Of a DNA stretch of 64,000 bases, positions 1 through 64,000 are shown one piece after another. Positions within the stretch are counted from its first letter, which is position 1; each line of letters opens with the position of its first letter. The stretch spans positions 1,410,337-1,474,336 of the forward strand of contig JADDTR010000003.1 of NCBI GenBank assembly GCA_015345905.1, written 5' to 3'. The notes beneath the pieces are model-generated. The model searched no databases and was not told the DNA's origin. It saw nothing but the letters and a program-made list of their open reading frames with translations. Source of the stretch: Aotearoamyces nothofagi (taxonomy: Eukaryota > Ascomycota > Leotiomycetes > Leotiales > Tympanidaceae). The position numbers and the translations under genes were made by a program.

Positions 1-602
1 CTTCCTTTCTTCCACATCCACCACCACCTTCCCTCCGTTTTACCCATCGCCGGTTCGACGCCGACGCCTTCATTCCTTAAGCTCGAGCTCGAGAACCCGG
101 TTGTTCCCTCCTTATCGCCCGCTGTTCTTCGTTCTTCATCACACTCTCTCCGCGAGAAATTACACCTGCGAAAGCGCATCGCATCGCGCTGCACTGCACT
201 GCACTCTACTGCACTCCACTGCACTCGGCCCCGGACAGCGTCCAGGACGACAGACATCTGCAATCTCTATCCATATCCATATCCACAGGATTCACTGCAT
301 CGTATTGAATACCAGCAGCACGCATACATTCACCCAGATAACCCTAACCTCGACCTCGCTCTTGCACGCCAGACGGCTCGACTCGGCTCGACCTCATATA
401 TAGCTCGGTACAGTACAACAAGCCGCACCACCATCCCTTACACGCCCTGCCAGAAGCCGTCCGAGACGATTCTTCCGCAGCAAGCACTGCACCTCCCGGC
501 CATTGTGTACCCCTCTTCCACTCACGACCGCCTCGACAGACGCTGTTGACTGGCCACGAAAAGGTCACTTTCCCAGACTATTACACAGATTTGCCGGCAG
601 CA
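1..602 (+). promoter_or_regulatory. CT-rich promoter/leader of the first gene
   Basis: This is pyrimidine-rich DNA with many short ACTGC and CTGCACTGCACT runs around 185-225. It looks like a fungal promoter plus 5' untranslated leader for the gene starting at 603. I see no coding region of its own. Confidence 0.4.
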
Positions 603-1358
603 ATGTCTCTTGCGCGAGCATTCACCACGAGGAGGGCTAAGCCTCCTCACATCTCATCACCCATGCCTCAGCGAAGCTTGACTACGAAGAGGTCTGTCTC
701 TAGCTCCATCAGAGATAAGATTTCGGCGCCAGTCGAGCTGCTTTCGACGACGAACATGCTCTCGTACAATGCGCCTGATCTCTACCCGAGCAGCAGTACG
801 CCTTCCTCGATCTCCGGAGACGACTCGGACAGCGTGCCCTCGCTCGTGCACTCACCTGGCGGATCAAACGACAGCTCGTCGATGAGTTCGGTGCCTGGCT
901 CGCCAGAACCCAACCATCTATCCTGCTATTTCTCCTCGGGCGGTAGCACTGGACGACAAAGCACATCATCAAACGAAGACGCCCCGATGATCCCTCGACG
1001 GGCCTTGTCGCACACGAAGAAGACCCACGAGACGTTAGCACGCAAGCGATCAATCTCGCGCACGTCGTCGCAAAGGAAGGCGAGCATCGCATCATTCGCT
1101 CGCGATTCGATCAGCATGTTCGCCTCCAACACCGATAAAAGCGAGCCACACCCCTTCGGTAAAGAGCTTGCTCAGGTCAACGAGCTCGCAGAGGAATACG
1201 GCGCGCATGGCAACATGCTGCAGGTGATTGATGAAGAAGAGCAAGATCTCGTCTCCCGAGGTCTGTTCAAATTCGGCGCAGACGACTACATGAATGAGAT
1301 CCAACCCTTGTTCGTAGACGCCTTCTTCGACAACAGGCCATCAGCCATGTGGATATAG
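603..1358 (+). CDS. Ser/Thr-rich conserved fungal protein of unknown function
   Basis: This is an uninterrupted frame of 251 aa from the ATG at 603. An upstream in-frame ATG at 546 would add 19 residues, but the start MSLARAF with a basic, Ser-rich tail resembles the usual N-terminus of such fungal proteins, so I prefer 603. The first two thirds are low complexity, rich in Ser, Pro, Arg and Thr (SSSTPSSISGDDSDS), so probably disordered and phosphorylated. The last 60 residues (HPFGKELAQVNELAEEYGAH onward) are acidic and ordered, ending near FFDNRPSAMWI, and look like the conserved part. There is no signal peptide or membrane segment. I do not recognise a named family; function is unknown. A 9-bp AAAATCTTC repeat follows directly after the stop. 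Confidence 0.75.
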   Translation: MSLARAFTTRRAKPPHISSPMPQRSLTTKRSVSSSIRDKISAPVELLSTTNMLSYNAPDLYPSSSTPSSISGDDSDSVPSLVHSPGGSNDSSSMSSVPGSPEPNHLSCYFSSGGSTGRQSTSSNEDAPMIPRRALSHTKKTHETLARKRSISRTSSQRKASIASFARDSISMFASNTDKSEPHPFGKELAQVNELAEEYGAHGNMLQVIDEEEQDLVSRGLFKFGADDYMNEIQPLFVDAFFDNRPSAMWI

Positions 1359-2672
1359 ATTATCGAGACTGGATCTCATTTTCAAAATCTTCAAAATCTT
1401 CAAAATCTTTAGAATCTTTAGAATCTTCAGAATCTTCAGAATTTTCATTGGACCTTCTGCCAGCTTTTCATGTACATAACACACGGCCACGTTGGTCATT
1501 CTACACACTCCTTCAAACTATATTAGCGCTTTACGGGAACAGGTGGTAGGAGTTTCAGACTATGGGACAGGTACATAGCAACGGAGTTTATCAGGGCTCC
1601 AACACACTCCTTTCTTCCCGTCATTTATCACATGACACGACACTCATTTTTACGATTGATACCTCGGGGGCTTATTGGGTGGGGGGGATAAGTGGCTATT
1701 TACAACGGTTTGGACTAGGACAGAAATTAAAAAATGGGGAGAGGCTACATTTAATGTGTAGTCTGGATTCGGAACATGTTGTAGAAGGGAGGAAATACAA
1801 GATGTAGAAAGCAGGAATTCAAAGATGTTTCTTGAATATTTTCTCAATGGACTAGACGTGATCTGTAGTTGTGAATCTTTGTGACAGTTCGATAAAGTTC
1901 GATACGAAGCCCTTGATATCTGCGTCTGCCGGTTTAACTTCTCCTGTGGTGTGTGGTTGGAAGGTAGGTCGAGTGAGATTTCTGTCGATAGAATGAGAGA
2001 GATAGGATATATACTGTATCAGTATAAGATACTAAACTCGACCTGACCAAAAAAAAAACTTCCCAAAGAAGCGTACCACCAATACCGATGATGATGATAT
2101 TAATAATAATAGAGTAATAGAGTAATAGATATATATATATCGAAAAAGGTCCTGAAGCCTTTGGTTTGATTTATTTATAAGTATATAAATATATATAACG
2201 AAAAGAAAAGAAGAGAAGAGGAAGAAGAAGAAGAAGAAGAAGAAGAATTTTTTTTTTAAAATTGAATATATAAAATTGATATTGATGTTGATAACTGGAG
2301 AGGGAGAGGAGGGTTTTATCCCTTCTTTCTTTTATCTTTTTTTTTTTTGATAGAATGGATAAAGATAGAATAGATAAGAATAAGATAGAGTTGGAGTCAG
2401 AGTTGGAGTTGGGAAGTTGGCACTGAGACCAAGCCGAGATCAAGAGTTGAAAAAAAGGGAAGAGAGGATAGATATAGATATATATAGAGAAATAAATAAA
2501 TATAAATATAAATATAAATATACAAACTAGAAAGGAGAAGTTAAGAGGGATTATAGATAGAAAACCGGGAAAATCTGGGTTAGAGGTGGTTGAGCTCTCT
2601 AGAGGGGTTTTCTTTTCTTTTAGATATTTTAGATGTATATATGCAATAGATTCAGACGTCGAAATATCACCG

Positions 2673-2705
<33 letters not shown>

Positions 2706-3817
2706 TTTATTAATTTTGTTTCCATCTCTCTCTTTCCCGCGTCTGGGCGCTGTGCTGCAGAGGCGAGGCGAGGCAGGCGAGGCAAGGCAACAAGGCACAT
2801 TTCTTACTAGAGGTTTTTTTTTCATTTACCGACCGCGTCGCTTCTTCCTTTCTTTCTTCCTGGCGAGGTTTTGTGGTTGTTCTTTTCTTTTCGTCCGTCC
2901 TTTTCTTCTTAAGTCTTGGTAATGTGAGCGAGGAGAGGACGACGACGACGGAGGAGGTGGAATGCCCCCCAGGCCGTGTGCGAATACTGACAGACAGACA
3001 TGCAAGTAAGTAAGCAAGCTCTCCCGCCTCGTCGACGCCGTTCAATCAAACCTTCCCCCCTCCCACCCCACGGTCCACACCCGTCGGCGGGGGGGAACCC
3101 AAGCAGATGATGACATCCCAATCACCCAATACCAAAAATCTTTAGGAAGAGCCGTCTTAGGCCCGACGCCTGCCGTGCATACCCCATCTACTGCCTGCGC
3201 GCATCGTCACATGCCGCAGGGTGGGCGTTTGGCGGTGCTGTGAATCTGGGGATCTGAATGCTTGTTTTCTTTTTTTCTTTTTTTTTGGGGGGTTTTTTGG
3301 TGGGACGTGTGGGAGAGATACGTGCTGACGAGTGCTGAAGTTTAGGGAAATCTCTGGTCGCCAGGTCGATGGCTGAGATGCTGTAAGAAGGATGCGCGCA
3401 ATATTGGGACATGTCATGTGTGTGTGTGTGAAGAGCTGGGATTGGGAGGATATACTTGGCATGGTGTTGAGCTCATCTATACCCGGCTCGAATGCATTTC
3501 GTCGGTGTTTATCGGTCCACGATGCTATGCCATATACGGGAAGCAATACCATAGATCAATTACCTACCTCGTAGCCTCCAAATCATCCGAAACCCTGTAT
3601 CAGTAACGAGTGCCGAATCCGACCGTGCTTTGATGACCTCTCCCTCAGCACCCTATCCATCCGACCGTGTTTTTGATAACCTCTCCCTCATCACCCTATC
3701 CATCCCACTATACTCCCCAGCAGAGAGTAACAAAGCCGACCTGGCACTCTCTCACCATTGACCACGCATAGCTGTAATCGAAACCTCACGAAATCAAAAC
3801 CTGCTCTGACCGTATCA

Positions 3818-4260
3818 AGCAGTCTACCGATCGTATCGACCAGGACGTCTCTTGCCAGCTAAGTATAGCATGGCATGGCATGGCATGGTATGGCATGGCA
3901 TGGTATGGCATGGCATGGTATGGTATGGTATACCATATCCACACCTCAAAAAACGAAGTTTCGCGTATTTGAAAAAGCTGGATATAGAGTTGAGTATGCT
4001 GTGCTGTGCTGTGCTGTGCGTGTACATGTGCTGTTTTACTTACACTCTTACTCTTACTCTTGCAAGCAGTCTACTGAATGTATAACCAGGATGTCTCTTG
4101 CTAGCTAAGTATAGCATGGTATAGTATATCTACATTCAAAAACGAAGTTTCGGGTATTTGAAAAAAGCGGGGCGCGGAGTTGAGTATATATGTACTGTAC
4201 TGTTTTACTTACTCTCTTACTCTTACTCTTGTTTTGTTTTTGGATGGATGGATAGGTGGA
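3818..4260. repeat. Imperfect tandem duplication, about 247 bp per unit
   Basis: Unit 1 starts at about 3818 and unit 2 at about 4065, both with AGCAGTCTAC. In both copies the order is the same: GTCTCTTGC(C/T)AGCTAAGTATAGCATGG, then AAACGAAGTTTCG, then TATTTGAAAAA, then TGTTTTACTTAC with CTTACTCTTACTCTTG. Unit 1 has expanded its CATGG pentamer (3869-3933) to about a dozen copies, while unit 2 has one or two. Confidence 0.8.
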
Positions 4261-5146
4261 TGGGTGGATGGTGGTTTGGGATGGATGGTTTGGGATGGAT
4301 GGAGAGAGATGGAGAGAGAGAGAGCTGTGAGAGTCTCGTCTTACAATATATATATATATATATATATTTTTACAGCCAGCCAGCCAGCCAGGTCTACCAA
4401 CCAACCAACCCAGCACCAGATCCCAACACCCATCCCTCCCTCCCGACCCTACAAAGCAGAAAGCAGCACGTCTCGTCTCGTCTCTGCTCTGCTCAGCTTT
4501 CGCATAGTAGTAGAGCCGGGGGGAGGACACTTTCTATCCCTCCCCCCTCTCTCTATCCCTCTCTCTTTTTCTCTCTTGATGTGGCTCTGCAGATCTGTAC
4601 AGACCTTTTGTGCTGGTGATTTTGGTGGCGGGGGAGAGAAGAGAGAGGGAGTTATATATATATATATATATCTATATCTATATCTATCTACACCGTGCTC
4701 TCGAAGCTCTGCAGCACTGGCTGTTCCGTAACTGCGCTGTAGGATTGCAGGGGGAGCGTGTGTTTTTTTTTTCTTTTCTTCTCTCAAATCCCCCTCATCT
4801 CAAAAATCCCATCTTCGCCAACCCCCCCCAAAAAAACAACCACCAGCAGGCAGGCAGGCAAGCAGCAGAAGAAGAGTCACTCTCGGATCGACATATCCGG
4901 ATGGGATGGATTCTTCATATTATTATTATTTCGCGAGACAGGTCCTGAACGTGAGATTTTTTTTTTTTACAGGGATGGGGGAGGGTAGGGTAGGGCTTCG
5001 GGCACGCTTGAAGGAACGCTACGGAGTATATTATTTATGGTTGGGAGAGGGAAGAGGTACGGTAGTGGGAGACAGACGGTAGGAAAAGTGGTGTTGGGAA
5101 TCCTTTTTTTTTTGATAGGAGGGGCAGGTTACTGCTGTGGGAAGCT

Positions 5147-5333
5147 TACAGCTTTGAGAGGTTTACAGCTGTGAGAGGTTTACAGCTTTGAAGTCTACAG
5201 CTCTGAGAAGCTTACAGCTCTGAGAAGTCTACAGCTCTGAAGTCTACAGCTTTGAAGTCTACAGCTTTGAAGTCTACAGCTTTGAAGTCTACAGCTTTGA
5301 AGTCTACAGCTTTGAAGTCTACAGCTCTGACCA
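5147..5333. repeat. 15-18 bp minisatellite (TCTACAGCTTTGAAG)
   Basis: Direct repeats of TCTACAGCTTTGAAG, nearly identical over the last six or seven copies (about 5230-5333), with diverged 18-bp versions (TTACAGCTGTGAGAGGTT) on the left side. The array ends about 45 bp beyond the stop codon of the alcohol dehydrogenase, so it lies in that gene's 3' flank or 3' UTR. Confidence 0.85.
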
Positions 5334-5376
5334 ATTTATACAGACAGATTCACACTGACCAATTCACGCTGACCAA

Positions 5377-6810
5377 TTACACCTCCGCCCACGAAATAAT
5401 CGGCTTGATGACCTATATCAAAAATCATAAGCGCTGCTTCTCCAACAACACAAGTGAGGAACCTTACCTTTCCAGCCTTCAAATCACTGATCGCCTCATC
5501 CAGGTGCGCAACCGGATATATCTTCGAGAGCCTGTCGATCGGGAACTTGCCCTGCTTGAACAGCTCAATCAGGCTGGGGATCAACTAAGGATTCGTCAGG
5601 GAAAGGATTCCAATGTTGGGACGGAGGGGTTGGGGAGATCAACAACGTACCTTGCTGGGATCGGCAGCTCCCTCGAGGACGCCGATGAGCTTCTTGCTGG
5701 AGGTGAGGAACTCCAGGGGGTCGAGCTTGAGCTGCTGGCCGGGGCGGGGCGCGCCGACGAGGGCGAGCGTCCCGGCGTAGCTCAGGGCCTCGACGGCGCT
5801 GCCCAGCATGGGAGCGAGACCGACCGTGTCGAGGACGAAATCGACCCCGGACGGGACGATCGCTCTCAGCTCTGCGGCGAGATCCTTGCCGCTTGCCGAG
5901 TTGACGGTGTGGGTAGCGCCCAGAGCAGCGGCCAGCTTCAGCTTCTCGTCGACCATGTCCACCGCAATGATCTCCTTGACGCCGAGGACCTTGGCCGCCA
6001 TCAGAGCGCTGAGCCCCACGGCGCCCGTGCCGAAGATGGCCAGCGACGAGTCCCGCGGCGGCTTGAGGACGTTGATCACCGTGCCGGCACCCGTCTGGAA
6101 GCCGCAGCCCAGCGGCGCGAGCTGCGCGAGGTCCTCCTCCCTGGCGACCTCGCACCGGACGACGGAGTTCTGGTTGACGACGGCCAGCTTGCTGAACGAC
6201 GACTGGCCGAAGAAGGTGCTCCCGACCGGCGTTCCGTCCTCCAGCGACGCCGGCGTGCTGCCGTCGGGACGCTTCCCGGTGAAGTTGAGGGCCATGATGT
6301 CCTTGCACGTGCCCTTCTGGCCGGCGTGGCAGAAGCCGCAGTTCTCGCAGGCGTGGAAGCTGAGAAGCACGCTGTCGCCCTCCCTGAGCCCCTTGTCACG
6401 GATCCCGACGCCGGCCCGGCGCACGATTCCCGCGCCCTCGTGGCCCAGGATTGCTGGGAAGCCCCCGATTGGGATGCCTCCATTCTGGACGACGATATCC
6501 TGCAACGGGTCAGCACTACAGCCCATCTCGCTGCATCGAGTGCAGCTTTGGGGAGGGGGCGCCCCACGGTATGGCAGATCCCCGTATATTTCATCTCAAC
6601 CAGCACCTCATCGTCGCGGACCTGGTCCAGGACCACATTCCGCAGCACAAACGGCCCTCCCAGCTTGTCCACCACCAGCGCCTTGGTGGGGATGTTTCTC
6701 AGCGGGATGGCCTGGCGTGCCAGCACCCTGCTGCTACCACTGTAAGCTCTCGTCACGAGTCTGGATGCAAGTCTGGCATTGTAGATTGGGAAAAGCTTTG
6801 CACACGACAT
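5377..6810 (-). CDS. Zinc-dependent alcohol dehydrogenase (aryl/benzyl-alcohol type), possible mitochondrial presequence
   Basis: Four exons: 6810-6568, 6499-5651, 5584-5468 and 5412-5377. All joins are phase 0 with GT-AG introns of 55-68 bp, giving 414 aa. It is a medium-chain NAD(P)-dependent dehydrogenase that interconverts alcohols and aldehydes. Visible residues: catalytic zinc ligands Cys79 (GICHT), His101-Glu102 (GHEGAG) and Cys213 (GCGFQTGAG); structural zinc cysteines 132, 135, 138 and 146 (CENCGFCHAGQKGTC); Rossmann motif GTGAVG at 238-243. The first 35 residues are basic and hydroxylated (NARLASRLVTRAYSGSSR), which suggests mitochondrial import, unlike most fungal paralogues. The last exon is 36 nt and encodes VIKPIISWAEV. 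A minisatellite lies just downstream. Exact substrate is unknown; aromatic alcohols are inferred from family resemblance. Confidence 0.9.
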
Positions 6811-7894
6811 GATTGCTGAGGTACGCCGGGCTGGGAGAAGGCATCGCGAGGGTATTGCTTATACATATGGGAATCCATCATCTCGTGCTTTTCCGGATAG
6901 GTCGGTTCGGTCCCTCATGCGTGCGGCAGATCCTCTCCACATTCCCCGCAAAGTCCGAAAGGCTTCGAGGCGTGATCTCTGCGTATCTGTCGCCAATCAC
7001 GCCACTACGATTTCTAATTACCGAGTATGGCATAGTATAGCAGGCATTATAGAAGACACACAAGCATAAATCGGATTCAAGTTCAAGTTGGTCTTCAGCC
7101 GGTCTCAGTTGGCCCTTTTATTGTCTGGCTGCTTTCAACCGAGGCAAGGCTCATCCGTGACGAGATAAGGAAATATCGTGTTCCAAGCGAAGACCCCCCA
7201 GTCCGGCTGCTCAGACGGCGGGCGGTCTTGGCGCCCTCCCTGCAATTGTGGTAGAAGGGCAGCTTTGATATTCATAATTAAAATAGATGGGATAGGCAGC
7301 AGAGTGTGCATTCATACGATATCCCCTTGAGCGGATGTGATTCTCGAACACCCCCTGATATGGCTTGAGAAGTTGCTTGAAAACTGACCTAAAAGAGATT
7401 GATTCTCGTGCTATTTGATACAGCCCCACAAAACATCCTCAACTCCTTTAGCATTTTCCGACTCCATTTCCTTTTAAACAAAGACTATAAGACTCTACCA
7501 GTGGCCGTCACCAAGCCGAGTAGGATATTGGTATGCCGCAAAGCATGTTATCCTACGACCCTGACCAACCAAGCACTTACTATGTGTTTATCAAATCAGA
7601 TTCCACTAGTCATACAATCATTATAAGAAAAAATCCCCATAACAGCTCAAACGTGCGGTTCAGATAATCGGTCGAACGGACCAGCGTAAACGTATAAGAG
7701 AGCTTGAAAATAGACCCGGAAGGAAAACGTTGCTTTAACGTATCTCAATCTGGAGGCGAAGCGTACTAGAATATCTGTCAGTTTATGCTTTGCTCAGAAA
7801 GGATGGTATGGATCACCTGGCGCAGCTGTTCATGCGTTTCTCTCACGGCCTTCTCTGTCACATCGATACCCGCAGCGGCCCTGTATAGCAGTCC
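6811..7894. other. Intergenic, no gene seen
   Basis: This is the upstream region of the alcohol dehydrogenase on one side and the 3' flank of the next minus-strand gene on the other. Only short overlapping frames in different phases are present. I see no conserved protein or RNA signature. Confidence 0.5.
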
Positions 7895-8458
7895 TCACTT
7901 TGGAAGCAGATGATTCTTCTCATTATACTCGTGAGGTCCGACCTGGGTGTTTATCCCAAACCGTCTTATCGCCGAGTGGGAAGCTACACTAAACGCCATT
8001 GCAAAACAAAGCGCCCATGGGATATAGCCCAACATGATGAAACCCGCATCTTCATCCATATGGGCCCCTAAGATACATGCTATGCATATGGAAAGAATGA
8101 AGATGCCAGTCTGGTACTTGTCGCGATCTTGTCGCCGACAGGAAAAAGATGAAATCGAGAAACCGAAGACCAGACATGCGACCAGCATTGACCCCGGACC
8201 AGGATTCGAAAGAATGGATAAGTCGTCTGAAAGTGACAGTATGGCTAGCTTGATTCTCGTGTATTCGACATGCTAGTCTCTGATTTAGTCATGAAGGAAC
8301 GGCAAAATAGGGAGGAGGAAGATAGATAGACTCTCAAGACCCACGTTAATGACAGCTTCTTGCCTGATTGCAAAACAGGTCGCAGCGAACGCAGAAACGC
8401 ACGCAGGCAAGGACTCCAAAGGGATGAGGAGAAGGCATAACAGCTCGATTAATAACAT
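7895..8458 (-). CDS. Small four-helix membrane protein, hypothetical
   Basis: Two exons, 8458-8345 and 8272-7895, joined in phase 0 across a 72-bp intron (GTGGGT donor, GACTAAAT branch, ACTAG acceptor), giving 163 aa. Four hydrophobic stretches are visible: MLLIELLCLLLIPLE, SMLVACLVFGFSISSF, TGIFILSICIACILGAHM and MLGYIPWALCFAMAFSVA. The tail is polar (VGPHEYNEKNHLLPK). The intron was inferred because it joins two hydrophobic frames in phase. An upstream exon cannot be excluded, because the frame stays open before the chosen ATG. No family recognised. Confidence 0.45.
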
Positions 8459-9560
8459 GGAGGGGATAGTGTGATTGTAGTTGGAAATGTCGGTCGAGAA
8501 CGACACAGATTTATAAATGTTAAAAGCACCTCTGTACGTATAAAGACTGAACTGAGAGAAGCAGAACTGCAAATCAGGCTAAGGCCCCATTGCTTATCCT
8601 TATATCTAAACGCTATTCTATCTTCGAAGTCTGGCAGTTGATGCCGCCCAGCTGTAGAGGATGCTCGCGGAGATGTTGGAACCTGACCTGCAGGCTGGCC
8701 GCAAAGGCACAAGGAACCCAGGTAACAATAGCCGCGGGTCAGCGGCGCGTATTGACGGGGAACGACAGGAGGCTACTCGGTGAGCGCAAGCAGATACCGG
8801 CAGGCGCTGACTACACGAACATCGCCATTGGCCAATGGTCGGGCTGCAGAGCGGCATAAGGCAACCAACGGCTGCCCAAGGCAGACACCGGAGACAACGC
8901 AGAAGAACGAGGCTGAGGACGTGCTGCCCGACTCGCCGAGCCGACGAATCACTGTTCGATCTGATTGGCAAGGCTGGCATTGGGTATCAAGGCAGACCAG
9001 TGCCGCCTCGTCAATGCTGACACAGCCAGCACCGGGTGTCCCGCACTTGCACACCGAGCCGTGTCTTGGAGTGCATATGATATTGATAGGACGTCGATAG
9101 GGCATTGCGCCTCGCAGTTCGTATCCAGGGCAGCATCTAATGCATGTCAGACACCCCGTATAGGCACACATGCCTGCTAAGAGTGTTTGGTGATAGCTGA
9201 GGCGGCCGAGGCTGCTGTCTGGTCGGCATTCACCCTTTAGCATATAAGAAGCTGCCTGAAAGTCGGCCGTTGAAGACCTACCCGAGCCACCCCCGACCGA
9301 CTTGCCCCAGTTGGCCCCGGAGGAGATCAAACACTACATATAGCTTAATTCGTCGTGTCTGGAAAGTCTTCTATGACCGAACGAAGCCCCCCAATCCCCA
9401 TCGAACGCTTGAAAATCTTCGCAAATATCCACCTCGAGACCAAACCCTTCGCTTCACCCACAAGTCAAGAAGGTCTGCCTTGAAGAGTCGATATAGCTAT
9501 TTGACAGCGACATTCCTCGGTAGCATCAGGGAAACATAATTCGATTCGAATCGAACGACA
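8459..9560. other. Intergenic/shared promoter between two membrane-protein genes
   Basis: Several overlapping frames occur on both strands at 8600-9330, which is more GC-rich than its flanks. A minus-strand frame contains a Cys-rich run (VCKCGTPGAGCVSIDEAALV) but has no credible start, signal peptide or splice structure. I do not call a gene. Confidence 0.35.
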
Positions 9561-10534
9561 ATGATACCGGTGTGCAGCCTGTTTCGCAATATGGGCAAGT
9601 GGGTTACAGACAGAATGGAGGTTCTTAACCGGGCTTGCATGATTGGTGCAGCATCTTTCTTGTCGATTTACCTGGGAAGCTCTGCTGTTCCAAGCCAGCT
9701 GGTTTACGGGTACGTCGAGAAATCGTCGAGTATGAGTCAAATCTAACACAGAATCAGAGTAAGTCTGATGTCTTTGGCCGCCACTGCGAGATACGTGTGG
9801 TCCAATTGGCAGGAGATACTTCAGTGAGTCAACACTAGTCATTCCACAAGTCGACAGCTAACCATTGTAGCTTCGGGCCATTCACCGCAGCGTTGCTCGC
9901 TATAGTTGCTTTATGCCTCCGTGACGCCTTTCAAATCCTCCAAAGCATTTTACCTATGTTTCTCTATGTGACTCTCATTGTAACCGTTAATGTCACTTCC
10001 AAGGCATGCCGGCGGTCCCAAGAACTCCTCATGGTTGCAGAAAGAATATCCATCCAGCTTGCCGAGCTGGCCGCAGATCTACGAAACAATCCAATTGGAC
10101 CAATGGATTGCCATAGTCTTTTGGAAACCATCCACGGCCGAGAGGAAAGCCAACGCCGGCGTGAAATTAGGACCCAGGGACAAATGCCTTGGTTTAATCT
10201 CCGACGTGTTGAATCCGAGGTGAAATTTGCCGGAGGTTTCCAACCCTCCCCAAATTCTGAGCTTGAACCAAGCGATAAGTCTATCAATCTTTCACCACAG
10301 TCTGACAGTGCCAGGTCATCTATCAGGAAATTTTGTCAAGCCTGGGACCCTGAAGCAGCAGATATAAGACCAGAATATGCCCTCACCCACAAGGACCTTT
10401 ATGGAGCCAACCCAAGAGACCAGCTCCATTTGTTCGATCCAGACCACATGCACCAAGGGACCTATAAGCCGAAGTTGGGCCATGCATCCTACCCTAGCTC
10501 TGTTGAGCTCGATCCTAAAGATTCTATGGGATAA
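9561..10534 (+). CDS. Hypothetical membrane-anchored protein
   Basis: Three exons: 9561-9709, 9758-9823 and 9871-10534, giving 292 aa. Introns have GTACGT and GTGAGT donors and CTAAC branch sites, and every join keeps frame (phases 2 and 2). Helical hydrophobic segments are visible: ACMIGAASFLSIYLGSSAVP, an amphipathic YVWSNWQEILHFG, then ALLAIVALCLRDAF and ILPMFLYVTLIVTVNV. A charged region that could form a coiled coil follows (RRSQELLMVAERISIQLAEL). The C-terminal half is polar and rich in Ser, Pro and Asp. No catalytic motif or known family is recognised. The start could also be Met11 (MGKWVTD). Confidence 0.6.
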
Positions 10535-12564
10535 CGGTCTTGAACCTAGTCCTTTTGAACCCGAGGAGCCGTTGTCAATGGAGGATAATACATAACTCCA
10601 ACTATGCCAGGAGGATGCTGTACCGTTAGCTATCAAGCAAACTTCCAGGAAAAATGGAGTGTCCCATCTGAGACGCCATACCTTGGCGTACTCCTTAGTA
10701 GATCTTGCATACAGATTCAAGTGAACCAGACACATCATACCGCATGGCTTCCACTAGCCCCAGCCCAGTGGTGCTACCCTTACTGGGCTCATCTTGCCAT
10801 AGCCATCTGCAATACCACCTGCTTATCTTACATGCAAAAGAGTAAAACACTCGAGCGTGTCCGAATGTCCTTTTCTCTACAGCATAGGACATTAGGAAGA
10901 GTAAGAGCCCAGTTCATCATCAGCCGATGCAGCAGAGGATTTTGGACTATGCAATCCAACAGAAAATCTTTGTGGCCGAAAGACAGAACAGCATAGGGTA
11001 GGCTTTCGAAAGAATCGAAAAATCGATAAGGCCACTTTCAATTCTTGTTCCATATATCGAGAGTATGTAGGATCTTGAACGACCCTCAATCCAAGCGCCT
11101 ACTTATCTTAATTGTGTCTAGACTATTACGACCTACCTTTTTATGGCTTTCAACATGACAACAGAATTGTCCAGCCCGTGGCCTAGCCTACCACGGACGA
11201 CTCATGGGACATATGGAAAGGATACCACAAATTGGAGACTACTTCCCGTTTTTTTAATAGGCAACCACCCATACAACAAGAAGGACACCAGCTATTCCAG
11301 GCAGGAATAAACCAAAAGTGAGCAGTTCACTCAGGAAGGGTGTCGATGTCGAGCAGATGGCTGAGACAACAAGGACGTGTGTAGGAGCCACGGATTTGCA
11401 GTCCCCAAAGCCCCTAGCATCAGCTGTCCTGCGGTATCTTGTCGATGCCAGTACATATAAGCTCCACGATGACCCCATATGTTGCCGGCTCTTGTGTGTC
11501 ATTTATCGAGTAGAGAAATAAGCTTCTCCTGCACGCGATTCGATGCATGGCAGCTGCGGTCATGCGAGATGGGAATAAGGATGGATGTGGATGGGTGCCA
11601 TCATATAGCAGCGACTTGTATGGATAATGGACGCGTGACTTGGAGTTGGCGAACCAAATACTCGTGGGATGGAGGTTTGATGAATGAAGTGGGGCAGCGC
11701 TATGCTGGGGGATCAAATTATTATCGCAAGATTCGCAGTATACCTGTCTGCTTTGGCCAGAGGCTTGTTAGCGAGTTGGAAAGAAGCGTATTTGGTAAAT
11801 ACAGCTGTAAGATATAGCTCTCTAGCAATAGAGATTATGGTGCTGGCGTGCCTGCGGTGAACAGGACGCTAGCAAAAATGCCGCTCCGGAACGTCCAGAT
11901 AGAGCTTCTTTGCGCGCTGAAAAGTTCACTTGGGAATGTAGAACAGTGTGTATATATTAATAATCAATCATGGTTCTCCGGGCAGAGTTGCGAACAGGTA
12001 TGGCCTGAGCATATTGCAACCGCAAGTGAACAACCGTGGAGTGCTGTGGAGTCTGTCGCGTTTCGATCGTCACGATCTGACGGGAACTCAACAAGCTCTA
12101 CGAGGGCCAAAAAGACGCGACCCGAGAGAGTAGAAGATATGCCTCAAAGGTGCTGAAGGTATTCAAATCTTTGGATAGATGGACAAGTAAAATAGACATC
12201 GATGTTGAGCGCGTAGTCCGGAGTGTGGAGTTGTGGGGAAGACGGCCCCGCTCGAAGCGCTTACTTTTATCGTGTGCTTGCTGACCCTAGCAACCACGTG
12301 ATAGGCTCAAAGCAGGCACAACTTTTTAATAACTGTTGTAATAAACCAACAATATTGGTAGGAAGAAGCCATGAATCACTTGGAGGCATAGACATTAACG
12401 GAGTAGGGCAATTTAGAACCCGTTACAACAAATGGCAAGAAGTTCTGTTCATATTTTGAAGCACGTCTTAAGGATGCTGTACTCGACCAAAAAGCTCTCA
12501 TTAATAACTGACAGCAGGATTTAATAGATCTAAGCCTCTTCAAAGCATTTAAAAGTCGATATCT
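10535..12564. other. Two-kb intergenic region, no supported gene
   Basis: Frames of up to 130 codons occur (for example 10604-10996 + and 11848-12156 +). They lack recognisable domains, and their composition looks random. A hydrophobic C-terminal stretch on the minus strand near 11260-11330 is the only hint of a membrane protein. I cannot build a gene around it. Confidence 0.45.
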
Positions 12565-13603
12565 CTACAACCTCACTTCCCCCTTCTTCTTCGTATTCCT
12601 TTCAAGGCCAACCAGCAGCGCTGCATGCTTACTCAAGGCAACCAGATCTCCCTCTTCGTCGAACATAGAGATATCAATATCACATCTCCCATGTCGGATC
12701 AAATGTGACTCAACCCTCATGAATAACCATTCCCATCCCTTTTCAGTAGGCGGCGCTTTCTTCACCTCGATTCCCAGCGACAACGTAGGATACCACATGC
12801 CTGTAATGCCGTACGCTTCTGGCAGTGGCATGAAGGTGTCAGCCAGATAGCAGAGCGCTGGGATATCAAACCCGGCAGGTTGGATCCCGTCTTTTCTCCA
12901 TCTGATCCACTGCTCCCTAACACTTGGGCCAAATCTGGCACTTTTTCCTAGCGTGTCGCCGTTACGAATAAGGAAGACGACTTTCATGATTGCGGTCCGT
13001 CTCACAAAGATTTCTGGCGGATCTTGAAACTCTACACAGTCCTCTCGTTTCGGAATATCTGCCTTCAGAATAAGAGGTATAGTTGGCAATGACTCCCCGC
13101 CAAGGGTCTCTTCTCTTCCCAGATTTCCTTGTCGAAGAAGAGCCTCGAGACACAAGGATGGTTTCTTCGTCTTATCACCGTCGCTGTATTGGAGCAGTTG
13201 GACACGGACTGTTGAGAATTGCCGACCTATTTTCAAAGGCGTGACCACAATCTCGGCATGTCCTAAAGAGGTCCTCTCGATATATTCTACGTGCATAGTT
13301 ATAACATCAGGTTGATCCAACTGTGCAAGGTGCAGATGAAAGTGATATTGGGTAGCGCGAGCTATTATAGCCGCGAGATACCCACCATGGGGTACTATGT
13401 TTAAATTAGATTTGGCCTGGAGAATTTGAAAGGGTCGTCTTACCCAGGCCGATACACCAATCACGTTTCACATCGGCAAGATATGTAAATCCATTTATGT
13501 CGGATTGAGAGACTGCGATAGCCGCCGGGAGGTTGTTAACAGGAAAGTCTTCTGGCAGAGCAGGAATAGCATCGATGATCGCTTGACGTGCTTTGAGTGA
13601 CAT
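12565..13603 (-). CDS. Acyl-CoA thioesterase-like (hotdog fold, 4HBT_3/TesB-type) protein
   Basis: Two exons, 13603-13444 and 13394-12565, with a 49-bp intron (GTAAGA donor, ATCTAATTT branch, ATAG acceptor). They encode 329 aa. The split codon restores VPHGGYLAAIIARA, the typical PxGGYL element of TesB-like double-hotdog thioesterases, near residue 55. A second hotdog with GMWYPTLSLGIEV and WLFMRVESHLIRHGRCDIDI follows near the C-terminus. These enzymes hydrolyse fatty acyl-CoA; in fungi many are uncharacterised and some sit in secondary-metabolite clusters, but the neighbours here do not suggest a cluster. No peroxisomal C-terminal tripeptide is seen (ends KKKGEVRL). A short perfect inverted repeat lies 28-64 bp upstream of the start. 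Confidence 0.8.
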
Positions 13604-13630
13604 GATGAGGATGCTATTTTTTGAATTCCT

Positions 13631-13667
13631 GTAATCGTCAGACTTTGGTCAGGATACTGACGATTAC
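13631..13667. repeat. 11-bp perfect inverted repeat with 15-bp spacer
   Basis: GTAATCGTCAG at 13631-13641 pairs with CTGACGATTAC at 13657-13667. It lies just upstream of the thioesterase-like start codon. The arm AATCGTCAG is the same as the end of the inverted-repeat element at 16156-16445, so it may be a solo relic of that element or a palindromic regulator site. Confidence 0.6.
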
Positions 13668-14159
13668 CAGCCAACAAATATATATATAGTATAATGTGAG
13701 TAATGTTCACTAATCCATAATTCTCGGTCGGCAACTCGTGCAAATGTCCTCGGCTGGTCACGGTAAGTGGCGGCAAATAAGAGTTTAGGGCGCCGTAATA
13801 ACAGGTTCCGGGTTACTGACACAATTGAAGCTGATGGCCAACTGAGCATCCGAAACTCCTAAAGCTCTCTCATCATTACTCGTAAATGGAGAGAGATTCC
13901 TAAGAGTCACGATTGAAGGTTCAGTGGAACAAGTTTCGCTCCGGCGTCTCCAGGTACTCTGACTCTGGAGTGCCATTTGACATACTGCTTAATTTCTGTA
14001 TATAAAATCCGTGCAACGAGGTATTGCAATAACGTGGCATTGCGCATGTGATATCCACCAGACGCCGACTCAGCCTCCCTGGCATGAGTTATGTTTACAA
14101 AGTAGTCTCCCAAACAATTTCGTCCCAATCCTAAACCCACAACTGCTGTCTCATCATTC
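13668..14159. other. Intergenic between the thioesterase-like gene and NAB2
   Basis: This holds the promoter side of the thioesterase gene and the 3' flank of NAB2. Only short random frames are present; nothing else is recognised. Confidence 0.5.
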
Positions 14160-15755
14160 TTACGTGATCAGCTCTGTAGCTGCCTGATCCATCCCAGCGT
14201 CTGTCTTTCCCGGCACAATTAACTCCTCTTCGCCGTTGTTCTCATCCACGAACTTTCGCTCACTAACATGCTGCTTCTCTCCGGCTACCCATACCTTGTC
14301 GTCAAACTTTCCTCTCTTTTGTCCCTCCTCATGCTTGAATGCACACGCTGGATTCAGACATGGATTGAACTTGCACAGCGTCTTCACATGTGTGAATTTG
14401 CAGTTCGGCGTCGTGCAATCCGCTCCATTCCGGCAAAGTGCCACGGCTGGATGTCTGAATGGGCAGCGTGGATTAGTGCAATTTGGGAAGAACTTGCAGT
14501 CTTGCTCCGTTTGGTGGGCGATCTTCTGAGCAGGCGATGGGTGACGGGCAGTGCACTTTCTGTTCTTGCAGGCTGCTCCGAATGAGCAAATATCTGTGAC
14601 ATCAATAGTTGTTCCTGGTGGAGCAGCCGGGGATTGATGTGCGAATTTGCAATCCTTGTTAGTGCAAGATAAGTTGAACTTGCAAGTGGTGTCGGCAGAA
14701 GGCGGCTCGGAGGCTGGTGTCAACTCCATATCAATTGCAGAGACAGGGGTGCCGTGGGAATGATGCGTTTGTCCATTCACGCGGCCATTTACTTGAGAGC
14801 CTTTCCTGAATCCGCCGTTCTGCTGCGCTTGCCGATTAGGCTGCACTCGATCGAAAAGCGACCTTCCTTGTTGTGGAAAGCCATTGTTCATGCCACCATT
14901 CATATGCGGGAGCTGTCCACCGTTCGCGTGCATCATTTGTTGTTGTTGAGGTGTGAACATTTGCGCCATCATTCGTGATTGTTGTTCGAGGAGCTGGTAG
15001 ATCTCCATTTGTTGCTGAGGACTCATTGCGATGCCGTTGGCACCCACTACGGGAGTGCCTTGCATTGGCCGACCATTCGATGGCCTGCCACCTCTCCCCA
15101 GAATGGATCGTGGCCCAGTAGGGGGTGCCCGTGTGTGAGTATTGATTCGTTCGTTGCCTCCATGGGGGCGGACACGGTGTAGCACAGAGTCATGAGATCT
15201 ATCCATCGCCTTTCCCAGATGCCCGAACAGTCGTTTGTCCCTGCTTCGATCGACGCCGTTGCGCATCGACTTGGGACCCGTAGGTCTACGTTGAGTTAGT
15301 TGAGGTTGTCTCTAGGAACCACCAAGATGGTGTGGGAGCTTGAATGAAGAAATTACGTACACATTGCCTTCCCCAACTCCAGAGACATCGCCCATTTCCG
15401 CATCTTGACCAGCTCCACTTTCAGATTGTTCTAAACCATGAGATGGTTGGCCGCTGGAAGGCTGCAGTGATCCGCCGTTTTCTTGCCGGTTTAGTATCTC
15501 CACCTGCTCGAACAGCCATTGCGAGAAGTCTCTCGCTCCAGGGTCATCCGGCCCAAGGTTCAAAAGGTCGCCTGCCAGCTCGGCAGCAATCTGATCTTGA
15601 GTCTTGCCATTCACCAGCATGAGGATGATGTATTCGGCGAGCGCAGAAGAATCGTCAGCGCCACCGGAACTCCAGCCAACCTCCACCAGCTTTGGCTGTA
15701 TCGCAGCATTTAGGGCAGCTGCAACAGGCGTGTCAATAGAAATCTCGGCCGACAT
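14160..15755 (-). CDS. NAB2: Nuclear polyadenylated-RNA-binding protein Nab2 (ZC3H14 family)
   Basis: Two exons, 15755-15361 and 15285-14160. The intron is 75 bp with a GTACGT donor and a TAACTCAACGTAG 3' end; the product is 506 aa. An upstream in-frame ATG at 15776 would add seven residues. Nab2 binds poly(A) and couples 3'-end formation, poly(A) length control and mRNA export. The N-terminal 100 residues (VAAALNAAIQPKLVEVGW to RDFSQWLFEQVEILN) match the PWI-like helical domain. A Gln/Asn/Gly-rich linker follows (SPQQQMEIYQLLEQQSRMM). Five CCCH fingers of the C-X4/5-C-X4-C-X3-H type then sit at about 333-348, 365-380, 395-410, 416-431 and 436-450, all with intact Cys and His. Yeast Nab2 has seven fingers; five is the usual filamentous-fungal form. 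Confidence 0.93.
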
Positions 15756-16155
15756 GATGGCGGTAATCGCACGCAAAGGCGAACTTGTCGATACGCGTAT
15801 AAGGCTGAAGAGGTGGTCAAGTTGTCGCGCAAGGCCGTGAATGCTCCGTTTTCTATCCTTCTCGCCTAAGCCGGTGAGGAATGTGAGAATTTATATGACA
15901 AGGCCGCCCTTATCAGGTAGAACGATGAGTCGCGCTGTTCTGGCGAGCTGATGTTCTTTGTGGTGTGTTGAGGAGAGGGTCTTTCAAAGAGAGTGGTCGC
16001 GAGAAACACAAGACAAGCTCGAAGACTTAATCGTCACGTCACGTGCTACCAATTAGTCATCCCCCTCCCTTACGTGATTGGTGAATCAAAACTAGGACCG
16101 AAGCATCATAAATCACCCAAAGGCCTTATTAAGGCATGCGATATCTAAGGTAAGC
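15756..16155. promoter_or_regulatory. NAB2 upstream region
   Basis: This is the upstream region of NAB2 on the minus strand. Two copies of the TCACGTCACGTGCTACC/TTACGTGA type (CACGTG and ACGTGA) occur at 16030-16080, resembling bHLH/bZIP binding sites. No gene is seen. Confidence 0.3.
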
Positions 16156-16445
16156 AATCGTCAGAAATGACTTTAATCGTTAGAAAATCGTCGATTTGGT
16201 TTTCTGACGATGGTCGGTGCAAGTGCATTTGCGCACTAGATTTCGGTGGCCTCTCTAGCTATTATATTGCGGAAAAATAGTGTTATTATAGTGAAGGACT
16301 TCAATTAATGCCCATATGCCAGAGAATAGTGAAGTTTTAGCGATTGGCATGCTATATTTTAGCGACTGCAGGCCCTGAAGAGCGCTGAAACTGTACTGTA
16401 TACACGTGACTGCGCAAATACGCGCTTACACCATTTCTGACGATT
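16156..16445. mobile_element. MITE-like inverted-repeat element, about 290 bp
   Basis: The left end AATCGTCAGAAATG (16156-16169) is exactly complementary to CATTTCTGACGATT at 16432-16445. Pairing continues imperfectly inside: GGTGCAAGTGCATTTGCGCA near 16215 against the complement of the segment near 16411-16431, with mostly C/T differences. No open frame lies inside. Length and structure suit a non-autonomous DNA transposon relic. I could not confirm a target-site duplication. Confidence 0.5.
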
Positions 16446-16982
16446 AAAGTCTCCAAGCAAAACTCGAGAAGCTATTATTTATTTGCAGTATAAGCTACTA
16501 GAAATGAAAGATATCTTGCGGTCATTTTTGAGAGGTGGTTATCTGAGATTGTTATTTCAAGCCTTACAGATCCAATTAGTACTCGCTGGAGGCAATCCGA
16601 AGAGGAGATCAGATACGCCGATCTGCCAACGCTTCATCACCGAGTGTCAACCCTCTTCAAACTTGTACATACCAAACTCTGCCAACCAACAGCCCCAATA
16701 GACGTTACAGACTTTCACCGCATTCAAATACACACTGTTCTGTCTCTTAGGTCTCATATCGAGTAAAGGTTGCTTGGGTGCGCAGTAACCTGGACTTCTT
16801 TTGGTGTACTGCCTCTGGACAGTATATCACGATGTAATTTGCTTTGTCCTACTGCGACGACACTTTACCGAATCCTCATCTTACAGACCCGCGGTGCATG
16901 TATATAACTAGCACGTAGACGCTCTGTCTCTCTTAATGTGACAATCTCTCTTTAGAGCTTTATTATATAGCGACCTACTTCA
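16446..16982. promoter_or_regulatory. Upstream region of the hexosaminidase gene
   Basis: TATATAA at 16901-16907, about 80 bp before the start codon, is a likely TATA box, and a pyrimidine-rich CTGTCTCTCTT segment follows. A 72-codon frame (16483-16701) has no recognisable features and is not called. Confidence 0.4.
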
Positions 16983-18854
16983 ATGATGATGGGGCTTCTT
17001 GCGCTTTCTTTGCTTGTCTGTCACGTGGCGGCGATCTGGCCTGCTCCTCAATCTTTCACTTACGGGACTTCTGCCGTGTGGATTGAGGAAGATTTCTCCC
17101 TTCAATACAACGGTCAAAACGTATGCTTGCCCCCTAAATCTTCTTACTCTCCATCTTATTTCAATTTCTGGAGGGGCAAGACTGAGCAACTTGTCAATGC
17201 ACAGCTCTCAGCATACAATGGTTTACCGGATACCATAGAATTCTCCGGTCAAGCTATTGTTGAGGCCGCTGTACAGCGAGCTCGTAATACTATCTTTGCA
17301 GAGAAGCTTGTTCCTTGGAAACTGCACCCTCGCAACCAGCTGAGCAAATTCGAGCCAGCCCCAGACACCAGCAAAACCTACATCAAAACTTTGGCAATTA
17401 CACAAATCGGAAGTGACAACTCGTCAACATTTAAACCGTTGGCAGGGGAAGTAGATGAGTCGTATGAGCTGAGTGTTGGTGAGGATGGGACAGCTAATAT
17501 CACTGCTCTGTCCTCAACCGGAATCGTATGGGCACTTGACACGTTTACGCAGCTCTTCTACCTACATTCCTCGCATCATCTTGGTGTCTATTGCAATATT
17601 GCTCCAGTACAGATCAGCGACTCTCCCAAATTTGCTCATAGAGGTCTCAACATTGATGTTTCTAGAAATTGGTACCCAAAGAGCGATATCCTGCGCACTA
17701 TCGATGCCTTGTCATGGAACAAGTTTAACCGTCTTCATATCCACATGACAGATGGCCAATCATGGCCGATGGATGTTCCATCACTTCCAGAACTGTCCGA
17801 GAAAGGTGCCTACCAGACTGGCCTCTCTTATAGCTCTGAAGATGTTCAAGATATCCAGACATACGCCATATATCGTGGCATTGAAGTGATAATTGAATTC
17901 GACATGCCTGGACACACCTCTTCGATTGGCATTGCATATCCAGATCTAATAACAGCATTCGATGCTAAGCCTTGGGACACCTATTGTGCAGAGCCACCTT
18001 GCGGCGAACTGAAACTGAATTCATCGGCTGTTTACGAGTTTTTAGAGACTCTATTTGGCGACGTGCTTCCAAGAATACAACCCTTTTCGTCATATTTCCA
18101 TACTGGAGGAGACGAGGTTAACGTTCAAGCATACCTACTCGATGAGACAATCAACTCGAATTTATCATCTGTCATCACTCCTTATCTGCAGAAGTTTATC
18201 GATTATAACCACGGTTTAATCAGAAAGGCTGGCCTCACTCCAATTGTTTGGGAGGAGATGCTTCTGGATTGGGGCCTTGAGCTTGGAGATGATGTGGTAG
18301 TGCAAACCTGGATTAGTGAAGAATCTGTTGCGAAGGTGACAAATGCTGGTCACAAGGTCCTTTTTGGAAATTACAACTACTGGGTTTGTCGATTCCTTCT
18401 CTTTACTGAAACTCCCAAACACTGATAATTATAGTATCTCGACTGCGGCAAGGGTCAATGGCTCGATTTCGGAAATGGCGAATCATTCCAATCATACTAC
18501 CCGTTCAATGATTATTGCTCACCGGTCAAAAATTGGAGGCTGATTTACTCGTATGACCCAACCGCTGGTCTTACAGATGAACAAAAGTCTTTAGTACTTG
18601 GAGGGGAAGTCCATATTTGGAGCGAGCAGACTGATCCAGTCAACCTTGATGGCACGGTGTGGCCACGAGCGAGTGCAGCGGGTGAAATTATGTGGTCAGG
18701 AAGACAGGATTCGACTGGGCAGAATCGGAGTCAATTAGATGCAAGCCCAAGACTGGCGGAGATGAGAGAAAGAATGGTGGCTCGAGGTGTGCGGGCGGGA
18801 CCAGTACAGATGGTGTTCTGCACGCAGAATAATGCTACAGAGTGCTCGTTATAG
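16983..18854 (+). CDS. Secreted beta-N-acetylhexosaminidase, GH20
   Basis: Two exons, 16983-18383 and 18435-18854, with a phase-0 51-bp intron (GTTTGT donor, GATAATTATAG 3' end), encode 606 aa. It removes terminal N-acetylglucosamine/galactosamine and works with chitinases in chitin breakdown and cell-wall turnover. A signal peptide is visible (GLLALSLLVCHVAA, cleaved near residue 17), followed by WPAPQSFTYG, the usual start of the mature GH20 proprotein. The substrate-assisted catalytic pair Asp377-Glu378 is in HTGGDEVN. FDMPGHTSS (307-314), WEEMLLDWG and WSGRQD near the C-terminus line the active site. Length matches fungal NagA-type enzymes. Several NxS/T sites support secretion. Confidence 0.95.
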
Positions 18855-19715
18855 GATACTGTTGACGATTGGAGATATACGAGAGATTTGGGAGCGCAGC
18901 GATAAATATGCCGGACTTATCATAATGGATAGTGTTTTCCCTTTCGAAACAGGACCGTGAAGAGCCAAAAGTTTCATGCAGGACTCTTGGCAATTATGAT
19001 TCTTTTATACAGCGATCATCTGAGATGATGTCCAAATGGCATGCTGTCACTTGGTATGTTGATTCCAGAGCGAGGCCTAAGGATTTCTGACATATTACAT
19101 GTGATGTGAAACGAGACCTCTTGGATTGGTACGCTTACCTCTCTACATTCGTGCTCGATTTCACGATTCACGGCACCTTACTTACTGCCAAGGAGCTTCA
19201 TCCGTTATCAAGAAGTAAGCTTCCATAATCCTCCAATATCACACTCTATGCTTGTGCCGGGAGCAAACATGGGCCCTCGGCACATTGTGATACCCCGCAT
19301 TTACCGCACAGCTACTATGTCATGTGTAAGTCCGACGTCGATCTCGGTGCGCCATTTGTGGATGGCGTCCCTCTTAGCATTCCTGGAGTAGCTCTCGCCT
19401 CCATCTCATTCGTCTGCTCGTATTTTTCCTTTCGCCAATAGCGGGACAGTCGAATGAGGGTTGTTATCTCACCCATTGGTGTCCAGTTCCGCTGTCTCGT
19501 CTCGGGGCTGCGAACTGTCCGCATGCAGACAGTACAGACAGGCCATGGATATATACGGTATATGGCGATAAAGTTAAATGTTGGATAATGTGAACACTCT
19601 TCTACCACGTCTTAACTTTGCGCCTTATAAGATTGATGACGATAGGCTGTTTGGCTAAGCTTGGTTGCATCCAAAACTCTCTCACACTTAACTGCTCGGA
19701 AATATATCCGCAGCG
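18855..19715. other. Intergenic, no gene seen
   Basis: This is the 3' flank of the hexosaminidase and the promoter of the P450. A 97-codon minus-strand frame at 19315-19608 shows nothing recognisable. Confidence 0.5.
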
Positions 19716-21526
19716 ATGCTAGCTGAAGCGCTCTCTGAGAATTTTACTCTCAAGACGGTCGCCATAGCACTGATAGTGGTGTACGTCTTGATCACTACTA
19801 CTCGATGGATCTATGATGAGCGCAAGATCCAAGCCCTCGGCGGGCATGCGCCAAAAATCCGGCATTACCTGCCATTTAGTACGCTTCTCACTTCTCTCGG
19901 GAGATAGCGGGTGCTGATGACCACTTATTGATGATACCGTCATGCAAAGTGATCGATCAGACTCTCTTATCCTGTGTACTATCTATCCTTACTAACTACT
20001 GTAGGCGTGGATATAATTGCCAAAACGATATATAACACCATGCATCATAAGAACCTCGAGACGTGGCGGACTTATTTCGAGGATGATGGCCGCGGGGGTT
20101 TTACTGTGGAAGCTTGCCCAGTTGGGCTGCACTGCCTGTTTACAGCAGACCCAGAGAATATCAAAGCCATCTTAGCAACCCAGTTCCATGACTATGGCAA
20201 GGGCAAACCATTCCATGAGGATTGGAAAGAATTTCTTGGAGACAGCATTTTCACAACTGACTCGACCCTCTGGCATTCAAGCCGACAGCTAATTAGACCG
20301 CAATTCGTCAAGGACCGTGTCAGTGATTTGGAAATTTTTGAGAGACATATACAGATACTATTACCATTGATTGCCAATGGCGGTGTTGTTGGAACCAAAG
20401 GCACTGCAACGGATGGGATTGGAAGAGGCCGAAAGGTCGATATCAGTGACTTATTCTTTCGATACACCCTCGATTCAGCGACAGACTTCTTGCTCGGACG
20501 CAGTGTGAATAGCTTGGAGATCCCGAAACAATCGTTCGCAGAGGCCTTCTCTGAAGTACAGAGGGTTCAGAATGTCATTTACCGAGCAGGGTAGGTATTT
20601 ATCTTGTAAGATTCTTATACCTGTCAGCGATTGACCTTAATAGGCCATTGAACATGCTTATCCCGCGTGGCTCATTCAAGGCAGGCTTGAAGGTCGTCAA
20701 TGAATTTGTCATCCCATTCATTGAACAAGCTTTGCGTCTCTCTCCAGAAGAACTGGCAACTAAGACAAAGTCCGAATCAGGATACACATTCCTTCACGCA
20801 TTAGCCAGCTTCACCCGTGATCGGAAAGTTCTCCGTGACCAGCTTGTCGCCGTCCTTCTGGCTGGCCGCGACACCACAGCCTCCACCTTGTCATGGACTT
20901 TCTACGAGCTCGCCCGGCACCCCGAAGCTTGGCAGAAGCTGCGCGCCGAGATCGTTGCCACTGTTGGACTTGACCGACCGCCTACCTACAACGACATAAA
21001 GGACATGAAATACCTCCAGCACACCATGAACGAAACCTTACGCCTATATCCCTCGGTGCCGTTCAACGTCCGACTGGCTCTGCACGATACAACTCTCCCA
21101 CGCGGTGGTGGCCCTGACGGTCTGTCGCCTGTAGGAGTATTGAAAGATTCACTAGTCTGCTACAGCCCGCTCGTCATGCAGCGTCGACCAGATCTCTATC
21201 CTCCGCCCAACGACCCGTCTTTGGATGCGTCGAACTTCAACCCCGACAGGTGGACTATCTGGCAGCCAAAACCATGGACTTACATCCCATTCAACGGCGG
21301 TCCTAGAATCTGCGTCGGACAGCAATTTGCGCTCATTGAGATGGGCTATACGATTGTGAGGATACTGCAGAAGTTCCAGGCTGTTGATTCGCTGATGCCC
21401 GAGGGAAAATTTGGAAATCCCGTATTGAAAGCCGAGATTGTTTTGCAGCCAGGCGATGGTGTTGAGGTTGCGTTTTGGGAGGCCGTGAAGCAGCCTAGTA
21501 CGAAGGAACCTCTTGTTCAAGTTTGA
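19716..21526 (+). CDS. Cytochrome P450, CYP52/alkane-fatty acid hydroxylase-like
   Basis: Three exons: 19716-19878, 20005-20590 and 20644-21526, giving 543 aa. Both introns end in a canonical AG; the first is long (126 bp) with TACTAACTACTGTAG. It is membrane-anchored by residues about 14-33 (KTVAIALIVVYVLITTTRW). P450 hallmarks are present: the I-helix AGRDTT (323-328), ExxR at Glu380/Arg383 (NETLRLYP) and the heme-binding loop FNGGPRICVGQ with Cys473. The layout (HHKNLETW near residue 75, GDSIFTTDSTLWHSSRQLIRPQF, RLSPEELA) matches CYP52-type microsomal omega-hydroxylases of n-alkanes and fatty acids that act in the ER with P450 reductase. Assignment to a particular CYP family is by resemblance only. 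Confidence 0.93.
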
Positions 21527-22398
21527 TTCTGGTCGATTGAAGGGAGATATGCCAACCACTTGACGGCCCTGATATAACAATATAGATGACGTCCAAGTTG
21601 CTGATCATAGATACTGTGCCTTTGTGGTAGGGAGGTTGTAAATTAGGGGCAAAAATTTCTTATTAATGAACGATAGGGAGATAATGAATGTCAGCTGCCA
21701 TCTATGTGATACTTACCCATCTCGGTACTCCATGCAATTAAGGCATAGATAACCCTTTTTTTATGACTTAGTTTGTTTCAAACAAGATCTGTCAATATGA
21801 TGTGAGACTATTGTAACCGCATCAATCTTACTTTCTGCCTCCTGGAAGCATCTGAGCCTTTACGCTATCCCTTGATACTAAATGTATACCTTGACACTTA
21901 ATAATTTCTACTGTTGTAGCTCTTGTGGGATTTAAATGTTGTATTTTATCGTAACATTCATTATTACGACTGATTATTATAGCTCGTACGACATCAGTTT
22001 TAAATAGAGCCCACCTTGTTTCTTGTAATATTGCGTAGTTGTGGCTTTGGATATGCCAAGTAAGAATGCTTGCTTCCCCGCGTCCGCTCAGCCTTATCGA
22101 CGCGGCTGAGTCTAACCATATTTGGCATCCCAACAATGTTCTTCACGGTCAGCTTCTGGAAGGAAAAGCCGACTCTGCCGGATGAATCACGAGCATTAAA
22201 CCTTATGGACCCAGCTTATACATTAAATCATCCTTGGCGTTAACTTAAGATTGCTGAAAGGTACATATCGCCAAGCCTCAGTATGTGGCTCAGTTCAACG
22301 ACGACAGCTAGAATGTTTTAAGCGAGAGGGCCTTCACGTCCCACCTTGAATTATAACTTGGCCCATGTAGTACACCAAGTCGACCTTCCAGGAAGGCA
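21527..22398. other. Intergenic, possible decayed repeat
   Basis: AT-rich DNA. A 102-codon minus-strand frame at 21828-22136 has no recognised domain. It could be a decayed transposon fragment, but nothing supports a gene. Confidence 0.4.
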
Positions 22399-24401
22399 AT
22401 GCGGCCCAAATTACCAGAGAACACTCTAATGACTCTGCTCCGGCAATGTTACCGATTACAGCGGTGTCAGGTTGCAAGGTGCCGCCCAATCCATCCGTCC
22501 AATACCACGAGGTCTTTTCGAACATCGGCCGCGAGACGAGTAAAACTTCAAGAGTATAGCGGAGGAGAGTCGCATAAGCAGATTCGAATTATCGATGGAC
22601 AAGATAATGCCAATGGCTTTGCTATGGCCCAGCGGGCGAGCTTCTCGTCAAAATCCACCGGTCCGAATTCTGATAACCTTCCGAAAGAGATAGCTGTCTT
22701 GGGAGGAGGGATTACCGGGTTAGCCAGTGCATACTACCTCTCAAAAGAGCTACCAAGCACAAGAATCACTTTGTATGAGGCATCTGATAGACTAGGAGGA
22801 TGGTTGCACACCAAACACGTCAATATAGGAGACGGGACTGTTGCATTTGAGCAAGGACCGAGGACATTACGCCCTGGGATGCCGGCTGGAATGGTCACAC
22901 TAGAATTGGTAGGTTTACACTGATATCCAGGAATACAATTGATACTAATATATGATCTAGATCAAACGGCTCGGTCTCGAAGACGAAATTGTCATCACAC
23001 CTCGTGATTCCGTTGCGGCACGGAACCGTTTCATATATTACCCCGACCACCTCGTTCGCATGCCTGGGCCTGGACGAGACCTCTTTGAAGTCGCATGGAG
23101 TCTAATGACAGAGCCTGTCTTCAAGGGCATTTTCTTCGGTGCAGCACTGGAATACAGTAGGCCTGGGAGACCGCCAGGATTAGAAGATGAATCTGTCGGA
23201 TCATGGTTGCAAAGACGACTCGGTAATTCTCATGTTGGCGATAACATCGTTTCAGCTGTTTTTCATGGCATTTATGCTGGAGATATATATCAGCTGAGCA
23301 TGAAGAGCATACAGCCTAATGCCTGGCATAGCGAGGGACAATATGGTAGTCTTGCTCTAGGGGCAGTGAAAAATCTGGGCACGCAAACAATACCTATGCA
23401 ATACAGAGACGCCATATTACTACAAGAGATGACTAGCCGACCAAAAGATATGGCAAGAGCTGGGGAGATGAATATGGCTAGCGTCTATTCTTTTAAACAA
23501 GGAATTACAACTCTGTCAGACTCTTTAGAGGCAGCTTTGAGGGCCAGTGGAAATGTTGAGATCAAGAAGAATCACGAGATTGACAAAGTGATGTTTGATG
23601 GTGAGAGCGATACTGTGAAGGTTCGTCATGCAGAAACTCCCGAGATAAACCGCTAATTGTGCCTAGATCACAACTACATCTGAGAAGGACCCAGCTCAGT
23701 ACGACCAAGTGATATCAACTATCTCAGGCCGCACACTATCCTATCTTACTCCAAATACCACCAGCCTCCCTTCACTGCAGAACACACATGCTGTAACCGT
23801 CATGGTAGTAAATCTTTACTACACCAATCCAGCAATCCTTCCCGTACATGGATTTGGCTATTTAATACCACGATCCATTCCCTTTGAACAGAACCCCGAA
23901 CTTGCACTCGGTGTCGTATTTGACTCTGATACTACCGTTGTTCCGAGCTCAACTCCAGGCACGAAGGTGACCGTCATGCTTGGTGGGCACTGGTGGGATG
24001 ACTACTCTCCCGCTGATTATCCGGATGAAGAAGAGGGCGCAGCCATGGCGAAAGCGATTCTAAAACGGCATTTGAAGATCGAAGAGGAACCAGCGCTAGT
24101 CAATGTTAGTTTACAGCGCGAGTGTATACCGCAATACACAGTCGGACATGAACAAAGGATGAAGAATGCGCACCTGGAGCTCATGCGCGAGTTTAAGGGG
24201 AAGTTGGCAGTAGCTGGAAATAGCTATACAGGCGTGGGCATGAATGATTGTATTAGAGCGGCGAGAGATGTCGCATTGGATGTCAGCCACTACAAGGGAA
24301 TGGGCGGTATTACCGGATTAGAGCAGTTTACGAGCGAAAGGATCTGGGTGGGCACGCAGGCGGTGAGAGTCGATAATCGCGGACGAGAGGAGAAGGTGTA
24401 G
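22399..24401 (+). CDS. HEM14: Protoporphyrinogen oxidase, mitochondrial (heme biosynthesis)
   Basis: Three exons: 22399-22908, 22961-23620 and 23667-24401, with phase-0 introns of 52 and 46 bp. They encode 634 aa, or 624 aa if translation starts at Met11 (MTLLRQCYRLQRC), which gives a better presequence. The enzyme oxidises protoporphyrinogen IX to protoporphyrin IX on the outer face of the mitochondrial inner membrane, the penultimate step of heme synthesis. The N-terminal 50 residues are basic and lack acids, as expected for import. The FAD-binding motif AVLGGGITGLASAYYL lies near 99-114, followed by EASDRLGGWLHT. The C-terminal GNSYTGVGMNDCIRAARDVA is the conserved FAD-contacting end. The HEM14-type FEQGPRTLR is present. 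Length is slightly above yeast Hem14, mostly in the N-terminal extension. Confidence 0.93.
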
Positions 24402-25299
24402 GATGCCAACATCGAGACGCCTTGGAATGAGGATGCCATGTACTTGTATAAAAAGATAAAGGACTAAACAAAAGACCAGCAGCACCACTATAGCGTTATA
24501 ATAGAATAAGACAAAAGTATCAGAGTATTACTATCAGCACACAACTTCAATTGAATAGGAACCAAACCATCACGGTCGTCTGACGGTCAATGGCACAGAT
24601 TAGAATGTATATATATGTATCTAGAGAGTAAAGACTATACTTTGTCGGCGGCTCGTTCTACTGTAAAACAGGCCAAGCTGACGTCGAACAAACCGACAGC
24701 AAAATCAATACACTTACAGTGGTTTGCAAGTTGAGCTTAAAGTTTTGGGTTCATTTAACGCCACGCTTAGGCGGTGCGGGCGGATAGCATCACGGCAGCT
24801 AAAAGCGGTCCGCCGTCCCCTAAATTCTGCGCCCTCCAAAAAGCGTAAACTACGAACGACAATGCAAGAACACCACGCAATACCGATATGGACATCTCAA
24901 GTTGTTCCAACACTCTGATAGCCGACGGCTATTCGCATTTATCTTATCAGGCGGGTTTCATATGGAGCTACTATACTGTAGTAAGTAAAACACGGCAAGT
25001 CGTAAGTATGCCCAAGGATGGCGGCCCAGCCAAGACACTCTTGAGAGTGAGTGTCTTGGCTGGCACATCTTATTAAAAAGGTACGGTGATAAACACCTGA
25101 TACGGGGTCGTCCATCTTAACATACGCCACTTTTACCAGCCTCATCTGTTCAAAGCATCTATCTTTCTCTCTTCTTCCTTTTCCCTGTGGCCCACTTTTG
25201 TACAAGTGATCAGAGGACTCCGAGATCCCGAACAGAGTGAGGGTATATTACGTCATTGAAGACGAGGATTCCACCGCTATATCAACAGACACAGCACAG
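24402..25299. other. Intergenic, no gene seen
   Basis: This is the 3' flank of HEM14 and the leader of the next gene. A short perfect inverted pair, GCCAAGACACTC and GAGTGTCTTGGC, lies at about 25028-25062 and could form a hairpin. No other signal. Confidence 0.4.
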
Positions 25300-26148
25300 A
25301 TGGAAGACTTCATCGAACTTGGTCTCGAGGCCTCGGATAAAATCATCGAGAAAGGCTTTGGCAAGCTCCCGGGGCGAGTTTTCGACCCTCTAAACCACAG
25401 AGGCCAGCGTGAGCAGCAAGACGGCAATAGCAAAGGCCGCGATAAGAGACGGAAGCAACTACAGCGACCGCAAGACTCGGACGAAGAAGACTCAGAGTTC
25501 GAGATGGACCGCACATATGACCCGTATCCGGACGAAGACGTCCGGACTAGACAGGTCGAAAGCCCATCGCATGAAAGTGTTAGATATCCATACGAACAAG
25601 GCGTGATGACCTCGCGACGAGACAGAGACGGCGGTGCCGGCTATCGCGGTGCCTATTACGACGACCAATACTTGCAACCGGCATCCTCTCGGCCACGTCT
25701 CCAACGCCGCCGCTCGCAATCAGCATACACATCGCACAGTGGCCGGGGCTCAGGCGGCTCACGGAATGACCGCTCAAGATCCAGCGACGGTATCAAAGGC
25801 ATCATAACAAAACATGGCGAATTAGCAAGCGGCATCGCAGGCGCCGCAGCGGGAGGATTTATTGCGCACCAGGTCGGCAAGGCGCACGATACGAAGCGTG
25901 ACGAGACTGTGTTATTGACGCTTGCGGGTATGGTGTTGGGAGGCTTGGGAGCGAGTGCAGTAGAGAAGACACTAGAGGTGAAGAGGGAGAAGACGAAGGC
26001 TGCGAATGCCAAATGGGAGACACATTTCGACAAGGATGGAGACGGCGATGGCATTATCGGTGGGTACGATGATGGAGGGAGGAGGGGCAGGAGAAGTGAA
26101 GGCGGAAGGTATTATGATGACAGGAGAAGAGATTATGATGATTATTGA
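25300..26148 (+). CDS. Glycine-zipper membrane-associated fungal protein with an Asp-rich EF-hand-like loop
   Basis: An uninterrupted frame of 282 aa from the ATG at 25300. The frame is open upstream but has no earlier ATG there, and the sequence just before the start (CACAGCACAG) could also be a splice acceptor. Residues 1-30 are helical (MEDFIELGLEASDKIIEKGF). The middle is charged and disordered, with Arg/Asp/Tyr repeats. Residues about 168-222 hold two glycine-rich hydrophobic helices, SGIAGAAAGGFIAHQVG and LLTLAGMVLGGLGASAVE, resembling a glycine-zipper double-helix domain. They are followed by the loop DKDGDGDGIIGGYDDGG, close to a calcium-binding EF-hand loop but lacking the final Glu. 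The tail is RYYDDRRRDYDDY. Function unknown; membrane insertion is inferred. Confidence 0.75.
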   Translation: MEDFIELGLEASDKIIEKGFGKLPGRVFDPLNHRGQREQQDGNSKGRDKRRKQLQRPQDSDEEDSEFEMDRTYDPYPDEDVRTRQVESPSHESVRYPYEQGVMTSRRDRDGGAGYRGAYYDDQYLQPASSRPRLQRRRSQSAYTSHSGRGSGGSRNDRSRSSDGIKGIITKHGELASGIAGAAAGGFIAHQVGKAHDTKRDETVLLTLAGMVLGGLGASAVEKTLEVKREKTKAANAKWETHFDKDGDGDGIIGGYDDGGRRGRRSEGGRYYDDRRRDYDDY

Positions 26149-27563
26149 TTCACACCCTCCCGCTACTAACTGATTGGTTTTCATAGGCTTTATACTCTGT
26201 CATATTAGAAGCTAGATTTGATGATAGAGCTTTTGCTGACGGAGAGAGGGACTCCTTATGCCAGTGTTTATCTATGATATATCTCTTGGAACAATGATGA
26301 CCTGTTGGATAATATGCTTATTATAACGCCATCGCACAGTGCTGGGATTTGGTGAAGGGTGCATAGATTAATTTGCAATAAGCTGGAGTAGAGGATCCAG
26401 TGATATCTTGAGGCGATTATATACCAGGGATAGAGAAGGGAATAGGCACAAGGTTGCATGATAGTCGAGGGGATCAGTCGCAGTTGAGTAGGCTCCTCTG
26501 ATTGATAACTAACAGTACTTTTCAGCTTTCAATCATTGAGGGAGTTGAGTTTATTGTTAAGTGTCCTGTCCTGCGAATCTTGTCTATCCCAATGCCCTGT
26601 CACGTGCCCTCACCAGGCGCATACCTCATTACTCCTTACAGGAATACTAATATCAACATCAACATCAATACCAATACCAATCAACTCCGCCTGGTTGCAG
26701 CTTATTACCCAGTATCGACAGCGACACTCAGAGCCGATGGTCAGCACCTACCATGCAATGTATCGGAAGGCTCGTCCGTCCGTCCAACAAAACAACAGCG
26801 ACTCGACCGTCAGCTGCCGATTTACCGATGATTCCAAGGGTGAAGGATTGACATCCCCGACTTATCTGCTTACTATTGCAAGAAGTCGAAGTAGTGATCA
26901 GCAGAATGCGACTCGCAAACGACGGGCGGAAAGAGGAGATATTCTGCCCCCGTGTGTGCAGTCCCCACTTGTTCATATATATGTGCCGGTGATACGCCCA
27001 CGTCCTTTTCGTCGTTTGACGGCGTTGCCGTCCTTGCATACGTCTCCGGGCACAATCCTGTCCTGTATCACCTTCACCATCCTGTTATCACGCCCCAACA
27101 AGCTCGCCTAAGCTTTCTCGCAGTGGCCGGCTTGTCAGGTGTCGCATCCGCATTGCTTTTTCGCGCTCCACCATGCCCTCACGAGTTAGGATCGCCATTC
27201 CAACAGCGGCTGTTCTGGTAAGCAGGGAGGGGACGGGGGGCGGGGGGGAAGCCAATTATCCGCAAATGCCCCGAGAACCCCAGGTTCTGCCTCCGCGGAC
27301 GGCAGCTGTGTAGATCGCATGCTGGAAATGGTTGGGAGGGCTAGACTCCCTCATTTTCAATTCATTCCTTCGTCTTATTATGACGTCAAATATCACGCGG
27401 GTGAATGGGAGGTGTGGAGAAAGTGGTGGGGAATGGGGCTTGGGCAGTGGTTATGCAGCATCAACACCAGCATGGGGAAGTGGAGTATATGTTATGTATA
27501 TAGTTCCTGGGGAAGCAGCTCTCTCCGCTCTGTCCTTCACACCGTTATCTAAGCAATCTCACA
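26149..27563. other. Intergenic, no gene seen
   Basis: Mixed-composition DNA with an ATCAACATCAACATCAATACC microsatellite near 26650. Overlapping frames at 26500-27220 occur in all phases without conserved features. The last 250 bp is the probable promoter/leader of the transporter. Confidence 0.5.
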
Positions 27564-29769
27564 ATGGCAGACCAGGAAAAGCACCAGGATTCGCCCGATA
27601 GATCAATATCTTCTCAGCGCGGCGAACAGGATACTGAGCATATAGAGAAGCGTCTGCCGACTGTGCACGATGGGATTGAGGCGATTCCCGAGGGCCAGCT
27701 CAATGCCATCTTCCAGAACCCTCTCGCGGGAATTCCTAAGGACCAATTGTTCGAGGATGTTACGAAATTCTGCACCGAGTTTGGTCTGATGGAGCATCTC
27801 GAGGACTTCAAAAAGGGCGCCTTGGTGTCTCAGAGCCCGCATAAAATACACGAGATTGAAGAATTGACAAATGAGGATATTACTGTGCTCGAGAGGGAGG
27901 TTACACATAAATGGAGCCAGCCATGGCAGTTGTACTGGCTTGCTAGTAAGGCTCTTTCTTGAATTTTATCACTTTGGAAGTCGCTAAGAGTCCTGGATAG
28001 TAATGTGTTCGCTGGCTGCTGCCGTCCAGGGAATGGACGAAACGGCAAACAATGGTGCCCAATCTCTTTACTTGAAGGTATTTGACATCCCAGCCCCTTT
28101 CTGTATTGCTGAATCGATCGCTCATAATCCATAGCATTTCGGCATCGTATCGACAGCCAATGGAGGGCACATGTCCGAATCTAAAACTGACAACCTCACT
28201 GGTCTTATCGTTGGTGCACCATACCTCGCCTGCGCCATCCTTGGCTGTTGGCTCACGGAACCGTTAAATAAGATATTTGCTCGTCGTGGAACAATCTTCC
28301 TGTCATGTTTCGTTGCTGCCGTTGCCTCTATCTGGGAGGGCGTCGCTAACAGCTGGCCGAATCTCTTCATCGCTCGATTCGTGCTCGGTCTTGGGATTGG
28401 TTCAAAGTCGACTACCGTTCCTGTTTATGCGGCCGAATGTTCACCGGCTTCAATAAGAGGCGCCCTCGTTATGATGTGGCAGATGTGGACGGCATTCGGG
28501 ATTATGCTTGGGAACATTATGGGTGTGGCCTTTGGTAGCCTGGCTCCTGATCTTGGCTGGTACGTCCTATGCTTCTACATGTGTGGGCTTGCTCTGACAG
28601 TCTCTCAAGGCGCCTCATGCTGGGCTCAACAGTCGTTCTACCCATCCTCGTTTGTGCTCAAGTCTATTTCTGCCCAGAATCGCCGAGGTGGCTAGTGCAG
28701 CACGGCAAAGTTGACAAGGCATTTCGCTCGTTCCGAAGTAAGTACCGTACAACATATTAATATCCTACCCTACCGTTTCTCAAGGACAAATTATATTGAT
28801 ATTCTACAGCACTGCGTCCAACGGATCTGCAAGCTGCGCGTGATCTCTACTATGTCTATATCCAAGTCCAACTCGAGGAAAAGGTGAACAAGGGTAAGAA
28901 TTTCTTCTCCCAATTCTACGAACTCTTCTCCATCGCCCGCAACCGCCGCGCCACACTGGCCACCTGGATCGTTATGTTCATGCAACAATTCTGCGGCGTG
29001 AACGTGATCGCATATTACAGCACGACCATCTTTACACAATCCGGCTACACACAATCCTCAGCGCTCCTTGCCTCGATGGGTACTGGAATCCTGAACTGGG
29101 TCTTTGCGCTCCCCGCCTTCTTCACGATAGACACGTGGGGGCGCCGGAACCTTCTGCTCTTCACCTTCCCCTTCCTCTCCATCTTTCTCTTCTGGACTGG
29201 GTTCTCGTTCTGGATCGATCCGGATGACGCAGAGAGTAAAAAGCGGGTTGCTATGGTCACCACGGGGATGTATCTCTTCGAAGTCTTCTATTCTCCCGGT
29301 GAAGGCCCGGTGCCGTTCACGTACTCAGCAGAAGCCTTCCCTCTCCCGGTGAGAGATGTGGGAATGTCCTGGGCAACTGCCACGACGTGGTGTTTCAACT
29401 TCATCCTGAGCTTCACCTGGCCGCACCTATTGACAGCCTTCAAGCCACAGGGTGCTTTCGGGTGGTACGCGACCTGGTGTCTGATAGGCTGGTTCCTGGT
29501 CCTGCTCTTTGTGCCCGAAACAAAAGGTATTTATTTTGCATCCTCCCCTCCCTACCCGCTCAGAATCCACGCCGTAGGCAAAACGTGCTGATGTTGACGC
29601 AGCTCTCACGCTCGAGGAACTCGATCAGGTCTTCTCCATCTCGACGCGGAAGCACGCGAGCTACCAGATCAAGAACGCGACCTGGCACTTCCGCACGTGG
29701 GTTCTCAGGCAGAAACTCGAGCCCCTCCAGCCCTTCTACAGAGGAGAAGAGAATATCATGGCTGGCTAA
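27564..29769 (+). CDS. MFS sugar porter (hexose/inositol-type transporter)
   Basis: Six exons: 27564-27945, 28001-28077, 28135-28559, 28610-28737, 28810-29526 and 29603-29769. All joins keep frame, giving 631 aa. It is a major facilitator sugar porter with 12 expected helices in the plasma or vacuolar membrane. Helix 1 contains CSLAAAVQGMDETANNGAQ, the variant seen in a fungal subgroup with a long cytosolic N-terminus (about 125 residues here). Sugar-porter marks: ARFVLGLGIGSKSTTVPVY, PESPRWLVQHGK after helix 6, QQFCGVNVIAYYS in helix 7, GRRNLLLF, and VPETKALTLEELDQVFS after helix 12. There is no sign of a metabolic cluster around it; the substrate cannot be told from sequence. Confidence 0.93.
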
Positions 29770-30538
29770 CACAGAGTGCTGTCTTGTCGTGCTGTGGGGA
29801 GGAAGCGGTGATGTATTGCTATTCGGCTGTGGTCAGCGAGGGCTTGATGGGGCTGGGGTTTCGTTATTGTGGTTCTGCCGAGCTGAGGGCTGGATACTCT
29901 GGTTCTGTGAATAGGAACTGTGGGGGGGGGACTTGCTGTTATGAAGATATGACGATAGTTTGGATTTGATATTTTAACTTCTTGATGCCAGTAAAAGTAG
30001 CGTTCCGTGTCGTTCCACTCCCCCGCCCCCCCCACTCCCACCCTCCCGACCCCTATTAAAACGATGCGGATCTCATCCTCCTGCCCCTGCCGCCTATCAG
30101 AAGAATGCGGATCTTGGGGTATTAGCCGGGTCTGAGAGTGAGGGAGGGCGGCTTTTGAGGTTTGGCTATTGGGATTGGGCTATTGGGGGAATTGGAGATT
30201 AAGACGGGTGAGCTTGTGTGTATTAAGGCCTGCTGGTTGGAACTTGGCTGTGCAAGTGAGAGGAGAGATTCTGAGATTTGGTCGTTATATCAAGCACGAC
30301 TCTGCCAGTGTCCTTGCAGGGTTTGGCGGGCACTATTATAAGGGGGGCTATGGCTGTAATCTAGCGTGTGGGGATTCTGGCCGCTCTGTGGGACGCTGGG
30401 GGGGACGTGGGGTTTCTGCTTGTGGTTTGATGATTGATTCTCTGCAATTTGCACCGTAATAACCATATATGTCATATAGCATACATAGGCCATGAAAGTC
30501 CAGCTAAGAAGTCGCGCCGCTCCTCCCCTCTCCGCCCT
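29770..30538. other. Convergent intergenic region
   Basis: This lies between the 3' ends of the transporter (+) and the 145-aa gene (-). It is G-rich with several poly-C/poly-G runs near 30020-30040. No gene seen. Confidence 0.5.
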
Positions 30539-31072
30539 CTACTCGTAAATCCGGGCCAGCAGCGCCCTCACGGGCCCCTGCTCCTTCGCCCGCCTCTTCG
30601 GATATATCTTGCCCGTCCTCGCCGTGTACTCCGCCAGGGCCGTCTGGCTGGCCCAGCGCCGCACCCCGGTCCCGGCCCTCTTCGCGTCCAGGAAGTCGTA
30701 GATGTTGACCCAGACACGCCGGAGCGCCTGCCGCGGCCCGCAGCCATCAGCGACCCAGCCACGTCACAGACACGGCTCGGGCTTCGTGTCGGGGGAAGGG
30801 GTGGAAGGGGGACTGCTACTGACCTTCCTGCAGCGGCCGATGCTCGGCGGCACCGGGTCGATGTCCAGATCCCCGCACAGCCGCTGCCAGTTGGCCAGCG
30901 CGGACGCGTCGCCGAAGTAGGCGTCGAACTCGTCGCCGATGCACGTGCGCCGCAGCTGGTTGTACCGCTTGCTCCCCGGCGCGAGACCGCGGGACACGAC
31001 GAGCTTCTCGAATGCCTCCAGGAGCGTCGTCGTGACGGCGACGCCATTGCCGCTGCTACCTGAGTTGGACAT
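30539..31072 (-). CDS. Conserved fungal hypothetical protein, 145 aa
   Basis: Two exons, 31072-30824 and 30727-30539, phase 0. The intron is 96 bp with a GTCAGT donor and a GGCAG acceptor. The protein is small, basic and mostly helical: LEAFEKLVVSRGLAPGSKRY, then EFDAYFGDASALANWQRLCG, then NIYDFLDAKRAGTGVRRWAS and KIYPKRRAKEQGPVRALLAR. I recall similar small proteins in many filamentous ascomycetes, often in several copies, with the same order of helices, but none with a known role. There are no signal or membrane segments. Exon 2 is much richer in GC than the flanking DNA. Confidence 0.75.
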
Positions 31073-31992
31073 CGCTGGGGATTCGTACGGGTCTGATAGC
31101 CGTGCTGGCGGAGAGGGTCTTTCTGTTTCGGACTTTTTGGGTCCTTGATAATAGGATAGGGGGGGAGGGGGGTGGCTTTGTCGGGAGGGGCTGTATTAAT
31201 AGGGCGAGAGGGGCAGAGATACGAGCAAACGGAGAGAAAGAGAGGGGAGAAGGATGCGGTGATGTATGTTTGCCCTAGATACAAAGGGCCTGCCGCGCGT
31301 TTGCTGGACAGAGTGCGAACGGACAGAGAGAAAGTATATGCAGTCGCCCATTTATGCCGCCACTGAGACATGCTGGGATATGAGTTGAGCTCATCGCTGG
31401 TTCCTGATCCAAGTGCATAACAACAGTGTCGTCACGGCCCTGATGCTTCCTGTATGCTTCCATAAACCAGCAGCTTCCATCTCGCGCTCCATATGCAGCT
31501 GCTCGTCATGGCAGCCTCGTCTCAGCTGCTAAACTGCAAGTTCATAAGGGCATCTCTCGATACGCACAACCCTCTCTCCGTACATATACAAGAGCGGTGC
31601 TCATGTTCGCCTCTCAGTGGCTTTTCCTCTACCACTAAAAGCCCCTCTCGCCAACTCGCAGTCCAACCCGTCAGAATAACCACCAGAAAGAAATCTCATA
31701 TGCCAGCCGAGGAGCAGAACCCCCGTCCCGCCATCTCTACTGCCCCAGTTCCTCGTCTCGCACAAAAGCATCCTCTCGATACAGGCCCGGTACTTGACCA
31801 GACCGTCTCCTTAAATGGCTAGCCCTGTCAAAAATATGGTACGGAGCGGCCTCGGTGCCTCTGTCCGCACTCTGCCGAATAGTCGGTCCATGTTGGAAGG
31901 AGTAAAGGTCATCGCGAGTTGGGTAGTCCGCCATTTTTGCGTGGTTAGGGGCACCATAAACGACGTCACGAGCATCTCGTTGCTAGCATCAT
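31073..31992. other. Intergenic, no gene seen
   Basis: This is the upstream region of the 145-aa gene and the 3' flank of SLD5. GA-rich runs (GGGGGGAGGGGGGTGG near 31160, GAGAGGGGAGAAGG near 31240) stand out. No supported gene. Confidence 0.5.
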
Positions 31993-32780
31993 TCATACCA
32001 GCTCAGCATCGCCTCTCTCCACCAGGGGTTTAACATCCGCCCATCTCGCAACAACCACTTCGCCAGCCACCGTCTCCATTTGGTCGTCCACATCTCTGCC
32101 TCTTCCCTCCACTAGACAATTCCTCAAGGTTCTAATAAATACAGCTGTGTCTAAATCAGGTGAATCCACCATGCTGATTCCACCCGCCGTATCGTCTAAG
32201 TTTCGCAGAGCCGTAGGGAAAGAGCTGAGGAATGACGAGAGGTAGTGGTCATGGAGCAGAGCTTGGTGACGTGTCGCATAGGCAATCTCAGTAGGTGAAA
32301 GTCGTGCTCGGAGCGTAGGTGTTGATAGGTAATGGAGAGTGTGCTTATCAAGCTGCACATGGGAAGTCAGCATGCTTTTTCACACATGCATTCCATGACC
32401 AGGAGGAAGACAGACCTTTGCAAGTCTGGCCCTCAAGAAGCCCCTGATTAAATACTTCCACCGCTCGAGCTCAGTCTGTATGACGATGAGACCGAAGTTC
32501 GTCTTGGGGTCCATATCTCCAGTCATCTCCTCCACCTTCTCGATCTGCTTCGAGATACGCTCACTGACTCGCTCAATCAAGCCATCCGCAGGCCACCTAC
32601 GCAGGAAATCAGTCTCGCACAGCCCAGCACAGCGCACCGGAAGCCCTCCACCTACTCTAAAACCTCTGGCGCCGACCTCTCCGCAACCCAGGCACGCGTC
32701 AAAGCCTGCAGGTCGCGATTCCCCTGCGGCGCCGCATTGGAGCCGGGGTCTGCCTCCCGGAGAATATCGTCAATGTCCAT
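31993..32780 (-). CDS. SLD5: DNA replication complex GINS subunit Sld5
   Basis: Three exons: 32780-32656, 32596-32416 and 32352-31993, giving 221 aa. The first start, [11 protein letters not shown], is the expected Sld5 N-terminus. Sld5 is one of four GINS subunits in the CMG replicative helicase, needed for origin firing and fork progression. Diagnostic stretches: [20 protein letters not shown] spanning the first intron, [20 protein letters not shown], the helix [16 protein letters not shown], then [10 protein letters not shown] and [20 protein letters not shown]. The C-terminal B-domain strands are [20 protein letters not shown]. Length equals that of the family. The first exon is short and GC-rich. 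Confidence 0.95.
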
Positions 32781-33067
32781 AACGAGCTGCTGAGTTGCTT
32801 GGGTGCTATCGTGGGATCATAGCCAGTTCAGACACAGGGCGCTGTCTGCTCGGGTTCATCTGGAGAGCTTGATAAAAGGCGCGTGTGCAGGCGAGGCTGT
32901 ACCTCTGGTAATTCTGATATCGCGACTTTCGCTTAGCCTCGTCAAGCCTTCGCGTAGAGCCGAAGGAGCCCAAAAAGGATCTTATAACCTCTGCAGAACC
33001 AAAAGTATTATATATATGCCAGAAAGCGGCTCAAAAGGACGTTCCCACGCCCAATACAAAGAAGCAA

Positions 33068-33219
33068 AAAATTGGTAGCTTCTCTTTGATTGAGCGTGTC
33101 ATCCTTAGTGCAGGGGCCATGCTAATCTTCTCTGTATCTGATAATTGTTAGTGATTGCTCCAAGAATCGGTTCCGGGCGACTTGCCGTTTCAAATTGACC
33201 AAAGTGCCCGAAGGCGAAA
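33068..33219 (-). ncRNA. U6: U6 spliceosomal snRNA gene with an internal intron
   Basis: The minus strand from about 33219 reads a GCC-TTCG-GGC 5' stem-loop, then TTTGGTCAATTTGAAACG (to 33186). It is then interrupted by 48 bp (33185-33138) and resumes at 33137 with ATACAGAGAAGATTAGCATG, followed by GCCCCTGCACTAAGGATGAC and ACGCTCAATC, ending at a T6 run at 33071-33066 (Pol III terminator). ACAGAGA (5' splice site pairing), AGC (catalytic triad) and the U4-pairing region are intact. Removing the 48 bp restores GAAACGATACAGAGA exactly. The insert starts GCAAGT and ends CACTAACAATTATCAG, so it is a GC-AG spliceosomal-type intron with a perfect branch site. The 5' end position is approximate. A TTATAG motif lies about 20-25 bp upstream. 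Confidence 0.93.
33138..33185 (-). other. Spliceosomal (GC-AG) intron inside U6 snRNA
   Basis: The donor is GCAAGT, the branch site CACTAAC and the acceptor TATCAG; 48 bp. It sits two nucleotides before the ACAGAGA box. Its CCGATTC resembles the core of a TFIIIC B-box (GGTTCGANTCC), which would parallel fission yeast, where the U6 intron carries the B-box. That last point is a weak inference from six matching bases. Confidence 0.85.
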
Positions 33220-33220
33220 G

Positions 33221-33613
33221 CTGTTCTGCTTGTTTGCTCTATAAAGGTAGGTCTTGTAGCCTGAGGCTGCTACTTCTGAGGCTGCCACTTCTGAGGCTGG
33301 GGTGGGCAGTGGCAGGCCTGCCAGGCCAGGATTGATGTCTCAGGACTCAGACGTCAAATCCTGCTGGACCTCCAGTCCTCCGCGACAGCCGGCTTCCCGT
33401 CTCGACTTCGGTCCTTTGCTGCTACAGACCCCGTCCGCCTGGCACTCCTTGGGCAACTGGCATTCAGGGATTTGGGTGGTCATAGTCTGAGTCAACTTGA
33501 GAAGGCCATAGCACTTGGAATTGGGTAATAGCTAGACTAGAATCTATCCCTTTGCTCCCGATATTACACCTGCCAGGCAACACCGCAGGAAGAAAGGCCA
33601 AGAGGAAGCATTC
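33221..33613. other. U6 upstream region and oxidoreductase 3' flank
   Basis: A repeated CTGAGGCTGC(T/C)ACTT segment occurs at 33261-33300 (three copies of about 17 bp). Otherwise nothing is recognised. Confidence 0.4.
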
Positions 33614-34723
33614 TCACAAAGTAACAACAATCTTCTTTACAGAAACCCCCTTCATCAAGACATCCATAGCTCCCTGGATATGCTCAAGGCCCTTCCCAAC
33701 GACCTCCGGTTCCGGGGCAGCAGTGTATTTGCCTTCTGCCAGAGCAACCGGCAAGAAGTCCTCGTAGATTGCGCCACCCACCTCGTTCGCCACCAGGCTA
33801 CTACCAAAGATAAACTTTGTATTGACATGGTTTATTTTGGATTTGAGTGCCGTAGAGGCGTTGAAGTATGCTATGGAAAGGCCAGTCGAGATCCATCCCA
33901 ATGTACTCGTTGGGAACTTGCCAGGCATGTCGATGCTAGCCTGGGAAACAAACTTCCTTCCCTTGGACGCACCGATGATTTCAATGCAAGCCTTTAATGA
34001 CCCAGTACCGATGGCTAATGCGCCTGCAGATTTTCGGTCCCGGAGGACCCCGATGATGTCTTTGACGGCTGTAGCGCTGTGGTAGTCGAAGACTTCAGAA
34101 GCACCGAGCTTCCTAACGTAGTCGAAATTCTTGGGCGAGGCTGTTGTGATGACTTCGTAGCCGGCTGCGACTGCAAGCTGGATGGCATTGCTGCCGACAC
34201 ATGTAGAGCCACCCCAAACGACCACAGTCTCCCCATTCGGCTTCGGCGGCACTGTCGGATACTGCAACGCAAGGTAGTCTTTCTGGAACAAGCCGCAGGC
34301 AGCAGTAGACAGGCAGAGCGGTAAAACACACGCCTTCTCGTAGGATAGAGAGTTTGGAATGGGCGAAGCCAAGTTCGTCCTGATCACGGTATACTCCTGG
34401 AAAGCACCCTCGGACGACTTGTTGCTATTTGGGTCCATCCCAACCGCTTGGCCTACAACACGCTCACCAATGCTGAATCGCGTGACGTCCTCTCCGACTT
34501 CGACAACCTCGCCAGCGACATCGCTACCCATGACGAAGGGGTATTTGATATAAGAGAACATTACATTGCCAGCAATCTGTTTGATGGCGTCGACTGGGTT
34601 GATGCCGATTGCGCTGTTCTTGACAACGATCTCGTTCTTTCCAGGTGGGGTATATGGGGCCTCCTTGACCTCGAGGGGCTTGCCTGATTTGGAGACCAAC
34701 CATGCGGCGTGGTTCGGAGGCAT
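33614..34723 (-). CDS. Medium-chain zinc-independent alcohol dehydrogenase-like oxidoreductase (enoyl-reductase type)
   Basis: Single exon, 369 aa from the ATG at 34723 (MPPNHAAWLVSK). The frame stays open to 34858, but the upstream 45 codons do not look conserved. It is an MDR-family NADPH oxidoreductase of the fungal trans-enoyl reductase/ToxD-like group. Supporting motifs: PPGKNEIVVKNSAIGINPVD, YPFVMGSDVAGEVVEVGEDV (GroES-like domain with no zinc ligands, Asp in place of the HE pair), the Rossmann segment VVVWGGSTCVGSNAIQLAVA, and the C-terminal EGKYTAAPEPEVVGKGLEHI. Such proteins act alone or with polyketide synthases. No synthase is in this window, so a stand-alone role is more likely. 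The substrate is unknown. Confidence 0.88.
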   Translation of the reverse strand: MPPNHAAWLVSKSGKPLEVKEAPYTPPGKNEIVVKNSAIGINPVDAIKQIAGNVMFSYIKYPFVMGSDVAGEVVEVGEDVTRFSIGERVVGQAVGMDPNSNKSSEGAFQEYTVIRTNLASPIPNSLSYEKACVLPLCLSTAACGLFQKDYLALQYPTVPPKPNGETVVVWGGSTCVGSNAIQLAVAAGYEVITTASPKNFDYVRKLGASEVFDYHSATAVKDIIGVLRDRKSAGALAIGTGSLKACIEIIGASKGRKFVSQASIDMPGKFPTSTLGWISTGLSIAYFNASTALKSKINHVNTKFIFGSSLVANEVGGAIYEDFLPVALAEGKYTAAPEPEVVGKGLEHIQGAMDVLMKGVSVKKIVVTL

Positions 34724-35834
34724 TTTGGGGCCAGGGATATTGCGAGAAAGGGATGATGATGGAGGAGGGGGATCTTGGATTGTAAAACAGAACTGACATG
34801 GCGTCGAGGACAGAAGGCAATATATATGTAGAAGATCGAGGAATGCGTGGCGGCGCAAGACCCGACGGCTTCAAGACCTGCATCTCGGAGTTAATGGCTA
34901 CGGGCATACCCATTGCCCCTTAGCACAGAGATGCAGAATCGACGTCGGGCGTAAAAGCAGCATTGGTTCAGGGAGCTTCGATAATGGAAGCATATGATAA
35001 TCAGGACGAATGGGGCTTTATCCTGCCGGATTTTACGCTCCGCCGCCCCAAGCGGCCTAGGCGAGTTTTCAGGGAGAATTCACGTGATTCGAGTGATTAG
35101 AGTAGGTGTCAACGAGACTTTTGTAGACTGTAGAGCAGCAGCAACAGCATTTATTTTCAGTGCTAAAGTAGATTATAATAGTAGTTAGAGTATATATATA
35201 AGAAATGATTCTTATCTATGTCTCTGAATCCCGCTGAAAGCGGGAAATTTTTTGCCAAATTCTAAGAATCCGGAGCGTATTGGGAGTGTAAATTTTACCT
35301 CCAGAATAAGTAGAATTTTGGTGAAAAATCGGTGTCAACGAGGAAATTTTACGTTCCGGGCGAGTTTTAGGGGATCTTGGAGTAGAATAGGGCATTTTGG
35401 GAGCGGAATAGGGCATTTTGGGAGCGGAATAGGGTACTTAGTCGTTGGCAACGAGGAATTTAGTGAATGATTTTAAATTTCAGTGTATTGAAAATAAATC
35501 TTAGTGAGTGTAGGCTATCAATTTAGGGCAACATCACTAAAAGTTGTCGCTAAAGTCGTTGTTAACGAGGAATTTAGTGAGTGAAAAAAATCGGCTGAAA
35601 AACACGAAAATCGACAAAAAGTGCAGGTATACCTATGCACTTTTTGGTGCGGCCGCACCATTTTGACCCCTGTTCAAAACTCGGTTTTCCTCGTTGGCAA
35701 CGAGGGTGTATACCTTTAATTATATTTAACATGCAACACTGCTTAAAACAAGCTGTTAAAAGGGAGGATAGTATTTTATAGTATATAACTAATAATAAAA
35801 ATCGTTCAGACCGACTATTTTAATCAAAGTGGTG
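34724..35834. other. Promoter of the oxidoreductase, then left part of the AT-rich palindrome-rich insertion
   Basis: TATATAT near 34822 may serve the oxidoreductase. From about 35020 the DNA changes. GATTTTACGCTCCGC (35031-35045) matches an inverted copy near 40686-40700. A roughly 21-bp repeat, GAATAGGGCATTTTGGGAGCG, follows at 35385-35436, and palindromes of the TCGTTGGCAACGAGG type lie at about 35330, 35442, 35556 and 35690. No gene. Confidence 0.6.
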
Positions 35835-37049
35835 CTACCAACGAGGATTTAAGCTGTTTGTTGCTCGGTATTGACGAGCAATATCCAAGTCCTTTGCCAT
35901 CACCTTTTGTCTCTTCCCTCCTTCCTTAAGATTTGTACAATATAATTCTGAGAAATCCTTAGCTTTCCGAGCAATATCAGCATCCTCTTTATCTAATTCT
36001 ATTCGATATAACCGAATAGCAAGAAGAAGCTTCGTCATGGACGAGGATTCTGGAAAGGTTTCCCAGAAGTGTAGCCAGTTGCAGTGACAAGATACATATA
36101 CATGAAAAATGAACTGAAATGTTCGTTAGCAACGAGGTATTACTTAGATATCTTCAAGTAGTCTCTTACTCTCCAATTACTCCAATGAGTCTTTAACACC
36201 GACCAGATTTTAGAGTAGTTGTCTTTATATAACTCTCTCCAATACTGGAGGGCGATAAATTGATCGTTGACAACGAGTGTTTTCCCAAACTCCCAATTAT
36301 AGATAAGTGATAGTAGTTCATTGATTGCAAAGTATGTACTAGCAGGAGGATTAGAAATATTGATAGATAAAACCTCGCCTTGGATGAAGGAGAAATGCCA
36401 TGATTGATGTATATATAAATCTGGTAGATTCCTCGTTGGCAACGAGGTTTGGGAATGAGGTCTAGACTGAGTGGTAATAGACGGTAGAGTGATAATAGAC
36501 AGTGACTGAACAGTTGATGATTCCTCGTTACTGACGACTCTTTTGTCTCTCTCTAGTAATCTTTTATTGTCTGTAATAAGGAGAGAGAGCCTATAATTTA
36601 ATATCAACTTCTGTAATTAAATATATATAAAAGAATTAATACTTACATTTCTTTATTATATTCCTCACGTGAAAATGACTTTGCNGTGATAATAGACAGT
36701 GACTGAACAGTTGATGATTCCTCGTTACTGACGACTCTTTTGTCTCTCTCTAGTAATCTTTTATTGTCTGTAATAAGGAGAGAGAGCCTATAATTTAATA
36801 TCAACTTCTGTAATTAAATATATATAAAAGAATTAATACTTACATTTCTTTATTATATTCCTCACGTGAAAATGACTTTGCCCACTCTATCATTCTATTT
36901 CTCTCACTTTGTACTCTTGTATCAATGTCATTTAAATTAGAAGACTGAGGGGTAAAGGGTTCTCTTGGTGTTTTCCCAGTTTCAATATCTCGCTGTAACC
37001 GATTAAATGATGTTAATTTAATCGGCTTTTGACTCGGTGTTGACGACAT
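35835..37049 (-). CDS. Orphan protein of the insertion, divergent from the recombinase
   Basis: I reconstruct three exons: 37049-36844, 36590-36170 and 36113-35835, giving about 301 aa. The second junction (GTAAGA donor, CTCGTTGCTAACGAAC branch palindrome, ATTTCAG acceptor) is clear. The first uses GTAAGT and an ATTATAG acceptor and crosses the artificial duplication at 36489-36881, so exon 2 exists twice in the window. The product is charged and helical: basic N-terminus (SSTPSQKPIKLTSFNRLQRD), WHFSFIQGEVLSINISNPPA in the middle, and a C-terminus with LLLAIRLYRIELDKEDADIA and QKVMAKDLDIARQYRA. No known domain. Two palindromes fall inside exons in frame, encoding SLPTR and LVVND. The shared, divergent promoter with the recombinase suggests a joint element. 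Confidence 0.6.
36489..36881. repeat. Assembly artefact: 196-bp exact direct repeat around a single N
   Basis: 36489-36684 and 36686-36881 appear identical, separated by one N at 36685. Both run from GTGATAATAGACAG to AAAATGACTTTGC. The pattern fits two contig ends that overlap but were joined with a placeholder. Confidence 0.9.
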
Positions 37050-37252
37050 AATTGATGAGTCTAAGTAGAGTAGAGTTAAAGTCTCGGTAGTAGCGAGGAT
37101 TAATGCTTGGAAGGCTCGGCAGTAGCGAGGATTTAGGCTAAATGAAAATCCCTACTTGTACCGAGGATTTTCTTCGGTGTTAACGAGGATTAAGGCTAAA
37201 TTGAAACCCTTGTTTACACCGAGGAATTTCCTCGGTGTTAACGAGGATTAGA

Positions 37253-37689
37253 GCTAACCAGATATTTATACTAAGGCAAATAGCTTATCTGATTACCATT
37301 TTCAGTACAGTACTTTTATTAAAGTCTCTATATTAAAATGACTACCTCTATTGATATATTTGAAGGCTTATATACTGTTGATAAAGATGAAGTATTAAAT
37401 GATAATGAAGATCATGAGTTGATCATTGAGCAATTGGAAGCTGATCAAAGATCTGTTGAAATAGCCGTTGNGCTAACCAGATATTTATACTAAGGCAAAT
37501 AGCTTATCTGATTACCATTTTCAGTACAGTACTTTTATTAAAGTCTCTATATTAAAATGACTACCTCTATTGATATATTTGAAGGCTTATATACTGTTGA
37601 TAAAGATGAAGTATTAAATGATAATGAAGATCATGAGTTGATCATTGAGCAATTGGAAGCTGATCAAAGATCTGTTGAAATAGCCGTTG
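37253..37689. repeat. Assembly artefact: 218-bp exact direct repeat around a single N
   Basis: 37253-37470 and 37472-37689 appear identical, separated by one N at 37471. Both run from GCTAACCAGATATT to AATAGCCGTTG. The start codon of the recombinase is therefore present twice, at 37338 and 37557; only the second copy continues. Confidence 0.9.
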
Positions 37690-39182
37690 AGAACGACCTA
37701 TTCCAACAAGGAACATTTGATATTATCAAGTCATCACAAGGTGCTTTAGCAAAAAAGACTCTGGAGGGATATACCTCGTTTGTACCGAGTATTCCTTAAG
37801 TATTTATAACTATTAACAGCTATTTAGATTACACAAAAGCATGATTGAATGGATTACAATAAAGTATAAGACTGAAGGACAGAAGAACCTCAATACAGCA
37901 TCTGGAAAATGTCCTCAGATGATATGTGAATGGATTCGTGATATCTGTAAGGATGAAGTTACAGTATTAGGAGTAAAGCCAATTGGTAAAGGTTCATCCC
38001 GAGCCAAAAAGCTGTTAGACTCGTTGGGAACGAGGGAACGAGTTGCTGGATATTCACATGCACTAAAGATGAGAGCTTCTGCAACTTATTGGTTTGCATT
38101 CTTATGTCCTGAACTTTGTAGTAAAGGAGATTGGTTACAATTAAAAACTGGAGGATGGAGTGGAAATCCTTCATTATCACCAATGGTCTCCTGCTATATA
38201 AGATCTCTAAACAAGAAGAAAGTAGGTAGAGATTACCTCGTTGCCAATGAAGAGATTACCTCGTTGCTAACGAACCTTATTTTAGGTTCTCACTGGTGAG
38301 ATATCAACAAGTGCCCGGGCCTTATCATCAGAAGATCTACAGAAAATGTTCGTCTACAACGAGAAAATCCCTCTTTATCAGTTTGGAAAGAAACTCATTT
38401 ATGATGAGCATTGCTATATCTGGAGTGGTCCAACTTGTCGAAAGATGCTACAAGCAATTTATACACTTGCATTCCAGTGCCTGCTTTGTATAGATGAAGT
38501 ACTTCAAATCCAAGCTCATTATATCCTCGTTATCGACGAGGAAAAGGGACATATCCAACTAAGTCTTAACTTTAGAAAGACAAATCAATATAGCAGTAAG
38601 AATAGTTATAATTCATGTATACTAAGGACTTGTTTCTAACAAAAGAAATAGGAATCAAGCCTTTTCATCTTTATCTTAATCCAAGAGAACCTTTTCTTGA
38701 TCCTGTTCTTGCTTTATTAGAATGGTTTAAGGTATCTATAATTAATGAAGGATATATCTTTCGAAGAATTGATGTCCAAGACAGAGTAACTACAAGGAAT
38801 AAAGCTCTGGTAAGCTTAGAATATCTTCGTTGACAACGACTAAAACCTCTCGTTGCTGACGAGGAAATAGGATCCAAGTACTTTTACAGAGTACTTTCGT
38901 CACAACCTGCTTGATATTGGTTGTGACTATCGGCTATATGGAATACATTCCTTTTGCAGAGGAGGTGCTCAATGGTTATACTCTGAGAAAAGATGGGGTA
39001 TAAGACAGATTTGTAATTGGGGTGGATGGAGTACAAATTGGGATTCAAGTTCTATTATAAGATATCTAATCAGTTGGAATGATGATCCTATACAGCAGCA
39101 AGAGGATTTTATGAATCCAAATTATATAGGAGGTACTAGATGTCAAGTATATGGTAGAGAATGTACTTGTATTGGAAGATAG
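37557..39182 (+). CDS. Crypton-type tyrosine recombinase, probably catalytically damaged
   Basis: Five exons: 37557-37781, 37820-38221, 38286-38595, 38652-38809 and 38871-39182, giving 468 aa. Phases match at every join. The first intron is only 38 bp; the second and fourth carry the palindrome as branch site (CTCGTTGCTAACGAA and CTCGTTGCTGACGAG). Family-like stretches: SHALKMRASATYWFAFL, GEISTSARALSSEDLQKMF, AFQCLLCIDEVLQIQ, IKPFHLYLNPREPFLDPVLA, GYIFRRI, YFRHNLLDIGCDYRLYGIHS, ICNWGGWS, IIRYLISWNDDP, and a C-terminal CxxxxxECTC. His391, Trp418 and the likely nucleophile Tyr430 are present. Where relatives have the two catalytic arginines I read Cys277 and Cys394 (codons TGT, TGC), each one C-to-T step from Arg. 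Such enzymes cut and rejoin DNA to move circular intermediates. The frame is intact. Confidence 0.82.
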
Positions 39183-39609
39183 AAAGTGTAGAGAAATACT
39201 CGTTGGGAACGAGTAATCTAGTCATTTCCCCCTATATCAAATTCTTCGTTGAGAACGAGTAATCTGGTCACTGACTCCTAAGTTGGAATCTTCGTTGACA
39301 ACGAGTAATCTGGTCACTGACTCCTAAGTTGGAATCTTCGTTGAGAACGAGTAATCTGGTCACTGACTCCTAAGTTGGAATCTTTGTTGACAACGAGTAA
39401 TCTAGTCACTGACCCCTAAGTTGGAATCTTCGTTGAGAACGAGTAATCTGGTCACTGACCCCTAAGTTGGAATCCTCGTTGAGAACGAGTAAATAGTACT
39501 TAGTCATAAATGGACATTGTCAAATCTATCGTTGGGAACGAGTATTTTATTCTATACACCTAACTAAGTAAAGCAACGCAAAGTTTCCTCGTCCCCACCG
39601 ACCCTTCTC
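39183..39609. repeat. 46-bp tandem array with a palindrome in each unit
   Basis: Starting about 20 bp after the recombinase stop, units of 46 bp repeat with starts at about 39247, 39293, 39339, 39385, 39431 and 39477, preceded by one diverged copy at 39203. Each unit is TCGTTGAGAACGAGTAATCT followed by GGTCACTGACTCCTAAGTTG and GAATC. The loop alternates between GAG and GAC. Regular spacing and near identity suggest recent amplification. Confidence 0.85.
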
Positions 39610-40526
39610 TCAAATTACTGCCCTACCTATGATAGCATTGCAGGTGGCAGCAGAGCGGCGAGCCCCATCCACCAAATGCTAAGGTAAAGCTCGTTAGTAC
39701 CGAGGATTTCAAGAGGGGACCTACTTACCAACACGGTCATATTGCCGCCTTGGAGAAACTCCAAGGTCTCCCACATCATGGTACGATATGCCGTGTTCAA
39801 GGTGGCCGGGAACTAAAACACTCGTTAGCACCGAAGATTCCAAACACTCGTTAGCACCGAAGATTTTACTTACAGTTCCACCACCAAGAGCATAGACACA
39901 AAGTGCCACAAACTCCACGGCCGCCAACTTCCACTCACAGCCGCAAGGCAGGAAGTCTTCTAGGTCATTGTCTACAGGAATATCAAGAAGCTCGTTAGCA
40001 ACGAGCTTTTCGCAAAATTCTCTCTAAGTACTTACTGGCAGCTTCCACCGACATGGGTGCATTGTTCTTCCGGCCTAAAAGCTCGTTAGCAACGAGTCTT
40101 TTTATTTTAGGGAAGTTTGACTTACAAGTGTAGCACTTGGCCAGACTTCCGGCACGAGGATCTCCATTGGCCTTAAGTGGCCAGTATACACGGCTAATTC
40201 CTCGTTAGCAACGAGTCTTTCGAAAATGGGTAAGTTTACTTACTGCAGATTTTCCTCCCGGCAGCCAGGATTGGAGGGGGGGCAGGCAGCAGTAGAGCCC
40301 CAACGGGCAAGGTAGGCAGCGCAGCGTTGGCTGAAAAGCTCGTTAGCAACGAGTCTTTCAAAATGGTAAGTTCACTTATGCAGGGGGTTGGTGCTGGAGG
40401 ACTGCAGGGTCCCAGCCGGTCATGGTGACTGCAGCGGAATTGCCAGAGGCAGGAAAGGTATAAGTAAAAGGCACTTCAAAAGCCTCGTTAGCAACGAACA
40501 AAAAAAGGAATTCAAACTCACTTACT
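39610..40526 (-). CDS. Cys-rich orphan protein with seven palindrome-bearing introns
   Basis: Exons on the minus strand: 40526 (single A of the split ATG), 40473-40380, 40330-40244, 40193-40126, 40074-40036, 39971-39874, 39812-39729 and 39678-39610. The product is 179 aa and the frame is kept at all seven joins. Introns are 49-64 bp, mostly GTAAGT, each with G/A-CTAACGAG as branch site, ending TTTAG, TTAG or CAG (GAAG in intron 1). Protein landmarks: GNSAAVTMTGWDPAVLQHQ, QRCAAYLARWGSTAACPPSN, NLHRVYWPLKANGDPRAG, KCYTCRKNNAPMSVEAA, DLEDFLPCGCEWKLAAVEFV and RTMMWETLEFLQGGNM. No family recognised. Intron 2 begins ATAAGT instead of GTAAGT, one G-to-A step, which may block splicing. If the first exon is untranslated or wrong, Met18 (MTGWDPA) is the alternative start. 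Confidence 0.65.
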
Positions 40527-41760
40527 GTTGGCGGTGGTGGTGGTGGTGGCGGAGTTGTTTTTGGAGAGGGGAAAGGTAGGAGTTGGGTCTATAAAATATT
40601 ACACGCATACATTCAAGGTCACATGCGCATGCACATTCAGGGTCACATGATCAAAATTTTAGTGTGTCGGGTAGCGCAGATTTCGGGCGCGGAGCGTAAA
40701 ATCTGCCAGAGAATGAGTAGAAGAATGCCGCTGAGAACGGGGGCTCGGAGGAACTATGCTCCGACGCCCAAGACCGTGGCGCTCCAGAAGGTATAAATAC
40801 CGGAGTCTTAGAGGACCTTTAATAACATCATGGCATTCCTCCACTGACCAGATTTCCTTTCTTTTCTGCCGCTTTAACTCGGTGTTGAATGTGATGTATT
40901 TAAATACCTTAGCCCGATAATGTTATACGAACGGAAGTTAGCGCCGATTACTCGAGAGATAAGATTTATACTACTGCGCAGTACAAACGCAGGGGTCAGG
41001 AAAGCAGCCTCAGGCCCTTCATAAAGCTGGAACGCTGCTATTGGGTCACGGCCAAGAGCGGAGATATATAACGCCGCGCCCCGTACACAACATTACATCT
41101 ATAACAATCAGCCGGGCTGGTCTTGGGAGAAGTCGCAGAAATACTATATACGAGAATAGAGAACGCATCTTTTTCTAATTGCTGGCAAATCCCCGGTTCG
41201 GTGTCGTCGACGCCCTCAAAAGTGCTGAACCGAACGCCTTCCCGCTCTAGAGATAGTATGCAAGCTTCTGTCTTATGTCCAAGGAGAAGAACAACTCAGA
41301 TCCCTTGCTTGCAGCTGGCGAGAAAATGACGGGTAGCTGTACATCCTTCGTCGCATCGCCGTAGGCTATGTTCAAGGCGAAGGCATCGGTATAAGCATCT
41401 TGGGCTTGGCTGATATCATCTGCCCAGTCACTTGTGCACTATATCAAGCGGTTTTGCCAACCCATGAGGTCCAGTAAACGTAACGGTGCCATGGATGACC
41501 GCTGACGATGACCTCTGACGGCATAGCATGAAGTGAACAAACACGGCCGTTGCCATGATATCACGGAACCGAATAGGAGAGGACGTCCAGCGCTTAGGTC
41601 AGGTGGACCTATTTCCGAGGCACGAGCGAAACTCCGGTGTCGCGTCTATGCAGCATCAACCACCTATATAAAAAGGGAAGCACTCCTACTCTAAGGGCAC
41701 TCCAAGAATCGGTCTATATCTTCTAGTCACAGATATAGCTATATAAGCGGTTCTGAAAAA
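40527..41760. other. Flank of the insertion, no gene seen
   Basis: This includes the upstream side of the Cys-rich gene, a repeated AAGGTCACATG(C/A) pair near 40615 and 40640, and the inverted GCGGAGCGTAAAATC near 40686-40700. A plus-strand frame at 41123-41329 is unsupported. Confidence 0.4.
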
Positions 41761-43490
41761 CCACTCGTTGGAGACGAGCTCATCTTGCTGTCTTGTCGCC
41801 AGACCAAGGTTTCTAGAAAGAGGATCAGTACAGTAGCTGAACTCATTAAGGACCTCACCTATTCTATAGGCACAAGGAGCATTATTCGATATTATAGGTA
41901 GACAGCACTTATAATATTAAAAACGAAAAAAAAACGAAGAAAATTAAAAAAATTAAGCATATTATCCTTATATCTCTTCAAGCATATACCAAGCAACACA
42001 AGAGGCCCTACAACAGAACCTCAAGTATCTGCACAACCTTGTCCATCGCGTAAAAAAAGGATTTCCATAGGGATTATCCAAGGCGGAGGCTCAGATCCCG
42101 CTCCTTCCAGTGCACCAATCCGTAAACCGCGAGCTGGGATCGATGATCGCCCGTCTCACGACAGCGTCTCGTAGTTCCGCAGGGCCTCAGCTACAGGAGC
42201 TGACAGCAACCCAAAAAGCCAAAACGGACATATGCATCACAGCCCCATTCAGGCGCTCTCGCCACAAGCACACCGCATCTTATCGACAGCGGAATTACGG
42301 GTGTCGGGGAGATCCGCTGGATCTGCAGGCTGAGCAGCCGGGAGGAGTGGTTTGTCCTGTAGCTAGCGCTGCAGCCCGTCGTGACTGCATGGTTCGGGAG
42401 CTGAGAGCGATGGCTCTCTCGGTCTCTACCCTCTCGACATGCCGAAAAGGAGCGTCCGCCTCAAAAGTCCAGAGACGAGCCGCGGCGAGCGGGACCTCGA
42501 TGCCCCCTTCCGCTTGTTCGACGGCGGCCACGTGAGCTGTCTCCGCCACAACCCAGCCAGCCGTCGTTCGAGCTTCTGATTCCCGGTCTAGGAGCCTGCT
42601 GAGGAGCACGCTTCTTAGTAAGTATATAATAGGTTCTGGCTCTGGCCGGCAGGCTGTTGGTGGTGGTTCCCAGCCTGGGCCGAACTTCAATCTCGAGCCA
42701 TGTCGAGAGCTCAGAGATAGAGGTCAGCGGCAAGCATCCGACTGGGGAGACGGCGTTTGACCTGCAACCTGGCTAGCGAGGTTGGAACGCATTGTGCTAG
42801 ACAACCGGAGTTTGATATGAGAACTCGGCCACTGGGGTCGCTGAGGTAGGTTCACTAGACACAGCGCCGCTGGGGGTTCGCTGGTGAAGCTCTGGGTCGT
42901 ATCAGGTATTACTGTATACGGAGGCTGATTTTTGAGGAATCTCCATAGAGGAATTCATCCTATTTACATAGCCCAAGAAGCGTTGTATATAAAGCTCTAG
43001 GGGCTCACCAGAGCCTCTGCTATACAGGGATATATACTGAGGAACATAGAACGCTTAGTTATATATAACTTCTTATCCATGGCCAGCTCTCACGCCAACA
43101 GGGCCTTCGGTATTATAATTTATATATCTGATATTCAAATTCAAAAGATCCAACCCCCAAATCCACAACATACAAGCAACTTATACTACAATATTATATA
43201 GGTAAAAAAAACAATCATCTCCCCCTTTTTTATTTTGAAATTTATCCCATTTTGCGCCCTGTCTGGCTTGCGAAAAGGATTATATACCCTGTTCTCTGCG
43301 TCTAGCCTTACGATATAACGAGCACCTGTACTTGAGGTGCTCGTCAGGGAGAACGATAGCACTGTTAGTCCTCTCTCACTATCCTCTGGATACACGAGCC
43401 GGCTCGGGCGATTATAGCAGTGGAGAGGGGAGGCTATAACCTTCTTTGCAGAAGGCGGGCGTGGAGGCCGAGAGTTCAAGCATGTCTGTA
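41761..43490. other. Probable degenerate transposable-element DNA
   Basis: A palindrome (CTCGTTGGAGACGAG, about 41763) is followed by DNA whose translation is broken across frames. Pieces such as AELIKDLTYSIGTRSIIRYY (41837-) and QEALQQNLKYLHNLVHRVKK (about 42000-42060) look like remnants of one protein that no longer has an open frame. A 97-codon minus frame at 43186-43479 may be another remnant. The element class cannot be told. Confidence 0.35.
43319..43343. repeat. Hairpin with 9-bp arms
   Basis: CGAGCACCT and AGGTGCTCG flank a short centre. The hairpin is isolated, with no T-run or other signal beside it. Confidence 0.6.
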
Positions 43491-46140
43491 ACTTAAGTTA
43501 TTTGCGCTCGAACTTACCAGGGCATGAAATTCTTTGAAATGAGAGCCGGGGTATCTTATTCTTTTACCTGTATTATATTCATATATAATTGTACTTGCCC
43601 GTCTATATCGAGATGTCTATCATTGTCTATTAACAGGGGGCTTAAAAATAAATCAATAGATCAACCAGAATCATTTATTAATTTATTAATTCATTACGTT
43701 GATGTGATTTTGATTCGGCCTCCAAAATCAACCAAAATCAAGTCATTAATCACCATGTCTATTAATAGGCCGCCGGCAGTCAGTGTTCAGTGTCTAGCTC
43801 GATAATTCCACATTAGATCGATCGAATAATTCCATCTTTGCTCTACAGATATAATAGTAGTCCCTCTCAAGACCCTCTCTCGTGCTGTACTGTATCCATT
43901 TCCCGAGAAATATTCGTGCAGTTATACTAGCCTTATAACTAGGTCCTGCAGGCAATGTAAGCAGGAATGCGGCATTTCCTTCCTCCCGTGCCTGAAATAC
44001 CGCCGTGCTCTCTCTTGCCCCCTCTCTCTCCACTGCCCCACTTCAAACTTCCTTCCAGTTTTCTTATAAATATCCAGCTCCCACGCCGTCTAACCCCGCT
44101 GTCTGGCTTTCTCTTCTGTCTGACTGAGCAAAAAGAATTCGTTGTACCCGAAGCTAATGAAGCTTATATATCTCCTTCTCTACCTGAACTCTATCCAAGT
44201 AAACCCCAAAACCAACGTATGGTATAAGCTTTAGGAAGGACCAGGATTTCTTGTATAAAGTAGTTCTCATTATTACCGGATTCCTATCATATCACATCTT
44301 CGCCTGTCACCATTATCAGCCCAGAAAGATGCTATTGGGAGAAAAGCTGCCGTCACAGCCTGGCGACAGTTTTTAGACCCTAACCGTCTCCTATCAGTTT
44401 TAACCCACTCATTGTAAGAAACCTGTTGTCATGTCTCGACATTAGCTTTTATCCTGTACCCTCAATCAATCTTATTGCCACTGTCCCGGAACCCATGAGC
44501 GGTCAAAATGCGTAACATGATAATGACATCCAAGTATCACTTGCCTGATCCCACAATAACAGCTCAGGAGTTTACTGACTCTTACCTTCGGAGTCTTTTG
44601 CTTTCTTAGTCAAGGCATAACAGGCTTCTGGGGCATTGATTGCAGATTAGAAGCCATGGTTGCAGGGAGTGCCGTAGTTATACCGGACCTGGAGAACCTC
44701 CCGAAGAATTCTACTGCTCTATTATCGCGAGATGCATGCATGAGCTTGGCGCGGCTGTAACGGGAGGATAGTAAAGTATAATATATTATGACACAGCCGA
44801 TGGTCAGAGGAATTGAGGGGCAGATTAAAATGTAATTTAATACGGCATTCTACTCAGTAAGCGCAAGAACGTTGAAGGAGAGGGTAAGTAGTGTTAGAAT
44901 CGAAACAGGTTACGGAACGGAACTTAACTTCCCGAAGTCTATAGTCTAGAATACCAAGTACTTCATGCCCGATACGTTGGAGATGGTATGAGCACAGGCA
45001 AATACGCCGAGTCGCATTCATCGTCACAAATGTTATGCCTCCACGAACTCTCTGACCTCAATAAATCACACGATCTTTCATATACCAGTAGTGGCTCCCT
45101 GGTATTTGCCCTTCACTGAACGACCAAAAGCATCGCAACCGAGACGTATTCGTTCCAAGTCCATCTGGCCCCATCACCTCTGAACAATCTACTTTCTAGA
45201 TATAGCAATATAGAACAATACTAATACCGGCCTCTAGAACGGAATGGAATCTAGACACCTTGTACAATGCAATGTGTAAAGAAAATACTATTCTGGCGAT
45301 TGCCAATCTGGATGGCGAAGGGAAGGTCCTATGGCCGATATACCGGAATGTAGATTATTACCCTTCGTGAACAGAAGTGTAAAGGCTCCCGCCGCAATCT
45401 GAGGAGCCTCCACGTGCTTGAATATAGCTGCAAACGGTCCATATGTGACCCGAGGGAGTTGCGTTTAATGAGGCATGGGAGTATATATGGCTGGCGGAGC
45501 GAGTTGTGTTTAATGAGTGTACGCTACGGACTATCATTTGCATTCCTCACTCGTATGGAAGTAGTGCACGGCGGCAAAGCCAGAGCTCGTCAGAGAATGG
45601 GCTGTCGCGGCAATGGGATTTCTTAAGAGAAATATGCACGACCACGGTAGTCTTGAAGAACCTAAACTTATCTGGCGAACGAAGCATTCCTGTACCTGCA
45701 TGAGGAACGCGGAACCGGCCGGAGGGTCTCCGTGTGCGGTCTCATTGGGGTATTGGAACTATGTAGTCGTATCTTATGCCTTCTCGAGGAAGTAACTGCG
45801 GTAGCTGTCGTCTAGTTGCAGTTCGGATACTCTGCCACTGATTGTCCAAGCTTCCACCCGGAGCTGGCTCAGCGCGAGGCACGTGGAGGCACGAGGTTTG
45901 CGGTTAGACTCTCGGGGTAACAGAGGCCCCATTGTCTTGATCCGTTTGGAATAATGGAGGCCTCCTCGCCAGGCTGCGACCTCCAGGCGCTAAAATGGAA
46001 CCTCCATGATCGTATGCTTCGGATTTATGGCATGATTAACAGTATCGAGCTCGCTCACGAGACAACCGAACCTCGTGGTGATCCGTAGCGGATCTGTACG
46101 AAGAGGGGAGTATGGCGAGCTTTGATACCACTCTATCTTC
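43491..46140. other. Gene-free stretch
   Basis: Mixed AT-rich DNA. I see no coding sequence, RNA gene or clear repeat beyond short AT-rich runs. Confidence 0.45.
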
Positions 46141-49100
46141 ACATAGCGGGGTTCATCCGGATGCCTTCTTGATCAGCAGTGTGCACGGATCTAGGGAGAC
46201 AAGGTTGCCGAAACACAAGGCTGTGTATCATGCAGTCACAGCGCGCATAGCAACAGTCGCTTAGACGACGACATCGCGAAATGAGATCCGCAGAGAAGCT
46301 GCGAAGAACACCGCCGACAGAGACAGAGACAGCAACAGCGACAGCGACAGCGATAGGGAGCGTTTGCGGAGGTTCTCCCGATAAACTCCACCCCGGGATG
46401 GAATCAGTATGGGAAGATGGACGAGACAACGAAAGGAAAGGTAACGAGGGGTTACAGGCACTGACGTCAAGTCCCGTGATTGCGTGCCGCTTTGGCGCAT
46501 CGGTGCTGGCGTTGGCGTTGTTTACTTCTCGGCGAACACGTCGGCAAGCGAGACTTCAAACAGAGGCTTGTCAGCTGAATTCATCTACTCTGTACGCCTC
46601 CCGAGTCGACAAGCCAAATGAAGAGGCGGTGAGATAAGCCAGTGACTCCAATCACTCCGGCCAGCTCCTTCAGATGACAGCGCCTACACCATGGGTGGCT
46701 TGGAAGGCTGTTCAGCTTGTCCCGGCGGGCGCGATCGGACCGTGTTTCATTCCAATCATTGGCTGATGCTACGGAACAGGACAGGACCAGTCCATGTCTT
46801 CTCTCTGTCTGGGCCATTTGTGAACCCTTGGCTTGATATTGCTTGCTGGCTGTGCTGCGAAGAAGCAAGGTGCAGAGGGATAAGATTACAATGTATAGTA
46901 GAAAGTGGCCGTGGTTGAGAACACGTGTAGAAGGCTGTGTAAACAAATAGATCGCGTCTCTTCCGCCGTTGTTGTGTGCTCGAATACATGGCAATTGGAA
47001 GCCGTTCATGATCTCTGGATGCCCTTCCAAGGAACACGACACGAATCCAACGCTTCCATGACGTGCCTGCAGTGCAAGTGGCATCGAAATCCGGGAAGCA
47101 GAGGGAAGGAGGAGGGCTGAAGCTCGATGCATTGGGTGGTAGACGGGCTATATCCGGACAAGGTGATGTTTTTCTGTGGACAGGGCGGCACCCTGGAGCC
47201 GCTATTCGGCGAGCATCAGCGGCTGTGGATCTGCTCAGCAGCTCCAGCAGCTCCAGCATCTTCAGCTCCTCAGCCTATTCACGTAAGGCTATATTGACCG
47301 GCATGCAAGGACAGTTGGGGCGGTGCCTTCCCATGGATCTCCCCTTGCTGTACCTTGACCAGATGCAGCACCCTGGCACTCCCGGCGCGTAAAGAAAAAG
47401 CTGCTATGGAATTATTTAGAAGTCGAGCAGCTCTCCGGCTCCGGGGCGGCAAGACTTTATGGGGTGCTTCGCAGTTCGTATGTAGCCATGCTCGACGAGT
47501 TTTGTGCACTTGTGTGCACTTATGTGGGACGGCCGCTGAAGGATTTGAAAATGACTCCGCCTTGGAGCTGTTTCTCACCACTGCTTGTGTCAGAAGCCGA
47601 GTTTGTACCTGGCTAGTCGGCCTTTTCCAAGTCCCCAACCCTGCTAAAATGCCTTAGCTACAGTCAGCCTTCAAGTAGTACTGACGCGGAAAGTCCGATA
47701 AGAAAACCAGATGAGATAGCGACGTCCAGCGTACTTACAGAGTGTCTAGGTATCGAGAACCGCTGCCAGCCTGCTTCACATCACCGTGAACCGCGTCTGG
47801 ATGATCTCGCTGTCCCCGTCTGCTCGGGGACGCAGCAAGAGGGCGACGGCAACGTCGATGGGCCGAGGATGCTTGAGCTGGCCCGTTTCTGCCCGGAATG
47901 ACGAAATATCTCAGACGAACCGTGCCGTGCCTGTGATACTCCTACGGTTACCCGCAATCAGGGAATATCGCAGCAGGAAGGTCCTGTAAGTCTGGATGTG
48001 CGCGTGGTCCATCCTTGCGTGGAATGCTGGTGGCTTTGAGCCAGCGCGCTTGCGGAGTGGTTATTCCTGGCCCATGGCAACCGAGATTCATGTCAGAAAA
48101 CCCCCGCTCTTAACAGAAATGCCAATTGACGGACCGCGAGTTGCGGATAAAAAAGACACTTGGTTTGCGAGCATTACTGGACTCGTCCAGGCGCCGCCAT
48201 ATATTACGAATTGTGAACTGATCTTGTGGGCTTGGGCATCTCGTCGATCGTGGCCTTAAGCTGCATAGGATTTAGGTTCGACGGGATATTCTCATATTAA
48301 GCCTCAGCCATCGTTTTCCTCTGGAAACGCCAGCTGGGCCGAGCAAACAGCTGATGAACTGCACGCACTGTGAAGCAAGGTCCAGACAGCAGCGGCAGCG
48401 GTAGCGGTAGAGACAGACTCACTAACAATGAATCGAGGCTTGCCCCCCGAAGCCGTGTTCACTGGAGTGCATGAGGCTACAGACATGAACCCTACCAGCG
48501 ATCAAGCACTCTGTGTATGATGCCAGATGCTGGGCAGAGACCTTGGGTATCAGCGCATCCGGATGCTGTACGGAGTGCTCACGGAAGCCATAATGTACCC
48601 CGTGCACAGATAGAACACTGTAGCCTCTGTGGTGCCCAGCGAGTGAGGCCGAGTAGCTATGTCGGCTGGTGGTGATGGATATGGATTGCAACACTGTACT
48701 GTACATGCCGTGCCTCGTCCTGCCCTGCCGCCATTTCGCAGGCGCGTATATCTCCCCGTGAACGTATTGTACAATCTGCATGCATACCAGGTCCAGTCCG
48801 AAAGAACAAAAATAGCGTCTAAGCTGCCCAAGGCCCTTTTGCGCTCTGGCTGGAATTGTTCTCCATCTTTTCAGGGCTTCGGTTTCGTTTCCAGCACGGC
48901 AACCGGGGCGGGCATTACACGGCCAATCCTCGCCAAGTTCGTTCAAGCTCAGTCGCAGCACCGCAGCTTAGGCCAGTAACCACTCCAACGACCTTGCTTC
49001 CGAGCAAATGGGTAGATGCAGCGAATCGCCCTGACAACAAACGACAGGATCCTCCACTGTCGATTCTCACCACCCTTCTTCTTCTCTTCTCTTCGCTTTG

Positions 49101-49545
49101 CTTTATCTCCAGCACGTCCCGCTGTTCTCTTGTTCATTTGTTCCCCATTCGACGAAGCATTTCCCGAAGGTTTTCTCCCAGCCTTTGTGAATGAACTTCG
49201 CCCAGTAAAGGTCAACTCGACGACCTCCACGAGCCGGTTCCTATTTTTCACGACGACGACGACGACGACGACGACGACGTCTTATCAGCTTCGATGCATC
49301 CAGCTCTACGATAGCCTCTGCCTCACATACATCCCGACATTCGACATAGTCTACTGACTCCTGCCAGCTGCACGGAAGCTACAATTGGATCTTGCCTCCC
49401 TCCTCGACGGCGTCCTCGAAGCACTGTCGTATTTAGTAGTTGATTTGCTACGATAAGCCATTCTCTGCAGCAGAACGGTTTTGTATACAGTCGATCAATC
49501 ACTTGCACAGCTTTAGTAGTCCTATCTGCCACTCGACCACCCAAT
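46141..49545. other. Long upstream region of the CDC25 gene
   Basis: Numerous overlapping frames occur on both strands with no recognisable protein. Notable features are GACAGA/GACAGC hexamer repeats at 46316-46355, CAGCTCCAGCAGCTCCAGCA at about 47236-47262 and an ACG trinucleotide array at about 49250-49280. The last 500 bp is pyrimidine-rich and is probably the promoter and leader of the phosphatase gene. Confidence 0.5.
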
Positions 49546-51361
49546 ATGGAGGCTTCATCACCGTTAGCTGCCATGCAGTCCACTTCGTTCATGCCTAGCT
49601 GGGGGTATAGCGACTTATACAATTCACATGCACATTCTCAGCTGTCTAGTTCCAGTACTTTCGGCCCAGGTGCATTTAATTTCAGGGAGCTCAGCATGAG
49701 GAGGTCGACTTCAGACTATTTTACAATGAACCCCGTCCGTGGCTCCTCGCCTACGACCAGCTTGGCCGCAGACATTTCTCAAAACTTTCATATCGATATG
49801 AGGTACGGGATCTGTGACGGATTGCTAAACGCGTTGCTAACTGACATGTAGCCCCCAACTGCCAACACCTCGTCGGTCGCTCTTTACCTCTAATCTTTTT
49901 GGCACATTTGACGGTCGGGGTAAGGCTGGCCTTCTGGGAGATGATAGGATGGGTGTTGACTTTGCATAGAGAACGTCACTACACCTCCATTACCTTCGTC
50001 TTCGCCAGGGTCATTGAATGAACGCATGGATATTTCACCTCTGCCACACAAGGTACCATTCTTTGCCCAGATTGAGGTGCAGTCCCCATCACCAGTCCAC
50101 ACACCAGACGAAGATGCATCCATGCAATCTTCTCCCCCAAGATCGACCTTTTTGGAAGTTCCCCGTGAGCAAGAGTAAGTGCTCTATACCTAGGGTTCAA
50201 GGCCAGCACTGACTTTGATATAGGCGACGGAAACCAGGCCTTCTGCGACCATCATTGTCTCGCACAAAAGGATACTCGACTAGCTCTATAGTGCCACGGG
50301 CAAATTCAGAGAGACAGCTACCTCCATTTCGCTTCGGTGCCGGAAGTAGTAAACTCTCGACATCAACGTCGATGTCCTTGGGCGAGTGTTTCATGGAATC
50401 TCCCCCTCCGGAGCGTAGACCACAGTCTGCTAACAGTCCGTCGGCATCGATGATGGGCCCCTCGAGACCGAAGCAGTCGTTCATGAGTATGAACGGAAAT
50501 GCTAGGTTAAATGGATCACCAATCCACATGCATACACGACGGCCGTCCAATCCTTTGGTTCGCCCAAGGAAACAATTTCGTCGCTCACTGAGCATGTTTG
50601 AGAACCTCGAGGATGTTATGAGACACAAGAAAGAGGATGCTACATTTACATCAACGACTCTGCAGTCGGTCATGGACATAGATGAAATTCCTCAGCCTGT
50701 TTTACCGCATTTTTTTGAGGAGGGACAGCCTGATAGTCTCCCTCGGATTGCGAAAGCCACCTTGCTTGATATACTAGATGGTAAATTTAATGACCATTAC
50801 GACCAGCGAATGATTATCGATTGTCGCTTTGAGTACGAGTACGAAGGAGGCCACATCTCCGGAGCTGTCAACTACAACGATAAGGATATGCTAAGCAGCC
50901 ACCTCTTCGAGACTGGGTTACCTGGCAAGACCCTTTTGATATTCCATTGTGAATATTCCGCACACAGAGCTCCAATCATGGCGCGTCATGTCCGCAAGCA
51001 AGACCGTACTGCCAATGCCGAACAGTATCCAAAGCTTACATACCCCGAGGTTTATATTCTTGATGGAGGCTACAGCGGCTTCTTCAACGAACATCGTGAG
51101 CGTTGCTTCCCACAGAACTACGTAGAAATGGATGATAAGGAACACGCTTACACTTGTGAGCGGGAGATGGGAAAGCTTCGTCAACACCGCGGCAAGCTTA
51201 GCAGAGCTCAGACATTTGCATTCGGCCAATTTGGTCAGCAAATCGACGATAGTCCTACGGCCCCTCACCGGTCAAATAGAGCTAGCGATACTATGACGCT
51301 TGGTGGCTCTCCGGTGCCTCTCGAAAATCGATTACATGCTCGACGTATGGCTTCGTATTAG
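49546..51361 (+). CDS. CDC25: M-phase inducer phosphatase (Cdc25/NimT)
   Basis: Four exons: 49546-49802, 49852-49919, 49970-50174 and 50224-51361, giving 555 aa. Introns are 49-50 bp with GTACGG, GTAAGG and GTAAGT donors. It is the dual-specificity phosphatase that removes inhibitory Tyr15 phosphate from Cdk1 and drives entry into mitosis. The first 340 residues are a Ser/Pro-rich regulatory region with many SP sites (VQSPSPVHTPDEDASMQSSP), consistent with Cdk and checkpoint phosphorylation. The rhodanese-like catalytic domain starts near 350. It contains DQRMIIDCRFEYEYEGGHIS and the HCX5R loop HCEYSAHRAP with Cys419 and Arg425, then EVYILDGGYSGFF. Animal and yeast enzymes usually read HCEFSxERGP; Ala-His-Arg-Ala here is a small variation. 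Called nimT in Aspergillus. Confidence 0.95.
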
Positions 51362-52565
51362 TCATTTCCTTTTTTCTGCATTGCTTTCGGAGTTTGGCAT
51401 CGTATATTGGCGTTCCGGGTGTATCTTCTCGCGAGTCCCAACCCTGTTTTCACTTGAAAGCTATACAGCGACTCGTTTGATCTAGTTTTCGAGTATTGGT
51501 ACCAGCATCTGAACGATATGAACCGTCCTGTTTAAACCTTGATGCTAATATGCGCCCCATATTGGCCGGCCTTAGGGCACCATGGCATCCAAGGTTTAGC
51601 AAAAGACTTTATGATTTGCTCTGGCAAATTCCACATTGGCATACTATTTGAGTTAACACCGGCAATGGTGTCAGCGCCTATCAACGCGCTATCAACAAAT
51701 CTTGGATCAGGAATCCAACCACACTCTTTCACGGCTAATGAGCCTCATAGAATGGCTGCAACCACATGATTCCCAGCTAGAGCGGGTTTCAATAAATTTC
51801 ATTAATGCCTCGACACACGACGGCTCTCACACTCTCATCATTCGACCCACATTGGCTCGACTCTTGTCTTAGACTTGAACCACAACGCTACTGCATCTGA
51901 CTGAGCGTTCTCCTTGTTTCGCACATTCTATTTCTTGTTCTTCATACCCCATCTCTTGTAATGGTCTATTCTAGTCTTTTTGCGCGCACATACGCATCTG
52001 CATTTGCATTGCTGTTGTCTTCAGCATTTCTCGGGATTACCTGGCTCAGAAGAGGCCAGCTGTGGTTGTAGATGACGTTGCTTAGGCGTAAAGCAAGAGA
52101 GAAAGTTTCCGTGCATAGAAGCATGTGGATTTGAGAACTGAGATTAAGCTGGCCAGATGAGCTTTCATGCACTGGTCAGATTATGAGATGAGAGAGTAGC
52201 ACGTTGATCAATAAGAAACCATGAAAATACATTACTTTGCTGTGTGATTGGTTGTGCATAGATACTATCTACGAGTAGTGTAATATTCCAGAATTCGTAC
52301 TTTAATAATTTTTCTTAATAATTCTACCTGGTGCAGCTCATAGTCAAGGCTCAGTCTATATAAAGCTGCTGCAAATGAGCGCTACCAATGAAATGTAAAA
52401 GGGCATGCTGTGAATATGCCGCCTACCCCGATTAGGATTCCTGAAGGCGGTGACGATTGCAGAAAAGTTGACGTGGAGTGAACTTGCAGAAAAATAATGG
52501 ACAGGAAATCTACAAACCCGCAACTGCCAATTTAACTCACCAATTCTTCGAAGGTATTCGAAAAT
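51362..52565. other. Intergenic, no gene seen
   Basis: 3' flank of CDC25 and upstream region of POL5. Frames such as 51532-51732 (-) and 51539-51769 (+) are antisense shadows of each other without family features. Confidence 0.5.
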
Positions 52566-55500
52566 ATGGGCAGCAAACGCAAGCGTCAAGCCCAGGAAGT
52601 TCCTGCCACGGCTCCAGCTTCAAAAAAACAACAAAAAGAACCCAAGCCAGCAAAAGCTGCCTCTCGCAGCCCAGAAATCCCCGCTAGACCATTCGTCGAC
52701 AATGCCAAACGCGCAGACCTTGAGTACGAAGTCCAGCTCTATGCGAAATTGAGCAGTGAAGATGCTGATGAGCGTCTGGACGCTGCGAATGCTGTCGTCT
52801 CGGGCCTTCTAGCTGGCGAGGGCGTCTCGGAAGCGACGCTACAGCGCCATCTCGAGCGAAGACTGTTCCGAGGATTGGCGAGCAGCAGGAAGGGTGCGAG
52901 ATTGGGATTCAGCATTGTCATTTCTGAAATTCTGGGTCAGTTGTTTGGGGAAAAGGAACTCTCGAAGCAGCGATATACTGGGTTGACGTTTGAGAAGGTG
53001 TCGGGCATATTGACGGCGAAGACGAAGCCGGATGGCGATTTGTCGGGACAAGAAGAGAGGGACCATGCCCTGGGTCTGCTTTTTGGACTAAAATCTTTTG
53101 TTCGAGCGAAGATTTTGTTCAGGGATGATGCGTCGTGGTGGGAGAATATCTTCAACTCTTTGGTGTATTTGGCTAAGAAAAAGCCCTGGATGAGAGAGGA
53201 GTGTGGATGGGTTATTGTGGAGGCGTTGGCGCAGATGGAGCAAGGCCAAGCTGAGAAGACATTGGAGAGGCTTCATGAAGCTGGCCTGGCTGTGTCACCA
53301 GAGGGCGTCGGTGTCTGGCTCGTATCGAGAAAGCTGTTCCCCGATATGAAATTCCCAAGCAAGCCCTGGGGATCGAGCGGCAATCCTTTAGAACATCTGA
53401 AGCTGCTGGCCAAGGCGCTCAAGGAGAGTTCCAGTGCTGAGGGCGAGAAAGGGCAGCAGGCCAAGCAGACCGGAAACTGGAACCCGCAGTTGCACTTTGT
53501 GTGGAACTTGGTTATTGAACAGTATATCGAGGGTGCTAAGGCCGGGAATGAGGATGTCACGAGCGAGTTTGAGAATTTTTGGAAGGTCGCTGTGGATGAG
53601 AATCTTTTCTCTGCTTCGGCATCTCGAGAGCGGAAGTTCTGGGGATTCTTGCTCTTCCAGAAGATGGTAAATGACGCTGCACCACACAAGGAGCTTCTGG
53701 GTAGTATTTTCAGCCATAACCTGGTCAGATGTCTCATTAACCATCTGTCTCAAGAAGATCGCTTCCTTCATCGGGCGGCAGATAAATCTCTCAATGTATT
53801 ATTGCAGGTTGTAGAGGCGAATCCGGATGCTGCCGTCACAATATTGCCGAAATTAATCAGTGGAAATGGAATCTACAACTTCGATCAAGTCACTAAAACC
53901 AAGACGATCGATAAGATGCTGGCACAAGTTGATGGAAAGGATGCAGAGGCAGTTATTCATGCACTTTTAGCGCCGATTTTGAACATTGATTCGTAAGTCG
54001 AGAGCTTTATTTTTCTATAGGTACATACTGACTTCTGCTAGACCAGAAAGCGACAGAGATGTTGAGATCCCTCGACAATGCTTTGGTGACTACTTGCTAT
54101 CTATGATTCGTCGTGTTAACATCGCCGACAAGTCAAAGGACATTACATGGGTGAAGACTGTCGCACTACCAAGTCTTGCGAGCCTTGCATATTCCAACAA
54201 GTTGGCTTGCAAGCCAGCCTTGTCTGAAAAGTCCAGGTCTATGTTCCGTACAAGACTTACCTCCGCCTTTGCTCGTCTTATAACAGATCCTAAGGGCTTC
54301 TCATATCCTTGTGAACTAATCCAGACATTCTCCCCTGATGCTGTCGACATGGATGACGAGATCACTTCAGCAAAAGATAAGGCACTCTCCACAATGGAGA
54401 AGCTAATCAAGAAGACTAAGAAGGCTTCCGAGCAAGAGAAGAAGGCTCTACAGGCATTGGCGTTGCTATATGCTCTTGTTATCTTCCAACTTTACAATGG
54501 TGAGGCGGATGCTGTATCGGTGCTTGACGAGTTGAAGCTATGCTACGATAAACTTATCCGGGGAAAGAGTGGCGACGAAGAAGATGATGCTTCCCAAGTC
54601 TTGGTTGAGATCTTGTTGTCGTTCATGTCAAAGCCGTCGGTTCTATTACGGAAGGTCGCACAGCATGTCTTCACTGCATTCTCAGGCGACATTACGGAAG
54701 AGGGCCTGAAACTCATGACCGATGTTCTTGCGTCAAGTGAAAGCTTAAGAGGACAACAGGAGCTTTTTGATCAAGATGACGGAGAGAATGAGGAGGATGG
54801 CGAAGATGGTGATGAGGATGGGCTGGATTCAGACGTCGAGATTGTAGATGTCGACGGTGCGAATTCAGATGCCGAGTCTGACGAGGAAAACGAGGACGAT
54901 GATGAAGAGTCGGGTGAAGATGATGAAGCTGCCCAAAAACTTGACGAGGCCCTCGCCGCAGCCCTCGGTACCCACCGTCTCGACAAAGACGAAGCCGCTG
55001 AATCCTCCGACAGCGACGCGGACATGAGTGATTCGGAAATGATGGCTCTGGACTCTAAACTAGTTGAAATCTTCTCTCAACGCAAAAAGATGCCAAATAA
55101 GAAACAAGAGAAGAAAGACGCACGAGAGAATGTCATAAACTTCAAAAACAGAGTACTAGATCTTCTCGAGATATACGTCAAGAACCAAGCTACAAACCCG
55201 GGAGCTTTCGGACTCTTAGTCCCGCTGCTAAGCCTCATGAGAACAACGTCGACCAAACAGATCGGCGAGAAAGCACATAGCGTGATCGCAGCCTTTGCCA
55301 AAGCTTCCAAGAGCGCAAAAGCAGACGACAACACCGAATCGATGAAAAGGAAAACAAAGCTAATAGCATCGCGTGTTGAGCTGCTGAAATCTATTCACCA
55401 TGAAGCGACGCAGGATCCATCGCATGCATTTGCGAAGGCGGCCAGCACGGCTAGTCTACTTGTGGTATCGAATCTGGTAAGGCTGGATAAAGAGGCAATC

Positions 55501-55629
55501 TGGAAGGCAGAAGAGGTTTATAGGGACAGCCAGGTTAAGTGGATGAAGGAGGGGAAGATGCAGGTGGAGTTCTTCTACAACTGGCTTAACTGGTGCCAGA
55601 GTCGTGTTGCGGGTGGGAAGGGGGAATAG
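52566..55629 (+). CDS. POL5: DNA polymerase phi / Mybbp1a homologue (Pol5), nucleolar
   Basis: Two exons, 52566-53992 and 54042-55629, phase 2, with a 49-bp intron (GTAAGT, CTGCTAG), giving 1004 aa. Despite its name, the protein is not thought to act as a polymerase; it works in rDNA transcription and ribosome assembly in the nucleolus. The N-terminus is basic and Lys/Ala-rich (nucleolar targeting). It is followed by the typical RPFVDNAKRADLEYEVQLYA and DADERLDAANAVVSGLLAGE opening and HEAT-like helices including LGFSIVISEILGQLFGEKEL and ALGLLFGLKSFVRAKILF. A long acidic block near 735-800 (DDGENEEDGEDGDEDG, ESDEENEDDDEESGEDDEAA) leads to the conserved DSEMMALDSKLVEIFSQRKK. Length and order match the family. 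Confidence 0.93.
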
Positions 55630-56193
55630 GGGATCGAGAAGCTGTCGTCGATAAGTCATAGGGGAAACTCATCTATTTCTATAGCTTACCATGGAATATA
55701 CTACCGTTTATCGAGGATCTCTCACAGATTACTGATGTGATAGTTTTGGTCGCTTATAACGGACGAACAGTTTAGTTATATAGATATCTCACCATCTTCA
55801 TCTAGCCTTGTCTACCTGTGAAACTCGTGCGCTGTAGGGCACGACTCTACCACATCATCACCAGGAAGATGTATTTTATCAATGGTCCATTCCCCCCTCC
55901 ACTTGCGACTTCGAATTCTCGACTTCCACCGCTGGGCAGTCAGGGGATTCCATTTAGGGACACAGCGCAGACGAGCGATTTCACAGCAGCGAGTTGGCAC
56001 AGCATAATCCGCGAGACAGTAGCCGGCGTATAGCAATAAAAAAAACACACCGTCTGTTTCCAGGATCATAGCCGTGATATGCGTTTCCATCTGGCCCCTT
56101 CGGTACTTTAATGACATGCGCGGCACAATCGAACGACGAGCTGGTGACTAAACTTTGATATTTGCTTCCTCTAGAATACAAGCGGTCTTCATA
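55630..56193. other. Convergent intergenic region
   Basis: This lies between the 3' ends of POL5 (+) and the pyroglutamyl-peptidase-like gene (-). No gene or strong repeat. Confidence 0.5.
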
Positions 56194-57212
56194 TCACTCT
56201 GCTGTTCTCCGCTGGTGCTCGGCTGCAAACCTCTTGATCGTGCGGCTCTGCACCAGCGCCCTGATAAGCTCGATCAGCACCTCTTTCCCAGCTGCGATGG
56301 CCGCGTCGTCGCTCGCGACGGGCACGTGGAGGAAGATGACGCCGCTCTCGGAGGAGGCCTTCCAGACGTGCGAGAGGCTGCTGTAGTAGATGAAGTCACA
56401 GAGGTAGCGGCCTGCGTCCTCGGAGGGACGGACGTCTATGTTCTGCAGCCGGTTAGGATGCAGATGGAAATGCTAACAGAACACGGGCGTCATTGGACCT
56501 ACAGGCAGAGAAGCTCGCCATCGGGTAAAGACATCGTCGAAATCGACGCCCGTAAGCAGCTCCTTGGGACAGTCCTCCCAGAGCCACTTCTCGGCCCCCT
56601 CTTCCCCGTGCTTTCTCTTGCCCTCGTCGCCCAGCACGACGCCGTCGACATCCGCCATCACATACCCGTCCCGGTGAGCGCGCCTCTCGATACTGTAGAA
56701 GTCGCGCCCGGACGCCAGGCCCACGTGGACCATGAAGTCGATGCGCGGCACGCTCTGCCACAGCTCGGGGACGAGAGCGCGCACCGTCGAGTAGCTGACG
56801 CGGACGGGCTCGGGGTGGATCAGGACGCGGATATGGCGACCGCCAGCCGGCGTGGCGGACGAGCTGCCGGCGGACGGGGAGAGGAGGGGAGGGAGGGCTC
56901 TGGCGATCTCCCACGACGGGTTGATGGGGTATTGGGAGCGGAAGGGCTGTGAGGCACGTGGTCAGCCGCGGGGTCTACTACTACTGCTCCAGCCCAGCCC
57001 TCGTCTCGCACGCAACCGTGTCTCCTGCGCCGCGAAGCACGCCGGCGTGCGTGCAATCCAACCGTGCAAGACCTCGACGCCCAGGAGTCGAATGCCCAGC
57101 AAAAACAAAAAACAACAGACTTCGAGGCTCCACATACCCCGAATCCCGTGACCAGCACCACGATATCGTCATCGCCACCCCGAGCCGACGAGTTCGGCCC
57201 GACCGAGCCCAT
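56194..57212 (-). CDS. Pyroglutamyl-peptidase I-like cysteine peptidase (C15)
   Basis: Three exons: 57212-57138, 56946-56503 and 56442-56194, phase 0. Introns are 191 and 60 bp; the product is 255 aa. The first exon ends VLVTGFG and the second starts PFRSQYPINPSWE, restoring the VTGFGPF...NPSW signature of this family. The predicted catalytic triad is complete: Glu112 (GLASGRDFYSIERRAH), Cys188 (AGRYLCDFIYY) and His212 (IFLHVP). The enzyme removes N-terminal pyroglutamate from peptides in the cytosol. It is longer than bacterial enzymes (about 215 aa) because of an insertion around residues 120-160 (VDGVVLGDEGKRKHGEEGAE), as in other fungal members. The first intron is unusually long for this window. 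Confidence 0.9.
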
Positions 57213-58662
57213 CGTGTCGCTGCCGTGCCTAGAATGCCTCTCTTATACACTGTTGGCAAATCCGGTGCTTGGCGGTCCTATCGCCGCCGGTCCCCTTTTC
57301 GCAGTCGACGGGAGCGCAGATGCAGACGCAGATGATTGTTTCGGAGAGCGAATAGAACGCGGTGGGATGGGATGGGATGGGATGGGATGGGCTGGTGCTG
57401 CGGATGGAGGGCGCTGCTTGGCACGGTGGCTGATAAGCTGATAAGCACGACGTAATGGACGTAATGGACGGTACTGTCACTCATCGTTATTTTTAGACGC
57501 GTTTGTGAGGCTGCGACGACGGCGACGACGGCTCATGTTGCGACAGCGAGGTCGTGCTGGGCTGTGCTGTGGGTTGCGACGGTCGAGGTAAGCAGACTGA
57601 GGCAGGCTGGCTTTCATTACTGTTCGCGATGCGGCGGCGGTGGGATTGGGGAAGGGCTTCTGTCAGGCCTGGAAGGCTGGGGATAGGGGATAGGGGGATC
57701 TCGATGGGCTGCTGGTAGCTGTCAGCTGCTGTCGACAGATCGTTATTCTTCCATCGAGGACGTGCTGGATACGAATTGCTACGAGGAACGTGGGCTGAAG
57801 GAGGGCGATGTATGTAAGCCGAGTGGGAGAGCTGACAATCCTCTGGCTGATACGATACGGGTACGGCTCCTGCAACGTAGCTTTGCCAGTATGGGACAGC
57901 GCACATGGCTCTGACTAAGAGAGGCGAGATGGTGATGGTTATGCTATGTGGAATACCGGGTATGCTCCATTGTATACTCATGTATTGACGGCGGAAGACA
58001 GAGAGCCAAATCTCTCATATCAAGACTCGCCAATTCCGCCCAGGACGAAGAGCCATGGATACGACCCGCGGTACATGTCACATCCACATCAAATACCGAA
58101 ATATACGGCCCCGAACTTTGTGAAAGCACAGCTACCGACCTCCAAACCTCATGTCTGATGGAAGTACTGCCACGGGTGGCGAACATGGCCGGTCTCTCCC
58201 AGCGTCAGCTCGAGTCCCATGCCAAGTCCCCGGATTTAGCGATCTGGAAATAGACAAGGCTGAGCAAGAACATAACAACTACAAAGGCCTGATCATTCTA
58301 ATCTTTACGAAGAGGAAACTCGAATAGTCGACTGCCTCTGCCACGAGGTTGCTTGCAGGATTGCTGGCTGCTTCACTGCCACCGTAAACCGCCATAAGCC
58401 GAATACCCAGGTCGTCCTTGGCATTATTGCTGGAGCCGATCCCCCAGAATGGCGAGTTAGCTCACTAGACTTCGGTTTGGGATGGGTGTAATTATATATC
58501 TTTATAATACTGGGCAGTGGAGAAGTGGTATATTAAGGTCTTTTCCCACGGTCTCTTCATTCTCTTCACCTCTCTCATCATCATTCAGCATCATCTTTTT
58601 TCTATCCTCAGCAAACCAAAAGTCTTATATTTATTATATCCTCGTTCTTAAGCCTTTTCAAA
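57213..58662. promoter_or_regulatory. Divergent intergenic region between the C15 peptidase and the secreted But2-like gene
   Basis: A GGGAT pentamer array lies at 57361-57390. A 162-codon Ser/Pro-rich minus frame (57493-57981) has no conserved feature. ATTATATATCTTTATAAT at about 58490-58508 is a TATA-like site followed by a CT-rich leader (TCTCTTCATTCTCTTCACCT), pointing to strong expression of the downstream secreted protein. Confidence 0.45.
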
Positions 58663-59307
58663 ATGCATTCTTCTTTCATCTTCACCATCGGCGCTCTCGC
58701 CTCCCTTGCAGCTGCCACCCCAACACCGGCTTCTAAGGCCCCTCGCTGTGGCACTACCATCCTACCCGACATTATGCAGGTCTTCTCTGAGTCCTCTCCA
58801 GACTCCTTCTACCCAAACACTGTGACCACTACATCAGGTGGTCAATTCTCCGTCTCTCAAGACGTCCATGCCGACGGTTCAGCCACCGATCGCGTCCTCC
58901 AAGCCGTGGCATTCCAAAACATCCCGGCCGGAGCCTACGGCTGCTCGCTGTCCTATACCTTTCCATCTGCAAGTTCTCTCTCTCAGTCATCAAATGCCGT
59001 AATGAATGTCACGACACTCGCAAAGGGACACTCGGACGAGATCGTCGCGAATAACCAGCTGACGTATAACGAAATCTTCTCGGAGAACGCCCAAGACATC
59101 GGCCTCTTCGGAACAGTTGGGCCACTCACGGTTGGAAACACTGTAACCATCAATTCGGAGTCTTGCCCGACTGACCTTAATGGCGGTGGAAACCTGGCTT
59201 TCTTGTTTGCTATTGCGGGTTGGGTTAAGACTGCCGAGGAAGTTTCGTTTAATGAAGCTGGGCCGAATGGGCCAGTTAGTGGTATCTTCCTTACTTATAA
59301 CTGTTAA
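58663..59307 (+). CDS. Secreted But2-like cell-surface protein
   Basis: Single exon, 214 aa. A clear signal peptide (SFIFTIGALASLAAATPTPA, cleaved near residue 19) is followed by a Ser/Thr-rich beta-rich domain. Features are PDSFYPNTVTT, GGQFSVSQDVHADGSATDRV, FQNIPAGAYGCSLSYTFPS and the C-terminal NLAFLFAIAGW, ending in TYNC. Four Cys (28, 93, 169 and 214) could form two disulfides. The pattern recalls the C-terminal domain called But2 in fungal secreted proteins, whose biochemical role is not established. No transmembrane helix or GPI signal is visible at the end. Codon use is biased to C-ending codons (ATC, TTC, CTC), which fits high expression. Confidence 0.75.
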   Translation: MHSSFIFTIGALASLAAATPTPASKAPRCGTTILPDIMQVFSESSPDSFYPNTVTTTSGGQFSVSQDVHADGSATDRVLQAVAFQNIPAGAYGCSLSYTFPSASSLSQSSNAVMNVTTLAKGHSDEIVANNQLTYNEIFSENAQDIGLFGTVGPLTVGNTVTINSESCPTDLNGGGNLAFLFAIAGWVKTAEEVSFNEAGPNGPVSGIFLTYNC

Positions 59308-59760
59308 GGCAATTGGGACAACTGGGATATTGGTACTTTCGTTCGAGCATGGTGTTTGGGCACGAGCATGGATAGATAGGTAGAGATAGTTTTTGAGAGC
59401 GGTCATTACTTGGCGATTTAGCATAGTTTACGAATTCGGGGAGGACTCAAAAAGAAAGTTACAGCTTATACCTCGATCTCTTTCTTTGCCCAACAGTCAA
59501 GCAATTTATTCGTTGAATGCTAGGAGTTATCGAGTATCGAGTAGAACCCCTTCAGCTTTCGAGGCTGCAACACGTGATGCTCGGCTGGCTCCGCAGCTGC
59601 CGCTAGCGCCGGTTCTGTCATAGCGCCGATTAGGTTACAAGTTTACTTCAGCATCCTCAAAGAGCCCTCGTGAGCCTCTATTTATTTGATTCTCGCAGCT
59701 TTGTGGCGACTGTACCTCCATCCAAATTCCCCAAGCAAGACGAGCATCCGTAGCTAAGCT
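59308..59760. other. Intergenic, SF3b14 promoter
   Basis: Short region holding the 3' flank of the secreted-protein gene and the SF3b14 promoter. No other feature. Confidence 0.5.
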
Positions 59761-60401
59761 ATGAGTCGAGGCGGCAAACTTGCACCAGAAGTCAATCGGT
59801 CAGTCACGACACCTCCCCCGCTTCGTCCCCCGTGGGACCCTGAGGGCAACCCTGCTAACTTGCCCAAACAGAGCTTTGTTCGTAAAGAACCTCAGGTCAG
59901 TTGCATCAACCCCATTATGCGATCCTCGCCCCGTCGAAAAAAAACTATGCGGCTGGCCGAAATGTGGACACGTCGATATCGCTGCGAGGATATACTGACA
60001 GCGAAACAGCTATAACGTCACCCCCGAAGAACTCTTCGACCTCTTCGGAAAGTTCGGTCCTATCCGGTGCGTGCCTCCGTCTCAGTAGATATTGCACCTT
60101 TGGTTCTAACGTCGTATAGTCAAATTCGTCAGGGCATTGCCAATAACACCAAGGGCACGGCATTCGTTGTCTTTGAGGATGTCATAGACGCCAAGCAAGC
60201 CTGCGATAAGCTGAATGGTTTCAACTTCCAAAGCCGTTATCTTGTTGGTGAGTTGCCACCAGGCCTGCCCTTTTTGGCGCAACATCTGACACATGTCCAG
60301 TTCTTTACCATCAACCAGAGAAGATGCTCAAGTCGAAAGAGGACCTAGAAGCGCGCAAGGAGAATTTAGAACAGCTGAAGAAGCAACATGGAATCGAATA
60401 A
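59761..60401 (+). CDS. SF3B6: Splicing factor 3B subunit 6 (SF3b 14-kDa, p14)
   Basis: Five exons: 59761-59798, 59872-59895, 60010-60066, 60120-60247 and 60301-60401, encoding 115 aa. Exon 2 is only 24 nt (ALFVKNL plus partial codons). The protein is an RRM that contacts SF3B1 and lies next to the branch-point adenosine in the U2 snRNP. RNP2 is ALFVKNLSYN, RNP1 is [10 protein letters not shown], and the C-terminal extension is [20 protein letters not shown] then [12 protein letters not shown], as in the human protein. All introns have GT-AG ends and each join restores a codon. This gene's own introns carry no CTCGTT palindrome, in contrast with the 35-41 kb insertion. Confidence 0.95.
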
Positions 60402-61479
60402 CAAGTAGACGGGCCGGTGGAACAAAGATCCATACAGGTTCCTGCGGGCCCGTCAGCTATTCCCAGGGTTCAGACCAGCGAGGTCATCGACGCGGATTCG
60501 GGACCGAAGGGGCGTACTTCGATCTTTGTGTTTGCACGAGGTTTGGTATCAAGGCGTTGTAGGGAGATATTTTATTGAGCCGGCAATATTGGCCGCACGG
60601 GTATTGCTTTGCAGGCTGGATATCGGGGAGATAGGCCTGGGATGGTACGTGATTGATTTGATTTATTCGGCATCACAGGGAACCTTGCTTTTCAAAATCA
60701 CCACAAGAATGAAATTACGATTCCATTTCTGATATCTGCCGTCTGCATATGTACAAGGTGATGGCGCCGGCGCTGGAATTTGGACGACGCAACGCCTCGA
60801 GCCTAGTAAAGAAGATTGCCTGCCTGCCCTCGCCACCGCGCCGATACAGTGCACTCGACTGAACAGAACAGCCCAGAGACCCTTGAAATGTGAAATGTGA
60901 AATGTGAAATGTGAAATTTGAAAAACATTCAGATGCCTCTGTAGTATGTGCTCACGATGGATCCGGATTGATGGCTCTGGACACGTGCTCGGATGGATGA
61001 TGCTTGATCCCGGGCGTCGCGCCTTCCCGGTCCGTCGCCTCCAGATGGCCGCTAAAATCTGGATCTGGGCTCATGACTTTGCGGACACAGCCCCCCCCGT
61101 CCCCCGTCTGAGACAGCTTGATTACTGTCTTATTTCTCTGCTCGGCGACCTCTTCCTCACCAAGAGAGCCTCACTGCTGCTTCATTTCTAAAGAAACCCT
61201 TCCACCGCGCCGTCCTCTGTCCTCTATCCTCTCTACACACTCCTCTCTCGGCGAGATCGACTCCCTGCGTCATTACCCCAGACTCGCGATTCTTGGCCCC
61301 CCTCCCAGCACCGACAGCAGCAACGCAACGGCTCCACGCGTCTACACGGCCTTCACGAAGAACCTCACGAAGAACCTCACGAAGAGCCTCACGACGCATT
61401 GCAGGGAGGCCGTGTTGAGCAGCGCTGGGAGCTCCCTACAGTCCTCTCTCTGCGGTATTTTCAGCATCGCTCCCTGCCA
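60402..61479. other. Intergenic, no gene seen
   Basis: A GTGAAATGTGAAATGTGAAAT 8-bp array sits at about 60887-60925. AAGAACCTCACG repeats at 61358-61393 lie in the leader of the next gene. No supported coding region. Confidence 0.5.
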
Positions 61480-62780
61480 ATGCTGCCTCCGCCCGGTCTA
61501 GTGCCTGCAACAGCCACATTCCTTGACGATGCCATATCCACAACCGCGGCCGCAGCAGCAGCAGCAGCATTCGGCATCACAACAACAGCACCGTCTCTGG
61601 GCGCCGACGTAGCGACGGCAACCGCAGCTCTGGCGGGCATCCTCGAAACTGCTGCTGCCGTTGGTGGGCCTGGGGGACCTCACGACGGCGGGCCAGATCC
61701 GCCGCCTAACGGGGAGTGTTCGCTGCTGGGCCCGTTTGCCCTGATCGTGCAGGCGGCGTTGGGCCTGCTGGCTCTGACGGCGCTGGTGTTTAAGAGATGG
61801 CGAGAACGGCCGCAGCGGCCGGTTAAGATCTGGGCGTTCGATGTGTCGAAACAGGTCGTTGGCTCGGTGCTCGTACATATTGCGAACCTCCTCATGTCGA
61901 TGCTGTCTTCGGGGCAGTTTTCCATCCAGTTAGACCCGTCGAATATACAAACCAGGACGGACGATGCCGAAGAGAGTTATCAGCCAAATCCATGTTCGTT
62001 TTATCTGCTGAACTTGGCAATAGACGTAAGCATCTCATCATTCTAGCGCTATGACATGCACTGATTTTAGCTATCTAGACTACCATTGGCATCCCCATCC
62101 TCATATTCCTTCTTCACATCCTCACAGCCCTCTTCCTATTGACACCCTTTGGACATCCACCCGAATCCATAGAATCAGGCAATTACGGCCATCCTCCGAA
62201 ATATACCTGGTGGTGCAAACAATCCTTAATCTACTTCATCGGCCTCATGGGCATGAAGTTCTGTGTCCTAATAATATTCCTCGTCCTTCCATGGATCTCC
62301 AAGGTTGGCGACTGGGCGCTGAAATGGACAGAGGGCAATGAAGACCTCCAAGTCTTCTTCGTGATGCTCTTCTTCCCAGTTATTATGAACGCCACACAAT
62401 ACTACATCATCGATAGCTTCATCAAGAAACAAACCACTGGAGAGGCTGAGCTCCTACCACAAGAGGACCCAGAAGACTACGACGGCGCGCATGACTCGAC
62501 CTCTTTCGAAGAACGATCATCGGGCAGCAGTGACGAGATACAATCAGGCGACGAAGATGATGTTGTATTGAAAGAAGTACTTGATCTCAAGGTTCAACCG
62601 AAAGTCGTGACTAAGAAGCACAAGCAAAGCCAAAGATTCAAAGGCCATCATGATTACGATCCGCAACTCGATGGTGAGAGTACCCCGCCCACTGTTGGTA
62701 GTGGCAGCAGTGAGAGAAGAAGGGTTTCAAGTGGGACATATATCAAGGATGAGGACGAGGTTAAGCCAGAGGAGAGATAA
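61480..62780 (+). CDS. Vacuolar membrane protein of the YPL162c/STIMATE family
   Basis: Two exons, 61480-62025 and 62079-62780, phase 0, with a 53-bp intron (GTAAGC, GCTATCTAG), giving 415 aa. The frame opens at 61399, but MLPPPGLVPAT at 61480 is the better start; the upstream codons lie in repeats. An Ala-rich N-terminal segment is followed by several membrane helices: LLGPFALIVQAALGLLALTA, GIPILIFLLHILTALFLLTP, SLIYFIGLMGMKFCVLIIFL and VFFVMLFFPVIMNATQYYII. The conserved RPVKIWAFDVSKQVVGSVLV and the TW(W/C)KQSL-GMK segment are typical. The cytosolic tail is acidic and Ser-rich. The animal relative STIMATE (TMEM110) acts at ER-plasma membrane contacts; the fungal ones are assigned to the vacuole. 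The role here is inferred from resemblance. Confidence 0.85.
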
Positions 62781-64000
62781 CAGGAGTTTGTAAACGCGGA
62801 CCGAAATTGACTTTTTAAATAGCCCTGGCGTCTGCTTGCATGGTGTTGGTGTTGGGGATGGGTTTGTGGCATAGCTTGGAATGATGTTCTCTGGACTTGA
62901 TAAAACGATGGTCCGTATCGTGAATACTAGGCATGTAAGCTTATAGGCTCCGGAAGAATATAGTCCGAGAGACGGGCAGATAAATAATAGAAGTATCTGA
63001 AGTTTGATATCCCGCTTATAAGTTGTGAGTTGTGAGCTGCATACAGCGTGCCAGTGTATCGACCTCGTGCTATCGAACGGCCAGATGTAAAGCCACGGAC
63101 TCGCGACTACATAGCTCTGCATATCCGTCCGTATATACTAACCACACACATATCATATCATATCATATCATATATCCTCGAATCGAACCACCCAGACGCA
63201 AAGCTCTCTCTACTCTCTCCTCTCTCTCCTCTCTACTCCAGCACAGCAATACCTACCCCCCCCAAGGAGAGAGACAATTAGAACCGCGGAGAGAGATTCT
63301 CTTTTAACCCCCTCTCCTCCCTGGCTGGCTGGCTGATCGTGCTTCGACAGGACCGAGAGTTTGGTTGATAGGGGCTGGGAGCTGGGGGCTGGGAGAGGAG
63401 TGTTGTTGGGCTTGGCTTGGCTTGGATTGGATTCATGGATTAATGGATCGAGGAGTTGTGGGGGGATGGGTGGATGGGTGGATGGTGAGAAAGAGAGTTG
63501 GTTGATGGGAGAGGTCTAGAGAGTGCTTAGCACCTCTCTTGACGAAGATGTTGGGGCTTGGCTTGGATTGGATTCATGGATCGAGGAGTTGTTAGGGGAT
63601 GGTGGATGGTGGATGGTGCTGGATGGGACTGAGAGTTGGTTGATGGGAGAGGGCTAAGGAGCGGAGTGGTGGGGATAATATCTATCTGCTGCTTGCGGTG
63701 TTGTTGCGGGACGGCTGCTTGTTGTTTGGAGGGATGGCTTGCTGGGATTTGAGAGACGAAGATGGTGTGCAAGGAGTGACTTGACGAGAGGACACGATTA
63801 TGCCGCCCGTCACCGCCTCGACGTGTACATGTACACATACAGACAGTACTGCCAGCCGCCACCGACGCGCGGGTCACCAAAACAGGCAATCCCAATCCCA
63901 AAAACAAAAAAGAAAAAAAGAAGAAGAAATCATCCAGAACCCCCATATCACGGCCGCACCAAGACCCTGCGCACCGACATGGCTGCACCGACGCCCCCGG
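62781..64000. other. 3' flank and low-complexity region at the window end
   Basis: This contains ATATC repeats at 63148-63172 and a roughly 145-bp imperfect duplication: GGCTTGGCTTGGATTGGATT at about 63411 and again at about 63558, each followed by GATCGAGGAGTTGT, GGATGGTGG and GAGAGTTGGTTGATGGGAGA. A 153-codon minus frame at 63527-63988 translates this repeat and is not called. The next gene, if any, begins beyond the window. Confidence 0.6.

Follow-up and report, generated by a model that had tools for sequence, protein, structure and literature searches.

To our knowledge, self-labelling of transposons by a private DNA code is known only from the Arabidopsis VANDALs, whose superfamily has a Mutator-type transposase. 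The VANC21 motif is described as dense in the introns, intergenic regions and terminal regions of its own element, where it accumulates by tandem repetition (PMC5735166). Other short repeats have been reported from fungi. Introner-like elements and sister stwintrons are presented as similar introns occurring at new genic positions genome-wide (PMC4457414, PMC8469720), while PstI palindromes, MUSE1 and double-hairpin elements of fungal mitochondria are described as mobile (PMC7218506). Here, a short dyad is described that occurs in about 45 copies within one nuclear transposon of Aotearoamyces nothofagi, in introns, exons and spacers. "The window" denotes the whole stretch of 64,000 nucleotides that was analysed.

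The transposon and its genes

The transposon spans 35008-40714, or 5,291 bp after removal of two presumed assembly duplications, and its limits are the ends common to the copies on C31, C25, C23, C37, C16 and C42. No empty site was seen among the element ends examined. The inverted repeats near the termini are 21 bp long, identical at 19/21 positions, and lie 15 and 5 bp inside the element ends. A preliminary description had placed the motif in a single insertion at 35200..41780; the confinement holds, but the extent does not, and the motif match at 41764 lies outside the element and has no A/T flanks. Two repeats, 36489-36881 and 37253-37689, each surround a single N; their flanking copies are identical over 196 and 218 bp, and the C31 copy of the element lacks these repeats. 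We infer that they are assembly duplications, in which case the site at 36524 would be present twice in the window (artefact copy 36721).

35008-40714, no strand: transposon
35008-35011, plus: GAAT, left terminus, short terminal direct repeat (4/4 left ends examined)
40711-40714, plus: GAAT, right terminus (5/5 right ends examined)
35023-35043, plus: left subterminal inverted repeat, imperfect
40689-40709, minus: right subterminal inverted repeat, imperfect
37557-39182, plus: tyrosine recombinase gene, 5 exons
39610-40526, minus: gene A, 8 exons, 179-aa Cys-rich protein
35835-37049, minus: gene B, 3 exons, 301-aa protein

The three genes, with 13 introns, were modelled from the sequence only. 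The recombinase is recognised by its spliced frame, its homologues and a profile match to Cre (E 7e-05). Thirty-seven homologues were retrieved at E up to 0.01 with an earlier splice model as the query, which differed from the final one at introns Y1 and Y3; the first homologue search, the first alignment and the Pfam search used this earlier model, and the final protein was realigned to the homologues afterwards. Nearest to it are a protein from Physcia stellaris, a lichen fungus, and proteins that bear the name DNA breaking-rejoining enzyme in Agaricomycetes. The window recombinase has Cys where aligned homologues have Arg (13/16 and 13/13). No GCR1_C domain was found, a Pfam search with the earlier-model protein gave no hit at E up to 1, and no related recombinase locus was confirmed in viral contigs. 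Gene A has an open frame of 179 codons over eight exons once all seven introns are removed, its start codon being divided by intron A1 in the spliced model, and gene B one of 301 codons over three exons. For both, the homologue search found nothing and Pfam gave no family above its cut-off, so that neither has a recognisable DNA-binding domain.

The dyad site and its distribution

The motif reported initially is real: CTCGTTGCTAACGAG with up to 3 mismatches has 50 matches in the window on both strands, a count to which a near-palindrome may contribute twice; shuffles gave 1.41 on average and 4 at most. With CTCGKTNNNAMCGAG and up to 2 mismatches, the element holds 43 sites after removal of the assembly duplications (0.4 in shuffles), of which 14 lie in introns, 9 in coding exons and 20 in spacers. 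The term "family of introns" used in the preliminary description does not fit a site found outside introns in 29/43 cases. Four tandem arrays, with units of 58, 46, 23 and 26 bp, carry sites; the units of 46 and 23 bp differ in number between element copies. The sites outside introns are as follows.

35102-35815, no strand: left spacer, 6 sites (35102, 35328, 35441, 35555, 35690, 35801)
35864-35878, minus: exonic site, gene B
36263-36277, minus: exonic site, gene B
36432-36446, minus: exonic site, gene B, 0 mismatches
36524-36538, minus: exonic site, gene B, the one with the artefact copy
36989-37003, minus: exonic site, gene B
37033-37047, minus: exonic site, gene B start codon
37083-37245, no strand: interval between gene B and the recombinase, 5 sites (37083, 37115, 37173, 37209, 37231), partly a 58-bp tandem repeat
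38020-38034, plus: exonic site, recombinase, 0 mismatches
38349-38363, plus: exonic site, recombinase
38526-38540, plus: exonic site, recombinase
39199-39489, no strand: 7 sites, one in each unit of a 46-bp tandem array that is shorter by some units in C31 and C25
39528-39542, no strand: spacer site
39588-39602, no strand: spacer site, 2 mismatches

At full length the site is a dyad of 23 bp with the palindrome at its core, WWnn-CTCG(T/G)T-RNY-A(A/C)CGAG-nnWW, or, in simpler form, WWnn-CTCGTT-NNN-AACGAG-nnWW. The W positions, two per side and one helical turn from the dyad centre, are A or T in 131/136 cases vs 153/272 farther out (Fisher 1.2e-19), in a test on 34/43 sites (9 tandem-array copies dropped) whose positions were picked after viewing the profile and which assumes independent sites, yet A2/A3 and the A6 pair are duplicates. 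Exonic sites alone give 35/36 vs 37/72, while chance matches outside the element, taken as a control, give 126/248 near and 257/496 far. The flanks are equally strict in exons, spacers and introns, and the loop alone differs: it is of the branch type in 12/15 intron sites vs 1/35 others, that one being antisense. The loop would thus be selected by splicing, and the arms by something else. What the flanks have in common is a base class (A or T), not the letters themselves, and the arms vary independently, with no covariation across sites, as expected of a site bound by protein.

The same property bears on the hairpin around the branch A mentioned in the preliminary description, and on the further reading that such an RNA hairpin regulates splicing. 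The folding energy of CUCGUUGCUAACGAG is -4.1 kcal/mol; introns A2 (z -2.57) and A4 (z -2.71) fold better than shuffles, with A3 at z -1.18. Against this, the arms do not covary, which weakens the idea. Of the 16 sites among the 43 that vary at pair 5/11, none is compensated to G-C, although no more than one or two such cases would be expected if the arms were free. Moreover, 20/43 sites lie in spacers, and the stem would pair the branch A itself. A regulatory hairpin is extremely improbable.

Chromatin phasing through regular spacing was also considered and rejected, the sites being not significantly more regular than random (p 0.11-0.33).

The exact 23-bp pattern WWNNNTCGKTRNYAMCGANNNWW occurs at 25 places in the 25.5-Mb assembly, all in element copies (17 in the window, 3 in C23, 2 in C25, 3 in C31 and 0 elsewhere; 7 for the reversed control), and the intron-type pattern at 7 places genome-wide, again all in element copies (7/7). 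CTCGTTNNNAACGAG with up to 1 mismatch is found at 88 places genome-wide vs 81 for its reversed control; among the matches listed, all 11/11 places with 0 mismatches are in element copies. Accordingly, a genome-wide introner was rejected, and the outcome that the preliminary description had named as refuting its reading, no enrichment outside the locus, was obtained, other copies of the same element excepted.

In the three aligned copies (C31, C25 and C23), the window's sites stand at the same places except for tandem-array units: 88/93 site comparisons are ungapped, and the 5 gapped ones all fall in the 46-bp array. C/G has changed to T/A at 78/370 site positions vs 334/1712 elsewhere in C31, at 57/205 vs 285/1091 in C25 and at 27/114 vs 114/515 in C23. 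Sites and other sequence thus lose C/G at similar rates, and there is no demonstrable selection between copies.

Ultra-short palindromes can be mobile, as exemplified by the Rickettsia palindromic elements and the mitochondrial palindromes of fungi, and one inserting anywhere in the element would explain why exons, introns and spacers all carry sites. The site at 38020 has the appearance of an insertion, not of a sequence that evolved in situ, since it overlaps the last part of eight consecutive residues that face a gap in 16/16 homologue rows (one, P0005, begins later). However, the site at 38349 is ungapped relative to the homologues and lies over a nearly invariant Asn, no target duplication flanks the sites in 125 boundary/length tests (best p 0.042), and the exact 23-bp pattern is unmatched outside the element. 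With the ungapped comparisons outside the 46-bp array, and presence/absence differences limited to tandem units among the three copies compared, such mobility appears unlikely.

The sites could also be recombination or accessory sites of the element's own tyrosine recombinase, tyrosine recombinases being enzymes that bind inverted repeats. This is very unlikely: the termini consist of GAAT and a different inverted repeat, not the dyad, and crossover sites every 100 bp would, by reasoning, delete the element. In addition, recombinase sites are described as typically having 11-13 bp repeats around 6-8 bp spacers (PMC3212892).

Predicted introns and the branch sequence

The preliminary description had counted thirteen introns, ten with the motif, which would supply the branch in nine. 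The thirteen introns are retained, yet 12/13 contain a site (Y3 with 3 mismatches) and eleven (B2, Y2-Y4 and A1-A7) have it at the predicted branch. In Y1, whose ends are uncertain, the site crosses the predicted donor, and B1 has no site.

37782-37819, plus: intron Y1, site 37775-37789 across the donor
38222-38285, plus: intron Y2, sites 38237-38251 and 38260-38274 (branch)
38596-38651, plus: intron Y3, degenerate site 38629-38643 at the branch
38810-38870, plus: intron Y4, sites 38826-38840 and 38849-38863 (branch)
40474-40525, minus: intron A1, site 40484-40498 at the branch
40331-40379, minus: intron A2, donor ATAAGT, site 40339-40353 at the branch
40194-40243, minus: intron A3, site 40201-40215 at the branch
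40075-40125, minus: intron A4, site 40082-40096 at the branch
39972-40035, minus: intron A5, site 39991-40005, branch A 23 nt from the intron end (hand count)
39813-39873, minus: intron A6, sites 39821-39835 (branch) and 39847-39861, a 26-bp tandem pair
39679-39728, minus: intron A7, site 39690-39704 at the branch
36788-36843, minus: intron B1; second copy 36591-36646, part of an assembly duplication
36114-36169, minus: intron B2, site 36122-36136 at the branch

When the spliced recombinase is compared with its homologues, it has no gap of its own at Y2, Y3 or Y4; Y1 falls in a poorly aligned part. The Y2 unit of 23 bp has 2 copies in the window and about 3 in C31. The donor of A2 is ATAAGT, not GTAAGT, also in the C31 and C25 copies.

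The site's presence in most introns would fit an introner-type gain, with a small mobile intron that includes the palindrome having spread through the genes of the element. Intron A2 is a near-copy of A3 along its entire length (permutation p 0.0005, the lowest among 45 pairs), and five further pairs (A3-A5, A3-A4, A2-A4, A2-A5 and A2-A7) reach p <0.05, uncorrected for the 45. Some introns of gene A have therefore been duplicated or homogenised, and this part of the earlier suggestion of introner-type gain or homogenisation stands; an introner origin is weakened, since the sites are mostly outside introns. Nor does any pair with Y2, Y3, Y4 or B2 reach p <0.1 outside the site, in a pair test that excluded Y1, B1 and A6. 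No intron presence/absence difference was found among the aligned copies, and the intron pattern was not found outside the element, so that introner-type gain is improbable.

Proposed recognition by protein and comparison with known systems

The fungal branch consensus is RCTAAC. The dyad centre, RNY-AAC, becomes RCTAAC when NY is CT, so that a site can act as a branch if it lies immediately upstream of a 3' splice site, and introns would carry the CT-type loop for this reason. On balance, we consider it somewhat more likely than not that a dimeric protein encoded by the element binds the dyads for self-recognition, and that introns reuse these sites as branch points. Each site would most likely be bound by a dimer of a DNA-binding protein, genes A and B being the candidates for its source, and the element would in this way mark its own DNA over its whole length. 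The favoured purpose would be self-recognition, the element being kept open against silencing, as by VANC for VANDAL, or assembled for excision, and the sites would multiply at least partly as tandem-repeat units. Every argument for a protein-binding dyad fits equally a host protein, such as a transcription or silencing factor, and no known DNA-binding domain is encoded by gene A or gene B. Yet it would be odd for a host factor that the exact pattern occurs nowhere else in the assembly; looser host sites are compatible with this count, and we hold a host protein to be an unlikely binder. As to the element's own protein, a VANC-like system may have evolved in a fungal tyrosine-recombinase transposon, its protein coating some 45 dyads, even exonic ones, and its introns having drawn their branch points from these dyads, with docking and splicing codes superimposed. 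We put this forward only tentatively.

Searches with six forms of the motif's letters gave no literature match, preprints and most subscription journals being outside their scope. Among the matches listed, judged mostly by title, the literature on palindromes, fungal recombinases, introners, branch points and fungal anti-silencing held nothing alike. The mitochondrial short repeats resemble the site in being very short, dispersed and in some cases palindromic, but they are mitochondrial and described as mobile (PMC7218506), whereas the site is nuclear, restricted to one transposon and without an insertion signature. Introner-like elements and sister stwintrons share with the locus the repeated introns, some reported with inverted repeats or a 10-nt palindrome (PMC4457414, PMC8469720); here only A2 and A3 are clearly alike beyond the site. 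Cryptons, as described (PMC3212892), likewise have a tyrosine recombinase and short direct repeats at both termini (GAAT here). Unlike Cryptons, which have no terminal inverted repeats, the present element has inverted repeats near its ends, and it has two extra genes; the GCR1_C domain of CryptonF was not found.

The closest likeness is to VANDAL21 and VANC21, where a short motif is likewise described as dense in one transposon family and rare elsewhere, held in introns, spacers and terminal regions, with tandem-repeat copy number differing between copies (PMC5735166, PMC10398659). Sequence searches found no VANC-like protein among the element's genes, and because its transposition protein is a tyrosine recombinase, the element is not a VANDAL member but at most an analogue. 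Most VANC motifs are described as noncoding, and their arrays as having a single orientation; here the motif is a dyad, 34/43 sites being noncoding and 9 exonic, and overlaps the branch site. If the proposed reading is true, this would be a second, independent case of self-labelling, in fungi and in exons and introns alike. It would make the co-evolution of such a code testable in organisms with well-characterised repeat-induced point mutation and heterochromatin, and would provide a direct route from a protein-binding site to a branch point.

A transposon encoding a tyrosine recombinase

The block treated in the preliminary description corresponds to a transposon, whose features in the window are as follows:

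35008-40714: transposon
37557-39182, plus strand: tyrosine recombinase gene, assigned by homology
39610-40526, minus strand: gene A, an open spliced frame of 179 codons
35835-37049, minus strand: gene B, an open spliced frame of 301 codons
36489-36881 and 37253-37689: duplications flanking single Ns, not present in the C31 copy

Copies of the element are also found on other contigs of the same assembly: full length on C31, incomplete on C25 and C23, where they end at contig ends, and as more strongly mutated pieces on C37, C16 and C42 (73-78% identity, aligning parts only). GAAT precedes the element at 4/4 left ends examined and closes it at 5/5 right ends examined, and the window copy has an imperfect 21-bp inverted repeat just within either end. 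No empty target site turned up among the element loci compared. Cryptons are described as typically having short terminal direct repeats (PMC3212892), and the GAAT repeats thus agree with the encoded tyrosine recombinase. The left spacer also holds a 21-bp tandem repeat without dyad (35385-35434; 2.4 copies versus 3.2 in C31). Positions 36685 and 37471 are single Ns, each lying between exact duplications (196 bp at the first, 218 bp at the second) that are probably unmerged contig overlaps of the assembly. Both duplications were removed before sites were counted, giving a cleaned sequence of 5,314 bp (the element and a few flanking bases).

Searches with an earlier splice model of the recombinase returned 37 homologues with an E of 0.01 or less. 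The top one comes from the lichen fungus Physcia stellaris (40% identity, E 1.3e-76), and many of the rest are Agaricomycete proteins that bear the name DNA breaking-rejoining enzyme; with the same model, a profile of 17 sequences found Cre (E 7e-05), and a Pfam search with the window copy reached no family. Aligned to its homologues, the final-model protein shows no gap in its own row where introns Y2, Y3 and Y4 lie. It carries Cys at two positions where Arg stands in 13/16 and 13/13 of the aligned homologues reaching them, so the window recombinase may be inactive; the first Cys change is common to homologue rows P0009 and P0033, and the second also occurs in P0020. Neither gene A (0/53 candidates) nor gene B (0/463) yielded a homologue, and no Pfam family exceeded the cut-off for either; the gene A product is a small Cys-rich protein.

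A dense set of 23-bp dyad sites

The cleaned sequence contains 50 sites with up to three mismatches to the 15-bp palindrome CTCGKTNNNAMCGAG: 12 are exact, 20 have one mismatch, 11 two and 7 three, while shuffles give 0, 0.05, 0.35 and 3.6, so that the three-mismatch class is partly due to chance. The 43 sites with at most two mismatches are distributed among introns (14, including the Y1 site, which spans the donor), coding exons (9) and spacers (20), or roughly 20 per kb of intron, 12 per kb of spacer and 3 per kb of exon. The three-mismatch site at 37464, whose coordinate falls within an artefact copy, is exonic. The hexamer AACGAG occurs 45 times versus 1.9 in shuffles. In 5-kb scans for gapped 5-base palindromes across the window and six fetched loci, TCGTT-N3-AACGA reaches 16; the runners-up, at 8 and 6, are AT-rich palindromes in relic loci, and the median is 2.

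A profile of 34 sites (9/43 were dropped as tandem-array copies) reveals a near-invariant core, TCG-N7-CGA, and, after two free bases, symmetric A/T positions outside each arm. These flank positions, picked after the profile had been seen, hold A or T in 131/136 cases versus 153/272 farther out (p 1.2e-19). The same is found for exon (35/36 versus 37/72), intron (46/48 versus 61/96) and spacer sites (50/52 versus 55/104) taken alone. No such excess is seen for chance matches in the rest of the window (126/248 versus 257/496), and the flanks are absent, by eye, from the isolated matches on C8, on C12 and at 41764. The last, CTCGTTGGAGACGAG (41764-41778), is a lone palindrome about 1 kb outside the element and probably a chance match. 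Scored with a matrix of this unit built from the element's own sites, 45 sites in the element reach a cut-off of 12, versus 2 in the window's other 57.9 kb.

The flank letters are not fixed, only their class, and no covariation was found between the two arms. Such a unit is what a dimeric DNA-binding protein would leave; it would not be expected of an insert that was copied around, nor of an RNA hairpin such as that around the branch A proposed in the preliminary description.

Only 17 window sites fit the exact 23-bp pattern, for which the whole 25.5-Mb assembly has 25 places (window 17, C23 3, C25 2, C31 3), all in copies of the element, versus 7 matches for its reversed control. Confinement holds for the element with its copies rather than for one insertion. 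An intron-type pattern has 7 matches genome-wide, five in the window and two in the C31 copy.

Introns and the history of the sites

A site is present in 12/13 modelled introns (that of Y3 with three mismatches) and serves as the predicted branch in 11/13, the branch A lying 11-15 nt before the intron end in ten of these 11 and 23 nt in A5 (hand count). In filamentous ascomycetes the branch site usually reads RCTAAC, and so does the site centre, mostly RNY then AAC, where NY is CT. NCTRAC-type loops occur in 12/15 intron sites versus 1/35 others, that one antisense (11/14 versus 1/29 with at most two mismatches). Since the loop differs in introns while the arms are kept everywhere, only the loop appears to answer to splicing, and we infer that introns reuse the sites rather than having made them. 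This weighs against the introner-type gain envisaged earlier. A counter-example is the pair A2 and A3: these introns are alike along almost all of their sequence (p 0.0005; 45 intron pairs tested) while the exons beside them are dissimilar by eye, so that intron copying or conversion did take place in gene A, and to that extent the earlier proposal stands. Intron A2 (40331-40379) has the donor ATAAGT instead of GTAAGT in all three copies read.

Relative to the window copy, C-to-T and G-to-A changes account for 412/442 (C31), 342/365 (C25) and 141/148 (C23) of the differences, and the window and C31 copies differ by 17 transversions in 5,217 positions. Judged from these spectra, the divergence is the mark of repeat-induced point mutation, by which the window copy is the least hit of the four. 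By dinucleotide, CA and CG are hit about equally in the copies (37% and 35% in C31), followed by CC (15%) and CT (2%). Aligned with C31, C25 and C23, the window's sites keep their positions: 88/93 comparisons are ungapped, and the five gapped ones all fall within a 46-bp array; on this alignment, the dispersed sites are older than the copies compared. Within their aligned parts, the pieces on C37, C16 and C42 retain none of the sites at two mismatches or fewer; in C16, decayed forms can be made out by eye in introns A1-A4.

Compared with the window, C31 and C25 carry fewer units of the 46-bp array, and intron Y2 has one additional 23-bp unit in C31. Because tandem-unit number changes between copies, these alignments demonstrate tandem duplication as one route by which sites multiply. 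The exonic site at 38020 overlaps the last part of a recombinase stretch of eight residues for which all 16 homologue rows show a gap (row P0005 starts only farther on), and looks inserted; that at 38349 aligns gap-free to homologues across a nearly invariant Asn and looks to have evolved by substitution. No target duplications were detected at the sites (best p 0.042 among 125 tests).

Candidate binding proteins and the VANDAL21 precedent

Genes A and B are candidates for encoding the putative site-binding protein, the Cys-rich product of gene A being only a lead. Some fungal transposons are known to carry genes for TET/JBP dioxygenases (PMC12730594); in our reading, these genes counter silencing. 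No published match to such a site array was found in the open-access literature, the sole scope of the search. The nearest precedent is Arabidopsis VANDAL21: its protein VANC21 is reported to bind a nine-base motif that is dense in VANDAL21 alone, both in introns and in intergenic and terminal regions, and that builds up via tandem repeats (PMC5735166; PMC10398659). As far as these accounts describe it, VANDAL21 shares with the present element motif density, confinement to the element and tandem repeats, whereas the present element differs in its superfamily, its dyad site, its exonic sites and the overlap with branch points. By this comparison, the element is not a member of the VANDAL21 family, but it may work like VANDAL21.
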